From NCBI RefSeq assembly GCF_004762035.2, contig NZ_SIJK02000007.1, positions 1-64,000 on the forward strand: a stretch of DNA of 64,000 bases. The letters run 5' to 3'. The DNA is from Candidatus Chloroploca mongolica (GTDB taxonomy: Bacteria; Chloroflexota; Chloroflexia; Chloroflexales; Chloroflexaceae). Position numbers and translations under genes: made by a program. The stretch's first letter is position 1; every line of letters begins with the position of its first letter. Positions 1 through 64,000 of the stretch are shown here, one piece after another. Below the pieces are notes generated by a model. That model ran no database searches. It was not told the origin of the DNA and worked only from the letters and a program-made list of their open reading frames with translations.

Positions 1-239
1 GCGAAGAGGAGGGACTTGACAAACATTACCGTATCTCACTCCGTTCGGGGTGACATGGGCGGGCCGGTGCAACACACTGGTTGCTCTCGGCACCACTGGC
101 CCGCGGGCCACTTGGTACTCGGGGTGACAGGGCGGGCGCAGCGGAGTGACAAGGAGAATGCCTTGGGGTGGCAAGGGCGCGCAGCGGGGGGGCCAACGCC
201 AGCCATGTCATTCCGAACGGAGTGTTATAGCATTTCAGA

Positions 240-405
240 TGGCAGATTTTGGATTGCGGCACTGCCTTGCAAAGAAGGCGTTTTTTTGACGCAAAGGCGC
301 AAAGGCGCAAAGGTTGGTTTGACGCAAAGGCGCAAAGGCGCAAAGGTTGGTTTGACGCAAAGGCGCAAAGGTTTTCGCGTCGGTGAGCGAACCCTTCGCG
401 CCTTC
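240..405. repeat. Dispersed GACGCAAAGGCGCAAAGG repeat cluster
   Basis: This 1-480 stretch has no credible gene. A unit reading GACGCAAAGGCGCAAAGG is iterated three times here, preceded by CTTGCAAAGAAGGCG. The same unit, with the same CTTGCAAAGAAGGCG preamble, recurs near 45577-45630, and a shorter copy lies at 55069-55088 inside the hox operon. The bases before it (1-235) are GC-rich repeat-like sequence with several CGGGGTGACA and GGAGTGACA words. Open frames here only translate the repeat. It is a non-coding dispersed family; its function is unknown. Confidence 0.8.
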
Positions 406-481
406 GCGTGAGCTTATTTGCAAGCTATTGGGATGAGAGGCTGCCTGAAAAGCCTAAGAGGCTTGCCGGCCTCGCTCTATG

Positions 482-1642
482 CTACAAGCGCGTTGTGCCA
501 GCCTCGATTTGTTGGCACAATGCGGTGACGCAGGCGTGCCAGCGCGGGCGTAGGCTGTAGACGCAGGCAAGGCGGAGCCGGGTGGCGTTGGCGTAGGCTG
601 TGAGACGTGCTTGGGTTGCCGCGTCTGGGGCGTAACCTGTTAGCAGCGCTGTCTGGGCATGCCGGGCATGCGTCGGGCTGAGCAAGCCCTGATAGGCGCG
701 CAGTTCGAGGTGAACGAGGACGTTGGCGAGATCCAGCGCTGGTTCGCCAGAGGCGATGGTGTCAAAGTCGAGCAGGCCGATCTGATTATGGTTATGAATC
801 AAGATCTGCTTGTCGTAAAAATCGCGGTGTATCATCGTCATTGGGCCACATGTTGCGGTCAATGCGTCGGCGACTCTGTCGGCAAGCGGAGCAATCTGAG
901 CAGCCAGCGCGGGCATATAGGTAGCGGTTAGAGCAAGCCAGCGCTCGAGCATCTGCCATTCGTCGTCGGGGCGATGGGGCTGAACGGCAGTCGGTGGTGG
1001 GGTTGCATGCCATTCGCGCAAGGCTCGCCCTGCCGCGTGTGCCCCGGCTTCAAGGGCAACCCCGCCAGCAAGTTGGTGAAGAGCGACGCCGGGCAGCGCT
1101 TGCCAGCGCATAATGCCGTTTGCTTCGTCGACGCTGAGCAGGCGCGGGGTGGCGAAATGGCGTGGGCGCAGGTTCGCCACAGCCTCACCGATTGCCGCCA
1201 GGTTCGCGGTGCGGGCAGGCCTGACGACCCGCGCAAAGACGGGGCGCTCTGCTTCGACGAGGCGGACGACGGCGCGTCGCTCGGGTTGATGCACAAACAG
1301 GCGTGCGCCCGGTTGTCGTACCAGCGCGGCTAAGCCAACAAGACGGCGATCGGCCCCGTGTAGATGCAAGCTGATGCGGCCCCCGGTCGTGCCTGAGTGC
1401 ATTGTCACCGTATTTTCCGCCTTCGTCCCCTGAGGCAGCGACTCGGCAGACGGGGCCAGGGCATGCCATTGAGCAGGAACGATCATGCCGCTACCGGGGG
1501 CTTCATACTCCAACAAAAGATGCTCAGACGAACGCGGCCAGGCGCGCCGTAGATGCAGCGTGCGCTCGGCAAGGCCAGCATGTGCCGCAAGGTCGTATGG
1601 CACGGTCAGGGTAGCAAGGTTCGCGATAGGGTTAGCCGACAT
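482..1642 (-). CDS. APH/choline-kinase-fold phosphotransferase (second of a tandem pair)
   Basis: A 386-residue protein with the C-terminal half of the aminoglycoside phosphotransferase/kinase-like fold. The catalytic-loop motif IHRDFYDKQIL has D274, and the metal-binding LLDFD motif (residues 290-294) follows. The usual loop asparagine is replaced by Gln279. The family phosphorylates hydroxyls of small molecules such as sugars or choline; the substrate here is unknown. I chose the ATG at 1642 because an AGAGG lies about six bases upstream. The start overlaps the end of the preceding kinase by 11 bp, so the two are probably translationally coupled. It is the last gene of the glycan operon that starts at 8671. 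The N-terminal 100 residues are not recognised. Confidence 0.75.
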   Translation of the reverse strand: MSANPIANLATLTVPYDLAAHAGLAERTLHLRRAWPRSSEHLLLEYEAPGSGMIVPAQWHALAPSAESLPQGTKAENTVTMHSGTTGGRISLHLHGADRRLVGLAALVRQPGARLFVHQPERRAVVRLVEAERPVFARVVRPARTANLAAIGEAVANLRPRHFATPRLLSVDEANGIMRWQALPGVALHQLAGGVALEAGAHAAGRALREWHATPPPTAVQPHRPDDEWQMLERWLALTATYMPALAAQIAPLADRVADALTATCGPMTMIHRDFYDKQILIHNHNQIGLLDFDTIASGEPALDLANVLVHLELRAYQGLLSPTHARHAQTALLTGYAPDAATQARLTAYANATRLRLACVYSLRPRWHACVTALCQQIEAGTTRL

Positions 1643-2972
1643 AGGCATCCTCTTTGATCTGGTATGGCGTCGTTTGGGCAACAAACACACGCGCAAGGAT
1701 CGCTTCAGCCGTGGCAACGATGGCGTGAATGCGCACCGGCCAGTCTGGTTCGCGATAACGAAAGGGTTCAGGGGCAAGCCGCAGCAGGCCCAGGGCTGTG
1801 TAGAGGCTGATGCGCTGGTGACTCGGCGGAAGCGCAACTTCGGCGTAGCCTGCGCAAAGAACCTCGGTGAGCATGGCCGCCCGGTCGCCTGGCATGCGGC
1901 CAAGAGCGACCTGACGCTGCAGGTGCGCCGCAAAATTGCCGAGATCGGCAGCCGGATCGCCCCAGTGGGCATTGTCGAGGTCAAGCAGCGTCGCCGTGCG
2001 TCGCTCGGGATCAATCAGGATCTGATCGGCATAAAAGTCGCCATGCAGTGGCTGCGGATGGCGAAGACTCTGCGGCAGTTGCGCGGCAAAGACCTGGCAG
2101 AGGCGCCCGATCTGCGGCTGAAGCTCAGGACAGAGGGCGAGCAACGTGCGCGCATTCGCGTCAAGCGCCACGAAGGGCGTTGCCAGGACTGTCTGCGGCA
2201 GCCTGGGGGCTGGCTGGCGATGCAGGGTTGCCAGCGCTGCCCCCGCAAGACGAACTGCACGAAGATCGTCGCGTTCATCACGCACGAGCGTATCGAGTGG
2301 CTCATCGGGACGCCACGGGAAGATGAGGCCACGCACGTGATCGCTCGCCCCGCATGGCGGCACAATCGCAAGGGGCCCTTCGCTCTGGAAAGCCCCGGCG
2401 GCCTTGTGCGCCAGATGATAATCATTGGCCGCATAGAGCTTGAGCAGCGCGTCACCCCCGGCAGCTCCAACGAGCCGCCCAACATAACGGCGTTCGGGGC
2501 GGTAGCGTAAATGCACCAGAGCGGCCTGGTGAAGATCTTCACGCGCTGGGCAGAACTGCTTCAACAGAGACGCCCGGTTGGACGGGTTGGTCAGGTGCGC
2601 CAGGAAGGGCAAGGCCTGATCGTGCGGCCAGCTATAGAGCGCAATCTGCTCTTCGTCAAAAACAAGCCCGCCAACGCCGAGCGCCCCCGGTTGAGCGGCC
2701 AGTTGGGATGCACGGGCAAGTTTGGCACGGCCTGAAGGGGCATAGGTACAGGCATAGACCATGGTTGGGCCTTCAGGAAGACCGATGCGATAGCCAACCA
2801 GGCAGTTGGTACCTGGCTTGTAGCGGATGTAGCGCGGTTCGATCGCACCAATGGCGAGCGTCGGAAGCGCCCCACGAAGCAAGGCCCCAAAAGCCTCGGG
2901 GTCAAGCAAGTGAACCAGACCAGGAAGCGCCGGATCGCGCCGTGCCAGCGCCGCATCAGCGGACGATAACAT
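1632..2972 (-). CDS. APH-fold phosphotransferase (first of a tandem pair)
   Basis: A 446-residue kinase-like protein. The catalytic loop is LHGDFYADQIL (H310, D312) and the metal motif is LLDLDNAHWGDP (D331, D333). As in its downstream neighbour, the loop asparagine of the family is Gln (Q317), which suggests the two are diverged paralogues. The chosen ATG at 2972 has an AGGAG/GAGG Shine-Dalgarno and overlaps the ABC exporter gene by 17 bp. Its place between an ABC exporter and glycosyltransferases suggests phosphorylation of a sugar, polyol or lipid-linked head group for an envelope glycan. That role is inferred from context. Confidence 0.75.
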   Translation of the reverse strand: MLSSADAALARRDPALPGLVHLLDPEAFGALLRGALPTLAIGAIEPRYIRYKPGTNCLVGYRIGLPEGPTMVYACTYAPSGRAKLARASQLAAQPGALGVGGLVFDEEQIALYSWPHDQALPFLAHLTNPSNRASLLKQFCPAREDLHQAALVHLRYRPERRYVGRLVGAAGGDALLKLYAANDYHLAHKAAGAFQSEGPLAIVPPCGASDHVRGLIFPWRPDEPLDTLVRDERDDLRAVRLAGAALATLHRQPAPRLPQTVLATPFVALDANARTLLALCPELQPQIGRLCQVFAAQLPQSLRHPQPLHGDFYADQILIDPERRTATLLDLDNAHWGDPAADLGNFAAHLQRQVALGRMPGDRAAMLTEVLCAGYAEVALPPSHQRISLYTALGLLRLAPEPFRYREPDWPVRIHAIVATAEAILARVFVAQTTPYQIKEDAYVG

Positions 2973-4965
2973 ACCTCTGCTCCTCGCTTGTAGAATGAAG
3001 CCGTTCTTCGCGTTGCATACGGTACAACGCCGCATAGTTGCCGTCAGCAGCGAGCAGATCGGCATGGGTTCCGCGTTCGCGCACCTCGCCACCTTCCATA
3101 TAGAGAATCAGATCGACGTGCTCGACGGTCCGCAGGTCGTGCGCAATCATAAACGTGGTACGCCCCATCGTCAGCTGTTCGAGTGCCTCACTCACGGCGC
3201 GTTCGTTGGCCTGATCGAGACCAGTGGTTGGCTCATCGAGGAGAATGATCGGCGCACGACGAATAGCCGCACGGGCAATCGCAATGCGTTGGCGCTGGCC
3301 CCCCGAAAGCGTCGCGCCACGCTCGCCAAGGATCGTCGCGTAGCCCTGCGGCAATTGCAGAATAAACTCGTGAGCATTGGCGAGTTTCGCCGCTGCGATC
3401 ACCTCGTCAAAAGAAGCACCCGGTGCGCCATAAGCGATGTTCTCACGGACACTGGTCGCAAAAAGGACGCTCTCTTGCAAGACGACGGCCATCTGGCGGC
3501 GGAGCGAGGCCAGGGTATAGGCGCGCACATCGCGCCCATCAATCAGCAGACGCCCTGCGGTGGGGGTATAAAACCGTAAGAGCAGACTCGCCAGCGTACT
3601 TTTGCCACCACCTGAAGGGCCGACCAGCGCCACGCGTGTTCCCGGCGCAATGGTGAGGCAAAGATCGTGGAGCACCGGCGTGCCCGGGGTATAGGCAAAG
3701 CTTACCTGGTCAAACGTGACCTCCCCGCGCAGCCGTGGCGCGGGCGCTGCACCAGGCAGATCGCGTATTTCGGGGGTAGTGTCGAGCACTTCAAGAACAC
3801 GTTCGCCCGAGGCGCTCGCTTTGGCAATGCGTCCGGCATACTTCGACAGATCGCGCATTGGCTTGAAGGCACTCTTCAGATAGGCCGTAAAGACCAGCAA
3901 GTCGCCCAGCAGCATATCGCCACGCAATACAAGGGTAGCGCCGTACCAGAGCACCAGCGCCGTACCCAGCGCAACCAGACCATCCACCCGACGCTCTAAG
4001 CCAGCGGCGAGACGGCGTCCACGCACTCCTTCGCTCAGGCTCTTCTGGTTATGCCGCGCAAAGGCCCGTTCAAGCAGCGGTTCAAGCCCCAGCGCCTGCA
4101 CAACTTTGATCGCCCCCAGCGTCTCGGCAGCCGAGGCCGCCAGCGCCCCTTCGCGCTTGCGCTCTTCGCGGGCAACCGTGCGGATCTGCTTGCCCATACG
4201 ATTCATTGTAAGCAAAAAGATCGGAATTACCATGAGAGCAAGCAACGCCAATTGCACATTCATCCAGAGCATCACGGCGAGCATGCCAACCAGCGTGAGC
4301 AGATTCGCCGTCAAAGGCAGCATCGCCGTCACCGTGACCTCCTGGAGGCGGCCAATATCCCCGGTGAGCCGATTGATCAGATCGCCCGTGCGCGCTTTGC
4401 TGTGATAACTCAACGAGAGCCGCTGGATGTGACGGTAGAGATCGGCCCGCAATTCGATCATCACGCGGTTTCCGGCCAGGGCAAGCGCAACCGTGCTGAG
4501 ATAGGCCAGCAGCGCACGGCTACCCGCGACAACAAGCACCATCAATGCAGCCACCGCGATGAGCAGCGGCGGATCGAGTTGCAACGGACGCGCGGCCAGA
4601 CCGGTCACCTGCGGAACCAACACATAGTCCACCAGCAACTTGAGCGGCCAGGGTTCCAGCAAGCGCATCGCAATCTCACCAAGCAGGGCAAGACTACCGC
4701 CGGCAATCAAGGGTGCCTGAGGGCGCAGATAGGGCTGGAAGCGACGGACAAGCCGCACGCCATTGGCGGTATGGGCTTGCATCATCGCAACACGGGAATC
4801 GAGCCCGAGGCGTTGCACCCGTTGCTGGCCGGTCGCCACAAAACGCGCCCAGATCACCAGAAGCTGCGCGAGTAGCGCGGCGACACGCGATTCTATATGC
4901 TGCCGCAGCGTTGAGCATCGTTCGATGACGGCCTGTACACGGGGATGCTGAGCGACATTACGCAT
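2956..4965 (-). CDS. ABC exporter, fused permease and ATPase
   Basis: A 669-residue half-transporter of the ABCB/MsbA type that would work as a homodimer in the inner membrane. A six-helix transmembrane region spans about residues 85-360. The ATPase follows: Walker A GPSGGGKS at 449-456, a Q-loop (VVLQES), signature LSGGQ at 553-557, Walker B IILLDE at 573-578, and a switch histidine in MIAHD. About 80 residues of extra helical sequence precede the first helix. The ATG at 4965 overlaps the upstream glycosyltransferase by 8 bp. Genomic context suggests export of a lipid or glycan built by the flanking transferases. Confidence 0.9.
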   Translation of the reverse strand: MRNVAQHPRVQAVIERCSTLRQHIESRVAALLAQLLVIWARFVATGQQRVQRLGLDSRVAMMQAHTANGVRLVRRFQPYLRPQAPLIAGGSLALLGEIAMRLLEPWPLKLLVDYVLVPQVTGLAARPLQLDPPLLIAVAALMVLVVAGSRALLAYLSTVALALAGNRVMIELRADLYRHIQRLSLSYHSKARTGDLINRLTGDIGRLQEVTVTAMLPLTANLLTLVGMLAVMLWMNVQLALLALMVIPIFLLTMNRMGKQIRTVAREERKREGALAASAAETLGAIKVVQALGLEPLLERAFARHNQKSLSEGVRGRRLAAGLERRVDGLVALGTALVLWYGATLVLRGDMLLGDLLVFTAYLKSAFKPMRDLSKYAGRIAKASASGERVLEVLDTTPEIRDLPGAAPAPRLRGEVTFDQVSFAYTPGTPVLHDLCLTIAPGTRVALVGPSGGGKSTLASLLLRFYTPTAGRLLIDGRDVRAYTLASLRRQMAVVLQESVLFATSVRENIAYGAPGASFDEVIAAAKLANAHEFILQLPQGYATILGERGATLSGGQRQRIAIARAAIRRAPIILLDEPTTGLDQANERAVSEALEQLTMGRTTFMIAHDLRTVEHVDLILYMEGGEVRERGTHADLLAADGNYAALYRMQREERLHSTSEEQRYVIVR

Positions 4966-6130
4966 AACTGGCCCACTCCTGCGCTACCAGTTGCCCCTGG
5001 GCAATCGCGAGAATACGCCCGGCGACGGCATCCCAGGTGTACTGACCGAGCACCAAGTGCCGTCCGGCTGCACCAAGCTTGACCCGTAGCGCAGGGCTGT
5101 CGTGCAACGCGACCAGCGCATGCATCAGTGCCTCAGGATCACCCGGCGGACAGAGCAGACCAGTCTCGCCATGGGTAAGGATGTCGGCCACCTGCCCAAC
5201 CTGGCTGGCAACAACGGGCAGACCAGCGGCCATATACTCAAAGAGTTTGAGGGGCGAAAAGTAGCAGCGCTCACGCGAAGGGTACGGCGCAGTCGCCACA
5301 TCCATACGCGCCAGCAAACCAGGAATCGCCTCGGGCGAGACAGCCCCGGTGAACTCGACAACCGGGGCAAGGCCGGAGGCGTTGACCTGAGCTTCCAGTT
5401 TGTCCCGTTCCGGGCCATCGCCAACAAGCAGCAGGCGCGCAGAGGGCAGGCGCTGGTGCAGTTGGATAAAAGCAGCCAGCAATACCTCCAGGCCATGCCA
5501 CGGTTTCAACGTGCCAACAAAGCCGACGGTATAGGTCGGATGCGACGCAGAGCGGGGCCTAACCGGAAAACGGTCGGGATCAACCCCGTTGGGCACGACA
5601 ACAATCGACGTCTCGTTGGCAAATGTACGCAGATACGCGGCCACCTCTTGAGAAACGGCAAGCAGCGCCGTTGCCGTACGAAACAGCCGTTGGGCAACCT
5701 GCATCGCTCCGGCACGATTGATCAACTCGCGGTGCCGGATCTGCTCGTCAATGAGGGGAGCATTGACCTCAAGCAAACCTGGCACACCCGTGCGCTGCGC
5801 ATACCCCATAGCAGCATAGCTCCAGAGGCTATAGCGCTCATAGACCAGATCAAACGGCCCTGAGCGCTCCAACGCAGCGGCCAGATCTTCATTCGCGGCG
5901 AGCAGCGCGGCTTCACGGATGCGCGTAGCGCCCTTTGGCGGAAGAGGCAACGGAACGCACGTCACTGCCGCCAGATCGGCTGGTAATGGTCCATCAAAAC
6001 GACTGGCAAAGAGCGTAACCTTGAGACCACGGCGGAGCAAGGCACGTATGACTGCCTGGACATGCACCGACGAACCTTTCGTGCCAAAGACGGGCACCCC
6101 GGGATCAGCACAGACATAGGCTACGCGCAT
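4958..6130 (-). CDS. GT4-family glycosyltransferase
   Basis: A 390-residue GT-B glycosyltransferase. The N-terminal half begins RVAYVCADPGVPVFGTKGSS, the usual family 1/4 opening with a Gly-rich acceptor loop. The C-terminal half has VGTLKPWHG and the donor-binding region EAIPGLLARMDVATAPY...SPLKLFEYMAAGLPVVAS, including the family EX7E-type glutamates. It would transfer a nucleotide-activated sugar to an envelope or exopolysaccharide acceptor in the cytoplasm. The start at 6130 was chosen over an upstream frame start because AAGGAGG lies seven bases before it. It overlaps the previous gene by 10 bp. Confidence 0.88.
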   Translation of the reverse strand: MRVAYVCADPGVPVFGTKGSSVHVQAVIRALLRRGLKVTLFASRFDGPLPADLAAVTCVPLPLPPKGATRIREAALLAANEDLAAALERSGPFDLVYERYSLWSYAAMGYAQRTGVPGLLEVNAPLIDEQIRHRELINRAGAMQVAQRLFRTATALLAVSQEVAAYLRTFANETSIVVVPNGVDPDRFPVRPRSASHPTYTVGFVGTLKPWHGLEVLLAAFIQLHQRLPSARLLLVGDGPERDKLEAQVNASGLAPVVEFTGAVSPEAIPGLLARMDVATAPYPSRERCYFSPLKLFEYMAAGLPVVASQVGQVADILTHGETGLLCPPGDPEALMHALVALHDSPALRVKLGAAGRHLVLGQYTWDAVAGRILAIAQGQLVAQEWASYA

Positions 6131-7368
6131 CGCGATACCTCCTTCATACGCAATGGCGCACACTCCGACGCCTCGGCAAACAACATCCGCAGGGCCTCAC
6201 TATTCCGGGCACTATCAAACATCTGCTCAATGCGCTGGCGCGCCGCGAGCGCAAGGTCAACGCGTAGCGCTTCGTCGTCAAGCAGTGCGGCAAGGCTAGC
6301 CGCGAGCGACCCTGGATCGCGTTGGGGTACAAGCAGACCAGTCACGCCGTGTTCGATCAGTTCAGGAATACCGGTCACATCAGTAGCAACACACGGCGTA
6401 CCAAGCGCCATCGCCTCAAGCAGCACCGTTGGCAGACCATCGCGATTGCCGTCGTTCCCGACCACACACGGGGCCGCAAAGACCGACCCACGCTGCACCA
6501 GATCAACCACCTCGCTCTGAGGGCGCGGCCCCACCAGGCGCACCTGAGCATCCAGGTTGAGACGGGTAATCTGCTGCGCCAGGGCCACCTGCTGATCGCC
6601 CGTGCCAACAATCAGGCAGGTAAACGTGCGGCCCTGATCGCGCAACAGCGCACACGCATCAATCAGCACATCAAAGCCCTTTTTCTCGACCAGACGTCCG
6701 ACCGCAATGATCTGCTGTGGCCGGCCCATCGGAGCCTGGAACGGGAAGCACGCAAGTTCGAGGCCATTGTAAATCCGGCGCACCCCCGCCGCCGCCTCAC
6801 CAAATTGGGTCTGCAAGTAGGCGACATTGTAGTCACTCACCGTGACGACCGCCGACGCATCGGCCAACTTATGCCGCATCTGCGTCGCATCAACCGACTC
6901 GTGGTAGAGATCTTTGGCATGCGCCGTAAAGCTATAGCTAATCCCAGCGAGACGAGCCGCCAGGCGGGCGACCGTCGTGGCAGAACTGGCAAAATGGGCG
7001 TGCAGATGGGTCAACCCGCGCTCGCGCACCAGGTCAGCCAGAGCAAGCGCCTGCGCCACATCGACAAGATCTTCGTTTTGCGCGGGGGCAAAACGCTCCC
7101 AAAAGAGCGGATCGCCTGCTGCGGCACGGCGCACCTGCGCCCAAAAATCACTGGCCCGCAACCCCTGCGACGGCAGATAAGTCACTGGTGCACGCACACG
7201 CGCCAACTGTTCGTGAAAGCGCCCCTCGGTGGGAGGGCGCAACGCAAAAATCTCAAGCTCGGTACCGGCAGCCTCGTGCGCCAGGATCTCGCTCACAATA
7301 AAGGTCTCGGAAAAACGCGGATACACTTTCAACACATACCCAATGCGTGGCGCAGATTCAATCAGCAC
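6121..7368 (-). CDS. GT4-family glycosyltransferase (colanic-acid WcaL-like)
   Basis: A 415-residue glycosyltransferase. The opening RIGYVLKVYPRFSETFIVSE is typical of colanic-acid/exopolysaccharide GT4 enzymes that act on lipid-linked acceptors. The C-terminal half has AVGRLVEKKGFDVLI and EAMALGTPCVATDVTGIPE, the nucleotide-sugar site. The start codon is GTG at 7368 with a strong AAGGAGAG Shine-Dalgarno. The gene overlaps the preceding one by 11 bp. With its neighbours it forms an assembly line for a surface glycan; the sugar is unknown. Confidence 0.88.
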   Translation of the reverse strand: MLIESAPRIGYVLKVYPRFSETFIVSEILAHEAAGTELEIFALRPPTEGRFHEQLARVRAPVTYLPSQGLRASDFWAQVRRAAAGDPLFWERFAPAQNEDLVDVAQALALADLVRERGLTHLHAHFASSATTVARLAARLAGISYSFTAHAKDLYHESVDATQMRHKLADASAVVTVSDYNVAYLQTQFGEAAAGVRRIYNGLELACFPFQAPMGRPQQIIAVGRLVEKKGFDVLIDACALLRDQGRTFTCLIVGTGDQQVALAQQITRLNLDAQVRLVGPRPQSEVVDLVQRGSVFAAPCVVGNDGNRDGLPTVLLEAMALGTPCVATDVTGIPELIEHGVTGLLVPQRDPGSLAASLAALLDDEALRVDLALAARQRIEQMFDSARNSEALRMLFAEASECAPLRMKEVSRCA

Positions 7369-8671
7369 AGGGGCTCTCCTTTATGTCAAACTGGCGAAAG
7401 GCCAGCGTTTGCACTAATTCGGCGACCCGATCCAGCGCGCCCATGTCGAGTTGGAGGCGCGGTTTTTGTTCAGGATCGGGCGTACGGGCAAGCCAAGTTG
7501 CGAGCGCAGTTGCCGAGAGACGGCGAGGATGCAGCATATCAACCAACCCCAGATCGCGCAGGCGTTGCGCCCGGATCAACTGCTCACGGCGGGGGGCCAC
7601 CCGTGGCACCAGCAACGCACGGCGAGCAAGCGTCAGGATTTCGCAGACCGTGTTATAGCCAGCCATTGCGATCACCGCATCAGCACGTCGCATCAACGGC
7701 GTTGGTTCCTCTAGAAACGTCACCAGACGCAACCAGGGGCGCTCGGCGACCATCTGCTGTAAGGCAGCTTGCTCGCTAGCGGCCATCAACGGCCCGGTCA
7801 GGATGACCCCAACCATGCCCTCGGGCAAAGCCGCCCTGGCGAAAGAGCGGGCCAGCGCAAAACCATCCTGACCGCCGCCAACACAACAGAGCGCCATACG
7901 TGCATCTTCGGGCAAGTCGATCTTCGCGCATAGCGCCGCTTCCGCCTGCGGATCATCATCAAGAAAGGCGGCCCGATTGAGATAGCCGGTATAGATCAGC
8001 CTGGCTGCGACCTCAGCACTGAAGCCATATTCACGGACAGGATCAGCGATGCGTCGATCGCCATAGATCCAGACCTGGTCATAATAAGTTTCGACGGCGG
8101 CATTATTACCCTCAACCGCCCACTCGCGGCGGGCAACGGTCGGCTCATCGAGAATCTCACGCAAGCCAAGCACGCAACGCGCCTTCTTGCGCTCGCGCAG
8201 CCAATCGAGCGTCGGTCGCAATTCGCCAAACGCCCCCAGCGGCACTTTATCGGTCAGCAACAGATCGGGATCATACGAAGCGACCGCCGCTTTGATCGAA
8301 CTGGCCCGCATGTCAAGCATCCGTCGCAACGAAATAGAAAGCGAACGGGGCCGATACAACCCATCCGACTCTTTGTGCAGAGCCGGCAACGTCAGGCAAT
8401 CAATGCCCTCAGGGATCGCAAACGCCCCCATTTCACGCGCCCCACCAATCAACAAAATATTGGGGCGCGGCGTCAGACGCAGCAGTGCTCGTGCAAGCAA
8501 CAGATTACGGCGCATGTGGCCGAGCCCCTGGGTATCGTGCGAGTAGAGCACAATCCGGCGAGGACGCGTTGCACTGGTGAGCCACTCTGTTGGAACATAG
8601 CCCGGCTCAAGGTACGGCTGAAGGATCAGCGGATTGCTCGCATTGAGCAGATGAGCATGCCTATCAATCAC
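7358..8671 (-). CDS. GT28/MurG-like glycosyltransferase, first gene of the glycan operon
   Basis: A 437-residue GT-B protein. It has the N-terminal pattern RIVLYSHDTQGLGHMRRN and a MurG-like C-terminal donor domain (VIAMAGYNTVCEILTLARR followed by a conserved RREQLIRAQRL segment). The family transfers sugars from UDP-type donors. The start is GTG at 8671: a GAGGAGG Shine-Dalgarno sits seven bases upstream, whereas the ATG two bases upstream (8673) is out of frame and runs straight into a stop. It is the promoter-proximal gene of a six-gene operon in which every gene overlaps the next. Confidence 0.82.
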   Translation of the reverse strand: MIDRHAHLLNASNPLILQPYLEPGYVPTEWLTSATRPRRIVLYSHDTQGLGHMRRNLLLARALLRLTPRPNILLIGGAREMGAFAIPEGIDCLTLPALHKESDGLYRPRSLSISLRRMLDMRASSIKAAVASYDPDLLLTDKVPLGAFGELRPTLDWLRERKKARCVLGLREILDEPTVARREWAVEGNNAAVETYYDQVWIYGDRRIADPVREYGFSAEVAARLIYTGYLNRAAFLDDDPQAEAALCAKIDLPEDARMALCCVGGGQDGFALARSFARAALPEGMVGVILTGPLMAASEQAALQQMVAERPWLRLVTFLEEPTPLMRRADAVIAMAGYNTVCEILTLARRALLVPRVAPRREQLIRAQRLRDLGLVDMLHPRRLSATALATWLARTPDPEQKPRLQLDMGALDRVAELVQTLAFRQFDIKESPCAD

Positions 8672-8831
8672 ATGGGCCTCCTCACATTGTTACCCAGTGG
8701 CGAAGAAGGTGTGAGCAATGGCACTGGACATGGGCTTTGATCAGGTGGTATGCCCCAACAGAGGAACCCGAACAGCAAAAAATACATCCTCTGCGCCACG
8801 GATCACGTAAGCGTGGAGGATGGATGAAAAA

Positions 8832-8892
8832 GCCCGCACAAGGACATGCGCCCGATCAGCTTCGCTGATCGGGCGCATGTCCTTGTGCGGGC
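8832..8892. other. Perfect 29-bp inverted repeat (hairpin) upstream of the glycan operon
   Basis: Arms 8832-8860 and 8864-8892 are perfectly complementary over 29 bases with a three-base loop, TTC. No T-run follows, so it is not a textbook terminator, although it may terminate the gene ending at 8927 (-). The rest of 8672-8926 shows no gene. Possible roles are an intergenic palindromic element or an mRNA-stabilising hairpin. Confidence 0.8.
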
Positions 8893-8926
8893 GTGATGCA
8901 TGAGGGCGAAGCCCTCACACCTGGCC

Positions 8927-10201
8927 TCAGATCAGATCAAGGGCCAGCTTCAGATCATCGATCAAATCCTCGGGATTTTCGACGCCAATCGAGAGTCGGA
9001 TCATCGCCGGGGTGATGCCCATTTCGATGCGCTCTTCAGGATCAACATCGGCGTGCGTCATCGTGGCGGGATGCTCGGCGAGCGACTCGGTACCACCGAG
9101 GCTGACTGCCAAATGGAAGAGTTTGAGCTCATCAAGCACGCGAAATGCTTCACGTTCGCCGCCCTTGACCTCAAACGAGATCATGCCGCCAGGCCCACTG
9201 CACTGACGCTGGAATACCTCGTATTGCGGATCGCCAGGCTTCAGACAGCCCAGATAATGCACCCGCTCGACAGCGGGATGTTCACTAAGAAAAGCCGCCA
9301 CATGGCGCGCCGTCTTCATCTGCGCCGTCATCCGCAATTTCAGGGTCTCCAGGCTACGCATCAAGAGCCAGCCCGTCTGCGGCCCAGCCATCGTGCCCAT
9401 AATGGTCCGCATCAGCTTGACCTGGGTCATCAATTCCTTGGAACCAAGACAGACACCGGCAATCACATCGCTATGGCCGCCAATATACTTGGTCGCCGAA
9501 TAGAGCACGAGATCGGCCCCGTGCGTGAGCGGCTGTTGCCAGAGCGGGCCGAGAAAGGTATTGTCGACCGCCGTAATCACACGCTGATTGCCCCCGAGCC
9601 GCTGCGCAAAGGCCGCATACGCCGCGATATCCACCAGCGCATTGGTCGGGTTCGCGGGCGTCTCGATCAGGATCATCTTGAGACGGTCGGCCAGACCAAG
9701 CTGGCGCAACCGCATCTCGGCTTCCTCGGGAGGTGCCCCGGCGGCAAAACCAACCACCCGAATCTCAAACTGCGGCAACACATGCTTCAGCAGAAAATCG
9801 GTGCCCCCATAGACCGGCTCACTATGGAGAAGCACATCGCCCGGGCGAAGAAAAGAGAGCAACGTCGTACTGATGGCCGCCATGCCACTGGCAAACGTCG
9901 CCGCATCCTCAGCATCATCCCAGAGCGTCAGGCGATCTTCAAGGATCTCAAGATCAGGATTATTCAAGCGACTATAGATTAAGCCCATCTCTTCATCGGG
10001 TCGCTGACGACGCAAGCCATACGCCAGTTCAAAAAACGATTTGCCCTCCTCAGCCGTCTTAAACACAAAGGTCGACGTCTGAAAAATTGGACACTTCACG
10101 GCACCCTGTGAGAGCGCTGGCTTGTAGCCATAACTCATCATCAGACTCTCGGGGTGCAACGGGCGTCCCTCAAGATACCCCTCCGGTTTACGTTCAGCCA
10201 T
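8927..10201 (-). CDS. Cys/Met-metabolism PLP enzyme (cystathionine gamma-synthase / methionine gamma-lyase family)
   Basis: A 424-residue fold-type I PLP enzyme. The cofactor lysine is K238 in VLYSATKYIGGHSDV, with the phosphate-binding SGMAA region at 105-109 and the usual YSRxxNP motif (YSRLNNP, 76-82). The family makes or cleaves cystathionine, homocysteine or methionine in the cytoplasm. Sequence inspection alone does not separate synthase from lyase. The ATG at 10201 has an AAGGAGG nine bases upstream. The leader holds a CACAGGGC...GCCCTGTG hairpin (10224-10245) that might act in regulation. I saw no SAM riboswitch. Confidence 0.88.
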   Translation of the reverse strand: MAERKPEGYLEGRPLHPESLMMSYGYKPALSQGAVKCPIFQTSTFVFKTAEEGKSFFELAYGLRRQRPDEEMGLIYSRLNNPDLEILEDRLTLWDDAEDAATFASGMAAISTTLLSFLRPGDVLLHSEPVYGGTDFLLKHVLPQFEIRVVGFAAGAPPEEAEMRLRQLGLADRLKMILIETPANPTNALVDIAAYAAFAQRLGGNQRVITAVDNTFLGPLWQQPLTHGADLVLYSATKYIGGHSDVIAGVCLGSKELMTQVKLMRTIMGTMAGPQTGWLLMRSLETLKLRMTAQMKTARHVAAFLSEHPAVERVHYLGCLKPGDPQYEVFQRQCSGPGGMISFEVKGGEREAFRVLDELKLFHLAVSLGGTESLAEHPATMTHADVDPEERIEMGITPAMIRLSIGVENPEDLIDDLKLALDLI

Positions 10202-10301
10202 CCTGCTGCCTCCTTGCGGCTAGCACAGGGCCTCAACGCCCTGTGTTCGATCTCATAGTACGCGTACCTGCGCTGCTTTTCAAGTCAGGGAGAGGTGAAG
10301 T

Positions 10302-10354
10302 AGGGCTACGCTGAAAATGGGGGAACTTGGTTCCCCCATTTTCAGCGTAGCCCT
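10302..10354. other. Perfect 25-bp inverted repeat between two minus-strand genes
   Basis: Arms 10302-10326 and 10330-10354 match perfectly across a TTG loop. It lies 40 bp downstream (on the minus strand) of the DUF445 gene and upstream of the PLP enzyme leader, so it may act as an intergenic terminator or processing hairpin. Each arm contains a short A/T run, but no separate U-tail is seen. Confidence 0.75.
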
Positions 10355-10393
10355 AGATGTGAATTAGCAAAGGCTGGCGCTCAGCCAACAGCG

Positions 10394-11632
10394 CTACAAC
10401 AACCAGAGTGAGAGTGTATAAATCACGATCCCAACCAGCCCCCCCACAATCGTCCCGTTAATGCGAATAAACTGAAGATCTCGTCCGAATTGAAGCTCGA
10501 TTTTCCGCGTCACTTCCTCGGTCTCCCAGGCATTGACCGTCTGGGTGACAAATTCACCGGCAGTACGACCGTACCGCTGAACAATATAGCGCGACAAATC
10601 TTCAGTCCATCCATCAATCCGAGCACTCCATTCAGGATCGTTTTCCAGCACATCACCAAGGTTCGCGAGGCCGCGCGCAATCGACTCGCGCAGGGGCGAT
10701 CCAGCCATAGTGCTCTGGGTCAACAGGCTCGCCTTCATATCTTGCCAGAGCTTGCTTGCCACATCACGAAACATCGGATGTTGCAGCAACTCTTGTTTTA
10801 ACGCTTCCCCGCGCGCACGCACCTCAGGGTCATACTGGAGATCGACAATCCAGCGGTCGAGCGTCTGGGTAAACTGCGTATAGAGAGGATGGTCAGGATC
10901 TTCGCTCAATTCAGCCAGTGTCCGACGAACGCTATCGAGCAGGCGCTCGTAGATCTTCTGGTCAACAATGCGCGGCATCCACGCTGGCAATTCGCCGGCA
11001 ATGCGTTTGCGGATTGCCTCCTGATTCGCTTCCACCCACTGGGTCAAGACCCGGGCAAGTTGCAGCAAGACATCGCGCTGGCGCTGTTCGACCACAACCA
11101 CCCCAAGCAGTTGCGCAATCATTGGCGTCACCGGAACCCCGGCAACACGATCACTGAGGGTGCGTTGGATGGCGGCACCGACTTCGTCATCATTTGCCAC
11201 CCGCAGCAATCCGGTCAGACTCTCGGCGGCCAGATCAGCAAGCTGGTTACTCCGCTCGGGCTGACGCAACCAGCGCGCCAGCCGACTGGCAACATTCTGT
11301 CGCCGCAGCCGTAAAGCGATTTTGTCAGGATCAAGAAAGTTGCGCTCGATAAACCGACCGAAACTCTCGGCAATGCGCTCTTTGCGTCGTGGAACGATGG
11401 CGGTATGCGGAATGGGAATGCCAAGCGGGTGACGAAAGAGGGCCGTCACCGCAAACCAGTCAGCAATCGCCCCAATCATCGCCGCTTCGGCAAAAGCGCG
11501 CACAAAGCCAATCCACGGGGCCATCTCGCGGTAGATCGACGTGATTACGAAAAGGATGCTCATCGCAATGAGCAAGCCGGTGGCAATGCGTTGCATCTTG
11601 CGCAGAGCAAGTGCGCGTTGAGCTTCATCCAT
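10394..11632 (-). CDS. DUF445 family membrane protein
   Basis: A 412-residue protein with one hydrophobic segment near the N-terminus (residues 18-36) and one at the extreme C-terminus (INGTIVGGLVGIVIYTLSLWLL region). These bracket a long, charged, helical middle. The conserved N-terminal block AEAAMIGAIADWFAVTALFRHPLG and the following IPHTAIVPRRKERIAESFG identify DUF445. The family's biochemical role is unknown. It stands alone, divergent from the rhamnosidase-like gene, and no partner is evident. Confidence 0.85.
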   Translation of the reverse strand: MDEAQRALALRKMQRIATGLLIAMSILFVITSIYREMAPWIGFVRAFAEAAMIGAIADWFAVTALFRHPLGIPIPHTAIVPRRKERIAESFGRFIERNFLDPDKIALRLRRQNVASRLARWLRQPERSNQLADLAAESLTGLLRVANDDEVGAAIQRTLSDRVAGVPVTPMIAQLLGVVVVEQRQRDVLLQLARVLTQWVEANQEAIRKRIAGELPAWMPRIVDQKIYERLLDSVRRTLAELSEDPDHPLYTQFTQTLDRWIVDLQYDPEVRARGEALKQELLQHPMFRDVASKLWQDMKASLLTQSTMAGSPLRESIARGLANLGDVLENDPEWSARIDGWTEDLSRYIVQRYGRTAGEFVTQTVNAWETEEVTRKIELQFGRDLQFIRINGTIVGGLVGIVIYTLSLWLL

Positions 11633-11836
11633 AGCTCTGTCTATTTCTCACTCAAACCAGGGTTGGTCTCATTCAACAAGGTTCATCTTCCTCTGTGATT
11701 GTACAGCACCTTGAGCCTCCTGGGTGCCTATAGCTCCGAGGAATTCGTTCTTGCGCTTGTTCCGCGAAAGAACCTGGACTTCAGGGCGACAGCCCTGTAC
11801 ACAAAAAGAAACTGCACCTTGTGGTATATTTACCCC

Positions 11837-14716
11837 ATGCACTATCAGATTCTCCGGTTGACCTTCTGGCTGCTTCTGTTAGGCGGGCTCGCTCTGGCGC
11901 TCATTCTCGCACCCCGGGCGATCCTGGCGCAGGATGGGCGATCCCATCCCTTTGTGGTCTACTTACCCCACGTTACTCAGGCTGATGCTTTTACTTATAT
12001 CCCAAAACTCTGGTCACATACTGAGCCTCCGGCACGACACGAGGTGACATTGTTGCGCTGTACGTTGCATCTGCCAACTCCGTTGAACCAGGCCGAGCTT
12101 CAGGTGTTTGCTGATACACGCTATCAAGCCTGGGTGAATGGAGTCGTCGCAGGTCGCGGGCCGGCGCGGTTTTCCCATATGCGCCGTGAGTATGATCGCT
12201 TGCCGTTGAGCAATCTCCCGGCAGGCTCACTCGTGCTGGCTGTCCAGGCCCAGTGGGCACCCAATCTGCGTCGCTCTGAGTCGGTCGATCCGCATGTCCA
12301 GATGCGGCTGGTAACACCTGGTTTTACGCAGGTACTCACGCCTGAACAGTGCCGTGCCTGGCGAAGCACGGCCTGGAACCCTCATCCGGCCCATGTTCAC
12401 GCTTGGGGCATCCTTGGGCCTTCCGAACAACTCGATCTCCGGTTGTTGCCTGTAGCTTGGCAAGCGCCAGTTTTTGATGATCGTACCTGGTCACCGGCAG
12501 TCCTCCGTCCCGGCCCTGGCGCAACAACAATCTACCAGCCGCGCTCGATTGCGCAACTTGTTGATGTTCCTATAACCGCTCGTGTTCACACCGCCGGGTA
12601 TCTGGCCCCCGGTTTGCGTGTCGGGGCCTTGCCTCCCCAGAACGATGGGTCGGCCCAGTATCGGTTTACCCTCACTCAGACAACGCCGATCACGCTGATG
12701 ATGCTCACTAACCCTGGCTATACCCAGCCGCCTTCGTCGGTCAACCTGAATGCCGTGCCCCTTGTCTGGTCACCTGTGCCCAATGCTCCACCGGATCTGC
12801 GTCAGTCTCAGACCCAACTCGGTCCGGGGCAACATCTGCTACAGGTGAACGGACTCAACCCCGGCGATGAGCCCTGGGCTTTTGCTATTAGTCAGGCCGC
12901 AACCCAACTGACGCCGCCACCAACCCAGACGGGCCACGCCGGACGACGCCTTTTGCTCGCCGATCTCGTTCCCGCTGAAGGAGTCGTTGCCATTCGCCCA
13001 GGCGCACAACTCGACCTGTTATTTCAACAGGGGCCAGCCTATGTGGTGCTTGATCTCGGGCGGACGATCCACGGGCGGCTCGTTGCCGAGGTGGAAGGAC
13101 CAGCAGGAACCGTCGTTGATCTCGGGTGGGACGAGCGGCTCTGGAACAATGTTCGCCCGTTGCCGCATCCCGGTTCGCTCCATCCTGAATGGAATCAGGT
13201 CGATACCTGGGTGCTGGCCGAAGGCATCCATACGCTGACCACGCTTGATGCACGCGCAGGCCGCTATGTGTTGATTGCGGTCTGGGGCGAAGAGCCGGTC
13301 ACGTTGCGCCATGTTCAGGTCTACGAAGAACGCTACCCGGTCACGTTGCAGGGAAGTTTTACCAGTTCCAATGCGCGTCTCGATCAGATCTGGATGCTTG
13401 GACCAACGACGCTCTATCCTTCGATGCAGGATGCCTATGCTGACCCCTGGCGCGAGCGCGGCCAGTGGTGGGGTGATGCCCATATTGCCGACCGCGTCAA
13501 TCAGGTCACCTTTGGCGAAACAGCTCTGTTGCGCCGCGGGCTCCAACAGATCGCGGATTCCGTTACCGACGGTCCACCAACGGCGTTTGCCCCCAACGGA
13601 ACCGAATTTCTGCTCGACTATGGGATGCTCTGGATCCAGAGTGCCTACGAGTATGGAACGCTCACCGGCGACTGGGCTTTTGTTGCGTCCCTCTATCCCA
13701 GGATGGTGACGTTTATGCACTTCCTGGCGGCCAATGAAGATCCTCAAACAAACCTGCTCGATCTCAGTCGGATCGATAGCCCGATCCGGATTGCCTATTT
13801 TGATTCGATCAGTTACTGGGATCGTATGGGCCAAAGTACTGCGATCAATGCCTTCTATTATCGGGCCTTGCACAATATGGCCGCCATCAACCAGGCCCTG
13901 GGCCGCGACGACGAAGCTGAACGCTGGCAAGCACGCGCCATTGCCTTGCGTACCCGCATCAACCAGTTGCTCTATCGGCCTGCCGAAGGTCGCTATATGG
14001 CCGGGTTGCTGAACGGTACCCTTACCCCAGCCACCCCCCAGGCCCAGTCGGCAGCGCTCACCTTCGGGTTGCCGCCCGACGGCACCACTGATCGCGTGAC
14101 CGATGCAATGCTCGAAATGCTAGGCACGCCCCAACAACCCCGTGTGCAAGTGCTCGGCCTCTACTATGTGCTCGAGGGCCTCGGGCAGGCCGGACGAATT
14201 GATGATGGCCTGGATGTCATCGAACGCTTCTTTGGGTTTATGCTTGACCGCGGGGCCACAACCTGGTGGGAAAATCTCGGGGCCGACCAGACCTACCGGG
14301 CCAGTCTCTCGCACGCCTGGGGAGGCTCGCCAACCTGGTTTCTCTCAACCTACGCCCTCGGTGCGCAACAACTCGACCAGGGGCGCTGGCGCGTTGATCT
14401 GCACCACTCGCGCCTCACCGAAATGCACGGCACCATCCCGCTCGCCGAGGGCCTTCTCAGCGTCCACCGGGTCGTCAATCCTTGCCAAGAAATGACCGTA
14501 ACGCTCACCGCCCCCGTTGGCACAACCGGCGTCGTCAGGTTGCCTGACGCCGCTCACATCGTGAGCCTCTCCCTTGATGATCACGTCATCTGGGCGCGCG
14601 ACACAGCAGCGACCAGCACCAGCGTGACCCTTGTGGACACAGCGCTGGAAATCGCGCTTGACGGGGGAAGCTATCAGTTGCACACCCATCGGCACTGCGA
14701 TCGTGCCGTACCATAG
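11837..14716 (+). CDS. Exported alpha-L-rhamnosidase-like six-hairpin glycosidase
   Basis: A 959-residue protein with an N-terminal signal/anchor (LTFWLLLLGGLALALILAP, then AILAQDG). The catalytic (alpha/alpha)6 barrel occupies roughly residues 520-880; DPWRERGQWWGDAH and the later TTWWENLGADQTYRASLSHAWGG block are characteristic of GH78-type enzymes. It would cleave terminal rhamnose-like sugars outside the cell. VVYLPHVTQ follows the signal peptide. I chose ATG 11837 because the signal peptide begins there. No Shine-Dalgarno precedes it, but TATATT lies at 11825-11830, so the mRNA may be leaderless. Two further exported hydrolases follow within 20 bp. Confidence 0.8.
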   Translation: MHYQILRLTFWLLLLGGLALALILAPRAILAQDGRSHPFVVYLPHVTQADAFTYIPKLWSHTEPPARHEVTLLRCTLHLPTPLNQAELQVFADTRYQAWVNGVVAGRGPARFSHMRREYDRLPLSNLPAGSLVLAVQAQWAPNLRRSESVDPHVQMRLVTPGFTQVLTPEQCRAWRSTAWNPHPAHVHAWGILGPSEQLDLRLLPVAWQAPVFDDRTWSPAVLRPGPGATTIYQPRSIAQLVDVPITARVHTAGYLAPGLRVGALPPQNDGSAQYRFTLTQTTPITLMMLTNPGYTQPPSSVNLNAVPLVWSPVPNAPPDLRQSQTQLGPGQHLLQVNGLNPGDEPWAFAISQAATQLTPPPTQTGHAGRRLLLADLVPAEGVVAIRPGAQLDLLFQQGPAYVVLDLGRTIHGRLVAEVEGPAGTVVDLGWDERLWNNVRPLPHPGSLHPEWNQVDTWVLAEGIHTLTTLDARAGRYVLIAVWGEEPVTLRHVQVYEERYPVTLQGSFTSSNARLDQIWMLGPTTLYPSMQDAYADPWRERGQWWGDAHIADRVNQVTFGETALLRRGLQQIADSVTDGPPTAFAPNGTEFLLDYGMLWIQSAYEYGTLTGDWAFVASLYPRMVTFMHFLAANEDPQTNLLDLSRIDSPIRIAYFDSISYWDRMGQSTAINAFYYRALHNMAAINQALGRDDEAERWQARAIALRTRINQLLYRPAEGRYMAGLLNGTLTPATPQAQSAALTFGLPPDGTTDRVTDAMLEMLGTPQQPRVQVLGLYYVLEGLGQAGRIDDGLDVIERFFGFMLDRGATTWWENLGADQTYRASLSHAWGGSPTWFLSTYALGAQQLDQGRWRVDLHHSRLTEMHGTIPLAEGLLSVHRVVNPCQEMTVTLTAPVGTTGVVRLPDAAHIVSLSLDDHVIWARDTAATSTSVTLVDTALEIALDGGSYQLHTHRHCDRAVP

Positions 14717-14728
14717 GAGAACGTAGCT

Positions 14729-16150
14729 ATGCAATGGTCTCAGCGTCTGCTCCTCCTTCTTATCATGGCCCTCCTGGTCACTGCCTGTGCCTCCCAACCT
14801 GCCGCAGAACCAGATGAACCAATCAGGACTCCTCCTGTCTTTGGTGTCGAAACAAGCCGCAATGTGCTGGGAAGATCAGAGATCGTCCAGACCAGAGCCG
14901 CTGAACTGGGCGTCACCTGGTTGCGCCTCAATAGCGTCAGGTGGGACGAAGTCCAGCCCACGCCCGAGAGTGACTACGATTGGAGTGTCTTGAGTGGCTT
15001 TGAAGCCGATCTAGCGATGGCCCGTGAACTTGGCATGGAGCCGACGGTCATTATTCGTGGGTCACCCCACTGGGCCACGGTGTTTCCCTCAAATTGCGCG
15101 GCGGTCAAAGAAGAGAGTTTTCCCGCCTTTGCCGCCTTTATCGAGGCCCTCGTGACGCGCTATCGTGACCAGGTACAGTACTGGGAATTTGGCAACGAAC
15201 CGGATGCCGATCCGCGCCTCGTTGCGATTGACCAGGTCTATGGCTGCTGGGGCAACATTGACGACCCTTACTATGGCGGCGAGCACTACGGTCGCATGTT
15301 GCAAGCCGTCGCCCCGGCGGTACGGCGGGCCAACCCCGAGGCACAGATTGTCATCGGCGGCCTGATGCTCGATCGACCCGAGACAACTGACCCCACCAAA
15401 GGCAAACCCGAGCGTTTCTTTGAAGGCATTCTTCGCTCGGGCGCCGCCGACTCATTTGATATTGTGGCCTTCCATAGCTACCCCTTCTTTGCCCGCCTGG
15501 GCTACGATCACGATCTGGGTCTCTTTGATCCCGAAATTATTGTGTTCGATGATCGTTGGGGGCCACTGGGCGGCTTTTCGCTCGGCAAAGTCAAATTCTT
15601 GCGTGAGGTGATGGATCGGTACGGCGTCGAAAAGCCCCTCTGGCTCAACGAGGCCGGGCTTGTCTGCCATTCGCGCGATGACAAGTGTGATCCTGAGTTG
15701 CCAGAACATTTTCAGGCACAAGCCGATCATATTGTGCGCCTAGTGGCCCGCGCCGCCGCGCATGACGTACGCATGGTAACATGGTACACCCTCAATGGCC
15801 CTGGCTGGCGCGGGGCCGGTCTGCTTGACCGTAGCCAGGAACCACGCCCGGCCTTTGTTGCCTATCGCCATATGATTGCCACGCTGCAAGGCTATCGCCG
15901 CATCGAACCGGTTGATTATGGTCAGCCTGACACTATCGAGGGCTATCGTTTTCACAAAGACGAGACCGTGGTCGATCTGCTCTGGTCACGGTCAACGATG
16001 AACCAGACGGTCACCCTGCCCGCCGATCAGGTGATCAGCGTTACCGCACTGGACGGAACGGAACTGTTACCATCGCGCGTTGCCACAAGCGATGGCACGA
16101 TTGAACTACCGATCGGATTTGATCCGATCTATCTCGAACGGCTCCCCTGA
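14729..16150 (+). CDS. Lipoprotein clan GH-A glycoside hydrolase (paralogue 1)
   Basis: A 473-residue lipoprotein with a lipobox LVTAC (Cys20). The TIM-barrel enzyme has the acid/base motif YWEFGNEPD (E157) and a candidate nucleophile in PLWLNEAG (E308), the strand-4/strand-7 glutamate pair of clan GH-A as in GH39 and GH5 relatives. A C-terminal beta region follows (residues 390-473). It probably acts on an external polysaccharide. The next gene is a close paralogue. The start lies 12 bp after the rhamnosidase-like gene with a GGAGAA Shine-Dalgarno, so the three form one operon. Confidence 0.78.
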   Translation: MQWSQRLLLLLIMALLVTACASQPAAEPDEPIRTPPVFGVETSRNVLGRSEIVQTRAAELGVTWLRLNSVRWDEVQPTPESDYDWSVLSGFEADLAMARELGMEPTVIIRGSPHWATVFPSNCAAVKEESFPAFAAFIEALVTRYRDQVQYWEFGNEPDADPRLVAIDQVYGCWGNIDDPYYGGEHYGRMLQAVAPAVRRANPEAQIVIGGLMLDRPETTDPTKGKPERFFEGILRSGAADSFDIVAFHSYPFFARLGYDHDLGLFDPEIIVFDDRWGPLGGFSLGKVKFLREVMDRYGVEKPLWLNEAGLVCHSRDDKCDPELPEHFQAQADHIVRLVARAAAHDVRMVTWYTLNGPGWRGAGLLDRSQEPRPAFVAYRHMIATLQGYRRIEPVDYGQPDTIEGYRFHKDETVVDLLWSRSTMNQTVTLPADQVISVTALDGTELLPSRVATSDGTIELPIGFDPIYLERLP

Positions 16151-16161
16151 AAGGATTGAGT

Positions 16162-17595
16162 ATGGCCTGGTATCAGCGCCTTCTTCTTGTTAGCCTGGTT
16201 TTGTTGATCGTCGTTGGTGGGGCCGCAGCAACATTGGCCCAACCGCCTACCCCGGCCCAATCACCCTATACGCTCTATTTCCCGGTGATGGGGCGCAGCG
16301 GGGCAACCCCGATCTTTGGGATTGAAACCTGGCCCAATGCACTGGCTAATTCTGACGCCCTGCGCACCCAGGCCGCCAATCTCGGGGCGACCTGGGTACG
16401 CCTCAACAGCGTCCGGTGGGATCTCGTTCAACCCGAAGAGAACGGGCCCTACAACTGGGCAGCGTTGCAAAACTTTGAACGCGATCTCGCTGCGGCCCGT
16501 CAGGCCGGGGTGACCCCAACCGTCATCATCCGTGGCTCACCACGCTGGGCCACCATCGTTCCTTCCAACTGCGCCGCCATTAAAGATGAGGCCTTCCCGG
16601 CCTACGCGGCCTTTGTCGAAGCCCTCGTCAGTCGTTACCGCGATCAGGTGCAATATTGGGAATTTGGCAACGAGCCCGATATCGATCCGGTGCTGCTGCA
16701 ACCCGACCAGATTTTTGGCTGCTGGGGCGATATTCGCGATCCCTACTATGGCGGTGATCGCTATGGGCGCATGCTCAAGGCCGTCGCACCGGCCGTACGT
16801 CGGGCCAACCCACAGGCCCAAATCATCCTCGGCGGGCTCTTGCTCGATCGCCCCGATACGACAGATCCCACCCGTGGCAAGCCTGAACGCTTCTTTGAAG
16901 GCGTGCTGCGGGCCGGTGCCGCCGATTCGTTTGATATCGTGGCCTTTCATGGCTATCCATCCTTCACAGGGCGTTATCCCCTCGACCACGACCTGCAGGC
17001 TAATTCGGTCTGGACACCGCTGGGTGGGGTGACCCTGGGCAAAGCACGCTTTTTACGCGAGGTGATGAGCCGCTATGGCGTCGACAAACCGCTCTGGCTC
17101 AACGAAACGAGTCTGCTCTGTACCAACTGCTCCGATCTCTTGTTCCCGACCTTTTCGATTGCCCAGGCCGACCACGTTGTGCGCGTGATGGCACGTGCTG
17201 CTGGCAACCAGATCGATATGGTCGCCTGGTATACCCTCAATGGCCCCGGCTGGCGCAATTCAGGTCTGCTTGATGGGCAAAATCGCCCGCGCCCCGTCTT
17301 TATTGCAATGCAACATATGATCCGGCTGACCCGCGGCTATCAACAGGTAGAGATCATTGATTACGGCCAACCCGAAGCGATCGAAGGCTATCGCTTCACC
17401 AATGGCCCTCGCCAGATTGATGTGCTCTGGTCGCGCTCGGCCGAAAACCAAACGGTGAGCATCCCAGTCGGACAGTTTTTTATGGCAACCTCGCTCGATG
17501 GGGTGGAATTAGACGAGTCACTTATGCAACGGGTGGGTGACGAGTTTCACGTAACCATCGGGTTTACCCCTATCTTTATCGAGCGTCGGAAATAG
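16162..17595 (+). CDS. Exported clan GH-A glycoside hydrolase (paralogue 2)
   Basis: A 477-residue paralogue of the preceding protein with the same block order: YWEFGNEPD (E171) and PLWLNETS (E315). It has a cleavable signal (AAATLAQ) rather than a lipobox, followed by the LYFPVMGRSG motif. I start it at ATG 16162, which has AAGGA six bases upstream, rather than the TTG at 16156. The gene pair thus yields one membrane-anchored and one released form. The substrate is not predictable by eye. Confidence 0.78.
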   Translation: MAWYQRLLLVSLVLLIVVGGAAATLAQPPTPAQSPYTLYFPVMGRSGATPIFGIETWPNALANSDALRTQAANLGATWVRLNSVRWDLVQPEENGPYNWAALQNFERDLAAARQAGVTPTVIIRGSPRWATIVPSNCAAIKDEAFPAYAAFVEALVSRYRDQVQYWEFGNEPDIDPVLLQPDQIFGCWGDIRDPYYGGDRYGRMLKAVAPAVRRANPQAQIILGGLLLDRPDTTDPTRGKPERFFEGVLRAGAADSFDIVAFHGYPSFTGRYPLDHDLQANSVWTPLGGVTLGKARFLREVMSRYGVDKPLWLNETSLLCTNCSDLLFPTFSIAQADHVVRVMARAAGNQIDMVAWYTLNGPGWRNSGLLDGQNRPRPVFIAMQHMIRLTRGYQQVEIIDYGQPEAIEGYRFTNGPRQIDVLWSRSAENQTVSIPVGQFFMATSLDGVELDESLMQRVGDEFHVTIGFTPIFIERRK

Positions 17596-17659
17596 CAAAT
17601 GGAGGCACGTCATCTTTACCATTACTCATCGTGACCCGGCATCGCAGGCGCGCTGTGGC

Positions 17660-18808
17660 GTGCTTACCACCGCGCATGGACAGGTGGCAACGCCTGTCTT
17701 TATGCCGGTCGGTACCCGTGGCACCGTCAAGGCGTTGACGCCCCACGAGTTGCACGACCATGGTGCCAGCATTATTCTGGGTAATACCTACCATCTCTAT
17801 CTCCAACCCGGTCACGAGTTGCTTGCCCGTCGCGGGGGGTTGCACCGTTTTATGGGCTGGGATGGCCCGATTCTTACCGATAGCGGGGGCTTCCAGGTCT
17901 TCTCGCTCATCTATGGCGGCATTGCCGATGAAGTCAAGGGCCGCCGCCCTCAGCACGCCCAGCGCCTGCCCGATATGGTGAAGGTGACCGAAGATGCGGT
18001 CATCTTCAAAAGTTATCTCGATGGCTCGCGCCATGTCTTTACGCCCGAACGATCCATTCAGGTGCAGCACGGCATTGGCGGCGATATCATCCTCGCCTTT
18101 GATGAGTTGCCGCCCTTCCGCGCTGGCTATGACTATACCCGCGAGAGCCTGGCCCGCACCCATCGTTGGGCCGAGCGCTGCCTCACGACGCATCGCGAGC
18201 GGGATCCGGGGGCCTTGCCCAATCCCGATCAGCGCCTCTTTGGCATTGTCCACGGGGGCGTCTTCCCCGATCTTCGCCAGGCCAGCGCCGAACATATTGG
18301 CGCGATGGGCTTCGATGGCCTCTGCATCGGTGGTTCCCTCGGGGCCGATAAAAGCCAGATCTACGAAGTCGTCGCCATGACCGTGCCCCATATGCCCGAC
18401 GGTCTTGCCCGCCATTTGCTCGGCATTGGCGATGTCGATGACCTCTTTGAAGGGGTCGCCCGTGGCATTGATATGTTCGACTGCGTGAGTCCCACCCGCC
18501 TCGGGCGCCACGGCACTGCGCTGATCCGCGATCCCAGCCGCCGCTGGAAGCTCAATGTGCTCAATGCGCCCCTCCGTGAAGACGATGCGCCCTTGCAAGA
18601 AGGATGCCGTTGTTACGCCTGCCAACACTTCTCACGCGCCTATATTCATTACCTCTACCGCGCCAAAGAGATCCTTGGCCTGCGCCTGGTCAGCCTGCAC
18701 AACGTCGCCTTTCTGCTCGACCTCATGGCCGAAGTACGCGCCGCCATTGCCGCCGGACGTTTCCCTGAACTCTATGCCGCCTGGATGGGCAAGGCGCTTA
18801 CACTGTGA
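17660..18808 (+). CDS. tgt: Queuine tRNA-ribosyltransferase
   Basis: tRNA-guanine transglycosylase, which swaps the wobble guanine of GUN-anticodon tRNAs for a queuosine precursor. Visible features are PVFMPVGTRGTVKALTP, the ILTDSGGFQVFSL active-site loop, the catalytic region FDCVSPTRLGRHGTALI, and the Zn site CRCYACQHFSRAYIHYL with a later histidine in SLHN. The first conventional in-frame start is GTG 17660. However, family-like sequence (FTITHRDPASQARCGVL) continues upstream to about 17612, and GGAGG lies at 17601-17605, exactly placed for an ATC codon at 17612. The true N-terminus is therefore probably about 16 residues longer, using a non-standard start. Confidence 0.93.
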   Translation: MLTTAHGQVATPVFMPVGTRGTVKALTPHELHDHGASIILGNTYHLYLQPGHELLARRGGLHRFMGWDGPILTDSGGFQVFSLIYGGIADEVKGRRPQHAQRLPDMVKVTEDAVIFKSYLDGSRHVFTPERSIQVQHGIGGDIILAFDELPPFRAGYDYTRESLARTHRWAERCLTTHRERDPGALPNPDQRLFGIVHGGVFPDLRQASAEHIGAMGFDGLCIGGSLGADKSQIYEVVAMTVPHMPDGLARHLLGIGDVDDLFEGVARGIDMFDCVSPTRLGRHGTALIRDPSRRWKLNVLNAPLREDDAPLQEGCRCYACQHFSRAYIHYLYRAKEILGLRLVSLHNVAFLLDLMAEVRAAIAAGRFPELYAAWMGKALTL

Positions 18809-18832
18809 AGTGGGGCAGGCCCTAACATCGGT

Positions 18833-18906
18833 GCTTACATTCAGTTTTGGCGGCGAAGCCACCAAAACTGAATGTAAGCAGTTTTTCGGGGGAGGCGAAG
18901 CCTCCG
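18833..18906. other. Long inverted repeat plus short hairpin after tgt
   Basis: GCTTACATTCAGTTTTGGCGGC pairs with its near-perfect complement (one mismatch) across a GAA-containing loop at about 18833-18880. A second hairpin (GGAGGC-GAA-GCCTCC) follows at 18891-18905. A T-run (GTTTTTC) separates them, so the first could be the tgt terminator. No gene is seen in 18809-19065. Confidence 0.65.
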
Positions 18907-19065
18907 CCGAATCGCGCATAGGCGACAGCCCTCAAGGTATGGTATCCTAAGCAGAGACAGCACAGCAACAGCCAGTGTGGTCTGTTTCTCGCTGCTGCGT
19001 TACGAGCGACCTGGTTGATGCGGCCGGGAGTACGCCCGTCGCACCACCAGCGCAATGGAACAACT

Positions 19066-19680
19066 ATGGAAATTGAAGCAAAATATCGTGTAGAGACCGC
19101 TGATCTTGGCATCGTCGCCACGTTGCAAAGCCTGGGTATTTATCATCTCGAACCGGCCCCCGCCCCCGAACAACAAGAGAATGTGTACTATGATACCGTT
19201 GATGCGCGCCTCACCGCAGCACGCTATGGCCTGCGTGTGCGCCGGGTTGGCTCGCGTTCGCTGATTACACTCAAAGGCCCCGCCGAAGTAGCCGCCGATG
19301 GCGTGCATCGCCGCTCTGAGTTCGAGTTCCCTGGCACCAATCCCCAGCCCACAACCTGGCCCGCCGGGGTAGCGCGTGAACTGGCCCTCGCTCTGACTGG
19401 AGGAGCCACGCTGGTGCCAACGGTAACCATTACGACCCAACGCCAGGTGCTCTATGCCCAGCGCGAAGGGGTGCCAGTTGCCGAAATTTGCCTCGATCAC
19501 GGGATGCTCGGTGTTGGCGCGTATGAGCAACCCTTTAGTGAACTCGAAATTGAATTGCTCAGCGAGGGTGTCCACGAAGACCTCGTCGCCCTTGCGTCAG
19601 CCCTGAGCTTGCACATTACGCTTACACCTGAACCACGCACCAAGCTTCAGCGTGCGCTCGAGTTACGAGCCCACGCGTAA
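19066..19680 (+). CDS. CYTH domain protein (triphosphate tunnel metalloenzyme)
   Basis: A 204-residue CYTH protein. The signature EIEAKYR (ExExK) lies at residues 2-8, followed by YYDTVDARLTAARYGLRVR, TLKG and a C-terminal FSELEIELLSEG acidic block: the alternating charged residues that line the tunnel barrel. Family members hydrolyse inorganic triphosphate, thiamine triphosphate or bind polyphosphate. It is followed after 12 bp by an HD-CHAD protein. CYTH and CHAD domains are often fused or adjacent, so the pair likely works on polyphosphate. The Shine-Dalgarno is weak (GGAACAAC). Confidence 0.85.
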   Translation: MEIEAKYRVETADLGIVATLQSLGIYHLEPAPAPEQQENVYYDTVDARLTAARYGLRVRRVGSRSLITLKGPAEVAADGVHRRSEFEFPGTNPQPTTWPAGVARELALALTGGATLVPTVTITTQRQVLYAQREGVPVAEICLDHGMLGVGAYEQPFSELEIELLSEGVHEDLVALASALSLHITLTPEPRTKLQRALELRAHA

Positions 19681-19692
19681 GGGGATATCATT

Positions 19693-21270
19693 ATGAGCAT
19701 TGATGAACTGTTGACAACCTATTACGTCGATCAAGCCCACGCTCGGCGGGTTGCCGATCTCTCCCTCGCGCTTTTTGATGCCACCGCCGAACAATACTCG
19801 CTCAATCCTGATCGACGGTATCTGCTCGAAGTTGGCGCACTGCTCCATAATGTTGGTTTGACCACCAATCCTGCCGATCATCACCTCGTGGGCCGCGATC
19901 TTGTCCTTGGTCAATTGACCGATGGTTTTGCCCAGCGAGAACGTGCGATCGTGGCCGCACAGGTGGCCTTTCATCGCAAGAAGGTACGCCCCCAGGTCGA
20001 GCCCGCCTATCTTGCCTTGGGCAACAAAGCTCGCGCCGAGGCGCTGCACTATGCCGCCCTCTTACGGGTGGCCGATGGCCTCGATAATAGCCAGTCGCAA
20101 ACCACCGTGCTGCACGCCGTAAGCCGCACAACCAGTGGCTTTTGTCTGCACCTCGCCGGCCCCTATGCCCAGGAGGATGGCGAACGGGCCATCGCGAAGG
20201 CCGATCTCTGGACCAGGGTCTTTGGTGAGTCGCTCGATATGGTGGTTGAAAATGCTGGGGATGAAGCGCCGCACGGGTTCCAATGGGCCGAAGAAGCGGC
20301 TCAACCCGAGCCGGCCCAGGCCCTGGATGCGCCGATCGCGCAACCCGACGATCCCGAGGCAAGTGAAACTGGCCTGCTCGAGCCATGGTATGCGCAGGCG
20401 ACCACGCCCCTGGCCGAACTGGGCCGCGTCTTGCTGCGGCGTCAACTTCGCCGGATGTTGCTCGCTGAGCGCGATGTTCGCGCCGATACCGACATCGAGG
20501 CCGTCCATGCCCTCCGTGTGGCCACGCGACGCCTGCGTGCGATTCTGCGCCTGCTTGACCCGGTCTATAGTGGCACCGATCTGCGCAAGTATAGCAAAGG
20601 CATCGGGCGCATTGCCCGCGAAGCAAGCGCCGTACGCGACCGCGATGTCTTGCTCGATGATCTCACCCGACGGGCCGCGTCACTCCCCAGCGAGTTGCAA
20701 CCCGGCCTTGCTACGCTGATCGAACGTCTCGGCAGCGAACGCAAGGCAGCCTATGCCGCCCTGATCAAGCACCTGAACCGTGACGATCACGCGGCGTTTG
20801 TCCAACGTTGCGCCCGTATGATGAATGATCATGCCCAGTGGGACGACCAACCCCGCGTCTGCGATCTCGGTGGGAGTACGATCTGGCGGCACTACGAAGC
20901 CCTCCGCGCCTACGACCGGGGTGGCTTGCCAGCCGAAATTGCTCAACTCCACATGATGCGCATCGAGGGCAAACGCATGCGTTATGTGCTCGAGCTCTTC
21001 AGTGATACCCTCGGTGAGTGCGCTGAAACAGCGGTGAACGCGCTCGTCGGTTTCCAGGATCACCTCGGTGAACTCAACGACCTCGATGTCGCCCGCGCCC
21101 TGCTCGTACCGCATCGCCGCGACGCCACCACCGGGGCCGCCGTCGCCGCCTATATGACCCTGCGCGAAGAGCACGGCCACCAACTCATCGCTGAACTCCC
21201 CGAGCGCTGGGCTCAGCTCAATAGCCCCGCGTATCGTCAGATCCTCGTGGATTTAATGCTCAACTTGTAA
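19693..21270 (+). CDS. HD-like domain fused to CHAD domain
   Basis: A 525-residue protein. Residues 1-180 resemble the HD-type C-terminal domain of Ppx/GppA exopolyphosphatases (QAHARRVADLSLALFD, GALLHNVGL, ADHHLVG, ALLRVADGLDNS). The HD doublet itself reads HN, so metal-dependent hydrolysis may be lost or altered. After a Pro/Glu-rich linker (about 190-235), a CHAD domain with conserved histidines and arginines (DIEAVHALRVATRRLRAILR, MMRIEGKRMRYVLELF, FQDHLGELNDLDVAR) fills the rest. CHAD domains bind polyphosphate. AAGGGG precedes the ATG. It is co-transcribed with the CYTH gene. Confidence 0.85.
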   Translation: MSIDELLTTYYVDQAHARRVADLSLALFDATAEQYSLNPDRRYLLEVGALLHNVGLTTNPADHHLVGRDLVLGQLTDGFAQRERAIVAAQVAFHRKKVRPQVEPAYLALGNKARAEALHYAALLRVADGLDNSQSQTTVLHAVSRTTSGFCLHLAGPYAQEDGERAIAKADLWTRVFGESLDMVVENAGDEAPHGFQWAEEAAQPEPAQALDAPIAQPDDPEASETGLLEPWYAQATTPLAELGRVLLRRQLRRMLLAERDVRADTDIEAVHALRVATRRLRAILRLLDPVYSGTDLRKYSKGIGRIAREASAVRDRDVLLDDLTRRAASLPSELQPGLATLIERLGSERKAAYAALIKHLNRDDHAAFVQRCARMMNDHAQWDDQPRVCDLGGSTIWRHYEALRAYDRGGLPAEIAQLHMMRIEGKRMRYVLELFSDTLGECAETAVNALVGFQDHLGELNDLDVARALLVPHRRDATTGAAVAAYMTLREEHGHQLIAELPERWAQLNSPAYRQILVDLMLNL

Positions 21271-21300
21271 ACCGCAACGCTGGCTTACAGAACTATCGTC

Positions 21301-21337
21301 CATGCAAAAAAGCCAGCGACGCTGGCTTTTTTGCATG
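21301..21337. terminator. Bidirectional terminator between HD-CHAD and acsA
   Basis: Arms 21301-21317 and 21321-21337 are a perfect 17-bp palindrome whose outer part is A6/T6, so each strand reads a GC stem followed by a U-run. It serves the converging genes on both sides. Confidence 0.9.
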
Positions 21338-21351
21338 GGCGAGAAGCAACC

Positions 21352-23286
21352 CTATTCCTCTAACGTACTCACATCACCCTCAGGCAGACCCTGGGCACGC
21401 GCCTTGAGCACACGCCGCATAATCTTACCCGAACGCGTCTTGGGCAGCACAGTGACGAACGTAATCTGATCTGGGCGCGCAATCGGCCCGAGCTCGTGAC
21501 CAACGTGGCTCCGCAGTTCATCTTCGAGCTTGGGACTACCGTCGAAGGTCGCCCGCAGAATGACAAAGGCATGGATCGCATTGCCCTTGACCTCGTGCGG
21601 CAAACCAATCGCCGCAGCCTCGGCCACCGCTGGGTGGCTGACCAGCGCACTCTCAACTTCTGCCGTGCCAAGGCGGTACCCCGAGACCTTGATCACATCA
21701 TCGAGACGTCCAATGACCCAGATGTAGCCATCGGCGTCCTTGCGAGCACTATCGCCAGCAGCATACATGCCGGGAACCTTGGTCCAATAGGTATCAACAT
21801 AGCGCTGCGGATCATTCAAGATCGTCCGCATCATGCCAGGCCAGGGTCGCTTGATCACCAACAACCCATCCTCATCTGGCCCACACGAAGAGCCATCCTC
21901 GTGGATAACATCAACCTCGACACCCAGGAACGGCCGCGTTGCGCTGCCCGGCTTGAGCGGCACCACCGGCGTGGGCGTGATCATAAAGTGGCCCGTCTCG
22001 GTCTGCCACCACGTATCCATAATCGGACAGCGGCTGCCACCGATCACATTGTAGAACCACTTCCACGCCTCGGGGTTGATCGGCTCACCGACCGAACCAA
22101 GCAAACGCAGGCTGCTCAAGTCGTGGCGGGAAGGCCAGGCCTCTCCAAAGCGCATCAGCCCACGAATAGCGGTTGGCGCCGTATAGAGAATGCTAATCGA
22201 GTGACGATTGACGAGCGACCACCAGCGGTCGGGGAAGGGATAGTTGGGGGCCCCTTCGTACATAAACGATGTTGCGCCATTCAACAGCGGGCTATAGACA
22301 ATATAGCTATGGCCGGTGATCCAGCCCGGATCAGCGGCACACCAGTAGCGATCCTCTTCCTTCAGGTCAAAGACCATCTTGAGCGTCGCATAGGTACCGA
22401 CCATATAGCCGCCGTGGGTATGCACCACACCCTTGGGCTTACCGGTTGTCCCCGAGGTATACAAAATAAAGAGTGGCGTCTCGGCATCGAGCGCCTCGGT
22501 ATGGCACTCAGCCGCAGCAATCGGCAAGCTCATCAACTCGTGCAGCCACAGATCGCGGCCAAGTTCCATATTGACCTCGTGGCCGGTGCGCTTCACGACC
22601 AGACACGTCTGCACAGTTGGCGTACGCGACATCGCCTCATCGGCAATCTGCTTGAGTTCGATCACCTTGGCGCGCATAAAGCCGCCGTCGGCGGTCACCA
22701 GAACCTTGCTGTGCGCATCAGCCAGGCGGTCGGCCAGGGCCGCCTCAGAGAAACCGCCATACACCACGCTATGGGCGGCCCCGATCTTCGCACAGGCAAG
22801 CATAAACATCGGCAACTCAGGAATACGTGGCAGATAGATGGTGACAATATCACCCTTCTTCACACCCACGCTCTTGAGCACATTCGCCATTTTGTTGACT
22901 TCGCGGTTCAGCGCATGGTACGAAAAGGTGCGCTGCGTACCGTCTTCACCCTCCCACACGATCGCCAGCTTGTTCTTGCGCCACGAACGGGCATGGCGAT
23001 CAAGCGCATTATGCACAATGTTCGTCTTGGCACCAGTGAACCATTTAAAGAAGGGCTTGTCACTATCATCAAGCACCTTCTCCCAGGGCTCAAACCACTC
23101 CAACTCACTGGCCATATCGGCCCAGAACTGCTCATTGTTATCGAGTGTCCACTGATACAGTTCATCGTAGCTCGAAAGACCCTTGGAACGGGCGTAGGCC
23201 ATCACATTGGACTGTTCGACGATTGACGAGTCCGGCGTAAAAACCTCATCGTGATGGTACGTTGCCACATCGCGGGGCTCGGTCAT
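21352..23286 (-). CDS. acsA: Acetyl-CoA synthetase (AMP-forming)
   Basis: A 644-residue acyl-adenylating enzyme, close to the usual Acs length of about 650. ATP + acetate + CoA gives acetyl-CoA + AMP + PPi. Motifs: P-loop-like LYTSGTTGKPKGVVHTHGG, PGWITGHSYIVY, the WWQTETG motif with the tryptophan that limits the pocket to acetate/propionate, GRLDDVIKVSGYRLG, and the C-terminal catalytic lysine in TRSGKIMRR, a potential acetylation site. The start at 23286 has AAGGAGG seven bases upstream. It is 30 bp downstream of a prpE-like gene, so the two form one operon for small-acid assimilation. Confidence 0.92.
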   Translation of the reverse strand: MTEPRDVATYHHDEVFTPDSSIVEQSNVMAYARSKGLSSYDELYQWTLDNNEQFWADMASELEWFEPWEKVLDDSDKPFFKWFTGAKTNIVHNALDRHARSWRKNKLAIVWEGEDGTQRTFSYHALNREVNKMANVLKSVGVKKGDIVTIYLPRIPELPMFMLACAKIGAAHSVVYGGFSEAALADRLADAHSKVLVTADGGFMRAKVIELKQIADEAMSRTPTVQTCLVVKRTGHEVNMELGRDLWLHELMSLPIAAAECHTEALDAETPLFILYTSGTTGKPKGVVHTHGGYMVGTYATLKMVFDLKEEDRYWCAADPGWITGHSYIVYSPLLNGATSFMYEGAPNYPFPDRWWSLVNRHSISILYTAPTAIRGLMRFGEAWPSRHDLSSLRLLGSVGEPINPEAWKWFYNVIGGSRCPIMDTWWQTETGHFMITPTPVVPLKPGSATRPFLGVEVDVIHEDGSSCGPDEDGLLVIKRPWPGMMRTILNDPQRYVDTYWTKVPGMYAAGDSARKDADGYIWVIGRLDDVIKVSGYRLGTAEVESALVSHPAVAEAAAIGLPHEVKGNAIHAFVILRATFDGSPKLEDELRSHVGHELGPIARPDQITFVTVLPKTRSGKIMRRVLKARAQGLPEGDVSTLEE

Positions 23287-23316
23287 GGGGTAACCTCCTT
23301 GTTCCACAACACACAA

Positions 23317-25215
<1,899 letters not shown>

Positions 25216-25265
25216 ACAAACGCCTCCTCTCTGAGGAATTCGGTTCCTGGACAAGGAAATTGTAC

Positions 25266-25332
25266 ACAGTGTTGCAGAACAATACCACGCAATGCGTGGT
25301 ATTGCAAGGGTTGCGCTTTCGCAAAACACTGT
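25266..25332. promoter_or_regulatory. Nested inverted repeats in the prpE-acsA leader
   Basis: An outer pair ACAGTGTT (25266-25273) / AACACTGT (25325-25332) encloses an inner hairpin AATACCACGC-AAT-GCGTGGTATT (about 25281-25303). It lies 50-120 bp before the prpE-like start and may be an operator or attenuator. No family could be assigned. The remaining 25333-25493 shows no gene. Confidence 0.5.
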
Positions 25333-25493
25333 AAAGATTCTATACCAAGTCTGTGTGACTGTCCCTCTATTGTAATCCCTGAAAACGCAATTGCAGGTAG
25401 AATACATCTACCTTTCTGGTGAAGAAAATTTCACCATAAACAGAAACAGCGTAACCAGGCCGCCAAGAGTGTCCGCCCTAGCTAAAATACTTC

Positions 25494-25540
25494 AGCCCAC
25501 GAGAAAACCGCCAGCAGTGCTGGCGGTTTTCTCGTGGGCT
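25494..25540. terminator. Symmetric hairpin after the recombinase gene
   Basis: Perfect 22-bp arms at 25494-25515 and 25519-25540 with an AGT loop. The stem includes A4/T4 tracts flanking a GC core. It lies 21 bp beyond the stop of the minus-strand recombinase, so it most likely terminates that gene. Confidence 0.8.
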
Positions 25541-25561
25541 ACACCAATGCACAAACAGGCG

Positions 25562-26512
25562 TTAGGAAGCCTGTTGTTCGCGCTGGGCTTCCTCTTGTGT
25601 TGAGCCACCAAGCTGGTGTGCATGCACGATTTCGGCGTACCGACGTGTGCTACGCGGATCACGGTGACCAAGGATCCGCCGTACGACCTGCTCGGGATAG
25701 AAGGCGATCAGTTCGGCGGCAGCCGTGTGACGCAAGTGATGCAACGTGTAACGCGGTACTTCGCGTCCATCCTCAATGTCGACAAGGTGGGCCTGCTTGC
25801 AGACCTGTACCCAGCGGCGATGCAATGTGTCATACGACGCACGGTTGCCCCGCGATGAACGAAAGAGCGGTGTCTCGGGGGGAAGCGCCTCGGCCATTTC
25901 ACGCATCCAACTCCGCAACCCACGGAGGCTGCGCGGCATCACATCAGGCGTCAACACCACCATTCGTTTGGTGCCACTCTTGCTATCCTGAACCAGCAAC
26001 ACTTCGCGTCCGGGTTCAAGAATCACATCGCCAACATTGAGGTTCAGCACCTCGTCGGTACGAATCCCAATCTCGCGCAAAAGAATAAAGATCAAACGGT
26101 ACGGCTGCGATGAATTGGCAATCGCACTGTCTAACGCCCGCCGCTCGGCTTCGCTGGCAATAGGCTGTGGACGATGTTCGGTATGATAGCGTGAATTCAC
26201 CTGCTCGACCGGGTTGTGCAAGGCTAGACCTTGCTTGACCGCCCAGCGAAAAAACCGACCCAGACTCGCAATCCGCCGGTTGGTTGTTCCCGGCTGTTCG
26301 TTACGACTGGCGAAAAACTGCTTGATGTCGTCAGCCGTAATCGCCTCGAGTGGAGCCTCGATCATTGCTGCGGCCGTGCGGAGATCGCACCGGTATGATG
26401 TGATCGTGTTTGTGCTCAGACCATGCTCGTGTACAACATCGCTGAGAAATGTCTCCATTTCACTTGCGATCGTACGCGGGCAATGGAGTGAGAGATTGGC
26501 GTTCGTGGACAT
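25562..26512 (-). CDS. Tyrosine recombinase/integrase (Xer-like)
   Basis: A 316-residue site-specific recombinase. The N-terminal SAM-like core-binding domain spans residues about 12-100. The catalytic domain carries the family set: Arg in LLREIGIRTDEVLNL, HHLRHTAAAELI (HxxR), the histidine of LGHRDPRSTRRY and the nucleophile Tyr in the same motif. It would cut and rejoin DNA through a 3'-phosphotyrosine. Size and layout fit a chromosomal Xer-type enzyme as well as a phage integrase. No tRNA, att pair or other mobile gene is nearby. AGGAGGG precedes the ATG. Confidence 0.85.
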   Translation of the reverse strand: MSTNANLSLHCPRTIASEMETFLSDVVHEHGLSTNTITSYRCDLRTAAAMIEAPLEAITADDIKQFFASRNEQPGTTNRRIASLGRFFRWAVKQGLALHNPVEQVNSRYHTEHRPQPIASEAERRALDSAIANSSQPYRLIFILLREIGIRTDEVLNLNVGDVILEPGREVLLVQDSKSGTKRMVVLTPDVMPRSLRGLRSWMREMAEALPPETPLFRSSRGNRASYDTLHRRWVQVCKQAHLVDIEDGREVPRYTLHHLRHTAAAELIAFYPEQVVRRILGHRDPRSTRRYAEIVHAHQLGGSTQEEAQREQQAS

Positions 26513-26982
26513 GTCCGCCCTCCTGTGTGACGCTCTGGGTCCGCGTCTTGCTGCTGCGCACCCTACTTCTTGCTGGCGTCACCTAGCCATCTGCTGCTAT
26601 GGGCATCAGTTGGCTATCACCTAAGAGCCCTTGGGCCCTCTCGTTCTCGAGTCACGCTCTTTTGGTTATATTCACGCGCATTATAGCAAAAAGTTAGCGA
26701 TAATTCTAGTTCACGTCTCTGAATATTTGAAGCCTCATATATAAAGAGGTTGTCATATTTTCCATCTCCCCACCAGACGCATTTCGTTCTGCCCTCAAAC
26801 CTCTTTTTAGCTGATTGCAATCACTTCTACGCCCTGTCACCCGTGTTGTCACAAGGCCGACAAGACCAGTCTTTCCCTATGAGGTTGACGCTGAAGATGT
26901 CCTGTGGTACGGTAAATATATCGTAACCATATTGCTCATATTCCTAAGACTGTATAATTACTGCTTTCCTGGAGGTTTTGGT
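26513..26982. other. 470-bp AT-rich gap between the recombinase and the ferredoxin
   Basis: No gene supported. The middle (about 26650-26780) is clearly more AT-rich than the surrounding genome. No convincing dif-like pair of 11-bp arms, tRNA or att duplication was found. The right end carries the promoter of the ferredoxin gene. Confidence 0.6.
26932..26958 (+). promoter_or_regulatory. Candidate promoter of the ferredoxin gene
   Basis: A perfect -10 TATAAT at 26953-26958 is preceded by TTGCTC at 26932-26937 with a 15-bp spacer, which is short for sigma-70. The start codon lies 25 bases downstream with a GGAGG Shine-Dalgarno. Confidence 0.5.
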
Positions 26983-27351
26983 ATGCCGATGTTGAAGGTT
27001 GGCGAGGCAACTGTCGAAGTTGCGCAAGGGACACGTCTCGCGGTGGCAATTGAACAGGCCGGGGTTGAAATTGGGCATCGTTGTGGCGGGCACGCTCGCT
27101 GTACCACCTGTCGTGTAGCCTTTGCCGACGGTGAGCCGACGACGATGACCCACGCTGAATACGCCAAACTGGTTGAACGGGAACTGCTGGGCCAGTACCG
27201 CCTCGCTTGCCAGATTACCTGTGACCACGATATGACCATCACCGAGGTTCCGATGACGAAAGCGAGCCAGAATTGGACCGATACTGGCCCCGCCCTGGAA
27301 GCTGAGGTGACGCCCGAAGCCGTCTTCCTTCCGCTTGATCAACTCACCTGA
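26983..27351 (+). CDS. Plant-type [2Fe-2S] ferredoxin
   Basis: A 122-residue ferredoxin. Cys34, Cys40, Cys43 and Cys76 give the CX5CX2C...C spacing of the plant/adrenodoxin-like beta-grasp fold; an extra Cys80 is near the cluster. It would shuttle single electrons in the cytoplasm. The tail (residues 95-122) is acidic and extends beyond the cluster domain. CCTGGAGG precedes the ATG. It stands alone, and its stop overlaps the stop of the convergent nucleoside hydrolase by 8 bp. No partner oxidoreductase is adjacent. Confidence 0.88.
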   Translation: MPMLKVGEATVEVAQGTRLAVAIEQAGVEIGHRCGGHARCTTCRVAFADGEPTTMTHAEYAKLVERELLGQYRLACQITCDHDMTITEVPMTKASQNWTDTGPALEAEVTPEAVFLPLDQLT

Positions 27352-28309
27352 TCAGCTGGCTCAAGGCCGCCATACGAGCCAGAAAACGTTCAACGAAGGT
27401 CGCACTGTCAAACCGGGCCACATAGCGAACATTCGCAGGTTGCCCGGTTAACCCCCGAAAATCACCCACGGTCTTGCCCATGGTCAACTCACTCGCTGTC
27501 TCTACCGTGACATAGAGTTCGGCCAATTCGGCCAGTTCGGGCCACCAGACCAGGGCAAGGGCCGCAGGGTCGTTAATGGCACATCCCGCCCACCCAAAAT
27601 GTTCACGGTGGAAGTCCATATAAAACCGGGTTGCGTCGGCAATAAACTGGGGCACAGGCCCACCATGCGCACGCAATGCTTGCACCTGCTCCTCAGTGAC
27701 CCGCACCTGCTTGGTGATGTCCCACGGCATGATGGTGATCGGCATCCCGCTACTCAAGACAATCTGCGCTGCGTGGGGATCCGCATAAATATTGAACTCG
27801 GCAAGCGGGGTCGTATTGCCTTGATCATGCAACGCCCCACCCATGATGATGCATTCGTGTACCGCTTTGGCGATCTGCGGCGCTTTGCGTAACGCTAATG
27901 CGACATTCGTGAGCGGACCGACCGCCACCAGCGTTACCTCACCCGGATCAGCCAAGATCTCGCGGATGATCATATCCACTCCATGTTCGGCCACTGGCAC
28001 CGCCGGGCTCGCTGGCAAACTGGCATAACCAAGGCCACGCCCGCCATGCGTCTTCCGTGCCGTCACCGGCTCACGCAGCAGCGGACGCTCGCACCCAGCC
28101 GCCACCGGAAGATGCGGGTGCCCGGCAAGCTGCAAGACGGCCAGCGCATTTGCCACCGCATCTGACAACGGGCAATTCCCATGCACGATACTTAACCCGA
28201 CAAGATCTATTTCTGGCGAAGCAAGCGCCAGCAAAATCGCCAGCGCATCATCAATCCCGGGATCAGTATCAAGAACCACCCGGCGCGGTCGTGAAGAGAC
28301 CATATCCAT
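27344..28309 (-). CDS. Inosine/uridine-preferring nucleoside hydrolase
   Basis: A 321-residue nucleoside N-ribohydrolase. The Ca-binding motif DTDPGIDDALAI lies at residues 15-26, with the typical VAVGPLTNVALAL and the later EFNIYADPHAAQIVL block. It releases base and ribose from nucleosides for salvage. The start at 28309 has AAGGAAG six bases upstream. The upstream region on this strand has a TATAAT without a clear -35. It is divergent from the PASTA kinase and converges on the ferredoxin. Confidence 0.88.
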   Translation of the reverse strand: MDMVSSRPRRVVLDTDPGIDDALAILLALASPEIDLVGLSIVHGNCPLSDAVANALAVLQLAGHPHLPVAAGCERPLLREPVTARKTHGGRGLGYASLPASPAVPVAEHGVDMIIREILADPGEVTLVAVGPLTNVALALRKAPQIAKAVHECIIMGGALHDQGNTTPLAEFNIYADPHAAQIVLSSGMPITIMPWDITKQVRVTEEQVQALRAHGGPVPQFIADATRFYMDFHREHFGWAGCAINDPAALALVWWPELAELAELYVTVETASELTMGKTVGDFRGLTGQPANVRYVARFDSATFVERFLARMAALSQLIR

Positions 28310-28378
28310 AGCGCTTCCTTTACCTTGACTTTCGGCTGTACCACGCATTATAGGACATATCGCCTCCAGCGATCTGCA

Positions 28379-28407
28379 TTGACGCCTCTGGCGCAAAGTG
28401 TCATAAT
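28379..28407 (+). promoter_or_regulatory. Sigma-70 promoter of the PASTA kinase gene
   Basis: TTGACG (28379-28384), a 17-bp spacer, and CATAAT (28402-28407). Predicted start is near 28414, about 47 bases before the ATG. Confidence 0.7.
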
Positions 28408-28460
28408 GACCCTGCCTTACGCAATACTTTCGCGTCCCGCGTCAGGGTTCGCACGTTGTA

Positions 28461-30284
28461 ATGACGACCGCTATGCATACACAAGTCCTTGATGGACGTT
28501 ACGAGCTTGAGCAGAAGATCGGTGAAGGAGGAATGGCCCGCATCTATCTGGGCCTTGATCGGCGTCTCAATCGGCGCGTGGCGATCAAGATCCCGCATCG
28601 CCATTTTCTCAGTGAAAAAGATTTTCTTGAACGCTTTCGCCACGAGGCGCAAGCAGCAGCTATGCTCGCGCACCCCAATATTGTGGACATCTATGATGTC
28701 GGCCAGGATGGCGATGTTCACTATATTGTGATGGAATATGTGGATGGCACGGATCTCAAGACGATTATTCTCCGCGAAGGACCGCTGCCAGTCGCCAGAG
28801 CCATTGATCTCGCAACCCAGATTGCCCGTGGGCTCCAGGCCGCGCATCGCGCCGGCATGATCCATCGCGATATCAAACCCCAGAATGTGATCGTCACCCA
28901 CGATGGTCAGGCCCACGTCACTGATTTTGGCGTCGCCAAAAGCCATCTCTCGACCGCCCTCACCGAGACCGGAGTCTCGTTTGGGACAGTCGATTACCTG
29001 TCACCTGAGCAGGCCCAGGGGCGCCCGGCGACCGTCCAGTCTGATATCTATGCGCTTGGCATTGTGCTCTACGAGATGGTGACTGGTCGGCTGCCTTTTA
29101 CCGGGGATAACGCGGTGGCCGTCGCGATGAAACATGTCTCTGAGCCACCGGTCCCGCCACGTCGTTTGAATTCGGCGATCCCGCCTGGTCTTGAGGCCCT
29201 GATCTTGCGCGCGCTGGCGAAGGATCCCGCCCAACGCCCCCGCGATGCCCAGGAATTCATCAATCTGCTGAGCAACTACAGCCAGTTGGCCCAGCAAGAG
29301 ACAACGGTTAATCCGTCGCTGGCGCAAACCACGATCGCCACTCCGCCAGTGCGTCCTTCATCAAGCACCGGTAGTTCTGGGCGTTTCCCAGTGCCACCAG
29401 CACCGCGCTCGGCGCCAGCCCGAGCCCCACGACAGGAAGGCCCTGGCTGTGGGGTCTTTCTTGTTGGCATGCTCGTGCTTGGGGTGCTCGTCGGGATGAT
29501 CTATCTCTTCAGCAGTGGGATGTTTCAGGGTGTCATCGGTAGTCTTTGGGGCACAGGAGGCAATCGCCCAACGCCGACAGTACCATCGGCACTCACGCCA
29601 ACGAGCACGCCGGATGAGCCAACGCCAACGGTATCGCTCGAAGTGGGGCTTCCAAATCTGATCGGGCTCAGTGCCGAAGCTGCCGAAACATCGCTGCGTC
29701 AATTGCAACTTGAACCAGTTCGCCGTGAAACCTTTGATGCCACCGTCGCTGCCGGGCAGGTTGTGAGCCAGGAACTCGCCCCAGGCACCCTAGTATTGCC
29801 AGGCGAGCGGGTGACGTTTACCGTTAGTCTTGGCCCGCAACTCGTTGAAGTGCCCGATGTGATCCGCACCCCCGCTTCCAACGCTCGTTCACGTCTCACC
29901 GGGGCCGGCCTCGGCGTAGAAGTCGTCGAAACGCCAAGCACCACGATTGACGTGGGCTTTGTGATTCGCCAGACCCCTGGGCCGGGTCTCCGTGTGCCCC
30001 AGGGCCAGGTCGTTGTGCTAACGGTGAGCCAGGGCGATGTCGTACGGTTCCCCAATGTGATCGGGTTGCAACGCGACCAGGCCGAGCAGATCCTCGGTGA
30101 TACACCCGGTATCACGCTGATCTATGTCGATGAACAGGGGCGCGATCGGCTCATTGATTATGATCGCTTCCGTGACAACGAAGTCGTGAGTGCGCAGATT
30201 GCCGATGGGCCACCGGTGCGCAATGGCGACATGCTTCCTCGTGGCAGCCAGGTGATCCTCGGGGTCAAAGCCCCCGGTGGCTAA
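28461..30284 (+). CDS. PknB-type Ser/Thr protein kinase with three PASTA domains
   Basis: A 607-residue receptor kinase. The kinase domain (residues 14-270) has GEGGMA, the ATP lysine K43, HRDIKPQN (D137), DFG (155-157) and a TETGVSFGTVDYLSPEQ activation segment. A Pro/Ser linker leads to one transmembrane helix (about 335-357), a Thr/Pro-rich stalk, then three PASTA repeats beginning PNLIGLS, VEVPDVI and VRFPNVIG. PASTA domains sense muropeptides or cell-wall state, so the protein likely links wall status to phosphorylation. The FHA protein near 62.3-63.8 kb is a possible phospho-Thr reader. A terminator follows directly. Confidence 0.93.
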   Translation: MTTAMHTQVLDGRYELEQKIGEGGMARIYLGLDRRLNRRVAIKIPHRHFLSEKDFLERFRHEAQAAAMLAHPNIVDIYDVGQDGDVHYIVMEYVDGTDLKTIILREGPLPVARAIDLATQIARGLQAAHRAGMIHRDIKPQNVIVTHDGQAHVTDFGVAKSHLSTALTETGVSFGTVDYLSPEQAQGRPATVQSDIYALGIVLYEMVTGRLPFTGDNAVAVAMKHVSEPPVPPRRLNSAIPPGLEALILRALAKDPAQRPRDAQEFINLLSNYSQLAQQETTVNPSLAQTTIATPPVRPSSSTGSSGRFPVPPAPRSAPARAPRQEGPGCGVFLVGMLVLGVLVGMIYLFSSGMFQGVIGSLWGTGGNRPTPTVPSALTPTSTPDEPTPTVSLEVGLPNLIGLSAEAAETSLRQLQLEPVRRETFDATVAAGQVVSQELAPGTLVLPGERVTFTVSLGPQLVEVPDVIRTPASNARSRLTGAGLGVEVVETPSTTIDVGFVIRQTPGPGLRVPQGQVVVLTVSQGDVVRFPNVIGLQRDQAEQILGDTPGITLIYVDEQGRDRLIDYDRFRDNEVVSAQIADGPPVRNGDMLPRGSQVILGVKAPGG

Positions 30285-30343
30285 CCATTGATACGACAAA
30301 GAAACCGCCAGTAAAACTGGCGGTTTCTTCGTCGTATCAATGG
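30285..30343. terminator. Bidirectional terminator after the PASTA kinase
   Basis: A long hairpin whose core is AAGAAACCGCCAGT / ACTGGCGGTTTCTT, extended by CCATTGATACGAC / GTCGTATCAATGG with one unpaired position. It starts at the kinase stop codon and ends just before the convergent small gene. Confidence 0.85.
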
Positions 30344-30352
30344 GATATGCGT

Positions 30353-30547
30353 TTAGTCTTGATGCGCCTCAGTGGCCACCTTCTGCAGTTTTTCAGCCTC
30401 TTCGAGCAAGAGGCGGCGCTCAGAAACAGCAAACGTGCCATCCGCCTGCTTGCGCCATTCTGCGTTAACTTCATACGCCCACTGGCCAGCCGGTGTGCTG
30501 ATCCAACGAGGGGCCTTATAATGTCGTAGTTCGAGAGATGATGACAT
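30353..30547 (-). CDS. Small conserved-looking protein, unknown function
   Basis: A 64-residue protein, hydrophilic and likely helical in its second half (RRLLLEEAEKLQKVATEAHQD). The first half holds aromatic residues (RHYKAPRWISTPAGQWAYEV). I believe it is real because AAGGAGA sits eight bases before the ATG and it ends just before the shared terminator. I do not recognise a family. Confidence 0.6.
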   Translation of the reverse strand: MSSSLELRHYKAPRWISTPAGQWAYEVNAEWRKQADGTFAVSERRLLLEEAEKLQKVATEAHQD

Positions 30548-30687
30548 GAACGGATCTCCTTAACAAAGTCTTGTTGATAGTTCTACCCGATTGTAGCTGA
30601 AACAGTTACAGTAGTATAGAATCAAGTATACCATTGCTTGATAACAAGGTGTTTGCAGGAATGTGCTCGCGAGGTAACAAAAGTCTT

Positions 30688-31929
30688 ATGTACCCTTTTG
30701 ATCCCCATCACGTACGCCCTTTGTTTCCTGCCCTGTCCGAGCTCGTTGCCGGTCGCCAGGCCGTCTTCTTTGATGCCCCCGGTGGTACACAGGTGCCCCA
30801 GATGGTGATTGATGCCATCAGTGATTATTTGACCCGGCGCAATGCCAATACCCACGGGGCGTTTCTGACCAGCCAGCGTACCGATGAGACCCTTGCCGCT
30901 GCCCACACAGCCATGGCCGATCTGCTTGGCTGTGCCCCCCACGAGACGGTCTTTGGGGCCAATATGACGAGTCTGACGTTTGCTCTGAGTCGCGCCCTTG
31001 GGCGCACCTGGGGGCCGGGTGATGAGATCATTGTCACCCGCCTCGACCATGATGCCAATGTGGCGCCCTGGCGTGCCCTCGAAGAGCGCGGTGTGACGAT
31101 CCGCGAGGTCGATGTTGATGTCGAAGATTGTACCCTCGATATGGCAAACTTCGCGGCCTTGCTCTCGCCGCGCACCAGGTTGGTCGCCGTGGGCTATGCC
31201 TCGAATGCCGTCGGAACAATCAATGATGTCGCTACGATTGTACGCCAGGCTCGTCAGGCCGGGGCACTCACCTTTGTTGATGCCGTGCATTATGCCCCCC
31301 ACGGCCCCATTGATGTGCAGGCCCTTGACTGCGATTTCCTCGCCTGTAGTGTCTATAAATTCTTTGGCCCCCACGTCGGTGTCCTCTATGGCAAAGCCGA
31401 GCACCTCGAACACCTGCAGCCCTACAAAGTCCGCCCCGCTGCAAATACCTCGCCCGAACGCTGGATGACCGGCACCCAGAACCACGAAGGACTAGCAGGC
31501 ACCGTGGCTGCCGTTGATTACCTCGCCAGTCTGGCCCAACCAGGTGCCCCCAATCGTCGCGCAGCCTTGCAAACGGCGCTGCAAACCATCCAGGCCTACG
31601 AACGCACCCTGAGCGAGCGCCTGGTTAGCGGGTTACTCCAGATTCCCGGGCTCACCTTCTATGGCCTGCGCGAACCCGAGCGCTTCACCGCACGTACCCC
31701 CACCGTCTCTTTCCGCCTAGAAGGCTCTACCCCACGGGCCATCACCGAGGCGTTGGCCGCCCGCGGGATCTTTGCCTGGGACGGCAACTACTATGCCCTG
31801 AGCCTGAGCGAGCGTCTCGGCGTGGAACCCCACGGGGGCATGGTGCGGATCGGCCTGGCCCACTATCACACCGTCGAAGAAGTCGAGTACCTGCTTGCCG
31901 AGCTCGAACAGTTAGCAACAACACACTGA
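30688..31929 (+). CDS. Class V aminotransferase, cysteine desulfurase-like
   Basis: A 413-residue PLP enzyme of the cysteine-desulfurase-like family. The cofactor lysine is in CSVYKFFGPHVGVLYG; HDANVAPW and FVDAVHYAPHG (Asp that pairs with the pyridine N) also fit. The FFDAPGGTQVPQ opening is typical of this subfamily, which is distinct from IscS/SufS and whose substrate is uncertain. I chose ATG 30688 (MYPFDPHHVR) because the family usually starts just before this segment; upstream ATG 30661 and TTG 30634 remain possible. The MFS gene starts 1 bp after its stop, so they are probably coupled. Confidence 0.82.
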   Translation: MYPFDPHHVRPLFPALSELVAGRQAVFFDAPGGTQVPQMVIDAISDYLTRRNANTHGAFLTSQRTDETLAAAHTAMADLLGCAPHETVFGANMTSLTFALSRALGRTWGPGDEIIVTRLDHDANVAPWRALEERGVTIREVDVDVEDCTLDMANFAALLSPRTRLVAVGYASNAVGTINDVATIVRQARQAGALTFVDAVHYAPHGPIDVQALDCDFLACSVYKFFGPHVGVLYGKAEHLEHLQPYKVRPAANTSPERWMTGTQNHEGLAGTVAAVDYLASLAQPGAPNRRAALQTALQTIQAYERTLSERLVSGLLQIPGLTFYGLREPERFTARTPTVSFRLEGSTPRAITEALAARGIFAWDGNYYALSLSERLGVEPHGGMVRIGLAHYHTVEEVEYLLAELEQLATTH

Positions 31930-31930
31930 T

Positions 31931-33109
31931 ATGCAAAAATCACCCCTGCTGGCGATCTTTCTGGTCGTCTTTATTGACCTGCTCGGCTTTGGTATTATTC
32001 TGCCCCTTCTGCCGTTTTATGCCGAACACCTCGGGGCAAGTGAGGTGCAAGTTGGTTTGCTGCTGGTCACCTACGCTGCTGCTCAGTTTGTTGGCGCACC
32101 TATTATTGGGAGCCTGTCGGATCGGTTTGGACGCCGCCGCATCCTTGTCCTGAGCCAGCTTGGCACCGTCCTGGGCTTTGTGCTGCTTGGCCTGGCAACC
32201 TCGCTGCCGATGCTCTTTCTAGCCCGTTTTGTCGGCGGCATCATGGCCAGCAATATCACAGTCGCCCAGGCCTACATCAGCGACGTCACCGACGACAGCA
32301 ATCGCGCCCGTGGCCTGGCACTCATCGGGGCGGCGTTTGGCCTGGGCTTCATCCTCGGGCCAGTCTTTGGCGGGATCCTTGCCACCTTCAGCTTTGCACT
32401 GCCCGCTTTTGCTGCCGCTGCCGTTGCTTTCGTGTCCCTGCTTGTCACGCTTATCGTTTTGCCAGAACCACCCCAGCGCCGCCGCAGTGGTCAGGGTGGT
32501 CCCATCGCAACCTTCAAGGCGATCTTCAGGCTCAGCCAGCGCCCCGTGTTAAAGCCTCTCTATCTGACCGGGTTCCTGAGTGCGCTGGCCCTCATCTTTT
32601 TCCAGAGCTGTTTTGCCCTCTACGGTGAGCGGCGCTACAGCTTTGGCCCACGTGAGACCGGCCTCTTGCTCGCCTATGTCGGCGTGGTTACCGTCATTTT
32701 GCAGGCAGGCTTTACCGGACGACTCGTCAAACGCTTTGGCGAAGAACGCCTCATCATCACCGGAACAATCCTGCTCTATGCATCATTAATGATCACAGCA
32801 ATCGCCTGGATCTGGCCCCTTCTGCTTATCTCATTGATGCTTGTCGCCCTTGGCTCGGGATTGATTGGGCCAAGCCTGCAGAGCCTCTTGATCCGCACCA
32901 GCGAGGCCGACGAACGTGGGCAGATCCTCGGGGTCTACACCTCACTCGACAGCCTGGCCCGCATGCTGGCACCTATCCCCGCTACGTGGATGCTCGGAGC
33001 CGTTGCTCCAGGTGCCCCGCTGTTGCTCGGCGGTGTCCTCGCCGCCCTTGCAGGGGTCGTGGCCTACGGCATCTACAACCGCCGTCCCATCCTCCCACAC
33101 GCCATCTGA
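31931..33109 (+). CDS. MFS drug/tetracycline-type efflux transporter
   Basis: A 392-residue, 12-helix major facilitator. The loop 2-3 motif A reads GSLSDRFGRRRILVLSQ. The opening DLLGFGIILPLLPFYAEHLGAS resembles TetA/Bcr-type H+-antiporters, and RFVGGIMASNITVAQAYISDVT matches motif C-adjacent helices of this group. It would export a small hydrophobic compound in exchange for protons. There is no separate Shine-Dalgarno; translation is probably coupled to the class V aminotransferase upstream. The substrate is unknown and resistance is not implied. Confidence 0.85.
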   Translation: MQKSPLLAIFLVVFIDLLGFGIILPLLPFYAEHLGASEVQVGLLLVTYAAAQFVGAPIIGSLSDRFGRRRILVLSQLGTVLGFVLLGLATSLPMLFLARFVGGIMASNITVAQAYISDVTDDSNRARGLALIGAAFGLGFILGPVFGGILATFSFALPAFAAAAVAFVSLLVTLIVLPEPPQRRRSGQGGPIATFKAIFRLSQRPVLKPLYLTGFLSALALIFFQSCFALYGERRYSFGPRETGLLLAYVGVVTVILQAGFTGRLVKRFGEERLIITGTILLYASLMITAIAWIWPLLLISLMLVALGSGLIGPSLQSLLIRTSEADERGQILGVYTSLDSLARMLAPIPATWMLGAVAPGAPLLLGGVLAALAGVVAYGIYNRRPILPHAI

Positions 33110-33130
33110 GCCGCTGGATCAGATCACCTC

Positions 33131-33177
33131 GGATGCGGGGTCGAGACGTTGCAATGCAACGTCTCGACCCCGCATCC
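33131..33177. terminator. Hairpin between the MFS gene and the GGDEF gene
   Basis: Perfect 22-bp arms at 33131-33152 and 33156-33177 around a three-base AAT loop. It sits between two converging stop codons (33109 and 33180). There is no U-run, so it may act as a barrier or a transcript end-protector. Confidence 0.7.
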
Positions 33178-33179
33178 AC

Positions 33180-34118
33180 CTACCCACTCACGACGCAATT
33201 CCGCCCCTGCGCCTTGGCCGCATACAAGGCCTGATCGACACGATCAATCAGGTGCTCAATCGACTCGTCACTCGGCAGATGCTCAGCAACCCCGATGCTC
33301 ACCGTCACCTTGATTCCCCCACGTTCAGTCACCACCTCAAGCTGGCGGATCTGCTCACGTAGCCGCTCGGCGGTTGTCATTGCTGCGTCAAGCCCCGTAT
33401 TGGGCAACAGCACAATGAACTCTTCACCGCCATAACGTCCGATGACATCAGCCGACCGCATCTGTTCAATCGTAACCCGCGCCACTTCTTGTAAGACCAG
33501 ATCACCCGCAGGATGCCCAAAACGGTCGTTCACCTGTTTGAAGTGATCAAGATCAAACATCATCAACGCGAGCGGACGGCGATAGCGGACTGCGTTGTTA
33601 AAATTGTGTACCGCCAGCGCAAAAAAATGACTCCGGTTGAGCACCCCCGTCAGCCAGTCCGTGCGCGCAAGATACTCCTGCCGCACCAGGGCCTCTTTCA
33701 ATTCGCGATTGGCAACTTCGAGGGCTGAGCGCGCCTGTTCCAGCGCCAGGTGGGTGCGTACCCGCGCCAGCACCTCTTCGGGGTGAAACGGCTTGGTAAT
33801 ATAGTCAACCCCACCAACCTGAAACGCTTTGAGCTTATCATCCGTATCACCAAGCGCACTGAGGAAAATAATCGGAATGCTGCGCGTCAGCTCATCGGCT
33901 TTAAGTTGCGCACACACGCTGTAACCATCAAGATCCGGCATGCGAATGTCAAGCAAAATAAGATCAGGTGCGGCCGCCCGCACTGCCGCCAGAGCGGCAG
34001 TTCCTTTGGTCACTGGGCGAACTTCATACTGATGGTCAGCAAGGAGTTGCGCAAGCAAGCGCAAGTTGGCGGGGGTATCATCAACGATCAAGATCGTTGG
34101 TAGCTTTGGTGTTGTCAT
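33180..34118 (-). CDS. Receiver-GGDEF diguanylate cyclase response regulator
   Basis: A 312-residue PleD-like regulator. The receiver (residues 8-122) has acidic pocket D13/D14, phospho-acceptor D57 and K109. A coiled linker leads to a GGDEF domain with intact active site GGEEF (230-234) and an RxxD allosteric I-site (RSAD, 221-224), so it should make c-di-GMP from two GTP and be product-inhibited. Its ATG overlaps the stop of the hybrid kinase by 4 bp (ATGA), so the kinase is the likely phosphodonor. Confidence 0.93.
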   Translation of the reverse strand: MTTPKLPTILIVDDTPANLRLLAQLLADHQYEVRPVTKGTAALAAVRAAAPDLILLDIRMPDLDGYSVCAQLKADELTRSIPIIFLSALGDTDDKLKAFQVGGVDYITKPFHPEEVLARVRTHLALEQARSALEVANRELKEALVRQEYLARTDWLTGVLNRSHFFALAVHNFNNAVRYRRPLALMMFDLDHFKQVNDRFGHPAGDLVLQEVARVTIEQMRSADVIGRYGGEEFIVLLPNTGLDAAMTTAERLREQIRQLEVVTERGGIKVTVSIGVAEHLPSDESIEHLIDRVDQALYAAKAQGRNCVVSG

Positions 34119-37100
34119 AGTGATTCTGACCCTGGTATCTCCAGCCAGGCAAGCAAGGTTTCATACGCAAAGTCATCTATCCAGGCTCCCATCTGGGTAG
34201 CTAAATCAGGATAGTTCACCTTTATCTGATCGATCAGCGCATGCATCTGGGCCACATTGACTTCAACGGCGGCCTGACGCAATTGGTCACGCCAGATCGG
34301 ATCAAGGCTATACATTGCCCGATCGCCCGCAGACGGATGCGTGCCGTTCGCTGGCTGGGCTTCATAACAAAAGTGAACCCCCAGATACTGTTCGAGCATC
34401 AACACAATTTCGTGCTCACGAAATGGTTTGGCAATGAAAGCATCGCAACCAGAAGCTAAAATATGTGACTGAGCCTCACCAAACACACTCGCCGAGAGGG
34501 CGATAATCACCGGACGCAAGAGCGCCGGATCATACTCACATGCCCGGAGGATATGCTGACTGGCATCAATGCCATCCATCACCGGCATCCGTAGATCCAT
34601 CCAGACGACGTGAGGCTGCCAGGTGCGCCACCGTTCGACTGCTTCAGCGCCATTGGGCACACTTTCCGCTTCAAAGCCAAGCTGCAGCAGCAGTGTCACC
34701 AGCAAGCGTGCATTTTCAGGGCGATCGTCGGCGATCAGCATACGGTAGTGGGGTTGGCCTGGCTCAAGCCCAATTGCCCGCGCATAGCCCGGCAGAGGCG
34801 CAACTGGTTCAAGTTCTGAGCGTTCCACCTGCAACGGCAGCGTCAGAGTGAAGACCGAGCCTTCTCCCGGAATGCCACTACTCGCCGCAACCAGATCCCC
34901 GTCGAGCAACTGCGCAAACTCATAACTGATCGTCAAGCCGAGGCCGGTTCCTTCACGCAGTCGATCGGACATCGATGATTGAATGAACGGGTTGAAGATC
35001 GAATCCAGATCATTAGGGTCAATGCCACTCCCTGTATCCTGCACCTCGAAGATGAGTTGCGGGGCAGGTAAGATCTGGGTGCGTACCCGCAGGGTCACCT
35101 GGCCAACGGTGGTAAATTTGATCGAATTGCCCAGCAGGTTGATCAAGATTTGCCGCAGTTTGGCCTCGTCGGTGATCACCAGCGGTGGGACAGTCGGTGC
35201 CGCCTCGATGTTCAGGGCCAACCCTTTGCCCTCGGCACGCAGCCGAAAGAGGATCCGCAGGTCGTCAAGCAGCCGCTTGACGACAACCGGGCCAGCCAGG
35301 AACGTGTGTCGGCCAGCCTCGATCTTCGCCATATCGAGCACGTCGTTGATAATATGCAACAGATGCTCACCACTATGGTTAATCGTATCAAGATTCTCGT
35401 GTTGCGCCGGGGTCAGGTTGGGATCACGCGTCATTAATTGCGAAAACCCGAGAATCGCATTGAGCGGCGTGCGCAGCTCGTGACTCATATTGGCAAGAAA
35501 GACGCTCTTGGCATGATTGGCGGCTTCGGCCTGCTGCTTGGCAACCAGCAACGCCTCTTCAACGCGCTTGCGTTCGGTAATATCCTGGCCCTGAGCAATC
35601 GTCGCCAGCGGCGTCACCCCGTCGGCCTCAAAGAGTGTCGCCGAGTTCCAGAGCACCGTACGCACCGAACCATCACGATGCTGGATCTTGATCTCTACGG
35701 TTTCCCAACGCTCACCAGTCAGCGTTTTGTGAATCAGCGTCATTGACTGCTCGGCAAGGTCTGGTGGAAAGAGGATCGTCAGGAATTGCTCTTTGACCTC
35801 GGCCTCAGACCAACCAGTCAGGTGTTCAAAGGCGCGATTGAAGCGCGTCATACGAAACTGTGGATCCCAGACGATGATCGGCGCATTGGCATAGTTGATC
35901 AGGTTCTCGAGGTAGGCATTGGTCTCACGCAACGTCATTTCAGTCTGTTTACGCTCAGTGACATCCCGCGTCACGCCCAGAATTTCGACCTCACGCTGTT
36001 CGTTCCATACATAGGTCGTAATTACTTCCGTATGGATGATATGACCGTCTTTGTGCGGTTGATCAATCTCGTTGATGCGCGAGATCGTTCCTTCAGTCAA
36101 AGCAAGAAATGCACTCAGATGCTGGCGCAGTTCCTCCTCCACCACACGCCGCGACTCCTCGGTCAAGGCTGCCGTCACCGGCTCGGCCATGATCTCTTCG
36201 GGGGTGTAGCCACGCAACTTCTGCACCGACGGGCTTACGTAGGTAAAACGGCCACTCAATGGATCCATCAGCCAGATCACATCCTGGGTATTTTCTGAGA
36301 TCAACCGATAGCGGGCCTCACTCTGCCGTAGCGCATGCTCGATCTGCTTGCGCTCACTGATATCATACACCACCGTGATCATGTGCAGAATACCTTGCAA
36401 CGAGATGACCTTGGCCGAAAGCATCGCCGTGAATTCAGTGCCATCTTTACGCAAAAGCTGTAACTCAACATTCTGACAAAAACCCTGGGTCTGGATCAGA
36501 TCGAGGATCGGGTAGCGATCTTCCGGGGTTTTCCAGATCTTGATCACAGCCGCGTTCTTCCCAATGACATCCTCGGGAGTAAAACCAGTCAGCAGCGTAA
36601 AACCTTCATTGACCTTGACAACATACCCCCCCTCTAGCTGCGTAATGATCACGGCCTCAAAGCGTGCATTAAAAATGGCCTCGAGGTTTTCGCGTGCTTC
36701 ACGGTTTTCACTATGCAACTGCTGGTTGACCAGCAGAATAAAGCCAAAGGTCCAGAGGGTCGTTGTGCCAAGCGAAAGCAGATAGGTCACTGTTTCCGTC
36801 GGCGAAAGCACAAGCACGGTCGCATTCAGGCTATACACCAGCGGCGCGAAGCCACGCAAGCCAAAGAAGACGCCATTGACCAGAAAGATCAGCGCCAGAA
36901 AAGAGGACGCGCTCGGGACCACAGAACCTTTGTGGCGCCACAATGTCCACGCGATCAAACCCGAGAAGAGCACTACGCTGAACGAGAGGAGCATGCGACG
37001 CGCAGCCAGGCTCTCAAGACCATAGATCAGGGCGACAAGAGCCAGCAGAAAGCTCGCCCAGAAGGACAGCAGAAAACTACGTTGCTCGCGCTCACCAAAA

Positions 37101-37360
37101 AACCGCACGACCCCAATGTAGATCGCCGTCATACCTGCCAGAAAAAAGATGTTGTTGGCAAAAATGGCAACCGTACCAAGAATGCGCTGCTGAAGCAAGG
37201 CGTAGGTCACAAAACCCAGGGTGATCGCCGCCATACCCGGTGCCCACCATCCCACGCCAGGGCGGCTCTGATTGACCCAGGCAAGGCCAATAAGCGCCAC
37301 TACTTGCAGCAGGTTGGCGATGATCAAGGTGATCGAGAGGGTGAGTGCATCAATATTCAT
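34115..37360 (-). CDS. Membrane hybrid histidine kinase with three PAS domains
   Basis: A 1081-residue sensor. About seven N-terminal helices (residues 5-213) form a membrane sensor. Three PAS domains follow (about 226-336, 350-470, 484-598), each closed by a DI/DVTERK-type PAC end. The HisKA box MSHELRT has H627; the ATPase has NLLGNSIKF and DTGSGI. A C-terminal receiver (873-995) has D922 and K978. The last 80 residues are helical and could be a vestigial phosphotransfer module, but I see no clear Hpt histidine. It is co-transcribed with the GGDEF regulator. Confidence 0.9.
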   Translation of the reverse strand: MNIDALTLSITLIIANLLQVVALIGLAWVNQSRPGVGWWAPGMAAITLGFVTYALLQQRILGTVAIFANNIFFLAGMTAIYIGVVRFFGEREQRSFLLSFWASFLLALVALIYGLESLAARRMLLSFSVVLFSGLIAWTLWRHKGSVVPSASSFLALIFLVNGVFFGLRGFAPLVYSLNATVLVLSPTETVTYLLSLGTTTLWTFGFILLVNQQLHSENREARENLEAIFNARFEAVIITQLEGGYVVKVNEGFTLLTGFTPEDVIGKNAAVIKIWKTPEDRYPILDLIQTQGFCQNVELQLLRKDGTEFTAMLSAKVISLQGILHMITVVYDISERKQIEHALRQSEARYRLISENTQDVIWLMDPLSGRFTYVSPSVQKLRGYTPEEIMAEPVTAALTEESRRVVEEELRQHLSAFLALTEGTISRINEIDQPHKDGHIIHTEVITTYVWNEQREVEILGVTRDVTERKQTEMTLRETNAYLENLINYANAPIIVWDPQFRMTRFNRAFEHLTGWSEAEVKEQFLTILFPPDLAEQSMTLIHKTLTGERWETVEIKIQHRDGSVRTVLWNSATLFEADGVTPLATIAQGQDITERKRVEEALLVAKQQAEAANHAKSVFLANMSHELRTPLNAILGFSQLMTRDPNLTPAQHENLDTINHSGEHLLHIINDVLDMAKIEAGRHTFLAGPVVVKRLLDDLRILFRLRAEGKGLALNIEAAPTVPPLVITDEAKLRQILINLLGNSIKFTTVGQVTLRVRTQILPAPQLIFEVQDTGSGIDPNDLDSIFNPFIQSSMSDRLREGTGLGLTISYEFAQLLDGDLVAASSGIPGEGSVFTLTLPLQVERSELEPVAPLPGYARAIGLEPGQPHYRMLIADDRPENARLLVTLLLQLGFEAESVPNGAEAVERWRTWQPHVVWMDLRMPVMDGIDASQHILRACEYDPALLRPVIIALSASVFGEAQSHILASGCDAFIAKPFREHEIVLMLEQYLGVHFCYEAQPANGTHPSAGDRAMYSLDPIWRDQLRQAAVEVNVAQMHALIDQIKVNYPDLATQMGAWIDDFAYETLLAWLEIPGSESL

Positions 37361-37375
37361 AGATGCTTCGCTTCA

Positions 37376-37505
37376 CTCAGCATGACACGGTCGCGAGCAT
37401 GTCAGAAATTCCTGAGAGCAAGGGCGTTCCGCCCTCGAACGCACCCCGAGGGCGAGACGCCCTCGCTCCCAGGAAAGGCAGAAAATTTAGTTGACAGACT
37501 ACGTA
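37376..37505. repeat. Composite dispersed repeat, copy A
   Basis: This gap holds a CTTCGCTTCACTCAGCATGAC-like word (37367-37387), a GAGGGCG/CGCCCTC palindromic stretch, and a right end reading CCCAGGAAAGGCAGAAAATT then GTTGACAGACTAC (up to 37503). The same order recurs at about 41935-42155. No gene is seen in 37361-37572. Confidence 0.6.
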
Positions 37506-37572
37506 TATGCCATGAGAAGTCATATAATTAAGGTTAAGTATAAATAGATGTACGCAAGTTGTCTACCAGTAC

Positions 37573-40161
37573 TCATACCGATGCATCGGTATGATGCGCA
37601 CCACGTACGGTCAGGGTCCATCCCGTCTGTTCACGTAGACGAGTGACGGCCTCGGTCAATTCAGCCCTGCTGCACGAGCCCTGCACTCGCACAACCACCT
37701 CACGGGTGGCGCTCTGCAGGGCCGGCGAACTTTGCGCCGTCAGGCCTGGTGGCAAGGCTTCACGCGCCGCTCGCATCAGCGCATCCTGGTGAGGCTGCGG
37801 CCAGAGCCGTACGGTCCAGCCGATGAACGCCGCCAGCTCAGCCAGTTGTGCTGCATAGGATGAACGAGCAACCAGGGGAAAATGGAACCGCAGCGTGACA
37901 ACCCGCGTTTGCTGGTCAGCACTCGCTTTGTAGCAGCCGCTCGCAGGGCCAAACCAGGAACGCGCGGTGCTCAAGGCAAAGTTGAGTTCGCTTGGCATAG
38001 CTCCTTCAGGCGGCGCAAAACTCGCCTCATCCACCGCCACTGACCCTTCCGCCTCCTGCGGCACCCCGGGCACTCTGAGCACCAGACGTAGCCCCGTCCG
38101 CTGCTGAAAGGCCGCTTCAACAGCGGCAATGGTTGCCGGATCGACGCTGCCCTGGCAACGTACTTCAACCCGCCCTTCCTCGTGGTAGATCGCCGGGCTC
38201 CGCTCGGCCTGCAAGCCATCAGGGAGCAGTTCAAGGGCCAGCGCAGCCAGTTGCGCCTGGTGCGGATACGGCCAGACGGTCACGGGCACGCCCGCTTCGG
38301 CAGCGATCTGCGTGATCGCCTCGGCATCACGTTCCGCAGCAATCACCGGAAAAAAATAACGGAGCATCACCGCTCCGGTCTCCGCATCAATACTGCGCTG
38401 GTAGAGATCGGGGGCCGCCCCGAGGTGCTGATCAATGATCGTCTGGATGCCCGCACTGTTGATCCGTGGCCCGGTGCGACGACCACCACCCGCCGCCAGC
38501 ACCCGGCGCACCTCGGCAGGTGCAGGCAAACGCCACAAACCCGGAACAAGGGGCAACGACATAAAATAGGCGCTGCCAGCTTCCAGGCTAGCTCCGGCCT
38601 GCGCTTCCTGCTCAATGGTAACCTCCGGGCCATACCAGACCCGCGCAAGCTCACGTACACTCATCGTCTGCATGCCCGAGCCATCGCGCAGCGCCGTCCA
38701 GAGCCGTTCGAGTCCGGCGGTCTCAAGCGGATCACCGTTGCCCAAGGCATAGGCGGGCGCGGCAGGTTCGGGCGAAGGAGGGAGAACCACCCGCCGTCCC
38801 CCACGCGCCGCCGGCGCAACCGTCAACGTCTGACCATCCTGAGGGGAGATCAACTCGGCCAGGCCAACGAGCCGTGCCGCCAGCGCCGCACGCGCCTCGG
38901 GATCGCCATGCACCAACGCAACGGTACGCGGCTTGAGCGTGCGCACCAGCGCGGCCAGTTCGTCGCCATCGGCATGCGCACTGAGCCCGTAACGCCCGAT
39001 CTGGCAGGCCACCCGCACCGTACGTGCGCCAAACGTCATCTGGCGACGCTCGGGCTGCGCATCAGCCAGATCAAGCAAGCGGCGCCCCGGCGCCTCCTCG
39101 TCGAGGTAGCCACTAAAGAAGATCGCCGCCTGCGGCTGCTCGGCGAGGCGCTCGGCATACCAGACCGACGGGCCACCGGTGAGCATCCCCGACGAGGCAA
39201 TGATCGCACCAGGAGGCCCGGTCAGCACACGTTCACGTTGCATCTGGTTCTCGACGGGCTGAATACGACTGCTGAAAAAGGGCCGCCCGCCGCCCAACAC
39301 ATAACGACGGAGCGCGGGGCCAAGCGCATCAGGAAACGCGGCGTAGGCCGCGCAGACCGAACGAACGAGTCCATCAACGGCAATTGGAAACGGCGGAATC
39401 ACGCCATCACGCTGAGCGGCGCGCAGAATCAGAATCACCTCTTGCGCCCGCCCGAGCGCAAAGGCCGGAATCAAACAGTGGCCGCCGCGTTCGATCACCT
39501 CGGCCACCGCCTCGGCCAGACGCCGCTCTTCGATCGCCCGATTAGGATGCAACCGCGCCCCATAGGTACTCTCGAGCACAAGCAGATCCGGGCGTAGCGG
39601 CGCAGGCGTCGCCGCCCCCAGGATCGTCCGTTGCGGCGTGATGCTGACATCGCCGCTGATCACCAGACGCCCATCCTGGGCCTCAAACCCGAGGCTCACA
39701 GCCCCGGCGATATGGCCGGCTCGCTGCGCAGAGACGAGCACATCAGGCAACTCGGGCAAGCGCTGCTCGCCAACCGCAAGCGGACGGAGGCGGCGCAGCG
39801 TCGCGGCGACCAGCGCATCGTCATAGAGCGGCAACTCAAGTTCATCGGCGGCACGACGGGCCATCACCCGCACCGCATCACCGAGCATCACCTCCATCAA
39901 GCGCAGTGTCGCCGCCGTCGCATAGATCGGCACCCCCGGAAAGCGATCAGCCACTAGGGGCAAAGCACCAATATGGTCAGCATGGGCGTGCGTCACCAGG
40001 ATCGCATCAAGGTGAACCCCAGCGAGGGCGGCCAGATCAGGCAAACGATCGCCGCCATCCATACGCACCCCGGCATCAACCAGCACATGCCGCCCCCCAA
40101 GCGCAACCAGTTGACAGGTCGCACCCACGCCACTCGCACCACCAAGAAACTGGATCTGCAT
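37573..40161 (-). CDS. MBL-fold beta-CASP ribonuclease-like protein with duplicated C-terminal domain
   Basis: An 862-residue protein. Residues 1-450 are a metallo-beta-lactamase plus beta-CASP nuclease: THAHADH (H58, H60, D62, H63), later metal ligands in RAGHIAGAVS, VISGDVS and GLSAHADGDEL, and VHGDPEA. The family cleaves RNA (RNase J/CPSF-like). The C-terminal 330 residues contain a tandem duplication of about 130 residues: LRYFFPV/LRFHFPL, VTVWPYPHQAQL/VRLWPQPHQDAL, LPDGL/LPPGL and RCQGS/RVQGS recur in order. That tail is not standard RNase J. The start at 40161 is ATG with AGGTG six bases upstream; the GTG at 40170 lies within that Shine-Dalgarno. Confidence 0.82.
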   Translation of the reverse strand: MQIQFLGGASGVGATCQLVALGGRHVLVDAGVRMDGGDRLPDLAALAGVHLDAILVTHAHADHIGALPLVADRFPGVPIYATAATLRLMEVMLGDAVRVMARRAADELELPLYDDALVAATLRRLRPLAVGEQRLPELPDVLVSAQRAGHIAGAVSLGFEAQDGRLVISGDVSITPQRTILGAATPAPLRPDLLVLESTYGARLHPNRAIEERRLAEAVAEVIERGGHCLIPAFALGRAQEVILILRAAQRDGVIPPFPIAVDGLVRSVCAAYAAFPDALGPALRRYVLGGGRPFFSSRIQPVENQMQRERVLTGPPGAIIASSGMLTGGPSVWYAERLAEQPQAAIFFSGYLDEEAPGRRLLDLADAQPERRQMTFGARTVRVACQIGRYGLSAHADGDELAALVRTLKPRTVALVHGDPEARAALAARLVGLAELISPQDGQTLTVAPAARGGRRVVLPPSPEPAAPAYALGNGDPLETAGLERLWTALRDGSGMQTMSVRELARVWYGPEVTIEQEAQAGASLEAGSAYFMSLPLVPGLWRLPAPAEVRRVLAAGGGRRTGPRINSAGIQTIIDQHLGAAPDLYQRSIDAETGAVMLRYFFPVIAAERDAEAITQIAAEAGVPVTVWPYPHQAQLAALALELLPDGLQAERSPAIYHEEGRVEVRCQGSVDPATIAAVEAAFQQRTGLRLVLRVPGVPQEAEGSVAVDEASFAPPEGAMPSELNFALSTARSWFGPASGCYKASADQQTRVVTLRFHFPLVARSSYAAQLAELAAFIGWTVRLWPQPHQDALMRAAREALPPGLTAQSSPALQSATREVVVRVQGSCSRAELTEAVTRLREQTGWTLTVRGAHHTDASV

Positions 40162-40237
40162 ATCATTCACCTGCTGTCAGCTACGCTGGCAGCGTGCGCC
40201 AGCACAAGAGTCGTTCCTTCGCGGAAGAAACCAGGAG

Positions 40238-40315
40238 GGAGTGCCGACTTCAGTCGGCTTCCGGCTCAGCCGACTTCAGTCGGCTTCCGGCTCAGCCGAC
40301 TGAAGTCGGCACTCC
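40238..40315. repeat. Palindromic 26-bp repeat array, three units
   Basis: GCCGACTTCAGTCGGC occurs at 40243-40258 and 40269-40284, and as GCCGACTGAAGTCGGC at 40295-40310, with TTCCGGCTCA spacers (period 26). Each unit is itself a hairpin, and the outer ends (GAGTGCCGAC/GTCGGCACTC) pair, so the whole block can fold into one long stem. It is too short and too palindromic to be a CRISPR array. Confidence 0.8.
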
Positions 40316-40346
40316 GGTACGCCCGATGGAATGGGTAAAACCCAGA

Positions 40347-40500
40347 ACGCCTCGGCGACGGTCTGCAAAGTCGGCCTTCGCCGGCTTGCTCAGGCTACTC
40401 AGATGGCCTTTGCAAACCAAAAGCCGAGCCGTTCACGACGACGGAAGAAAATGCAATCGCCCTAGGGCTACGCCCCTCTAGCAGAAAAGCCCGCTGCAAG
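40347..40500 (+). repeat. 150-bp dispersed repeat, copy 1
   Basis: From AACGCCTCGGCGA to the TGCAATCGCCCT word and beyond, this matches 41651-41800 in the same orientation with point differences. It carries internal mini-hairpins such as GTCGGCCTTCGCCGGC. It lies directly before the nudix gene. No coding sense is seen. Confidence 0.65.
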
Positions 40501-40524
40501 CATGTTACAATACCATAAGAAGAT

Positions 40525-41247
40525 ATGGCTGAGGAAGATATGAGCCCAGAATTACCCCAGGGTGTTGCCCCTGCAACACCTCTACTAACGATGCAACGTG
40601 ATGTAGTGCGCCAGGCCATGAGCCGGTCGTTTGCGTTGACTATGGACGAGTTGCTGGTTCTACGCGACCTCGATGGGCAACCAATGCGCCCGATGCTACC
40701 ACCGCCCGGTGTCACGCCCCGCGACTCAGCGGCCCTGCTCCTGCTCTATCCGAGTGAGGGTGAACTCTGGCTCCCCCTGACCGTACGCTCGACACGCCTC
40801 ACTACCCATCGTGGCGAGGTCTCGCTGCCAGGAGGACGGACTGACCCACAAGACGATGGCCCTATCGGAACCGCCCTGCGCGAAGCCTGGGAGGAATTGG
40901 GCATTAGGACGAGTTATGTCGAGCCACTCGGTACACTGACGCCTTTTTATATCCCACCAAGCAATAGCCGTCTCACCCCGGTGGTCGGCCTCAGCCTCGT
41001 TGAACCTGACCTCCACCCCAACCCCGATGAGGTTGAGGCTGCCTTCAGCGTGCCGCTTAGGTGCCTCTTTGACCCGGCGATTGTCCAGGAGGAGATCTGG
41101 GAGCGTGGGTCAGTACGCATGCGGGTGCCCTTTTTTGCCCTCGAAGGCTATAAAGTCTGGGGGGCCACAGCGCTCTTGTTGAGCGAATTATTAGCCCGCA
41201 TGCGCCGAGTCGCCGAGTCGGTTTCAGTTGACACGCCCCCTGGCTAG
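40525..41247 (+). CDS. Nudix hydrolase, CoA pyrophosphatase (NudL-like)
   Basis: A 240-residue Nudix enzyme. The Nudix box is at residues 103-126 (GGRTDPQDDGPIGTALREAW, EELG). It is preceded by the NudL-type signature LTVRSTRLTTHRGEVSLPGG, which marks the CoA-diphosphatase subfamily. It would split CoA or acyl-CoA to 4'-phosphopantetheine and 3',5'-ADP. The conventional first Glu of the box is replaced by Asp-rich sequence, as is usual in this subfamily. TACAAT at 40506-40511 may be the -10. The ATG at 40525 is weakly preceded by AAGAAG; ATG 40540 is an alternative. Confidence 0.85.
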   Translation: MAEEDMSPELPQGVAPATPLLTMQRDVVRQAMSRSFALTMDELLVLRDLDGQPMRPMLPPPGVTPRDSAALLLLYPSEGELWLPLTVRSTRLTTHRGEVSLPGGRTDPQDDGPIGTALREAWEELGIRTSYVEPLGTLTPFYIPPSNSRLTPVVGLSLVEPDLHPNPDEVEAAFSVPLRCLFDPAIVQEEIWERGSVRMRVPFFALEGYKVWGATALLLSELLARMRRVAESVSVDTPPG

Positions 41248-41255
41248 GGTATAAT
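41228..41255 (+). promoter_or_regulatory. Consensus sigma-70 promoter of tatA
   Basis: TTGACA (41228-41233), 16-bp spacer, TATAAT (41250-41255): both hexamers match consensus exactly. It lies over the 3' end of the nudix gene, about 94 bp before the tatA ATG. Confidence 0.85.
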
Positions 41256-41348
41256 GAACCTACATCAAGCATCCGTACAAGGTACCTTGCTATGCCGTGC
41301 TTCCTCATCAGAGGGTTGTTCAGGCAAAGATAGCAAAAGGAGTGAATC

Positions 41349-41543
41349 ATGTTAGGACTGGGATGGGGCGAATTAATTGTTATTCTGGTGATTGTGATTG
41401 CCATATTTGGTGCCGGACGCCTTGCTGGCCTCGGGAGCGCCCTTGGGGGCAGCATCCGTGAGTTCAAGAACGCCGTGAAAGACGATGATGCAGCACCAAC
41501 TACTACAACTGAGACCAAAGCCGAGCGTGAAAGCAAGGTGTAA
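41349..41543 (+). CDS. tatA: Sec-independent translocase subunit TatA
   Basis: A 64-residue TatA. One N-terminal helix ([19 protein letters not shown]) is followed by the hinge-amphipathic segment ([20 protein letters not shown]) and an acidic/Thr-rich tail. It oligomerises to form the passage for folded Tat substrates. AAAGGAGTG precedes the ATG. tatC is not nearby. Its own strong promoter and downstream terminator make it a single-gene unit. Confidence 0.92.
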
Positions 41544-41650
41544 CGCCCACACCTAAGGGCGATTACATCTTCTGCTGGTACGTGACGCTATGTCCGTGCG
41601 CATCATAGGTCAAATCTACGGATGCCCCCCATGCACCCACACCATCGGCG

Positions 41651-41800
41651 TCAACGCCTTGGCGAGCAGGGGCGAAGCCGACCTTCGTCGGCTTGATCAG
41701 GCCACACAGGTGGCCTTCGCTGACAAGGAGCCGAGCCATTTACGGCGACGGCAGATGATGCAATCGCCCTTCGCCCTACCTACGGGCTGCTAGCTTGAAA
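41651..41800 (+). repeat. 150-bp dispersed repeat, copy 2
   Basis: Diverged direct copy of 40347-40500; the pair flanks the nudix and tatA genes. It shares AACGCCT-GGCGA, the CGACCTTCGTCGG hairpin, GCCGAGCC and ATGATGCAATCGCCCT. The remainder of 41544-42174 holds this copy, a terminator and a second composite repeat, and no gene. Confidence 0.65.
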
Positions 41801-41818
41801 GATGTGTTGCCCAGCCTG

Positions 41819-41863
41819 GGGCGTCAGAGAGGTGTGATCTGATCACTTCTCTGTCGCCTTTTT
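41819..41863 (+). terminator. Rho-independent terminator downstream of tatA
   Basis: The stem GGCG-CAGAGA-GTG pairs with CAC-CTCTG-CGCC around TGATCTGAT-type loop sequence and is followed by TTTTT (41859-41863). Confidence 0.75.
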
Positions 41864-41934
41864 CATTGTACGTGTGGACACAGGCTTCGATCGGACGTCT
41901 GACGAAGCGAATCGCTAAATCGTCTGTCAAGTAC

Positions 41935-42155
41935 GTTTTCCGCTCTGCTCGCGGCCTTATCATGCCGAGCGGAGTGAAGCACCTCTGGGCGTCTGGACGC
42001 CGCGATCCTTCGCTCCGCCTGCGGCTCCGCTCAGGATGACAAAACGCCGGGAAAGTTCGCGGGCCGAGAGCGCGGCCGGCCCGCCTTTGCTCCCGAAGCG
42101 GGCGGGCCGCCCGCGCCCCCAGGAAAACAAGAAAAGTTCGTTGACGGACTACTAC
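41935..42155. repeat. Composite dispersed repeat, copy B, with inverted ends
   Basis: The left end GTCTGTCAAGTACGTTTTCC pairs loosely with the right end GGAAAAC...TTGACGGAC, giving MITE-like termini about 215 bp apart. Between them are TCGCTCCGCCTGCGGCTCCG followed by CTCAGGATGAC, and a GC-rich GGGCCG/CGGCCC palindrome. The order and right end match copy A at 37.4 kb. No transposase is present. Confidence 0.55.
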
Positions 42156-42174
42156 CTCTTTATGGAACGAGAAT

Positions 42175-43485
42175 ATGGCAGTTGATTATTTTGACCAGGC
42201 AACCATCCAGGTACAGGCCGGCACAGGCGGATCTGGCGCAGCAACCTTTCGCCGTGAAAAATTTATCCCCCGCGGTGGCCCCAATGGCGGCGATGGTGGC
42301 CGTGGAGGGCACATCTATCTGCAGGCCGACCCCAATCTTAATACGTTGCTCAGTTTCCGTTATGAGCGCTCGTTTCGTGCCGAGTCGGGTGGCAATGGAC
42401 AGAAAAATAAGATGTATGGGCGTCAGGGCGATGATCTGGTGATCAATGTGCCGCCAGGGACGGTTGTCCGTGCCGTGATCGATGGTCAAACCTACGAGGT
42501 TGACCTCGCACGCCCCGGACAGCGCTTGCGGGTGGCGCGTGGCGGACGCGGGGGCCTTGGCAATGTTCACTTTACCTCATCTGTGCGGCAGGCACCGCGC
42601 ATCGCTGAACTCGGTGAGCCAGGGCAAAAGCTGACTCTCGATCTCGAGTTGAAGCTCATTGCCGATGTTGGTCTCGTTGGCTTTCCCAATGCTGGCAAGT
42701 CAACGCTGCTCTCGGTCATCAGTGCCGCCCGCCCCAAGATTGCGAATTACCCTTTTACCACGCTCCAACCCAACCTCGGCATGGTTGATGTGGGTGAATA
42801 TGATCGTTTTGTGGTTGCCGATATCCCCGGGTTGATCGAGGGTGCCCACGCAGGTGTCGGCTTGGGACACGCTTTTTTGCGCCACGTCGAGCGTACCCGC
42901 GTGCTCATTCATATTATTGATGCCGCCGGGGTCGACGGGCGCGATCCAGTCACCGATTTCCATCAGATCAACGAAGAATTGCGGCTCTATGAGCCTGAAC
43001 TGGCCCAACGCCCCCAGGTCGTTGCCTTCAATAAAATTGATCTGCCCGAGGCCCGCGCTAATCTCGCCCGTCTGCAGCACGAGCTTGGCCTTGACCCCGA
43101 AGATTGTTTTGCGATCTCGGCGGCAACGCGCCAGGGTATTGAGCAACTGTTACGCCGCGTAACTACCCACCTGCGAGCAATGCCAGTCCCCCATCTGGAA
43201 CCGGTTGAACCCGATGAACCACCCCTCACCTGGCCGGTACCTGAGGTCGAAGAGAATGTCTTCTCGGTTGAACCCGAAGGCAATGGCTGGCGCGTGCGCG
43301 GCATCAAGATCGAACGGCTGCTCAAGATGACTAATTTTGACCAGATCGAGGCCGTTGACCGCGTACAACGCGTCTTTGAGGCGACCGGGATCAGTCAGGC
43401 CCTCCTTGAGGCTGGCCTCAACGAGGGCGATATGGTCTATATTGGCGATATCGAACTCGAATGGGATAGTCAGCGTTTTGAGTGA
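42175..43485 (+). CDS. obgE: GTPase ObgE/CgtA
   Basis: A 436-residue Obg GTPase. The glycine-rich Obg fold (1-158: [21 protein letters not shown]) is followed by a G domain with [18 protein letters not shown] and NKIDLP. A C-terminal OCT-like domain (about 355-430) completes the protein. It binds the 50S subunit and ppGpp and is linked to ribosome assembly and stress control. It is 12 bp upstream of a PP2C-type phosphatase gene. In Bacillus, Obg communicates with the Rsb phosphatase cascade, which makes the pairing interesting. Confidence 0.95.
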
Positions 43486-43497
43486 GCCCACCGCACG

Positions 43498-45528
43498 ATG
43501 ACACAGGCAGACTCACCCAACCGCCTGTCCAGGATCATTGTTCGTCTCTGGCCACAGGCCGGCAACCTGCCACTCCGCGATTTCACCATCTTGCAACGCG
43601 AGGTGGTTGGCACCCTCTATGGGGTGGTGCTCTTCGTGTGTATGCTTGGCTGGCTCACCGTCGCCACTGATCTCGCTGACTTGCAGGCCAACTGGCTGCT
43701 GATGCTCAGCGGGATCATCTTTATTGTTATTATCAATCAGTTGAGTTTCTTCTGGATTCTCCGCCAGCCTGATGGCGAGACCGAGATGATCAGTGGCAAT
43801 CTGAGTGTCTTGATCGGCCTGGCAACGCTGCTGATTGTCGGCCCCGGCCTGATCTGGATGTTGTTGCTCGCCCACCTCTTCGAGCTAGCCCACCGCCTCT
43901 GGCAGTATCGTCTCTTTGTCCAGCGTTGGAATGTGATCCGCAATTCGCTCGTCTCGCAAAGTACCCTCGGGCTGAGCTACCTGAGTTGCTACTATGCGTT
44001 CACGATGCTCGGCGGTAGCCTGCCCCCGAACGATCTTGGGCTGACAACGCTTGGCGCGATGCTCGGGGCCTTGCTTGTCTTTAGCGCGGTGTTGCTCGGT
44101 TGTTTTGCCGTGCTCTTTCTCCTGCAGATCGTGCTCAAGCAGACAGCCGGACGGCGCATGGGCATGCAGTACCTCACCCGTTTTGTTGGCTTGACGATCA
44201 TGCCCCCGCTGCCGTTTGCCCTGCTTGGGGCGGTTGTCTACAGCGCCTATGCCCTGACCGGTTATCTCTTCTGGTGCATAAGCGTGGTGATGATCAACCT
44301 GATCGCCCACTGGCTCAGCAAATCGGTCGCCGCAAGCGATCAGCGACGCGAAGAACTCGCCCGTCTCGAAGCGCTCGGGCGCAGTATTTTGACCAGCCCT
44401 CCCGAGCTTGCTGCTCTCCCCACACTACTTGCACAGCACGTTTCCGGCATGTTCCGCGAGCGGCGGATCTGCATTGGGCTCTTTGATGATCAGATCTTGC
44501 TGCGACGACCTGCCGATGAGCCAGTTGATACGCCGCTGCTCGCCTGGCTCGCGGCGCATCCAGTCGAGCGGATCTGGCAACCGCATGAAACCCCACCCTG
44601 GCCCGGGGCCGAAGGCCGCTTTGTGCGCGTCACCATGCCGATCCGTGCCGTCGAGAACGAACCCGCCATTGGCATGATCTTTCTTGAACTGGGCACGCTC
44701 GAAGGCGATCCCGAAAGTATGTTGCCTGCCCTGCAAACCCTGGGCGCAACGATTGTTTCGGCGATCCATCGGGTCGACGAACACCGCCGCACGCTGCGGC
44801 TCCATCGCTTTGATCAAGAACTGGCGATGGCCGGGCAGATCCAGGCAAGCTTCTTGCCCACAAGCATCCCCACCATCCCCGGCTGGCAACTCGCCGCAAC
44901 CCTCCGCCCTGCCCGCGAGACCTCCGGCGACTTCTACGATCTCGTCATGCTTCCCGGTGGCTGCCTGGGGCTTATTATCGCTGATGTCGCCGACAAAGGA
45001 ACCGGGGCCGCCCTCTTTATGGCACTCTCACGGACGCTGCTGCGTACGTATGCGTTTGAGTATCGCGATGATCCCGCGTCGGTCTTGCGTGCCGCCAACG
45101 AACGTATCCTGATGGATACGGACAGCACCATGTTTGTGACGGTCTTTTATGGCATCCTCGACCCCGCCACCGGAACCTTGCGCTACGCGAATGCCGGCCA
45201 CAATCCGCCCTTTTTGCTGCGTCACGATGGCTCACTGGCGACCCTGACCAATACCGGCGTGCCCCTCGGCATTGATCACGAACGCACCTGGGCAACCCGC
45301 GACATCACCCTTGCGCAGGGTGATGTACTCGTCATTTATACCGATGGCATCACCGAAGCGCAGAACGAGCACGAAGAGATGTTTGAAACCAGACGGTTGC
45401 TCACCGTTGCCCGCACCACCACCGACGCCCATCAACTGCAAGAGCACATTCTTGATGCGGTGACGACCTTCGCCGGCAACGCCGCACAATCCGATGATAT
45501 TGCCCTGTTGATCCTCGCCCGCCACTAG
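43498..45528 (+). CDS. Membrane SpoIIE/RsbU-type PP2C phosphatase
   Basis: A 676-residue protein. About six to seven transmembrane helices (residues 38-275) are followed by a GAF-like sensor region (about 290-425) and a PPM/SpoIIE phosphatase (435-672). The phosphatase has metal-binding motifs SGDFYD, IADVADKGTGAALFMA, YANAGHNPP and YTDGITEA. Such enzymes dephosphorylate anti-sigma-factor antagonists. No anti-sigma or antagonist gene lies in the window. No Shine-Dalgarno is obvious; it is probably translated from the obgE transcript. Confidence 0.88.
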   Translation: MTQADSPNRLSRIIVRLWPQAGNLPLRDFTILQREVVGTLYGVVLFVCMLGWLTVATDLADLQANWLLMLSGIIFIVIINQLSFFWILRQPDGETEMISGNLSVLIGLATLLIVGPGLIWMLLLAHLFELAHRLWQYRLFVQRWNVIRNSLVSQSTLGLSYLSCYYAFTMLGGSLPPNDLGLTTLGAMLGALLVFSAVLLGCFAVLFLLQIVLKQTAGRRMGMQYLTRFVGLTIMPPLPFALLGAVVYSAYALTGYLFWCISVVMINLIAHWLSKSVAASDQRREELARLEALGRSILTSPPELAALPTLLAQHVSGMFRERRICIGLFDDQILLRRPADEPVDTPLLAWLAAHPVERIWQPHETPPWPGAEGRFVRVTMPIRAVENEPAIGMIFLELGTLEGDPESMLPALQTLGATIVSAIHRVDEHRRTLRLHRFDQELAMAGQIQASFLPTSIPTIPGWQLAATLRPARETSGDFYDLVMLPGGCLGLIIADVADKGTGAALFMALSRTLLRTYAFEYRDDPASVLRAANERILMDTDSTMFVTVFYGILDPATGTLRYANAGHNPPFLLRHDGSLATLTNTGVPLGIDHERTWATRDITLAQGDVLVIYTDGITEAQNEHEEMFETRRLLTVARTTTDAHQLQEHILDAVTTFAGNAAQSDDIALLILARH

Positions 45529-45576
45529 AAAACCATGTCGTTCCCGCGCACGCGGAAACCCAGGTCTCGGCACAAT

Positions 45577-45632
45577 ACCTTGCAAAGAAGGCGGTTGTTT
45601 TGACGCAAAGGCGCAAAGGCGCAAAGCTGCAA
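45577..45632. repeat. GACGCAAAGGCGCAAAGG repeat, second copy
   Basis: CTTGCAAAGAAGGCG, then TTTTGACGCAAAGGCGCAAA and GGCGCAAAG: same modular order as at 260-375. It lies between converging genes, next to a CCGCGCACGCGG palindrome (about 45545-45556). Confidence 0.75.
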
Positions 45633-45637
45633 TCACC

Positions 45638-46846
45638 CTACGTACCGCCCGGCCAGAGGGCGACCAGTTCTTGCCAGAGATAGACAAAAAACTCGGGGAG
45701 GCGGGTGAAGAAGCCGGGATCAAAAACAAAGATCAGCGTCAACCCTACGACAAGGGCCAGAAGGATGGCCAGGATGACAATGGAGCGACGCGATATCATC
45801 CGCGGCATCGCGATCCCACCAAGGGCTGGCGGCGGTTCACTGATTTCAACATAGTGCAAGCGCCGAAACTCGTCCATGATCTCTGGTGTCTCAAGCCCCA
45901 GGTAGCTCAGGTACGAGCGGAACATCTGCAATGCAGCAGGGCCACGCGGCAAGAGCGTGAACTTCTCGTCTTCAATCGCCTGTAGATAGGACATCCGGAT
46001 TTTGAGTTCGTTCTCGATCTGCACCAGGGTCAAATGCCGCCGCTGACGCTCGTGGCGAAGTCGTGCTCCGATGCCCGCGTGCTCATCAAGATCAGGGGCA
46101 AGGATCGTTTTGGATCCACCCGAAGCAGCAGGCGGCATGCGGAGCATCGCCATCTCTTCGGCTTCCGTCATAAAGACCCGATCTTCATCAGGAGGGGTGC
46201 GTTGTGGGCCAGGGGCAACCGGTGGCGTGGCAACTGCGGTTGGACGAACCGAGCCAGTCGCGCCAGCAGGTTGGGCAGGCGTTGGCGCTACCGAAGCCGC
46301 TGGGGAGGTCATCGATGGCTCGGGCTTTGGCAGAGCAACAGACACCGGCTCAACGACCGGCGGCGGGGGTGTCACAACAGAACGAGCAGCCGCACTTGCG
46401 CCACTGCTCATATTGCCAGTCGCGCCTGGCGCTAGAGCCTGGGCAGGCTCAACCGTACCTGGGGTAGCCATACCAACCGAGCGAGTCTTCTTCGGTACGG
46501 CAGCGACACGCGCACGCAACCGTGCCACCAGTTCGGCGGAACGATAGGGTTTGCTCACATAATCAACCGCACCCAACGTAAAGGCGCGAACCACATCCTC
46601 TTCACGCGAAGCAGCACTGAGCACAACCACCTGGGTGCGGCCGGCCAGCCGTTCAAGGACATCCCAGCCAGCCTCGTTCCCCGAACGAACCTCGATCATC
46701 ACCAGATCGGGCTTGTGTTTATGAAAGAGTTGCTCGCCATAGACCAGATCACTGCTGTTGATAACTTCAAAATCAGCAAGTTCAAGCTGGATGCTCAGGC
46801 GCGTCAACAAAGTCACATCATCGTCTATAATCAGAATAGAAGGCAA
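45638..46846 (-). CDS. Receiver domain fused to RodZ-like HTH and a membrane helix
   Basis: A 402-residue fusion. A receiver-like domain (3-110) keeps the acidic DDD cluster and the KPY lysine loop but has Glu52 (LVMIEVRSG) in place of the phospho-acceptor Asp. A 140-residue Pro/Ala/Thr linker leads to a RodZ-like helix-turn-helix (about 258-330: GARLRHERQRRHLTLVQIEN), then one transmembrane helix (about 355-375) and a short tail. RodZ proteins tie MreB to the membrane; here a signalling domain replaces part of that design. I start at TTG 46846 (GAGGAG seven bases upstream); GTG 46885 is the alternative. It is divergent from mnmG. Confidence 0.8.
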   Translation of the reverse strand: MPSILIIDDDVTLLTRLSIQLELADFEVINSSDLVYGEQLFHKHKPDLVMIEVRSGNEAGWDVLERLAGRTQVVVLSAASREEDVVRAFTLGAVDYVSKPYRSAELVARLRARVAAVPKKTRSVGMATPGTVEPAQALAPGATGNMSSGASAAARSVVTPPPPVVEPVSVALPKPEPSMTSPAASVAPTPAQPAGATGSVRPTAVATPPVAPGPQRTPPDEDRVFMTEAEEMAMLRMPPAASGGSKTILAPDLDEHAGIGARLRHERQRRHLTLVQIENELKIRMSYLQAIEDEKFTLLPRGPAALQMFRSYLSYLGLETPEIMDEFRRLHYVEISEPPPALGGIAMPRMISRRSIVILAILLALVVGLTLIFVFDPGFFTRLPEFFVYLWQELVALWPGGT

Positions 46847-46918
46847 GCCATCGCTCCTCGCCGGTTTCAGCAGACGGTGATACACTTATCCGGTCGAGGC
46901 GATTATACCATAGTAACT

Positions 46919-48883
46919 ATGCAACATTTATATGATGTCATTGTCATCGGTGCCGGTCACGCCGGGTGTGAAGCTGCCAATGCAGCGGCACGCCTCGGCT
47001 GCCGTACCCTGCTCCTCACGATTGATCTCGATAAACTGGCCCATATGTCCTGCAATCCAAGCATCGGTGGGCCAGCCAAAGGCCACCTGGTGCGCGAACT
47101 TGATGCGATGGGTGGGCTCATTGCCCGTGTGACCGACCAGACGGCCATCCAGATCCGCCTGCTCAACGAGAGCAAAGGGCCAGCTGTGCAGTCACTGCGT
47201 GCGCAGTGCGACAAGCGGCTCTATGCCCAGGTGATGAAAGAGACGCTTGAGCGCATGCCCGGGCTTGATTTGCGCCAAGCTATGGTCGAGCAGATTATCC
47301 CCCTGATGCCCACTGACCCGACCGATCCCAGAGCAGCACGTTTTACCGTTGTCACCCACACTGGCTGGCAGTACCAGGCACGGGCGCTCGTGCTGACCAC
47401 CGGAACCTTTCTGCGTGGCCGTGCTGTCACGGGCCAGGCGACATGGGGGGCCGGGCGTGCAGGCGAAGCACCGGCCATGGCGCTCGGCAATGATCTCGCC
47501 TCACTCGGCTTTCCGCTGGTACGCCTCAAAACCGGCACCCCTCCACGGATCGATGCCCGCAGCATTGATTTTAGCCAGACCGAGATCCAGCACGGCAGCC
47601 GCGTACCCTACTATTTTGGGCACTATTATGCCGATCTCGAAGCCCCTCCCGCCCCAGCTTACCACGGCGAACCAGCCGCCATCTATCCTGCTGCGCTGCG
47701 TGAAGGGTGGCGCCCCCAACTCCCGTGTTATCAGGTCTATACCGGGGCGGACTTTCATCGCCTGATCCGTGCAAATCTCGACCGTGCGCCGCTCTTTAGC
47801 GGGGTGATCGAAGGCGTTGGCCCGCGCTATTGCCCCAGCATTGAAGACAAGATCGTCCGTTTTGCCGACAAAGAACGTCACGGGTTCTTTCTTGAGCCTG
47901 AAGGCTGGAAGACCCACGAAGTCTATGTGCAGGGGTGCAATACCTCGTTACCCGAAGATGTGCAGTGGGCTATGTTGCGCACTATTCCGGCCCTGCGCAA
48001 GGTAGAGTTGATGCGCATTGGCTATGCAATTGAGTATGATGCCGTGCGTACCGGCGAGGTCGGGGCCGATCTGCAAGCGCGGCGCCTTGCCGGGCTCTTT
48101 CTGGCCGGGCAGATCAATGGTACCACCGGCTACGAAGAAGCGGCTGCGCAGGGGCTGATGGCGGGTGTCAATGCGGCTCGTTTCGTCCAGCAGGCTCCGG
48201 CGCTTATCCTGCGCCGTGACCAGGCCTACATCGGGGTGCTCATTGATGACCTCGTCACCAAAGAGATCCACGAACCCTATCGCATGTTCACGAGTCGTGC
48301 CGAACATCGTCTGTTGTTGCGCCAGGACAACGCCGATCTCCGGCTGAGCCCGCTGGCCCACGAACTGGGGCTGATCGACGCTGCCCGCGCTGCCGCTGTT
48401 GAACGACGACGCGACGACGCCGAAGCCCTCTACACAACGCTCATCGAGCGCCGGATTTTCCCATCTGCTGACACCAATGCCCGACTCACCGCCGCAGGGA
48501 TTGGGGCACTGAACAATCCGGCCAGTGCCGCCGACGTGCTTGCCCGGCCCCATGTCGGCTATCCGCAATTGCGCACTGCGCTGGATCTGCCTGAAGCAGC
48601 ACGGGAGATCGAGCAACTGGTCGAAGTCACATGCAAATATGGGGGCTACATCGAACGGCAACAACGTGAAGTCGAACGGATGCGTAAAATGGAAAGTCGG
48701 CGCATTCCTGACACCTTTGATTACCAAGGGCTCAACGGGCTCCGCAACGAAGCGCGCCAGGTCTTGCTCCGGTTCCGTCCAGCAACGCTTGGGCAGGCGA
48801 GTCGGCTCGCAGGCATCAACCCTTCTGATGTCGCCATTTTGTTCTTTGCCCTGGAACGCCGCAACTCGGGAGGCAGCCTGTAA
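46919..48883 (+). CDS. mnmG: tRNA uridine 5-carboxymethylaminomethyl modification enzyme MnmG (GidA)
   Basis: A 654-residue FAD enzyme that, with MnmE, modifies the wobble uridine of tRNAs. The Rossmann motif VIVIGAGHAGCEAANAAARLG opens the protein. CNPSIGGPAKGHLVRE, the GTFLRG and RLKTGTPPRID blocks, and GLFLAGQINGTTGYEEAAAQG are family hallmarks. ATG 46919 is chosen because the FAD motif begins six residues later. There is no Shine-Dalgarno, and TATACC lies at 46904-46909, which would give an almost leaderless transcript. MnmE is not in the window. Confidence 0.95.
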   Translation: MQHLYDVIVIGAGHAGCEAANAAARLGCRTLLLTIDLDKLAHMSCNPSIGGPAKGHLVRELDAMGGLIARVTDQTAIQIRLLNESKGPAVQSLRAQCDKRLYAQVMKETLERMPGLDLRQAMVEQIIPLMPTDPTDPRAARFTVVTHTGWQYQARALVLTTGTFLRGRAVTGQATWGAGRAGEAPAMALGNDLASLGFPLVRLKTGTPPRIDARSIDFSQTEIQHGSRVPYYFGHYYADLEAPPAPAYHGEPAAIYPAALREGWRPQLPCYQVYTGADFHRLIRANLDRAPLFSGVIEGVGPRYCPSIEDKIVRFADKERHGFFLEPEGWKTHEVYVQGCNTSLPEDVQWAMLRTIPALRKVELMRIGYAIEYDAVRTGEVGADLQARRLAGLFLAGQINGTTGYEEAAAQGLMAGVNAARFVQQAPALILRRDQAYIGVLIDDLVTKEIHEPYRMFTSRAEHRLLLRQDNADLRLSPLAHELGLIDAARAAAVERRRDDAEALYTTLIERRIFPSADTNARLTAAGIGALNNPASAADVLARPHVGYPQLRTALDLPEAAREIEQLVEVTCKYGGYIERQQREVERMRKMESRRIPDTFDYQGLNGLRNEARQVLLRFRPATLGQASRLAGINPSDVAILFFALERRNSGGSL

Positions 48884-48969
48884 CCCGTCGATCTATACTA
48901 AAGGGAAAGGGCAACCTCAAACCCTTCTGTATGGTCGCATCTTCCAGATCCAAGCCAAGGAGCGCTCGT

Positions 48970-49506
48970 ATGCAGAGCCCGAACAGTGTCGCCGGGCAAT
49001 TTCGCACCCTCGAGATGACGGTGCTTATGACACCGGATACGGCAAACTTCTCAGGCAACGTCCACGGTGGGCATCTGCTCAAGCTACTCGATCAAGTTGC
49101 TTTTGCCTGTGCCTCGCGCTACGCAGGATCGTACGTTGTCACGGTGTCAGTTGACCAGGTGGTGTTTCACGAGCGAGTTCATGTTGGGGAACTTGTCACC
49201 TTCATTGCTTCAGTCAATTACACCGGCAAAACGTCGATGGAGATCGGGATTCGGGTTGTTTCAGAAAATATCACCGAGCGTTCCATTCGCCACGTTCTGA
49301 CCTGCTATTTCAACATGGTGTCCGTTGATGAAGAGGGTAACCCACGCCCCATTCCATCGGTGCCAATTGAAAATGCCGAGCAGCGTCGCCGCTGGGCGGC
49401 GGCCAAGCTCCGTCGCGATCTCCGCAAAGAGATCGAAGCACGCAGCCTGGAGATTCGCCAGCACCCCGAAGATATGCTCAGCGAACTGAGCCCTGAGTCA
49501 GCTTGA
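48970..49506 (+). CDS. Acyl-CoA thioesterase (hotdog, YciA/BFIT type)
   Basis: A 178-residue hotdog-fold thioesterase. The core TPDTANFSGNVHGGHLLKLLDQVAFACASRYAG carries the HGG motif and catalytic Asp of the acyl-CoA hydrolase (PF03061) group, with VDQVVFHERVHVGELV and TGKTSMEIGIRV after it. The C-terminal 45 residues form a charged helix. It hydrolyses an acyl-CoA of unknown chain length. ATG 48970 follows AAGGAG by about eight bases. A symmetric terminator lies 30 bp downstream. Confidence 0.88.
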   Translation: MQSPNSVAGQFRTLEMTVLMTPDTANFSGNVHGGHLLKLLDQVAFACASRYAGSYVVTVSVDQVVFHERVHVGELVTFIASVNYTGKTSMEIGIRVVSENITERSIRHVLTCYFNMVSVDEEGNPRPIPSVPIENAEQRRRWAAAKLRRDLRKEIEARSLEIRQHPEDMLSELSPESA

Positions 49507-49534
49507 GTCGTGCTTGCCTGACCGCACCACAACG

Positions 49535-49570
49535 AAAAAAGACGGCAACCTATTGGTTGCCGTCTTTTCT
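49535..49570. terminator. Bidirectional terminator after the thioesterase
   Basis: AAAAAAGACGGCAACC (49535-49550) - TATT - GGTTGCCGTCTTTTCT (49555-49570). The U-runs face both ways between the thioesterase (+) and the tail-tube-like gene (-). Confidence 0.88.
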
Positions 49571-49659
49571 GTGCCGAAGCAGGGCGAAGGCATGCAAAAG
49601 ACCTGCCATCCAAATCCACCGTGATGACAGGTCTCCTCAGTTGTCAGGGGCAGCTCGTC

Positions 49660-50091
49660 CTAATTCATCAGAATATCGTCGCAAATCAACTCGACACTTT
49701 CAATCCGGCGACGCCGATCACCCACAGCACCCCCACTCTCGAGATGCTCGGGCCACGCCCCGTGGAAGCGCCAGCGTGCGCAGGGGCGGCCAAACTCATC
49801 AATCGCAACAATCGAACCATCGTGACGCTCGATATGACCTTCAGCATTCGCATGTTCCCATTCTGGCAGCATGTCATCGAGCGCGATTCCCTCAGCCAGT
49901 ACCACTCGCTCCTCGTGATTGGGAGAGTAGACATCGAAGAGATCAATGGCATCAGGGCCAAAGTAGAACTCGACATGGCGATGCTCAACTTCAAGACCAC
50001 TGCAAGAGCCAAAGACACCCCGTGGAACACCATCAACCTCGACAAGGTAGCGAACATTGGCAAAGGGATTGGGCAACTTTCTGTAAGCCAT
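49660..50091 (-). CDS. Phage-tail/contractile-injection tube-like protein (T4 gp19 family)
   Basis: A 143-residue protein matching the conserved phage tail region family (T4_gp19-like). The opening FANVRYLVEVDGVPRGVFGS and CSGLEVE are followed by a central segment. It closes with GSIVAIDEFGRPCARWRFHG, AWPEHLE and IESVELICDDI, the same order as the family's hallmark. Length is normal for the tube subunit (about 140-150). No sheath, baseplate, spike or lysis gene is nearby, so it is an orphan. GGAGG six bases before ATG 50091 supports this start. It lies downstream of bchE in the same direction, but a hairpin separates them. Confidence 0.75.
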   Translation of the reverse strand: MAYRKLPNPFANVRYLVEVDGVPRGVFGSCSGLEVEHRHVEFYFGPDAIDLFDVYSPNHEERVVLAEGIALDDMLPEWEHANAEGHIERHDGSIVAIDEFGRPCARWRFHGAWPEHLESGGAVGDRRRRIESVELICDDILMN

Positions 50092-50309
50092 GGTTACCTC
50101 CCTCGTAAACGTAGTCCTGTCAACAGATCCTGCAAGACCCTGTCTAACGAACCTCTTCCCGCTGTGAACAATAACGACACATCCCCTGTCCCATGCAGTA
50201 TAACCCCACAGGCGCGGCTGTAGGGTGGTAAGATGCATCCTAACAGTTAAGAGAGCATTACAGGGATGCCAAGGGACGTGAATGAGGAACAGGCAATCAA
50301 CGCCACACA

Positions 50310-50342
50310 GCCCCCACGACCAGCGCAACTGGTCGTGGGGGC
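50310..50342. terminator. Hairpin downstream of bchE
   Basis: Perfect 14-bp arms GCCCCCACGACCAG / CTGGTCGTGGGGGC around CGCAA, 11 bp beyond the bchE stop on the minus strand. There is no clear U-run, so it may terminate or stabilise the bchE mRNA. Confidence 0.65.
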
Positions 50343-50352
50343 CACCAAGAAC

Positions 50353-51987
50353 CTAACATCCAACCTGCTTATTCTCGTCACGCAGAGGGGTATTGAGGGT
50401 ATTCTCTGCCTGGTGACGGAGTTCTTCGGGGTCAAAGCCACGGGGAATAGCCCCACCGAAGGTGATATCGGCCACCAATTCGGGGCGATCTTCCTTCAGC
50501 GTACTCAGCTGCTCCATTGTAAAGACACGCGACTCATCAAAGGCCAGGTCGACCTCCATCTGCGTCCCATTCATATGGACACGTCCGAGGTCATAGAAGC
50601 GCTTGGTGACGGTCGTCTTCATAAAGGCTCGCAGACAACCGAGCATATATTTACGCTTGACGGGATCTTTGATGAAGGGATACTCAAAGAAGGCCTTGCG
50701 CATATAGAACCGGGCATAGTTGCGCAACACACCCTTGAGCACATCTTCGCGATCCATTGCCTCGGGCTTCATGATCGGGGTGACAAAGTTGTACTTGCTA
50801 TAGTCACGCACTTCGACCTTATCACCCAGTTCCTCGAAGAGTTCGGCAAACGGCCACGGCGTATACATATTCCAGTTGGCCATGTCCGGCTTCCAGTCCT
50901 GCGAGAGGCGATAGGTCTCTTCGATGGTTTCGGGCGTTTCGTTCTCCATGCCCATGATGAACTGCGCTTCGGCAACCATCCCATGAGACTGGATCATCTT
51001 GATGGCCCGCTTATTCTGCTCGATCGTCGTCTGCTTGCGGAAGCGGTCAAGGTTCATCTGGGCGGCAGCCTCGGTGCCAAGCGAGATATGCATCAACCCA
51101 GCCTTGCGCCAGAGGGGCAACAGGGCTTCGTCACGCATAATGTCGGTTACACGGGTATTGATCCCCCAGAGCACGGGCAACTTGCGACGCGCCAATTCTT
51201 CACAGAGCGCCGTAAATTTCTTGCGGTTGAGGGTCGGCTCTTCATCGGCAAGGATAAAGAAGCCCACGTTGTAATCACGTACCAGCGTCTCGACCTCATC
51301 GACAAACTTGAGCGGGCTGCGCGAACGATATTTGCGCCAGAACTTCCACTGCGAGCAGAAACGACAAGTAAAGGGACAGCCACGGGCAAAGTTGGGCACG
51401 GCGACCCGTACATTCATCGGAACATAAATGTACTTGTCCCACTCGAGCAGGCTCCAGTCAGGCGTCAGGGTATCAAGATCCGCAATCGGATCACGTGCGG
51501 GCGTCGCCACAACCTTCTCGTTCTCGAGATAGGCAATGCCCTGGATCGTCGCCCGATCTTTGAGATCACTCCCGGCCTCAATGCTCTTGAGCAACTCAAC
51601 AATGATCTCTTCACCCTCACCACGCACGATGTAGTCAATCCACGGTGCCTCAGACAAAACCTGGGCATACATAAAGGTTGGATGGACGCCACCGAGGATG
51701 AGCTTGGTGTTGGGCAACAACTCACGCGCCATCTTCAGGGTTTCTTGGGCCTTGATGATCATTGGGGTGATCGCTGTTGCCAGAATCACGTCAGGCCGGT
51801 TGCGCTCGATGATGACCCGCAATTGATCATTGGGGATGTCGAGCGTCATGGCGTCAATGAAACGAACATTGTCGAATCCGGCCGTCTTAAGCGCGCCTCC
51901 GATGTAGGCGACCCAACTCGGCGGCCAACTGCCCGCGATTTCAGCTCCGCCCGCGTGGTAATTGGGCTGGATCATCATGATCCGCAT
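50353..51987 (-). CDS. bchE: Anaerobic Mg-protoporphyrin IX monomethyl ester oxidative cyclase
   Basis: A 544-residue B12-binding radical SAM enzyme that forms the isocyclic E ring of (bacterio)chlorophyll without O2. The start MIQPNYHAGGAEIAGSWPPSW is close to proteobacterial BchE as I remember it. The cobalamin-type domain covers residues 1-150. The radical SAM cluster is CX3CX2C in NFARGCPFTCRFCSQWKFW (C204, C208, C211), followed by FFILADEEPTLNRKKF and ANWNMYTPWPFAELF. ATG 51987 has AGGGAGA six bases upstream. bchJ lies directly upstream. This is the strongest sign that the organism is a phototroph. Confidence 0.9.
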   Translation of the reverse strand: MRIMMIQPNYHAGGAEIAGSWPPSWVAYIGGALKTAGFDNVRFIDAMTLDIPNDQLRVIIERNRPDVILATAITPMIIKAQETLKMARELLPNTKLILGGVHPTFMYAQVLSEAPWIDYIVRGEGEEIIVELLKSIEAGSDLKDRATIQGIAYLENEKVVATPARDPIADLDTLTPDWSLLEWDKYIYVPMNVRVAVPNFARGCPFTCRFCSQWKFWRKYRSRSPLKFVDEVETLVRDYNVGFFILADEEPTLNRKKFTALCEELARRKLPVLWGINTRVTDIMRDEALLPLWRKAGLMHISLGTEAAAQMNLDRFRKQTTIEQNKRAIKMIQSHGMVAEAQFIMGMENETPETIEETYRLSQDWKPDMANWNMYTPWPFAELFEELGDKVEVRDYSKYNFVTPIMKPEAMDREDVLKGVLRNYARFYMRKAFFEYPFIKDPVKRKYMLGCLRAFMKTTVTKRFYDLGRVHMNGTQMEVDLAFDESRVFTMEQLSTLKEDRPELVADITFGGAIPRGFDPEELRHQAENTLNTPLRDENKQVGC

Positions 51988-52096
51988 AGCGGTCTCCCTT
52001 GTTGATGGGGCCGTGATGGCCCTGCGACTGACAACAGACTCTGTACTACAAAAACCTACGAGAACGGAGGCCAGTGCCTCCGGCGAACGCCCCTTG

Positions 52097-52708
52097 TCAG
52101 GGGATGGTCACCTCGAACGTACACGCATCAGCGCCCATCGCGCCACATGCCGTTTCACGAACCATGAGTTGCGGGTTGATCAAGGGACGCAAGAGAGTTT
52201 GAAAACAGTGGGTGTAGTAGTGGCACAACGGCGCATCAGTTGCCATCCCACGACACTCGGGGCTGTCGGCCAGACAAATGGTGGCCCCTCGCCGCCCCAC
52301 GTCGTAGCTGAAACGGCCGCTGCCAGCAAAGGTCCAGGCATGACCAGCGATCGCCTTCAAAAAGATGCGCAAACCGAGTGAAGCGGGCAACCATGGTAAA
52401 AGGATCCGGATCGGTGCAGGAATACGGTTGGCGAGCAAATAGTCGGCAGTGCGTTCGCCTGAACGGGCCAGCACCTTGCCGGTCGCCTCAAAACCGAGAT
52501 CGGTGCGCAAGGCGTTGATCAGCGCCATAAACACTTGCTCATCAACCATGTCGGTCGGCAATTGCTCGTTCAACGCGCTGTGCCCAATCCGCTCCAGGAT
52601 CGCCCGGGCAGCCTCGGCACCATACAACTCGTTGAGCGCCCCCACCGTCTGGATAATCGAGTTAGGGCCAATGCGCACAACACCTGCCGGCGCGTGTGTT
52701 GTATGCAT
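52097..52708 (-). CDS. bchJ: V4R-domain bacteriochlorophyll biosynthesis protein BchJ
   Basis: A 203-residue protein ending in a V4R (4-vinyl reductase-like) domain: CLADSPECRG, CHYYTHCFQTLLRPLINPQL and ACGAMGADACTFEV with conserved cysteines that may bind metal. BchJ was named a 4-vinyl reductase; in green bacteria a role in substrate handling early in the pathway has been proposed instead. The ATG at 52708 has AAAGG eight bases upstream; ATG 52726 lacks a Shine-Dalgarno. It precedes bchE by 109 bp, as in other bch loci, and is divergent from hoxE. Confidence 0.82.
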   Translation of the reverse strand: MHTTHAPAGVVRIGPNSIIQTVGALNELYGAEAARAILERIGHSALNEQLPTDMVDEQVFMALINALRTDLGFEATGKVLARSGERTADYLLANRIPAPIRILLPWLPASLGLRIFLKAIAGHAWTFAGSGRFSYDVGRRGATICLADSPECRGMATDAPLCHYYTHCFQTLLRPLINPQLMVRETACGAMGADACTFEVTIP

Positions 52709-52904
52709 AACAGAACCTTTCACCATGAAAACAATCCCATGACATTTCATATCATGACAGCCCGCGAAAAGTCTACCACGCGGGCTCGGGTCGAAGGGTA
52801 ATGATCGCTCAACACTACGTAAGGTTTTCTTCTCTGATTAGGATGAGCCGGGATGCTACCATGAGACAATATGAGCGTCATAGTTGACGAGATAGGGACT
52901 GCGT

Positions 52905-53414
52905 ATGTCTACTGCCTCTCCCCCAAGGTCACCCGCTGACCAGGCGAATGACAAACGCCTCAAGATCCTTGAGGCGACGATGAAACGCCACCAGTACCGC
53001 GCCGATGCGTTAATCGAGGTCTTGCATAAAGCGCAAGAGTTGTATGGGCATCTGACCGAAGATCGGTTACTCGAGATTGCCCATAGCCTACACCTTCCGC
53101 CCAGTCGTGTTTATGGGGTGGCGACGTTTTATCATTTCTTTAGCCTGACCCCTCAGGGCGAGCACAGTTGTACGGTCTGCCTTGGGACAGCCTGTTATGT
53201 CAAAGGGGCGATGGAACTGCTCGCGACGCTCGAAACCGAGAGTGGCCTGCGGGCCGGGTCAACCTCTGCCGATGGCAAGCTTTCACTGTTGACTGCTCGC
53301 TGCCTCGGGGCGTGCGGCATTGCGCCTGCGGTGATCGTGGATGGCAATGTGGCCGGTCATGCCGATCCCGAAGTGATGCGAGCACGGGTGCGTGCGTTGC
53401 TCGATGAGGATTGA
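52905..53414 (+). CDS. hoxE: Bidirectional hydrogenase diaphorase subunit HoxE
   Basis: A 169-residue NuoE-like thioredoxin-fold subunit. The [2Fe-2S] cysteines appear as [14 protein letters not shown] and later CLGACGIAP; the helical N-terminal half ([32 protein letters not shown]) matches NuoE/HoxE. It carries electrons within the diaphorase module of the NAD-linked [NiFe]-hydrogenase. It is the first gene of hoxEFUYH. The ATG at 52905 follows AGGGA. The 196-bp region back to bchJ should hold both divergent promoters, but no clear consensus pair is visible. Confidence 0.9.
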
Positions 53415-53422
53415 GGGGTGTG

Positions 53423-55039
53423 ATGGAATTTCAGGATCTTCAGATCATGGCCGAGCAGGAGCGAAGCCGCCGCAAGGCGATTCGGATCCACTGCTGTACC
53501 TCCTCGGGATGCCAGGCTTCGGGTGCGCTTGAACTCTTTCATCAGTTGCAAGCGGCGGTTGAGGCGGCAGGACAGAACGAGCGGGTTGACATCGTTGGCG
53601 TCGGGTGTATGGGCTTTTGCGGCCAGGGACCGATGGTGAGTGTTGAAGCTGATGGGGTGCTCTTTGAACATGTGCGCCCTGAACAGGCCCCCGAAATTAT
53701 TGCTTCACTTGATGGCGGCCCATGCAACGTCAAACAGGGCGACCACGCCCATCCGTTTTTTAGCCGTCAATTGCATATTGTGCGGCGTAATGGCGGCGTG
53801 ATCGATCCCGAACGGATCGAGGAGTATATTGCGGTCGGTGGCTATCAGGCGCTCTATCATGTGCTCCACGAGATGAGCCCGGCTGAGGTGATTGATGCGA
53901 TCACCCGCAGTGGTCTGCGCGGGCGAGGCGGGGCCGGCTATCCGACGGGCCTGAAATGGGCAACGGTCGCCAAGAGTCCCGGTGAACGCAAATTTGTCAT
54001 CTGCAATGGCGATGAGGGCGATCCCGGGGCTTTTATGGATCGCAGTATTCTCGAAAGCGATCCGCATCTTATCCTTGAAGGGATGAGCATTGCGGCCTAT
54101 GCGGTCGGGGCCGATCAGGGCTACCTCTATGTGCGCGGTGAGTATCCGCTCGCGATTGCGCGCCTGCAGAAGGCCATTGCCCAGGCCAGAAAACATGATC
54201 TGCTCGGGAGCCAGATCTTTGATACGAGTTTCAACTTCCGGGTTGATATTCGGGTCGGGGCCGGCGCGTTTGTCTGTGGCGAAGAGACGGCCCTGATCGC
54301 GAGTATCGAAGGTCGCCGCGGCCAACCCCGACCCCGGCCTCCTTATCCCGCTGAACACGGCCTCTGGGGCTATCCCACGCTGATCAATAATGTCGAGACT
54401 TTTGGCAATATTGCGCCGATTATCACCAATGGCGCCGACTGGTACGCCGGCATTGGCACGGAACGCAGCAAAGGCACCAAGGTCTTTGCGCTTACCGGCA
54501 AGGTGCGCAATACCGGCTTGATCGAGGTACCGATGGGGATGACCATCCGCGAAATTGTCGAAGAACTCGGCGGCGGTACCCCCGATGGAACCCCGGTCAA
54601 AGGGGTGCAGACCGGTGGCCCCTCAGGCGGCTGTATTCCCGAAGCCCTCTTTGATACCCCCGTTGATTACGAGTCGCTCGCCGAGGTTGGCTCGATTATG
54701 GGCTCGGGGGGCATGGTGGTGATGGATGCCACCACCAACATGGTGGAAATCGCCCGTTTTTACATGGAATTTTGCATGGACGAGTCATGCGGCAAGTGCA
54801 TTCCCTGTCGCACGGGAACCGTGCAAATGTATCGCCTGCTGAGCAAAATCAGTGCTGGGCAAGCAACGGCAGCCGATCTGGCGACCCTGGAACAACTCTG
54901 CCACCTGCTGCGCGAGACGAGTCTCTGTGGCCTGGGCCAGTCTGCGCCCAATCCCGTGCAGAGTACGCTGCGCTATTTTCGTGAGGAGTATGAACGGCTG
55001 CTCCGCAAACGGGTGAGGATCAATCTCACCAGTCGCTGA
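53423..55039 (+). CDS. hoxF: Bidirectional hydrogenase diaphorase subunit HoxF
   Basis: A 538-residue NuoF-like subunit with the NAD(H) and FMN sites. It opens with a thioredoxin-like [2Fe-2S] region (CCTSSGC, GCMGFCG). The NADH motif [13 protein letters not shown] and FMN motif [15 protein letters not shown] follow. A C-terminal 4Fe-4S binding set [13 protein letters not shown] plus [12 protein letters not shown] closes it. ATG 53423 is preceded by GAGGGG and is 8 bp after hoxE. A 93-bp gap containing a dispersed repeat separates it from hoxU. Confidence 0.93.
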
Positions 55040-55068
55040 GGAGTGTGTGAAGTAAGTTTTTTGATGAT

Positions 55069-55088
55069 TTGACGCAAAGGCGCAAAGG
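55069..55088. repeat. GACGCAAAGGCGCAAAGG repeat copy inside the hox operon
   Basis: TTGACGCAAAGGCGCAAAGG sits between hoxF and hoxU, the third occurrence of this family. Downstream, TTGACA (55092-55097) and TTATAA (55117-55122) are 19 bp apart and could form an extra promoter for hoxUYH. Confidence 0.65.
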
Positions 55089-55132
55089 GTGTTGACACCA
55101 CCCCCAACCCCTAGCGTTATAAGGATGATGGC

Positions 55133-55840
55133 ATGGCCGCGAGAACATTGACGATTAATGGAACGCTGATCAGTGCCCGCTCGAATGAGACGGTGCTGGA
55201 AGCAGCACGTGAGGCCGGGATCAGCATCCCGACGCTTTGCCACCTGGATGGCCTCTCTGAAGTAGGTGCCTGTCGGCTCTGTCTGGTTGAGATCGCTGGC
55301 TCGGCCAAACTGCAACCCGCCTGTCATACCACCGTCACCGAGGGGATGGAGGTACAGACTGATACGCCCCGCCTCAAGGCCCACCGTCGGGCGATCGTTG
55401 AACTGCTCTTTGCTGAACGCAACCATATCTGTGCCGTCTGTGTCGCCTCGGGTCACTGTGAATTGCAACAACTGGCCGTCGAAGTTGGGATGAGCCACGT
55501 GCGCTACGAGTATCTGTCGCCAGATTGCAGCGTTGATATTAGCCACGCCCGCTTTGGCATTGACCATAATCGCTGTGTGCTCTGTACTCGCTGTGTGCGC
55601 GCTTGCGACGAGGTCGAAGGCGTGCATACCTGGGATATTGCGGGACGTGGAACGAATGCACGGGTCATTACCGATCTCAATGTGCCATGGGGCGAGGCCA
55701 CGAGTTGCACCTCCTGTGGCAAGTGCCTCCTGGCATGTCCGACCGGGGCAATCTTTAGTCGTGGCAGCACCGTGGCTGAGCTTGAACGCGATGCCAGTCG
55801 CATTGCCACGATTGTGGCAGCCCGCAATGAACGCTGGTGA
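55133..55840 (+). CDS. hoxU: Bidirectional hydrogenase diaphorase subunit HoxU
   Basis: A 235-residue NuoG-N-like iron-sulfur subunit. Plant-type [2Fe-2S] ligands lie in [20 protein letters not shown] and PACHT. A HisCys3 [4Fe-4S] site follows ([15 protein letters not shown]), then two ferredoxin-like CX2CX2CX3C sets ([27 protein letters not shown]). It passes electrons between HoxF and the hydrogenase subunits. The Shine-Dalgarno is AAGGAT about seven bases before ATG 55133. Confidence 0.93.
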
Positions 55841-55912
55841 CCCCTCGGCGGGGTAGGGATCAAGCCTGATCGCCCATCGAACCTCGCCGAAGCATAACGA
55901 TGGAGAGACGAT

Positions 55913-56446
55913 ATGAACCGTCTGAAACTTGCGACTGTCTGGTTGGGAGGGTGCTCGGGCTGCCATATGTCGCTCCTCGATCTTGATGAATGGTTGATCG
56001 ATCTTGCCGCCCACGTCGATCTGGTCTATAGCCCGATTGCAGATCAGAAGACCTTTCCCGAAGATGTCGATCTGACCCTGGTCGAGGGCGCGATTGCCAA
56101 TGATGAGCATCTCGAATTGATCCAGGATGTCCGTGAACGTAGCCGCATGGTCGTTGCGCTCGGCGATTGCGCCGTCACCGGCAATGTGACCGCGCTGCGC
56201 AATCCACTTGGCGAGGCGCGCAGCATCCTGCAGCAGGTCTATATTGAACACGGCGACCCCCGTGGGATTCTGCCGAGTACGCCAGGGATTGTCCCGATCC
56301 TGGTTGATCAGGTCGTCCCGATCCATATGATTATCCCCGTTGACCTCTTCTTGGCAGGTTGTCCTCCTTCTGGCCCACGCATCCGCGCCGTGCTCGAAGC
56401 CTTGCTGGCAGGTACACCTCCTGAACTAGTCGGAGGGTTCGGGTAA
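55913..56446 (+). CDS. hoxY: [NiFe]-hydrogenase small subunit HoxY
   Basis: A 177-residue small subunit carrying the proximal [4Fe-4S] cluster. [19 protein letters not shown] gives the CX2C pair; further cysteines occur in [10 protein letters not shown] and LAGCPPSGP. The short length, lacking the extra cluster-binding extension of uptake hydrogenases, fits soluble group 3d enzymes. It lacks a Tat signal, so it stays in the cytoplasm. GGAGA precedes the ATG. Confidence 0.93.
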
Positions 56447-56513
56447 GCGCGACACCCAAGCAACGCACTTGGACGCATATGGCCCTCGCCAGAGGCCTAT
56501 AGAGGAACGACCT

Positions 56514-57938
56514 ATGACACAGACAATCGTGATCGATCCTGTCACCCGTATTGAGGGACACGCAAAGATCAGCATCTATCTCGACAATGACGGGTCGGTG
56601 CGCGATGCCCAGTTTCACGTCACCGAGTTTCGTGGCTTTGAGCGCTTTTGCATCGGGCGGCCCTTCTGGGAAATGCCGGCGATTACGGCCCGCATCTGCG
56701 GTATCTGCCCAATTAGCCACATCCTAGCATCGGCCAAGGCAGGCGATGCTTTGCTTGCTGTCGAGATTCCGCCGGCTGCCGATAAGTTGCGACGGCTGAT
56801 GAACCTCGGCCAGATTATTCAGTCCCACGCGCTCAGTTTTTTTCATCTCAGCGGCCCCGACCTGTTTCTTGGCTATGAGAGTGACCCGGCGAAACGCAAT
56901 ATCTTTGGACTAATTGCGGCTGAACCAGACTTTGCCCGCGGGGGCATTCGGCTCCGCCAGTTTGGGCAAGAGATCATCGAGGCGCTCGGTGGGCGCAAGA
57001 TCCACCCCGCCTGGGCGGTGCCCGGCGGCGTCCGTTCGGGGATGAGTGCAGAGGTGCGGGCGGCCTTTCGCCAGCGTTTGCCCGAAGCAATGGATGTCAC
57101 CCGCAATGCGCTGGCACGCTTCAAGACCGTGCTTGATGCCAGTGACGAAGAAGTTACCAGCTATGGCTTCTTCCCTAGCCTTTTTGCGGGCATGGTGACA
57201 CCCGAAGGCAACTGGGAACATCACGGCGGCAAACTGCGCGTGCGTGATGCCGAAGGCCAAATCCTGGCCGACCAGGTCAAAGCTGACGACTATCAGCAAC
57301 TCTTTGGTGAAGCATCGGAAGCCTGGAGCTACCTGAAATTCCCGTATTATCAACCCCTCGGCTATCCCGACGGTATCTATCGGGTGGGGCCATTGGCGCG
57401 CCTCAACGTGTGCGACCAGGTAGGGACACCGCTCGCCGACGCAGAACTGACCGAGATGCGCCAGCGTGCTGGGCACCGGATGGTCACGGCAAGTTTCTAC
57501 TACCACTATGCACGGCTGATCGAGATCCTCGCGGCGCTTGAACTGGTTACTCAGTTGCTCGACGACCCCGAGCTGGGTTCGAGCGTGTTGCGCGCCGATG
57601 CCGGGGTCAATCATCTCGAAGCCGTCGGATGTAGCGAAGCCCCACGGGGGAGCCTCTTCCATCATTATCAGGTCGACAAGAACGGCCTGATCACCTATCT
57701 AAACCTGATCATCGCGACAGGGCAGAATAACCTGGCAATGAACCAGACCGTCGCGCAGATCGCCCGCCATTACCTGCGCGGGGATCGCCTCGAAGAAGGT
57801 TTGCTCAATCGGGTCGAGGCCGGCATCAGAGCATATGATCCGTGCCTGAGCTGCTCGACCCACGCGGTAGGCCAGGCGGCTTTTGCGATCAGCCTGATCG
57901 GCCCCGATGGGCGTGTGGTGGATCACGCGGTGCGGTAG
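56514..57938 (+). CDS. hoxH: [NiFe]-hydrogenase large subunit HoxH
   Basis: A 474-residue catalytic subunit binding the NiFe(CN)2CO site. The N-terminal ligand motif is [10 protein letters not shown] and the C-terminal motif is [10 protein letters not shown] 24-residue tail ([20 protein letters not shown] and four more) follows the last His, as expected for a precursor that is cut by an endopeptidase such as HoxW after nickel insertion. That protease and the hyp maturation genes are not in the window. ATG 56514 has AGAGG upstream; an earlier in-frame start at 56469 lacks one. Confidence 0.95.
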
Positions 57939-57970
57939 GGTTTGGGGGCCTACGACCACCAAGAATCTCC

Positions 57971-58020
57971 CTTGTGCTGGCGAAAACGGCCGCGAAGCTG
58001 GTCGTTTTCGCCAGCACAAG
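57971..58020. other. 18-bp hairpin after hoxH
   Basis: CTTGTGCTGGCGAAAACG (57971-57988) pairs with CGTTTTCGCCAGCACAAG (58003-58020). A second small hairpin GTTAGGG/CCCTAAC follows at 58028-58047. Probably the hox operon end, though no U-run is present. Confidence 0.7.
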
Positions 58021-58086
58021 AATAGTTGTTAGGGCTGCCACCCTAACATTGGGCGCAAGCCCCCAAGAAGCGCTTACGCAGTTCTA

Positions 58087-58095
58087 TGCTATAAT
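58087..58095 (+). promoter_or_regulatory. Extended -10 promoter of dnaN
   Basis: TGCTATAAT: a perfect TATAAT (58090-58095) with the TGn extension. No good -35 is visible 17 bp upstream, as is usual for extended -10 promoters. The leader to the dnaN ATG would be about 135 bases. Confidence 0.65.
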
Positions 58096-58236
58096 TGTCG
58101 CACACAACAAAGATACATTGCAACGCCTGTGGTCAGGTATCGAGGAAGAAGCCAGCAGCACCCGCGCCTTCCTTGCCACGGGTTCGTTTTGTACCCGAGG
58201 AAAGCAGCTTTTTTATATTAAAGGCAAGCACGTCTT

Positions 58237-59370
58237 ATGAAGTTGACCTGTCTGCAAGATAACCTCAAACGTGGCCTCGCCACAGTCAGCCATGCAGTCG
58301 CCGGCAAAAGCACCCTGCCTGTCCTCTCTAATGTGTTGCTTGCCACCGACGAAGGTCGGCTGAAACTCGCGGCAACGAATCTCGAAGTTGGCATTACGCA
58401 CTGGATCGGGGCACAAATCCAGGAAGAAGGTGCCGTGACGGTGCCAGCAAAATTACTGGCAGATGTCATTGGGAGCCTGCCCAATGACCGGGTGACGTTG
58501 ACCCTTGATGCCCGTACGCAGACACTCAAGGTCGAATGTGGACGTTTCACAAGCAATATCAAGGGTATCGAGGCAGACGAGTTTCCAACGATTCCGTCGA
58601 TCACCGGGCAAGAGCCACTCACCTCGCTGCCTCCTGATGTGCTGCGGGAAGCAATTGACCAGGTAGTCTTCGCGGCCGCAACCGATGAGTCGCGCCCTGT
58701 GCTTGCCGGTGTGCTGGTGCGGTTGAACGATACGCGTCTCTTTTTCGCCGCTGCCGATGGCTTTCGTCTGGCAACACGGAATGTGCCCCTGCCTGAACCA
58801 GTCGCGCGCCAGAGCGAATTCATTGTGCCTGCCCGGACGCTCGCCGAGTTGGCCCGGATCGCCAGCGAAACCCAGGGCCAGGTGAGTATCACCGTAGCCA
58901 CCGGGGGCAGCCAGGTGCTCTTCCATACCGAGACGACCGAGCTTGTCTCGCGGCTTATTGATGGACGCTTCCCCGATGTCGAGCGGATCATTCCCCAGCA
59001 ACACATAACCCGCTCGGTGCTCGAAACGAGTGAGCTCGCGAAGGCAGTCAAACTTGCCTCGTATTTCGCTACGGCGAGTCAGAACGTCGTGAAATTGACG
59101 ATGGAACCCGGCGGCGAACTTGGCCCAGGACGGGTGATCATCAGTGCGAATGCCGCCGAAGTTGGTGATAATACCGGCGAAATTGATGGTATGATTCAGG
59201 GCGAGGGCGGGCAGATTGCCCTCAATGTCAAATATTTGACGGAATTGCTCGGGGCAATTAAGAGTGCCCAGATCACCTTAGAGACCCAATCGCCCCAGAG
59301 TCCCGGGGTCTTTAAGCCCGTTGGTCAAGATGGCTATATTCATATTATTATGCCCATGAGCATTCGCTAG
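58237..59370 (+). CDS. dnaN: DNA polymerase III beta subunit (sliding clamp)
   Basis: A 377-residue clamp subunit of normal length with the three-fold repeated clamp domain. Recognisable are the opening LKRGLATVSHAVAGKSTLPVLSN, the IKGIEADEFPTIP segment, DESRPVLAGVLV, ADGFRLATR, and the C-terminal peptide-binding end GYIHIIMPMSIR. It forms the ring that holds polymerase on DNA. dnaA, recF and gyrB are not adjacent and no DnaA-box cluster was seen, so this is probably not the origin region. The Shine-Dalgarno is AAAGG. Confidence 0.95.
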   Translation: MKLTCLQDNLKRGLATVSHAVAGKSTLPVLSNVLLATDEGRLKLAATNLEVGITHWIGAQIQEEGAVTVPAKLLADVIGSLPNDRVTLTLDARTQTLKVECGRFTSNIKGIEADEFPTIPSITGQEPLTSLPPDVLREAIDQVVFAAATDESRPVLAGVLVRLNDTRLFFAAADGFRLATRNVPLPEPVARQSEFIVPARTLAELARIASETQGQVSITVATGGSQVLFHTETTELVSRLIDGRFPDVERIIPQQHITRSVLETSELAKAVKLASYFATASQNVVKLTMEPGGELGPGRVIISANAAEVGDNTGEIDGMIQGEGGQIALNVKYLTELLGAIKSAQITLETQSPQSPGVFKPVGQDGYIHIIMPMSIR

Positions 59371-59371
59371 G

Positions 59372-59400
59372 TTGTCGAAGGACGATCCATCAGCTATACT
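59372..59400 (+). promoter_or_regulatory. Promoter of the NarL-like regulator
   Basis: TTGTCG (59372-59377), 17-bp spacer, TATACT (59395-59400), just after the dnaN stop. Predicted start is near 59407. Confidence 0.65.
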
Positions 59401-59500
59401 ACTGAGTCAGTTCTGGAAAATGTAGCATCGTAACGCCAGGCATAGCTCGTCGCGATTTACGTGCTCGTGCGCACTCTGGATCAGTGCAAGGGAGCCGTTC

Positions 59501-60187
59501 TTGAGTATCAATTCGATTGTACTTGTACATGCCCATGCGATTTTTCGCGAAGGTCTCCGCCATCACATCATGGCCTTGCCTGATACCATCATCGTCGGGG
59601 AAGCAGGGCATGGTCAGCAGGCGATCCAGATTGTTGATCATAGCAACCCTGATCTGGTGTTGATGGATGTCGATCTACCCGGGGTCAATGGGCTTGAGGT
59701 GTCACGGGCGCTGAAACGCACCCATCCGCAAACGGGTATTATTCTCTTTAACACCTCAATGGAAGGTAGTTCGGTGGTGAAGGCAATCCGGGCCGGCGTC
59801 GCAGCCTATGTGCCACGGAATATTGCCTGGCCCGATTTGCTTGAGTTGATGAACGAGGTGCGCAATGGAGGCTATCCGATCAACGATCTGGTGCTCTCGC
59901 TGCCCGAGGTCGCCGCTCAGGTGATTGCTGCGTTTCGCCAGATGGTTGTTGATGAAGATACGCAGAGTATCTATTCGCCACTTTCGCCTCGTGAGCTTGA
60001 AGTGATCGAACTGGTGGCCGCCGGTCGTACAAATAGAGAAATTGCGTCCAGGCTGGATATTAGCAATCAGACGGTTAAAAACCATGTCTCTTCGATCCTG
60101 CGCAAGCTTGCCGTTAATGACCGAACGCAGGCGGTCGTCTATGCGATGCGCCGCGGCTGGATCAAGGTGGTGCTTCCTGGTGATTGA
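59501..60187 (+). CDS. NarL/LuxR-family regulator with degenerate receiver
   Basis: A 228-residue regulator. The receiver keeps D56 (LVLMDVDLPG) and T85, but the acidic pair normally before it is His-Ala (VLVHAHAIFREGL, residues 10-11) and the conserved Lys is Arg106. Normal Mg-dependent phosphorylation is therefore doubtful. The C-terminal LuxR HTH is intact (LSPRELEVIELVAAGRTNRE through DISNQTVKNHVSSILRKL). The start is TTG 59501 with AAGGGAG seven bases upstream. The lipoprotein gene begins 3 bp after its stop, so the two are coupled. Confidence 0.88.
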   Translation: MSINSIVLVHAHAIFREGLRHHIMALPDTIIVGEAGHGQQAIQIVDHSNPDLVLMDVDLPGVNGLEVSRALKRTHPQTGIILFNTSMEGSSVVKAIRAGVAAYVPRNIAWPDLLELMNEVRNGGYPINDLVLSLPEVAAQVIAAFRQMVVDEDTQSIYSPLSPRELEVIELVAAGRTNREIASRLDISNQTVKNHVSSILRKLAVNDRTQAVVYAMRRGWIKVVLPGD

Positions 60188-60190
60188 TCA

Positions 60191-62266
60191 ATGACTCTAA
60201 ACCGCTTCTCGCGCGCTCTGCTCGCGCTTCCACTGATGCTGATGATGCTGCTCGCCAGTTGTGATTTGACCACGGCTGGGGAACGCGAAGAGATCGCTGG
60301 GATCGAGACGATCCTGGCCCTGACGCCTTCGCCAACCCCGACCGCCAGCAGTACACCCGCGCCAACCAGTACGCCGACGATCGCGCCTACTCCTAGCCCA
60401 ACGCAACCACCCACACTCACTCCGTTGCCAACGAGTACGCCGTTGCCCCCAACCCCTACGCCGAATCCGGCGCTCGTCGGGTTTGGCTTCTGCGATCAAT
60501 TCGTTGGTGATCTGCGCGGTCTCTTTTCAGCCCGCCTCGTATCAGTCGACATCAGGGGCAATCCGGCCTCCGAGCAGGTTGTCCTGAATTTTGAACCCGC
60601 CCCTGGGGCCAACCAAATCGGTGCGCGCGCGTCGTGTGTGACTGCCTACGGCAATGATCAGACGCTCCATCACCTTGAGGTCTACCTCCCCGGCTGGATC
60701 AGGGATGCCCGTTTCGAGGAGTCGGTCGCTGCGCTCACTGAAGCTGTCACCAGCACACGGACAATTGCCGGGCTGCAGCTTGTGCCTGCCGATGATGGTG
60801 AGGCCGGGGCGGTGGTGAAACTCACCCTGAATGAGCCGCTGCCGTTTCGGCTGAACCTCAGTGGTGATCCGGCAACGCTCACAATCGCGGTTGCCCGTAC
60901 GTCGCCCCTGAGCAGCGCAAATGATCCGCTGGCGCTCGGTGTCGATGCTGCCCGTGCTGAACTCGCAGCCCCCCTCTTTATGCTGCTCGATGGCGATATC
61001 TGGCGCATCGAGCACGGAAGTGATGCCGCTACCGATGCGATCAGTGCCGAAAATGCTGGGGCCGTCAATCTGACCGACTCGCCCGAGACCGAGACACATC
61101 TTGCGGTCAGTCACGATGGCTCGCTCGTGGCGTTCTGTCGCGCCTTGCCCGGGCTTGATCCCGCCGAAACTGACCTCCCTGTACCAAGTACGCTCTGGTT
61201 GATGGAAGCAGATGGCACGAATCAGCGCCCCATCGCCCAGATTGGCGTCAGTTGTGCCGATCCAGCGTTTAGCCTTGATGATAAGAGTGTTGCCTTTGCC
61301 GTAGATGAGACCGGGGCGATGCCGATCCAGCGCGCCATTTATAGTATCCCCACCACCGCGAGTACGCTCCCACGCCGCATGCACGAAGGCGTGGATGAGT
61401 GGGGTCGCACCAGCCCCCAGTGGCTGGATAACGGTGATATGGTGATCGCGGCTACCTCACAAGATGGACGGAGTACGATCTTTTTGCGGCGCGCCAATGG
61501 CACGGTCGTTGATGTCGGGGCAGCCATTCTCGTACGCGATGATGGCGAGACTCCCTATAGCGCACTCGGGCAGCCACTCGTGGCCCCTGATGGCAAACGT
61601 TTTGCGGTTGAGGCTTGGCGCAACGATGAGCGTGGTGCCGACCTGGTGGTTCTCGATGCCGACGGTACGATCCTTGATATCCTCGGCACAGAAACCTTGA
61701 TCGACATCGCGCCGGGGCCCAGGCTTACCCCAACCATCAGGCCCACCAGTACCGCGGTACCAACGGTGACACCGACTAGTGTCCCCACCGAGCCCGTCAC
61801 CACCACGACCACCGCCGAACCAACGCTCACGCCAACGGCTACCACCGAGCCAGAACAAACGGTGACGCCTATCGCGACACCGCTACCAACGGCCACACCG
61901 CTGCTCGAACCAGTGCGCGAGGGGCCTTTCTGGACAAGAGCACTTGGTTGGGATGATAGCGGTCATTTGGTCTATCTCACAACGCTCTGCGCAAGTCAGG
62001 CAGTACAGGATTACCAGATCTACCGATGGAACGGTGCGCAACGTACCGAATTGATCCTGGCAGGCCAGCGTACAGGTGGCCTTGGTCAGACAGTGATGCA
62101 AGGCAATCAACTTGCCTATGTGCTGACGAGCTCACCGGCAGGGCCGCGTGGTCCAGTTGCGCTCACTCCGCGCAACCCGGTTGAACTCTGGCTCTGGGAT
62201 CTTGCCGAGGGTACGCGTGGGCGGTTGCTCGTCACCGAGCGTGGGATGGCTACGTTGCAGCGCTAA
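60191..62266 (+). CDS. Thr/Pro-rich lipoprotein with TolB-like beta-propeller
   Basis: A 691-residue lipoprotein: lipobox LLASC (Cys24), then a long TPTPT-type stalk (about 44-95), as in many exported Chloroflexota proteins. The body has WD40/TolB-like repeats (THLAVSHDGSLVAFCRALPG, PAFSLDDKSVAFAVDE, TSPQWLDNGDMVIAATSQDG, PLVAPDGKRFAVEAW). A second Thr/Pro linker (about 515-570) separates the last blade-like part. It is probably a surface-exposed binding protein. Function is unknown; the coupled upstream regulator suggests both serve one response. Confidence 0.8.
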   Translation: MTLNRFSRALLALPLMLMMLLASCDLTTAGEREEIAGIETILALTPSPTPTASSTPAPTSTPTIAPTPSPTQPPTLTPLPTSTPLPPTPTPNPALVGFGFCDQFVGDLRGLFSARLVSVDIRGNPASEQVVLNFEPAPGANQIGARASCVTAYGNDQTLHHLEVYLPGWIRDARFEESVAALTEAVTSTRTIAGLQLVPADDGEAGAVVKLTLNEPLPFRLNLSGDPATLTIAVARTSPLSSANDPLALGVDAARAELAAPLFMLLDGDIWRIEHGSDAATDAISAENAGAVNLTDSPETETHLAVSHDGSLVAFCRALPGLDPAETDLPVPSTLWLMEADGTNQRPIAQIGVSCADPAFSLDDKSVAFAVDETGAMPIQRAIYSIPTTASTLPRRMHEGVDEWGRTSPQWLDNGDMVIAATSQDGRSTIFLRRANGTVVDVGAAILVRDDGETPYSALGQPLVAPDGKRFAVEAWRNDERGADLVVLDADGTILDILGTETLIDIAPGPRLTPTIRPTSTAVPTVTPTSVPTEPVTTTTTAEPTLTPTATTEPEQTVTPIATPLPTATPLLEPVREGPFWTRALGWDDSGHLVYLTTLCASQAVQDYQIYRWNGAQRTELILAGQRTGGLGQTVMQGNQLAYVLTSSPAGPRGPVALTPRNPVELWLWDLAEGTRGRLLVTERGMATLQR

Positions 62267-62287
62267 AGACCTGATGTTATGGTTGTA

Positions 62288-62324
62288 CATGGAAAAAAGC
62301 CAGCTACGCTGGCTTTTTTCCATG
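62288..62324. terminator. Bidirectional terminator between the lipoprotein and FHA genes
   Basis: CATGGAAAAAAGCCAGC - TAC - GCTGGCTTTTTTCCATG: perfect 17-bp arms with A6/T6. It is nearly the same design as the terminator at 21301-21337, with the same GCCAGC/GCTGGC core. Confidence 0.9.
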
Positions 62325-62339
62325 ATCAGGCGTCAACGT

Positions 62340-63812
62340 TTAGGCGTGAAACGTTACGACGACTTTCCCAAACTGGACTTTCGCCTGGTCGGGGAGTGGG
62401 GTTGGGACGTTGGGGAGCAAGCGCTCGCCGTTGATCCGTGTGTGGTTGGTGCTATCGAGATCGGTCAGCATCCACTGACCGTCTTTGTGCGTGATCCGTG
62501 CATGCTTGCGGCTGACGCCACCTGTTTCACCGCCAAATGAGGTCAGGTCAATCTCGGGAAAGATACTACTCACCGGATCTTCGCGGCCGACGATAATTTC
62601 GGCCCGATCAGTGGGCAAGGTCAGCATTTGCCCGCCGTCAGCGATGACAAAATGCGGTCCGAGCGGCGGCGGGGCGACCGGGGACGGCGGGGCGACCGGG
62701 GCCACCGCAGCCGGGGCCGGTGGCGCAACGGGGGCCACCGCAGCCGATGCTGCATCTGGAGCAAGGCCGAGTTTATTCAATTCATCCTGGGCACGGATCA
62801 GCACTTCACGTGCTTCAGCGAGACCAGCCGCGACGGACGCCGGTGTTGCTGCCCCAAAAGTGGCCTGCATTTGCTCAAACTGACTGATGATCTGTTGCTG
62901 GCGGGCCACCGTTGCCTGCAAGGTACTGACCACCGCAGGGTCAACTGTTGGGGCAGGGGGAACAAGCGCTGCCAACGAAGCCTCGATCCGAGTATAGGCC
63001 TCACGTGCCTCGGCCAGACCAGCGACAACTGCGGCGGGCGTGGCGGCCCCAAAGGTGGCTTGCATTTGCTCAAACTGAATGATGATCTGGGCCTGGCGGG
63101 CAAGCTCGGCCTCGAGTTCGTTGCGCTGTGCTTCGTAGGTCGCGACATCCACTGGCGAAGGTGCGACCGGCGCGGACGCGCTTACGCTTGGCTCGGCCTC
63201 TAGCGCTGGTGCAGGAGCGACTGGCTCAGCCACGATGGGCATAGGGGACACTGGTTCGGGTTCAGGTTCATGGACAACCGGCACCGCTTCCATCACGGGG
63301 GCGACCGGCGCGGCCTCGATCGGGGCAGGGGCCACCGGCTCGGCCTCGACAGGCGCAGGGGCCACCGGCTCGGCCTCGACGGGTTGGGCCTCGGGTTCAC
63401 TTACAATCGGCACCGCCTCCATGACCGGCGCAGGGGCCACCGGCTCGGTCTCGACGGGCGCAGGAGCGACCGGCTCTGGCGTCGTTGCTGATGACTCGGG
63501 GGCGGCTGGAACCTCAAGGGGCACCTGAGGGAGCGAAGGAGGCGACGCTGGCTGAGACGAAGCAGCAGCAAGTTGCTGCCAGAGCATCTGCAAATCGGCA
63601 CCACAATTATCACAAAACGCCTCACCGGGCAAGACCGAAGCACCGCAACTCGGGCACACCGGTGCCGTCGGCAGGACTGGGGCAGGAGCAGCAGTCACAG
63701 CCACGGGAGGCGGAGGCGATGCTGGCTGATCATTGGTCAAACGAGCGCCACACTGGTCACAAAAGCGATTGGCTGGATCATTCAGCGCACCGCACGAGGG
63801 ACAGGTAATCAT
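62340..63812 (-). CDS. Double zinc-ribbon, repeat-linker, FHA domain protein
   Basis: A 490-residue protein. Two zinc ribbons open it: CPSCG...FCDQCG (residues 4-24) and CPSCG...FCDNCG (about 52-72). A Pro/Ala/Glu linker (PVAPAPVEAEP-type repeats, about 100-215) follows, then a helical pair of near-identical 45-residue repeats around QFEQMQATFGAATPA. A C-terminal FHA domain (about 395-490: IIVGRED, GVSRKHARI, LTDLDSTNHTRING) binds phospho-Thr. The second ATG (63812) is five bases after AAGGAG, so I prefer it to 63815. It may read the output of the PASTA kinase. Confidence 0.85.
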   Translation of the reverse strand: MITCPSCGALNDPANRFCDQCGARLTNDQPASPPPPVAVTAAPAPVLPTAPVCPSCGASVLPGEAFCDNCGADLQMLWQQLAAASSQPASPPSLPQVPLEVPAAPESSATTPEPVAPAPVETEPVAPAPVMEAVPIVSEPEAQPVEAEPVAPAPVEAEPVAPAPIEAAPVAPVMEAVPVVHEPEPEPVSPMPIVAEPVAPAPALEAEPSVSASAPVAPSPVDVATYEAQRNELEAELARQAQIIIQFEQMQATFGAATPAAVVAGLAEAREAYTRIEASLAALVPPAPTVDPAVVSTLQATVARQQQIISQFEQMQATFGAATPASVAAGLAEAREVLIRAQDELNKLGLAPDAASAAVAPVAPPAPAAVAPVAPPSPVAPPPLGPHFVIADGGQMLTLPTDRAEIIVGREDPVSSIFPEIDLTSFGGETGGVSRKHARITHKDGQWMLTDLDSTNHTRINGERLLPNVPTPLPDQAKVQFGKVVVTFHA

Positions 63813-63822
63813 CATGACTCCT

Positions 63823-64000
63823 TCACACATCTGCTTCATCCAATTTCTGGGTCAACCGTCGGGTCGCATACCGCAACTCTTTCTGGCCTTCAGCACTCAA
63901 CCCGCTCCCCTGTTCAAGTTGATCGGCCTGAGCGGTCGTCTTCGCCGCAAGATCTAATTCGCCGAGGTCGAGCAGGCGCGTTGCGGCAGCACGAAGTTTC
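63823..64000 (-). CDS. C-terminal fragment of an unidentified gene (cut by the window edge)
   Basis: The last 58 codons of a minus-strand gene whose start lies beyond 64000. The fragment is helical and charged (LLDLGELDLAAKTTAQADQL, LSAEGQKELRYATRRLTQKL) and ends in TGA at 63823-63825, 10 bp before the FHA gene. Such tails are found on von Willebrand A-domain proteins that sit beside zinc-ribbon/FHA proteins, but this cannot be confirmed from what is visible. Confidence 0.65.
   Translation of the reverse strand, partial: KLRAAATRLLDLGELDLAAKTTAQADQLEQGSGLSAEGQKELRYATRRLTQKLDEADV

Follow-up and report, generated by a model that had tools for sequence, protein, structure and literature searches.

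The minus-strand gene at 45638..46846 of the window (the whole stretch of 64,000 nucleotides that was analysed) encodes a receiver domain fused, via a long linker, to an HTH_25 domain and a transmembrane helix. We interpret the product as a membrane-tethered atypical response regulator in a Chloroflexales family distinct from RodZ, and give this an even chance of being correct. The fusion is probably active without phosphorylation, and its basic HTH would bind DNA or some other partner at the membrane rather than MreB. The earlier note had placed the gene correctly and had described the order receiver, long linker, HTH and transmembrane part, which is confirmed by the Pfam domains and the AlphaFold2 helix at residues 353-375. 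The features are as follows.

45638..46846, minus strand: whole coding sequence, 402 aa, TTG start at 46846, stop codon included
46508..46840, minus strand: receiver domain, residues 3-113 (Pfam Response_reg, AlphaFold pLDDT about 87-96, Foldseek)
46691..46693, minus strand: Glu52 codon at the phospho-acceptor position
46178..46507, minus strand: Pro/Ala-rich linker, residues 114-223, predicted to be disordered (pLDDT mostly <50)
46139..46177, minus strand: conserved VFMTEAEEMAMLR motif, predicted short helix ahead of the HTH (invariant alignment columns; helix 228-236)
45887..46072, minus strand: HTH_25 domain, residues 259-320 (Pfam; family profile)
45722..45790, minus strand: transmembrane helix, residues 353-375 (AlphaFold helix; hydrophobic run following basic RR)
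45641..45721, minus strand: short C-terminal tail with amphipathic helix 379-397, presumably outside the membrane (AlphaFold)
46854..46859, minus strand: Shine-Dalgarno GAGGAG
46902..46910, minus strand: extended -10 element TGGTATAAT, pointing to the fusion gene
46919..48883, plus strand: mnmG, the divergent neighbour, with 72 bp between both start codons; kept neighbour within the window's taxonomic family

Pfam assigns Response_reg to residues 4-110 (62.8 bits, cut-off 30.2) and HTH_25 to residues 262-320. The latter match, with 46.1 bits against a cut-off of 24.6, agrees with the HTH profile proposed in the earlier note, and a profile of the fusion family matches 4gqm, 3fym and 2wus_R over HTH_25. 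An AlphaFold2 model, built on a 28-sequence alignment, predicts the HTH with a pLDDT of about 64-74, a short helix at the VFMSEAEE motif and, in line with the hydrophobic sequence, a single transmembrane helix behind the HTH. The receiver and HTH_25 are separated by a linker of ~110 residues, and the mutual placement of the domains is not readable from the model because the whole-chain pTM is only 0.35. According to Foldseek, the nearest solved folds of the receiver are mostly OmpR/PhoB-type receivers, among them the Glu variant VbrR D51E (7e90). The C-terminal tail would lie outside the membrane, since positive residues precede the transmembrane helix. In L111, L125 and L131, which lie outside the window's family, a long Thr/Pro/Ser-rich repeat forms this tail and perhaps reaches through the cell wall.

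The start of the gene is well conserved. A TTG, GTG or ATG start codon is found at the equivalent position in 28/28 relatives, most of which also have a GGAG/GAGGAG box ahead of it. A perfect extended -10 element, TGNTATAAT, lies 43-133 nt upstream of the gene in 27/28 relatives, while the chance expectation is about 0.0006 per sequence at 60% G+C. As start codon, box and TGNTATAAT are kept in all or most of the relatives, the fusion gene is very likely expressed from its own promoter.

Searching with a C-terminal-half profile, we obtained strong hits (better than 1e-25) in 74 of 82 Chloroflexales genomes, indicating that the fusion, for which the earlier note had suggested a survey of the phylum, is not a local oddity. 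Of the eight genomes without a strong match, only G011 (99%) is more than 86% complete. Within the window's family, 36 of 41 genomes match at 1e-30. The receiver is in one open frame with the C-terminal half in 68 of the 70 loci examined. Outside Chloroflexales, the profile score drops to 1e-20 or weaker among 400 genomes sampled across the phylum, and 20/20 HTH_25 proteins sampled elsewhere in Chloroflexota have HTH_25 and a transmembrane helix without a receiver. Therefore, with presence in the order and receiver-less proteins outside, and within the sampling of Chloroflexota, the fusion is an ancient trait that one order has retained. Beyond this phylum, the scope is one pattern-based scan reaching close relatives, which returned identities of 91% and 88% in two named genomes and places the genome studied here close to Candidatus Chloroploca. 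Three of the Chloroflexales genomes with the protein family are those that we take to be Chloroflexus, Roseiflexus and Herpetosiphon. In G034, the receiver half and the HTH-TM half lie ~155 kb apart on one contig (L292, L293); a natural gene split was rejected because a run of N directly adjoins the HTH half, making an assembly fault probable. Some Chloroflexota outside Chloroflexales have two HTH_25-like stretches and a transmembrane helix in one protein (L263, L265, L266, L269, L272, L275).

A receiver without the phospho-acceptor Asp is called an aspartate-less receiver or pseudo-receiver (PMC12632262, PMC12548384), and the fusion protein is one by this definition. Within the five-residue receiver set (D, D, D, T/S, K), the phospho-acceptor Asp is replaced by Glu52 and the other four residues are present as D8, D9, S77 and K99, so the Asp-to-Glu change described in the earlier note is real. 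A same-genome background of 101 receivers, counted from genome stretches, has Asp at this position in 96 and Glu in three, including the fusion. The two further Glu receivers are L207 and L228. Across 69 fusion receivers, position 52 is Glu in 45, Asp in 24 and nothing else. Such an exclusively acidic site is unusual, since in published aspartate-less receivers Glu accounts for 26% of the substitutions, ahead of Asn, Ser, Gly and Ala (PMC4395418). On a tree built with site 52 masked, Asp and Glu change 8 times, at least 7 of which are forced by well-supported branches, and three Asp members sit inside Glu clades of the window's family. A local sequencing or coding error, considered in the earlier note for the case that homologues carried a normal Asp, was rejected: although Asp homologues exist, the three genomes of the genus all carry Glu, as does most of the order.

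The rest of the pocket is largely conserved, with D8 kept in 67/69, S77 in 66/69 and K99 in 67/69 members. Positions 9 and 52 occur as Asp9-Glu52 (38), Glu9-Asp52 (14), Asp9-Asp52 (10), Asn9-Glu52 (5) and Glu9-Glu52 (2). The D+4 Pro is missing in 69/69 receivers, Asp members too, and the D+8 Gly is invariant. Together, the patterns at sites 52 and 9, the loss of the D+4 Pro and the invariant D+8 Gly suggest selection for an acidic pocket that would be less dependent on phosphorylation. D95, E105 and R109, presumably the equivalents of the PhoB dimer-face residues D101, E111 and R115, are kept in 58, 66 and 62 of the 69 receivers, respectively. One PhoB-type dimer salt bridge is missing because the equivalent of PhoB R91 is Val. 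It is plausible that Glu52 mimics a permanently phosphorylated state. Asp-to-Glu by itself is often insufficient for the active state (PMC4395418), and the repeated Asp/Glu interchange calls for caution against a simple always-on switch.

In the mechanism that we propose, the acidic site 52 would keep the receiver in or near the active state without a histidine kinase. Receivers would pair via the alpha4-beta5-alpha5 face, as OmpR/PhoB proteins do, joining two HTH domains at the membrane, and the paired HTH domains would bind DNA or, perhaps, some protein that is not MreB. The Asp members would probably work alike with a slightly different set-point, because both types share the altered beta3-alpha3 loop. 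The interchange could also mean that site 52 only binds metal or keeps the fold. A further step is more speculative and rather doubtful, namely that an acidic, unphosphorylated site is selected and that Asp/Glu swaps tune a membrane HTH which has turned from MreB to a DNA-binding regulator.

Several other explanations have to be weighed against this. The receiver might still be phosphorylated, with the Asp (perhaps also the Glu) members answering a histidine kinase and the Glu variants merely being tuned. The Asp members nested in Glu clades and the largely kept DD/S/K would fit, but most members have Glu, the D+4 Pro is lost even beside Asp, and, as far as neighbours were inspected, mnmG or mnmE are the conserved ones, making this improbable. 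A scaffold, in which the receiver serves only for dimerisation or docking and the HTH for binding proteins, gathering partners at the membrane and leaving DNA untouched, is somewhat unlikely. Protein binding is known for RodZ-type HTH domains, the long disordered linker with the conserved VFMSEAEE helix offers a possible docking motif, and the Asp/Glu interchange fits a structural role. However, the HTH is basic, not acidic, and the active-site Ser and Lys are almost always kept, which goes beyond the needs of a pure scaffold.

According to the earlier note, the HTH and transmembrane parts are those of RodZ, anchoring MreB. As a second RodZ, the fusion would bind MreB with its HTH, and the receiver would feed a signal into the cell-shape machinery. 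The HTH_25 match, the profile match to T. maritima RodZ (2wus_R) and the single transmembrane helix are in line with this, as are two full-length copies of mreB (L022, L023), for which the earlier note had proposed to look. On the other hand, a separate RodZ of 297 residues is encoded elsewhere in the genome (HTH_25 72.4 bits, RodZ_C 52.5 bits), and Pfam detects no RodZ_C in the fusion protein. The periplasmic domain is also missing in some RodZ proteins, such as CT009 (PMC4047632). MreB binding by E. coli RodZ depends critically on F60 and Y64, and it was lost in Chlamydia when the corresponding residues were changed (PMC4047632). Read from the alignment with 2wus_R, these contact positions are Ala and Met in the window protein instead of aromatics. 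The position of T. maritima Tyr53 / E. coli Phe60 is non-aromatic in 69/70 fusions and aromatic in only one, and that of Tyr57 / Tyr64 is Met, Ile, Leu or Val in 70/70, compared to Phe in 18/18 receiver-less RodZ-type proteins. The mean HTH pI is 8.7 in the fusions versus 5.9 in a RodZ comparison set, which also takes in 2wus_R and three members of the second receiver-HTH_25 family described below; a basic pI is a weak sign of DNA binding. With non-aromatic contact residues and RodZ_C missing, RodZ membership of the fusion was rejected, and a role in anchoring MreB is very doubtful. This suggests that the RodZ HTH fold was reused away from MreB, and HTH_25 plus a transmembrane helix should therefore not count as RodZ by default.

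Our preferred reading, the tethered atypical response regulator, has partial counterparts among known systems. CmrT of C. difficile and ChxR of Chlamydia are soluble OmpR-type regulators with a winged HTH. As aspartate-less Glu receivers (ALR), they share with the fusion the receiver fold, a phosphorylation-site Glu and a number of further key residues, and are thought to be active without phosphorylation (PMC12548384, PMC4395418). The fusion differs in its output, HTH_25 on a membrane anchor, and in the switching between Asp and Glu across its family. RodZ (E. coli YfgA, T. maritima 2wus, Chlamydia CT009 4gqm) has the same cytoplasmic HTH_25 fold and one transmembrane helix, whereas only the fusion has an N-terminal receiver and linker, and it combines a basic HTH with the lack of RodZ_C and of aromatic MreB contacts. 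Membrane-tethered transcription factors of the CadC/ToxR type have an HTH on one transmembrane helix and a periplasmic sensing domain, without a receiver. Like these, the fusion holds its HTH at the membrane by one helix; unlike these, it has a receiver and almost no periplasmic domain. Aspartate-less receiver proteins are already known, and the fusion adds an HTH_25 membrane variant of them. In the open-access literature, we found no relevant account of either a receiver-HTH_25 protein or a response regulator with a membrane anchor. A 2025 paper describes the on/off switching of bacterial pseudo-receivers as a mystery (PMC12632262). Since Asp and Glu have swapped several times in Chloroflexales with most of the pocket kept, the question of whether Glu equals phospho-Asp becomes testable with natural pairs.

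Within the window's family, almost every locus with neighbour sequence has the fusion gene and mnmG head to head. Several members of another family have the fusion gene on the same strand as mnmE and 17-182 nt upstream of it, and one more group has mnmE at a distance of about 0.8-2.4 kb. MnmE and MnmG act jointly in tRNA modification. The linkage may be functional or an inherited gene order. By eye, no palindrome or operator-like repeat stood out in the mnmG intergenic region, and the analysis as a whole yielded no DNA target, binding site or regulon. The -10 element of the fusion gene is <20 bp from the mnmG start codon (46919), an arrangement kept across the family, so transcription of both genes may interfere. 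On the other side, a SpoIIE-type phosphatase gene (43498-45528) adjoins the fusion gene; it is not shared outside the genus in the loci compared.

Some Chloroflexales have a second receiver-linker-HTH_25-TM protein with a normal Asp, encoded by the following ORFs.

L245, L253, L260 and L283-L291: second-family ORFs, e.g. L283, 5257-6054, minus strand

Both families share the domain order and the transmembrane helix at the C-terminal end, showing that this order recurs in Chloroflexales and is no accident of the fusion gene. In contrast to the fusion, the second family has a canonical receiver, whose loop is of the DVMMP type in the majority, and no VFMSEAEE motif in the members read. Instead of being beside mnmG, its gene lies directly after, or overlaps, a gene whose product has about 990-1290 aa, and both of these large neighbour proteins that were scanned contain HEAT repeats. 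A Ser/Thr kinase-like gene, recognised by eye, is found near the loci L283-L291 in several genomes.
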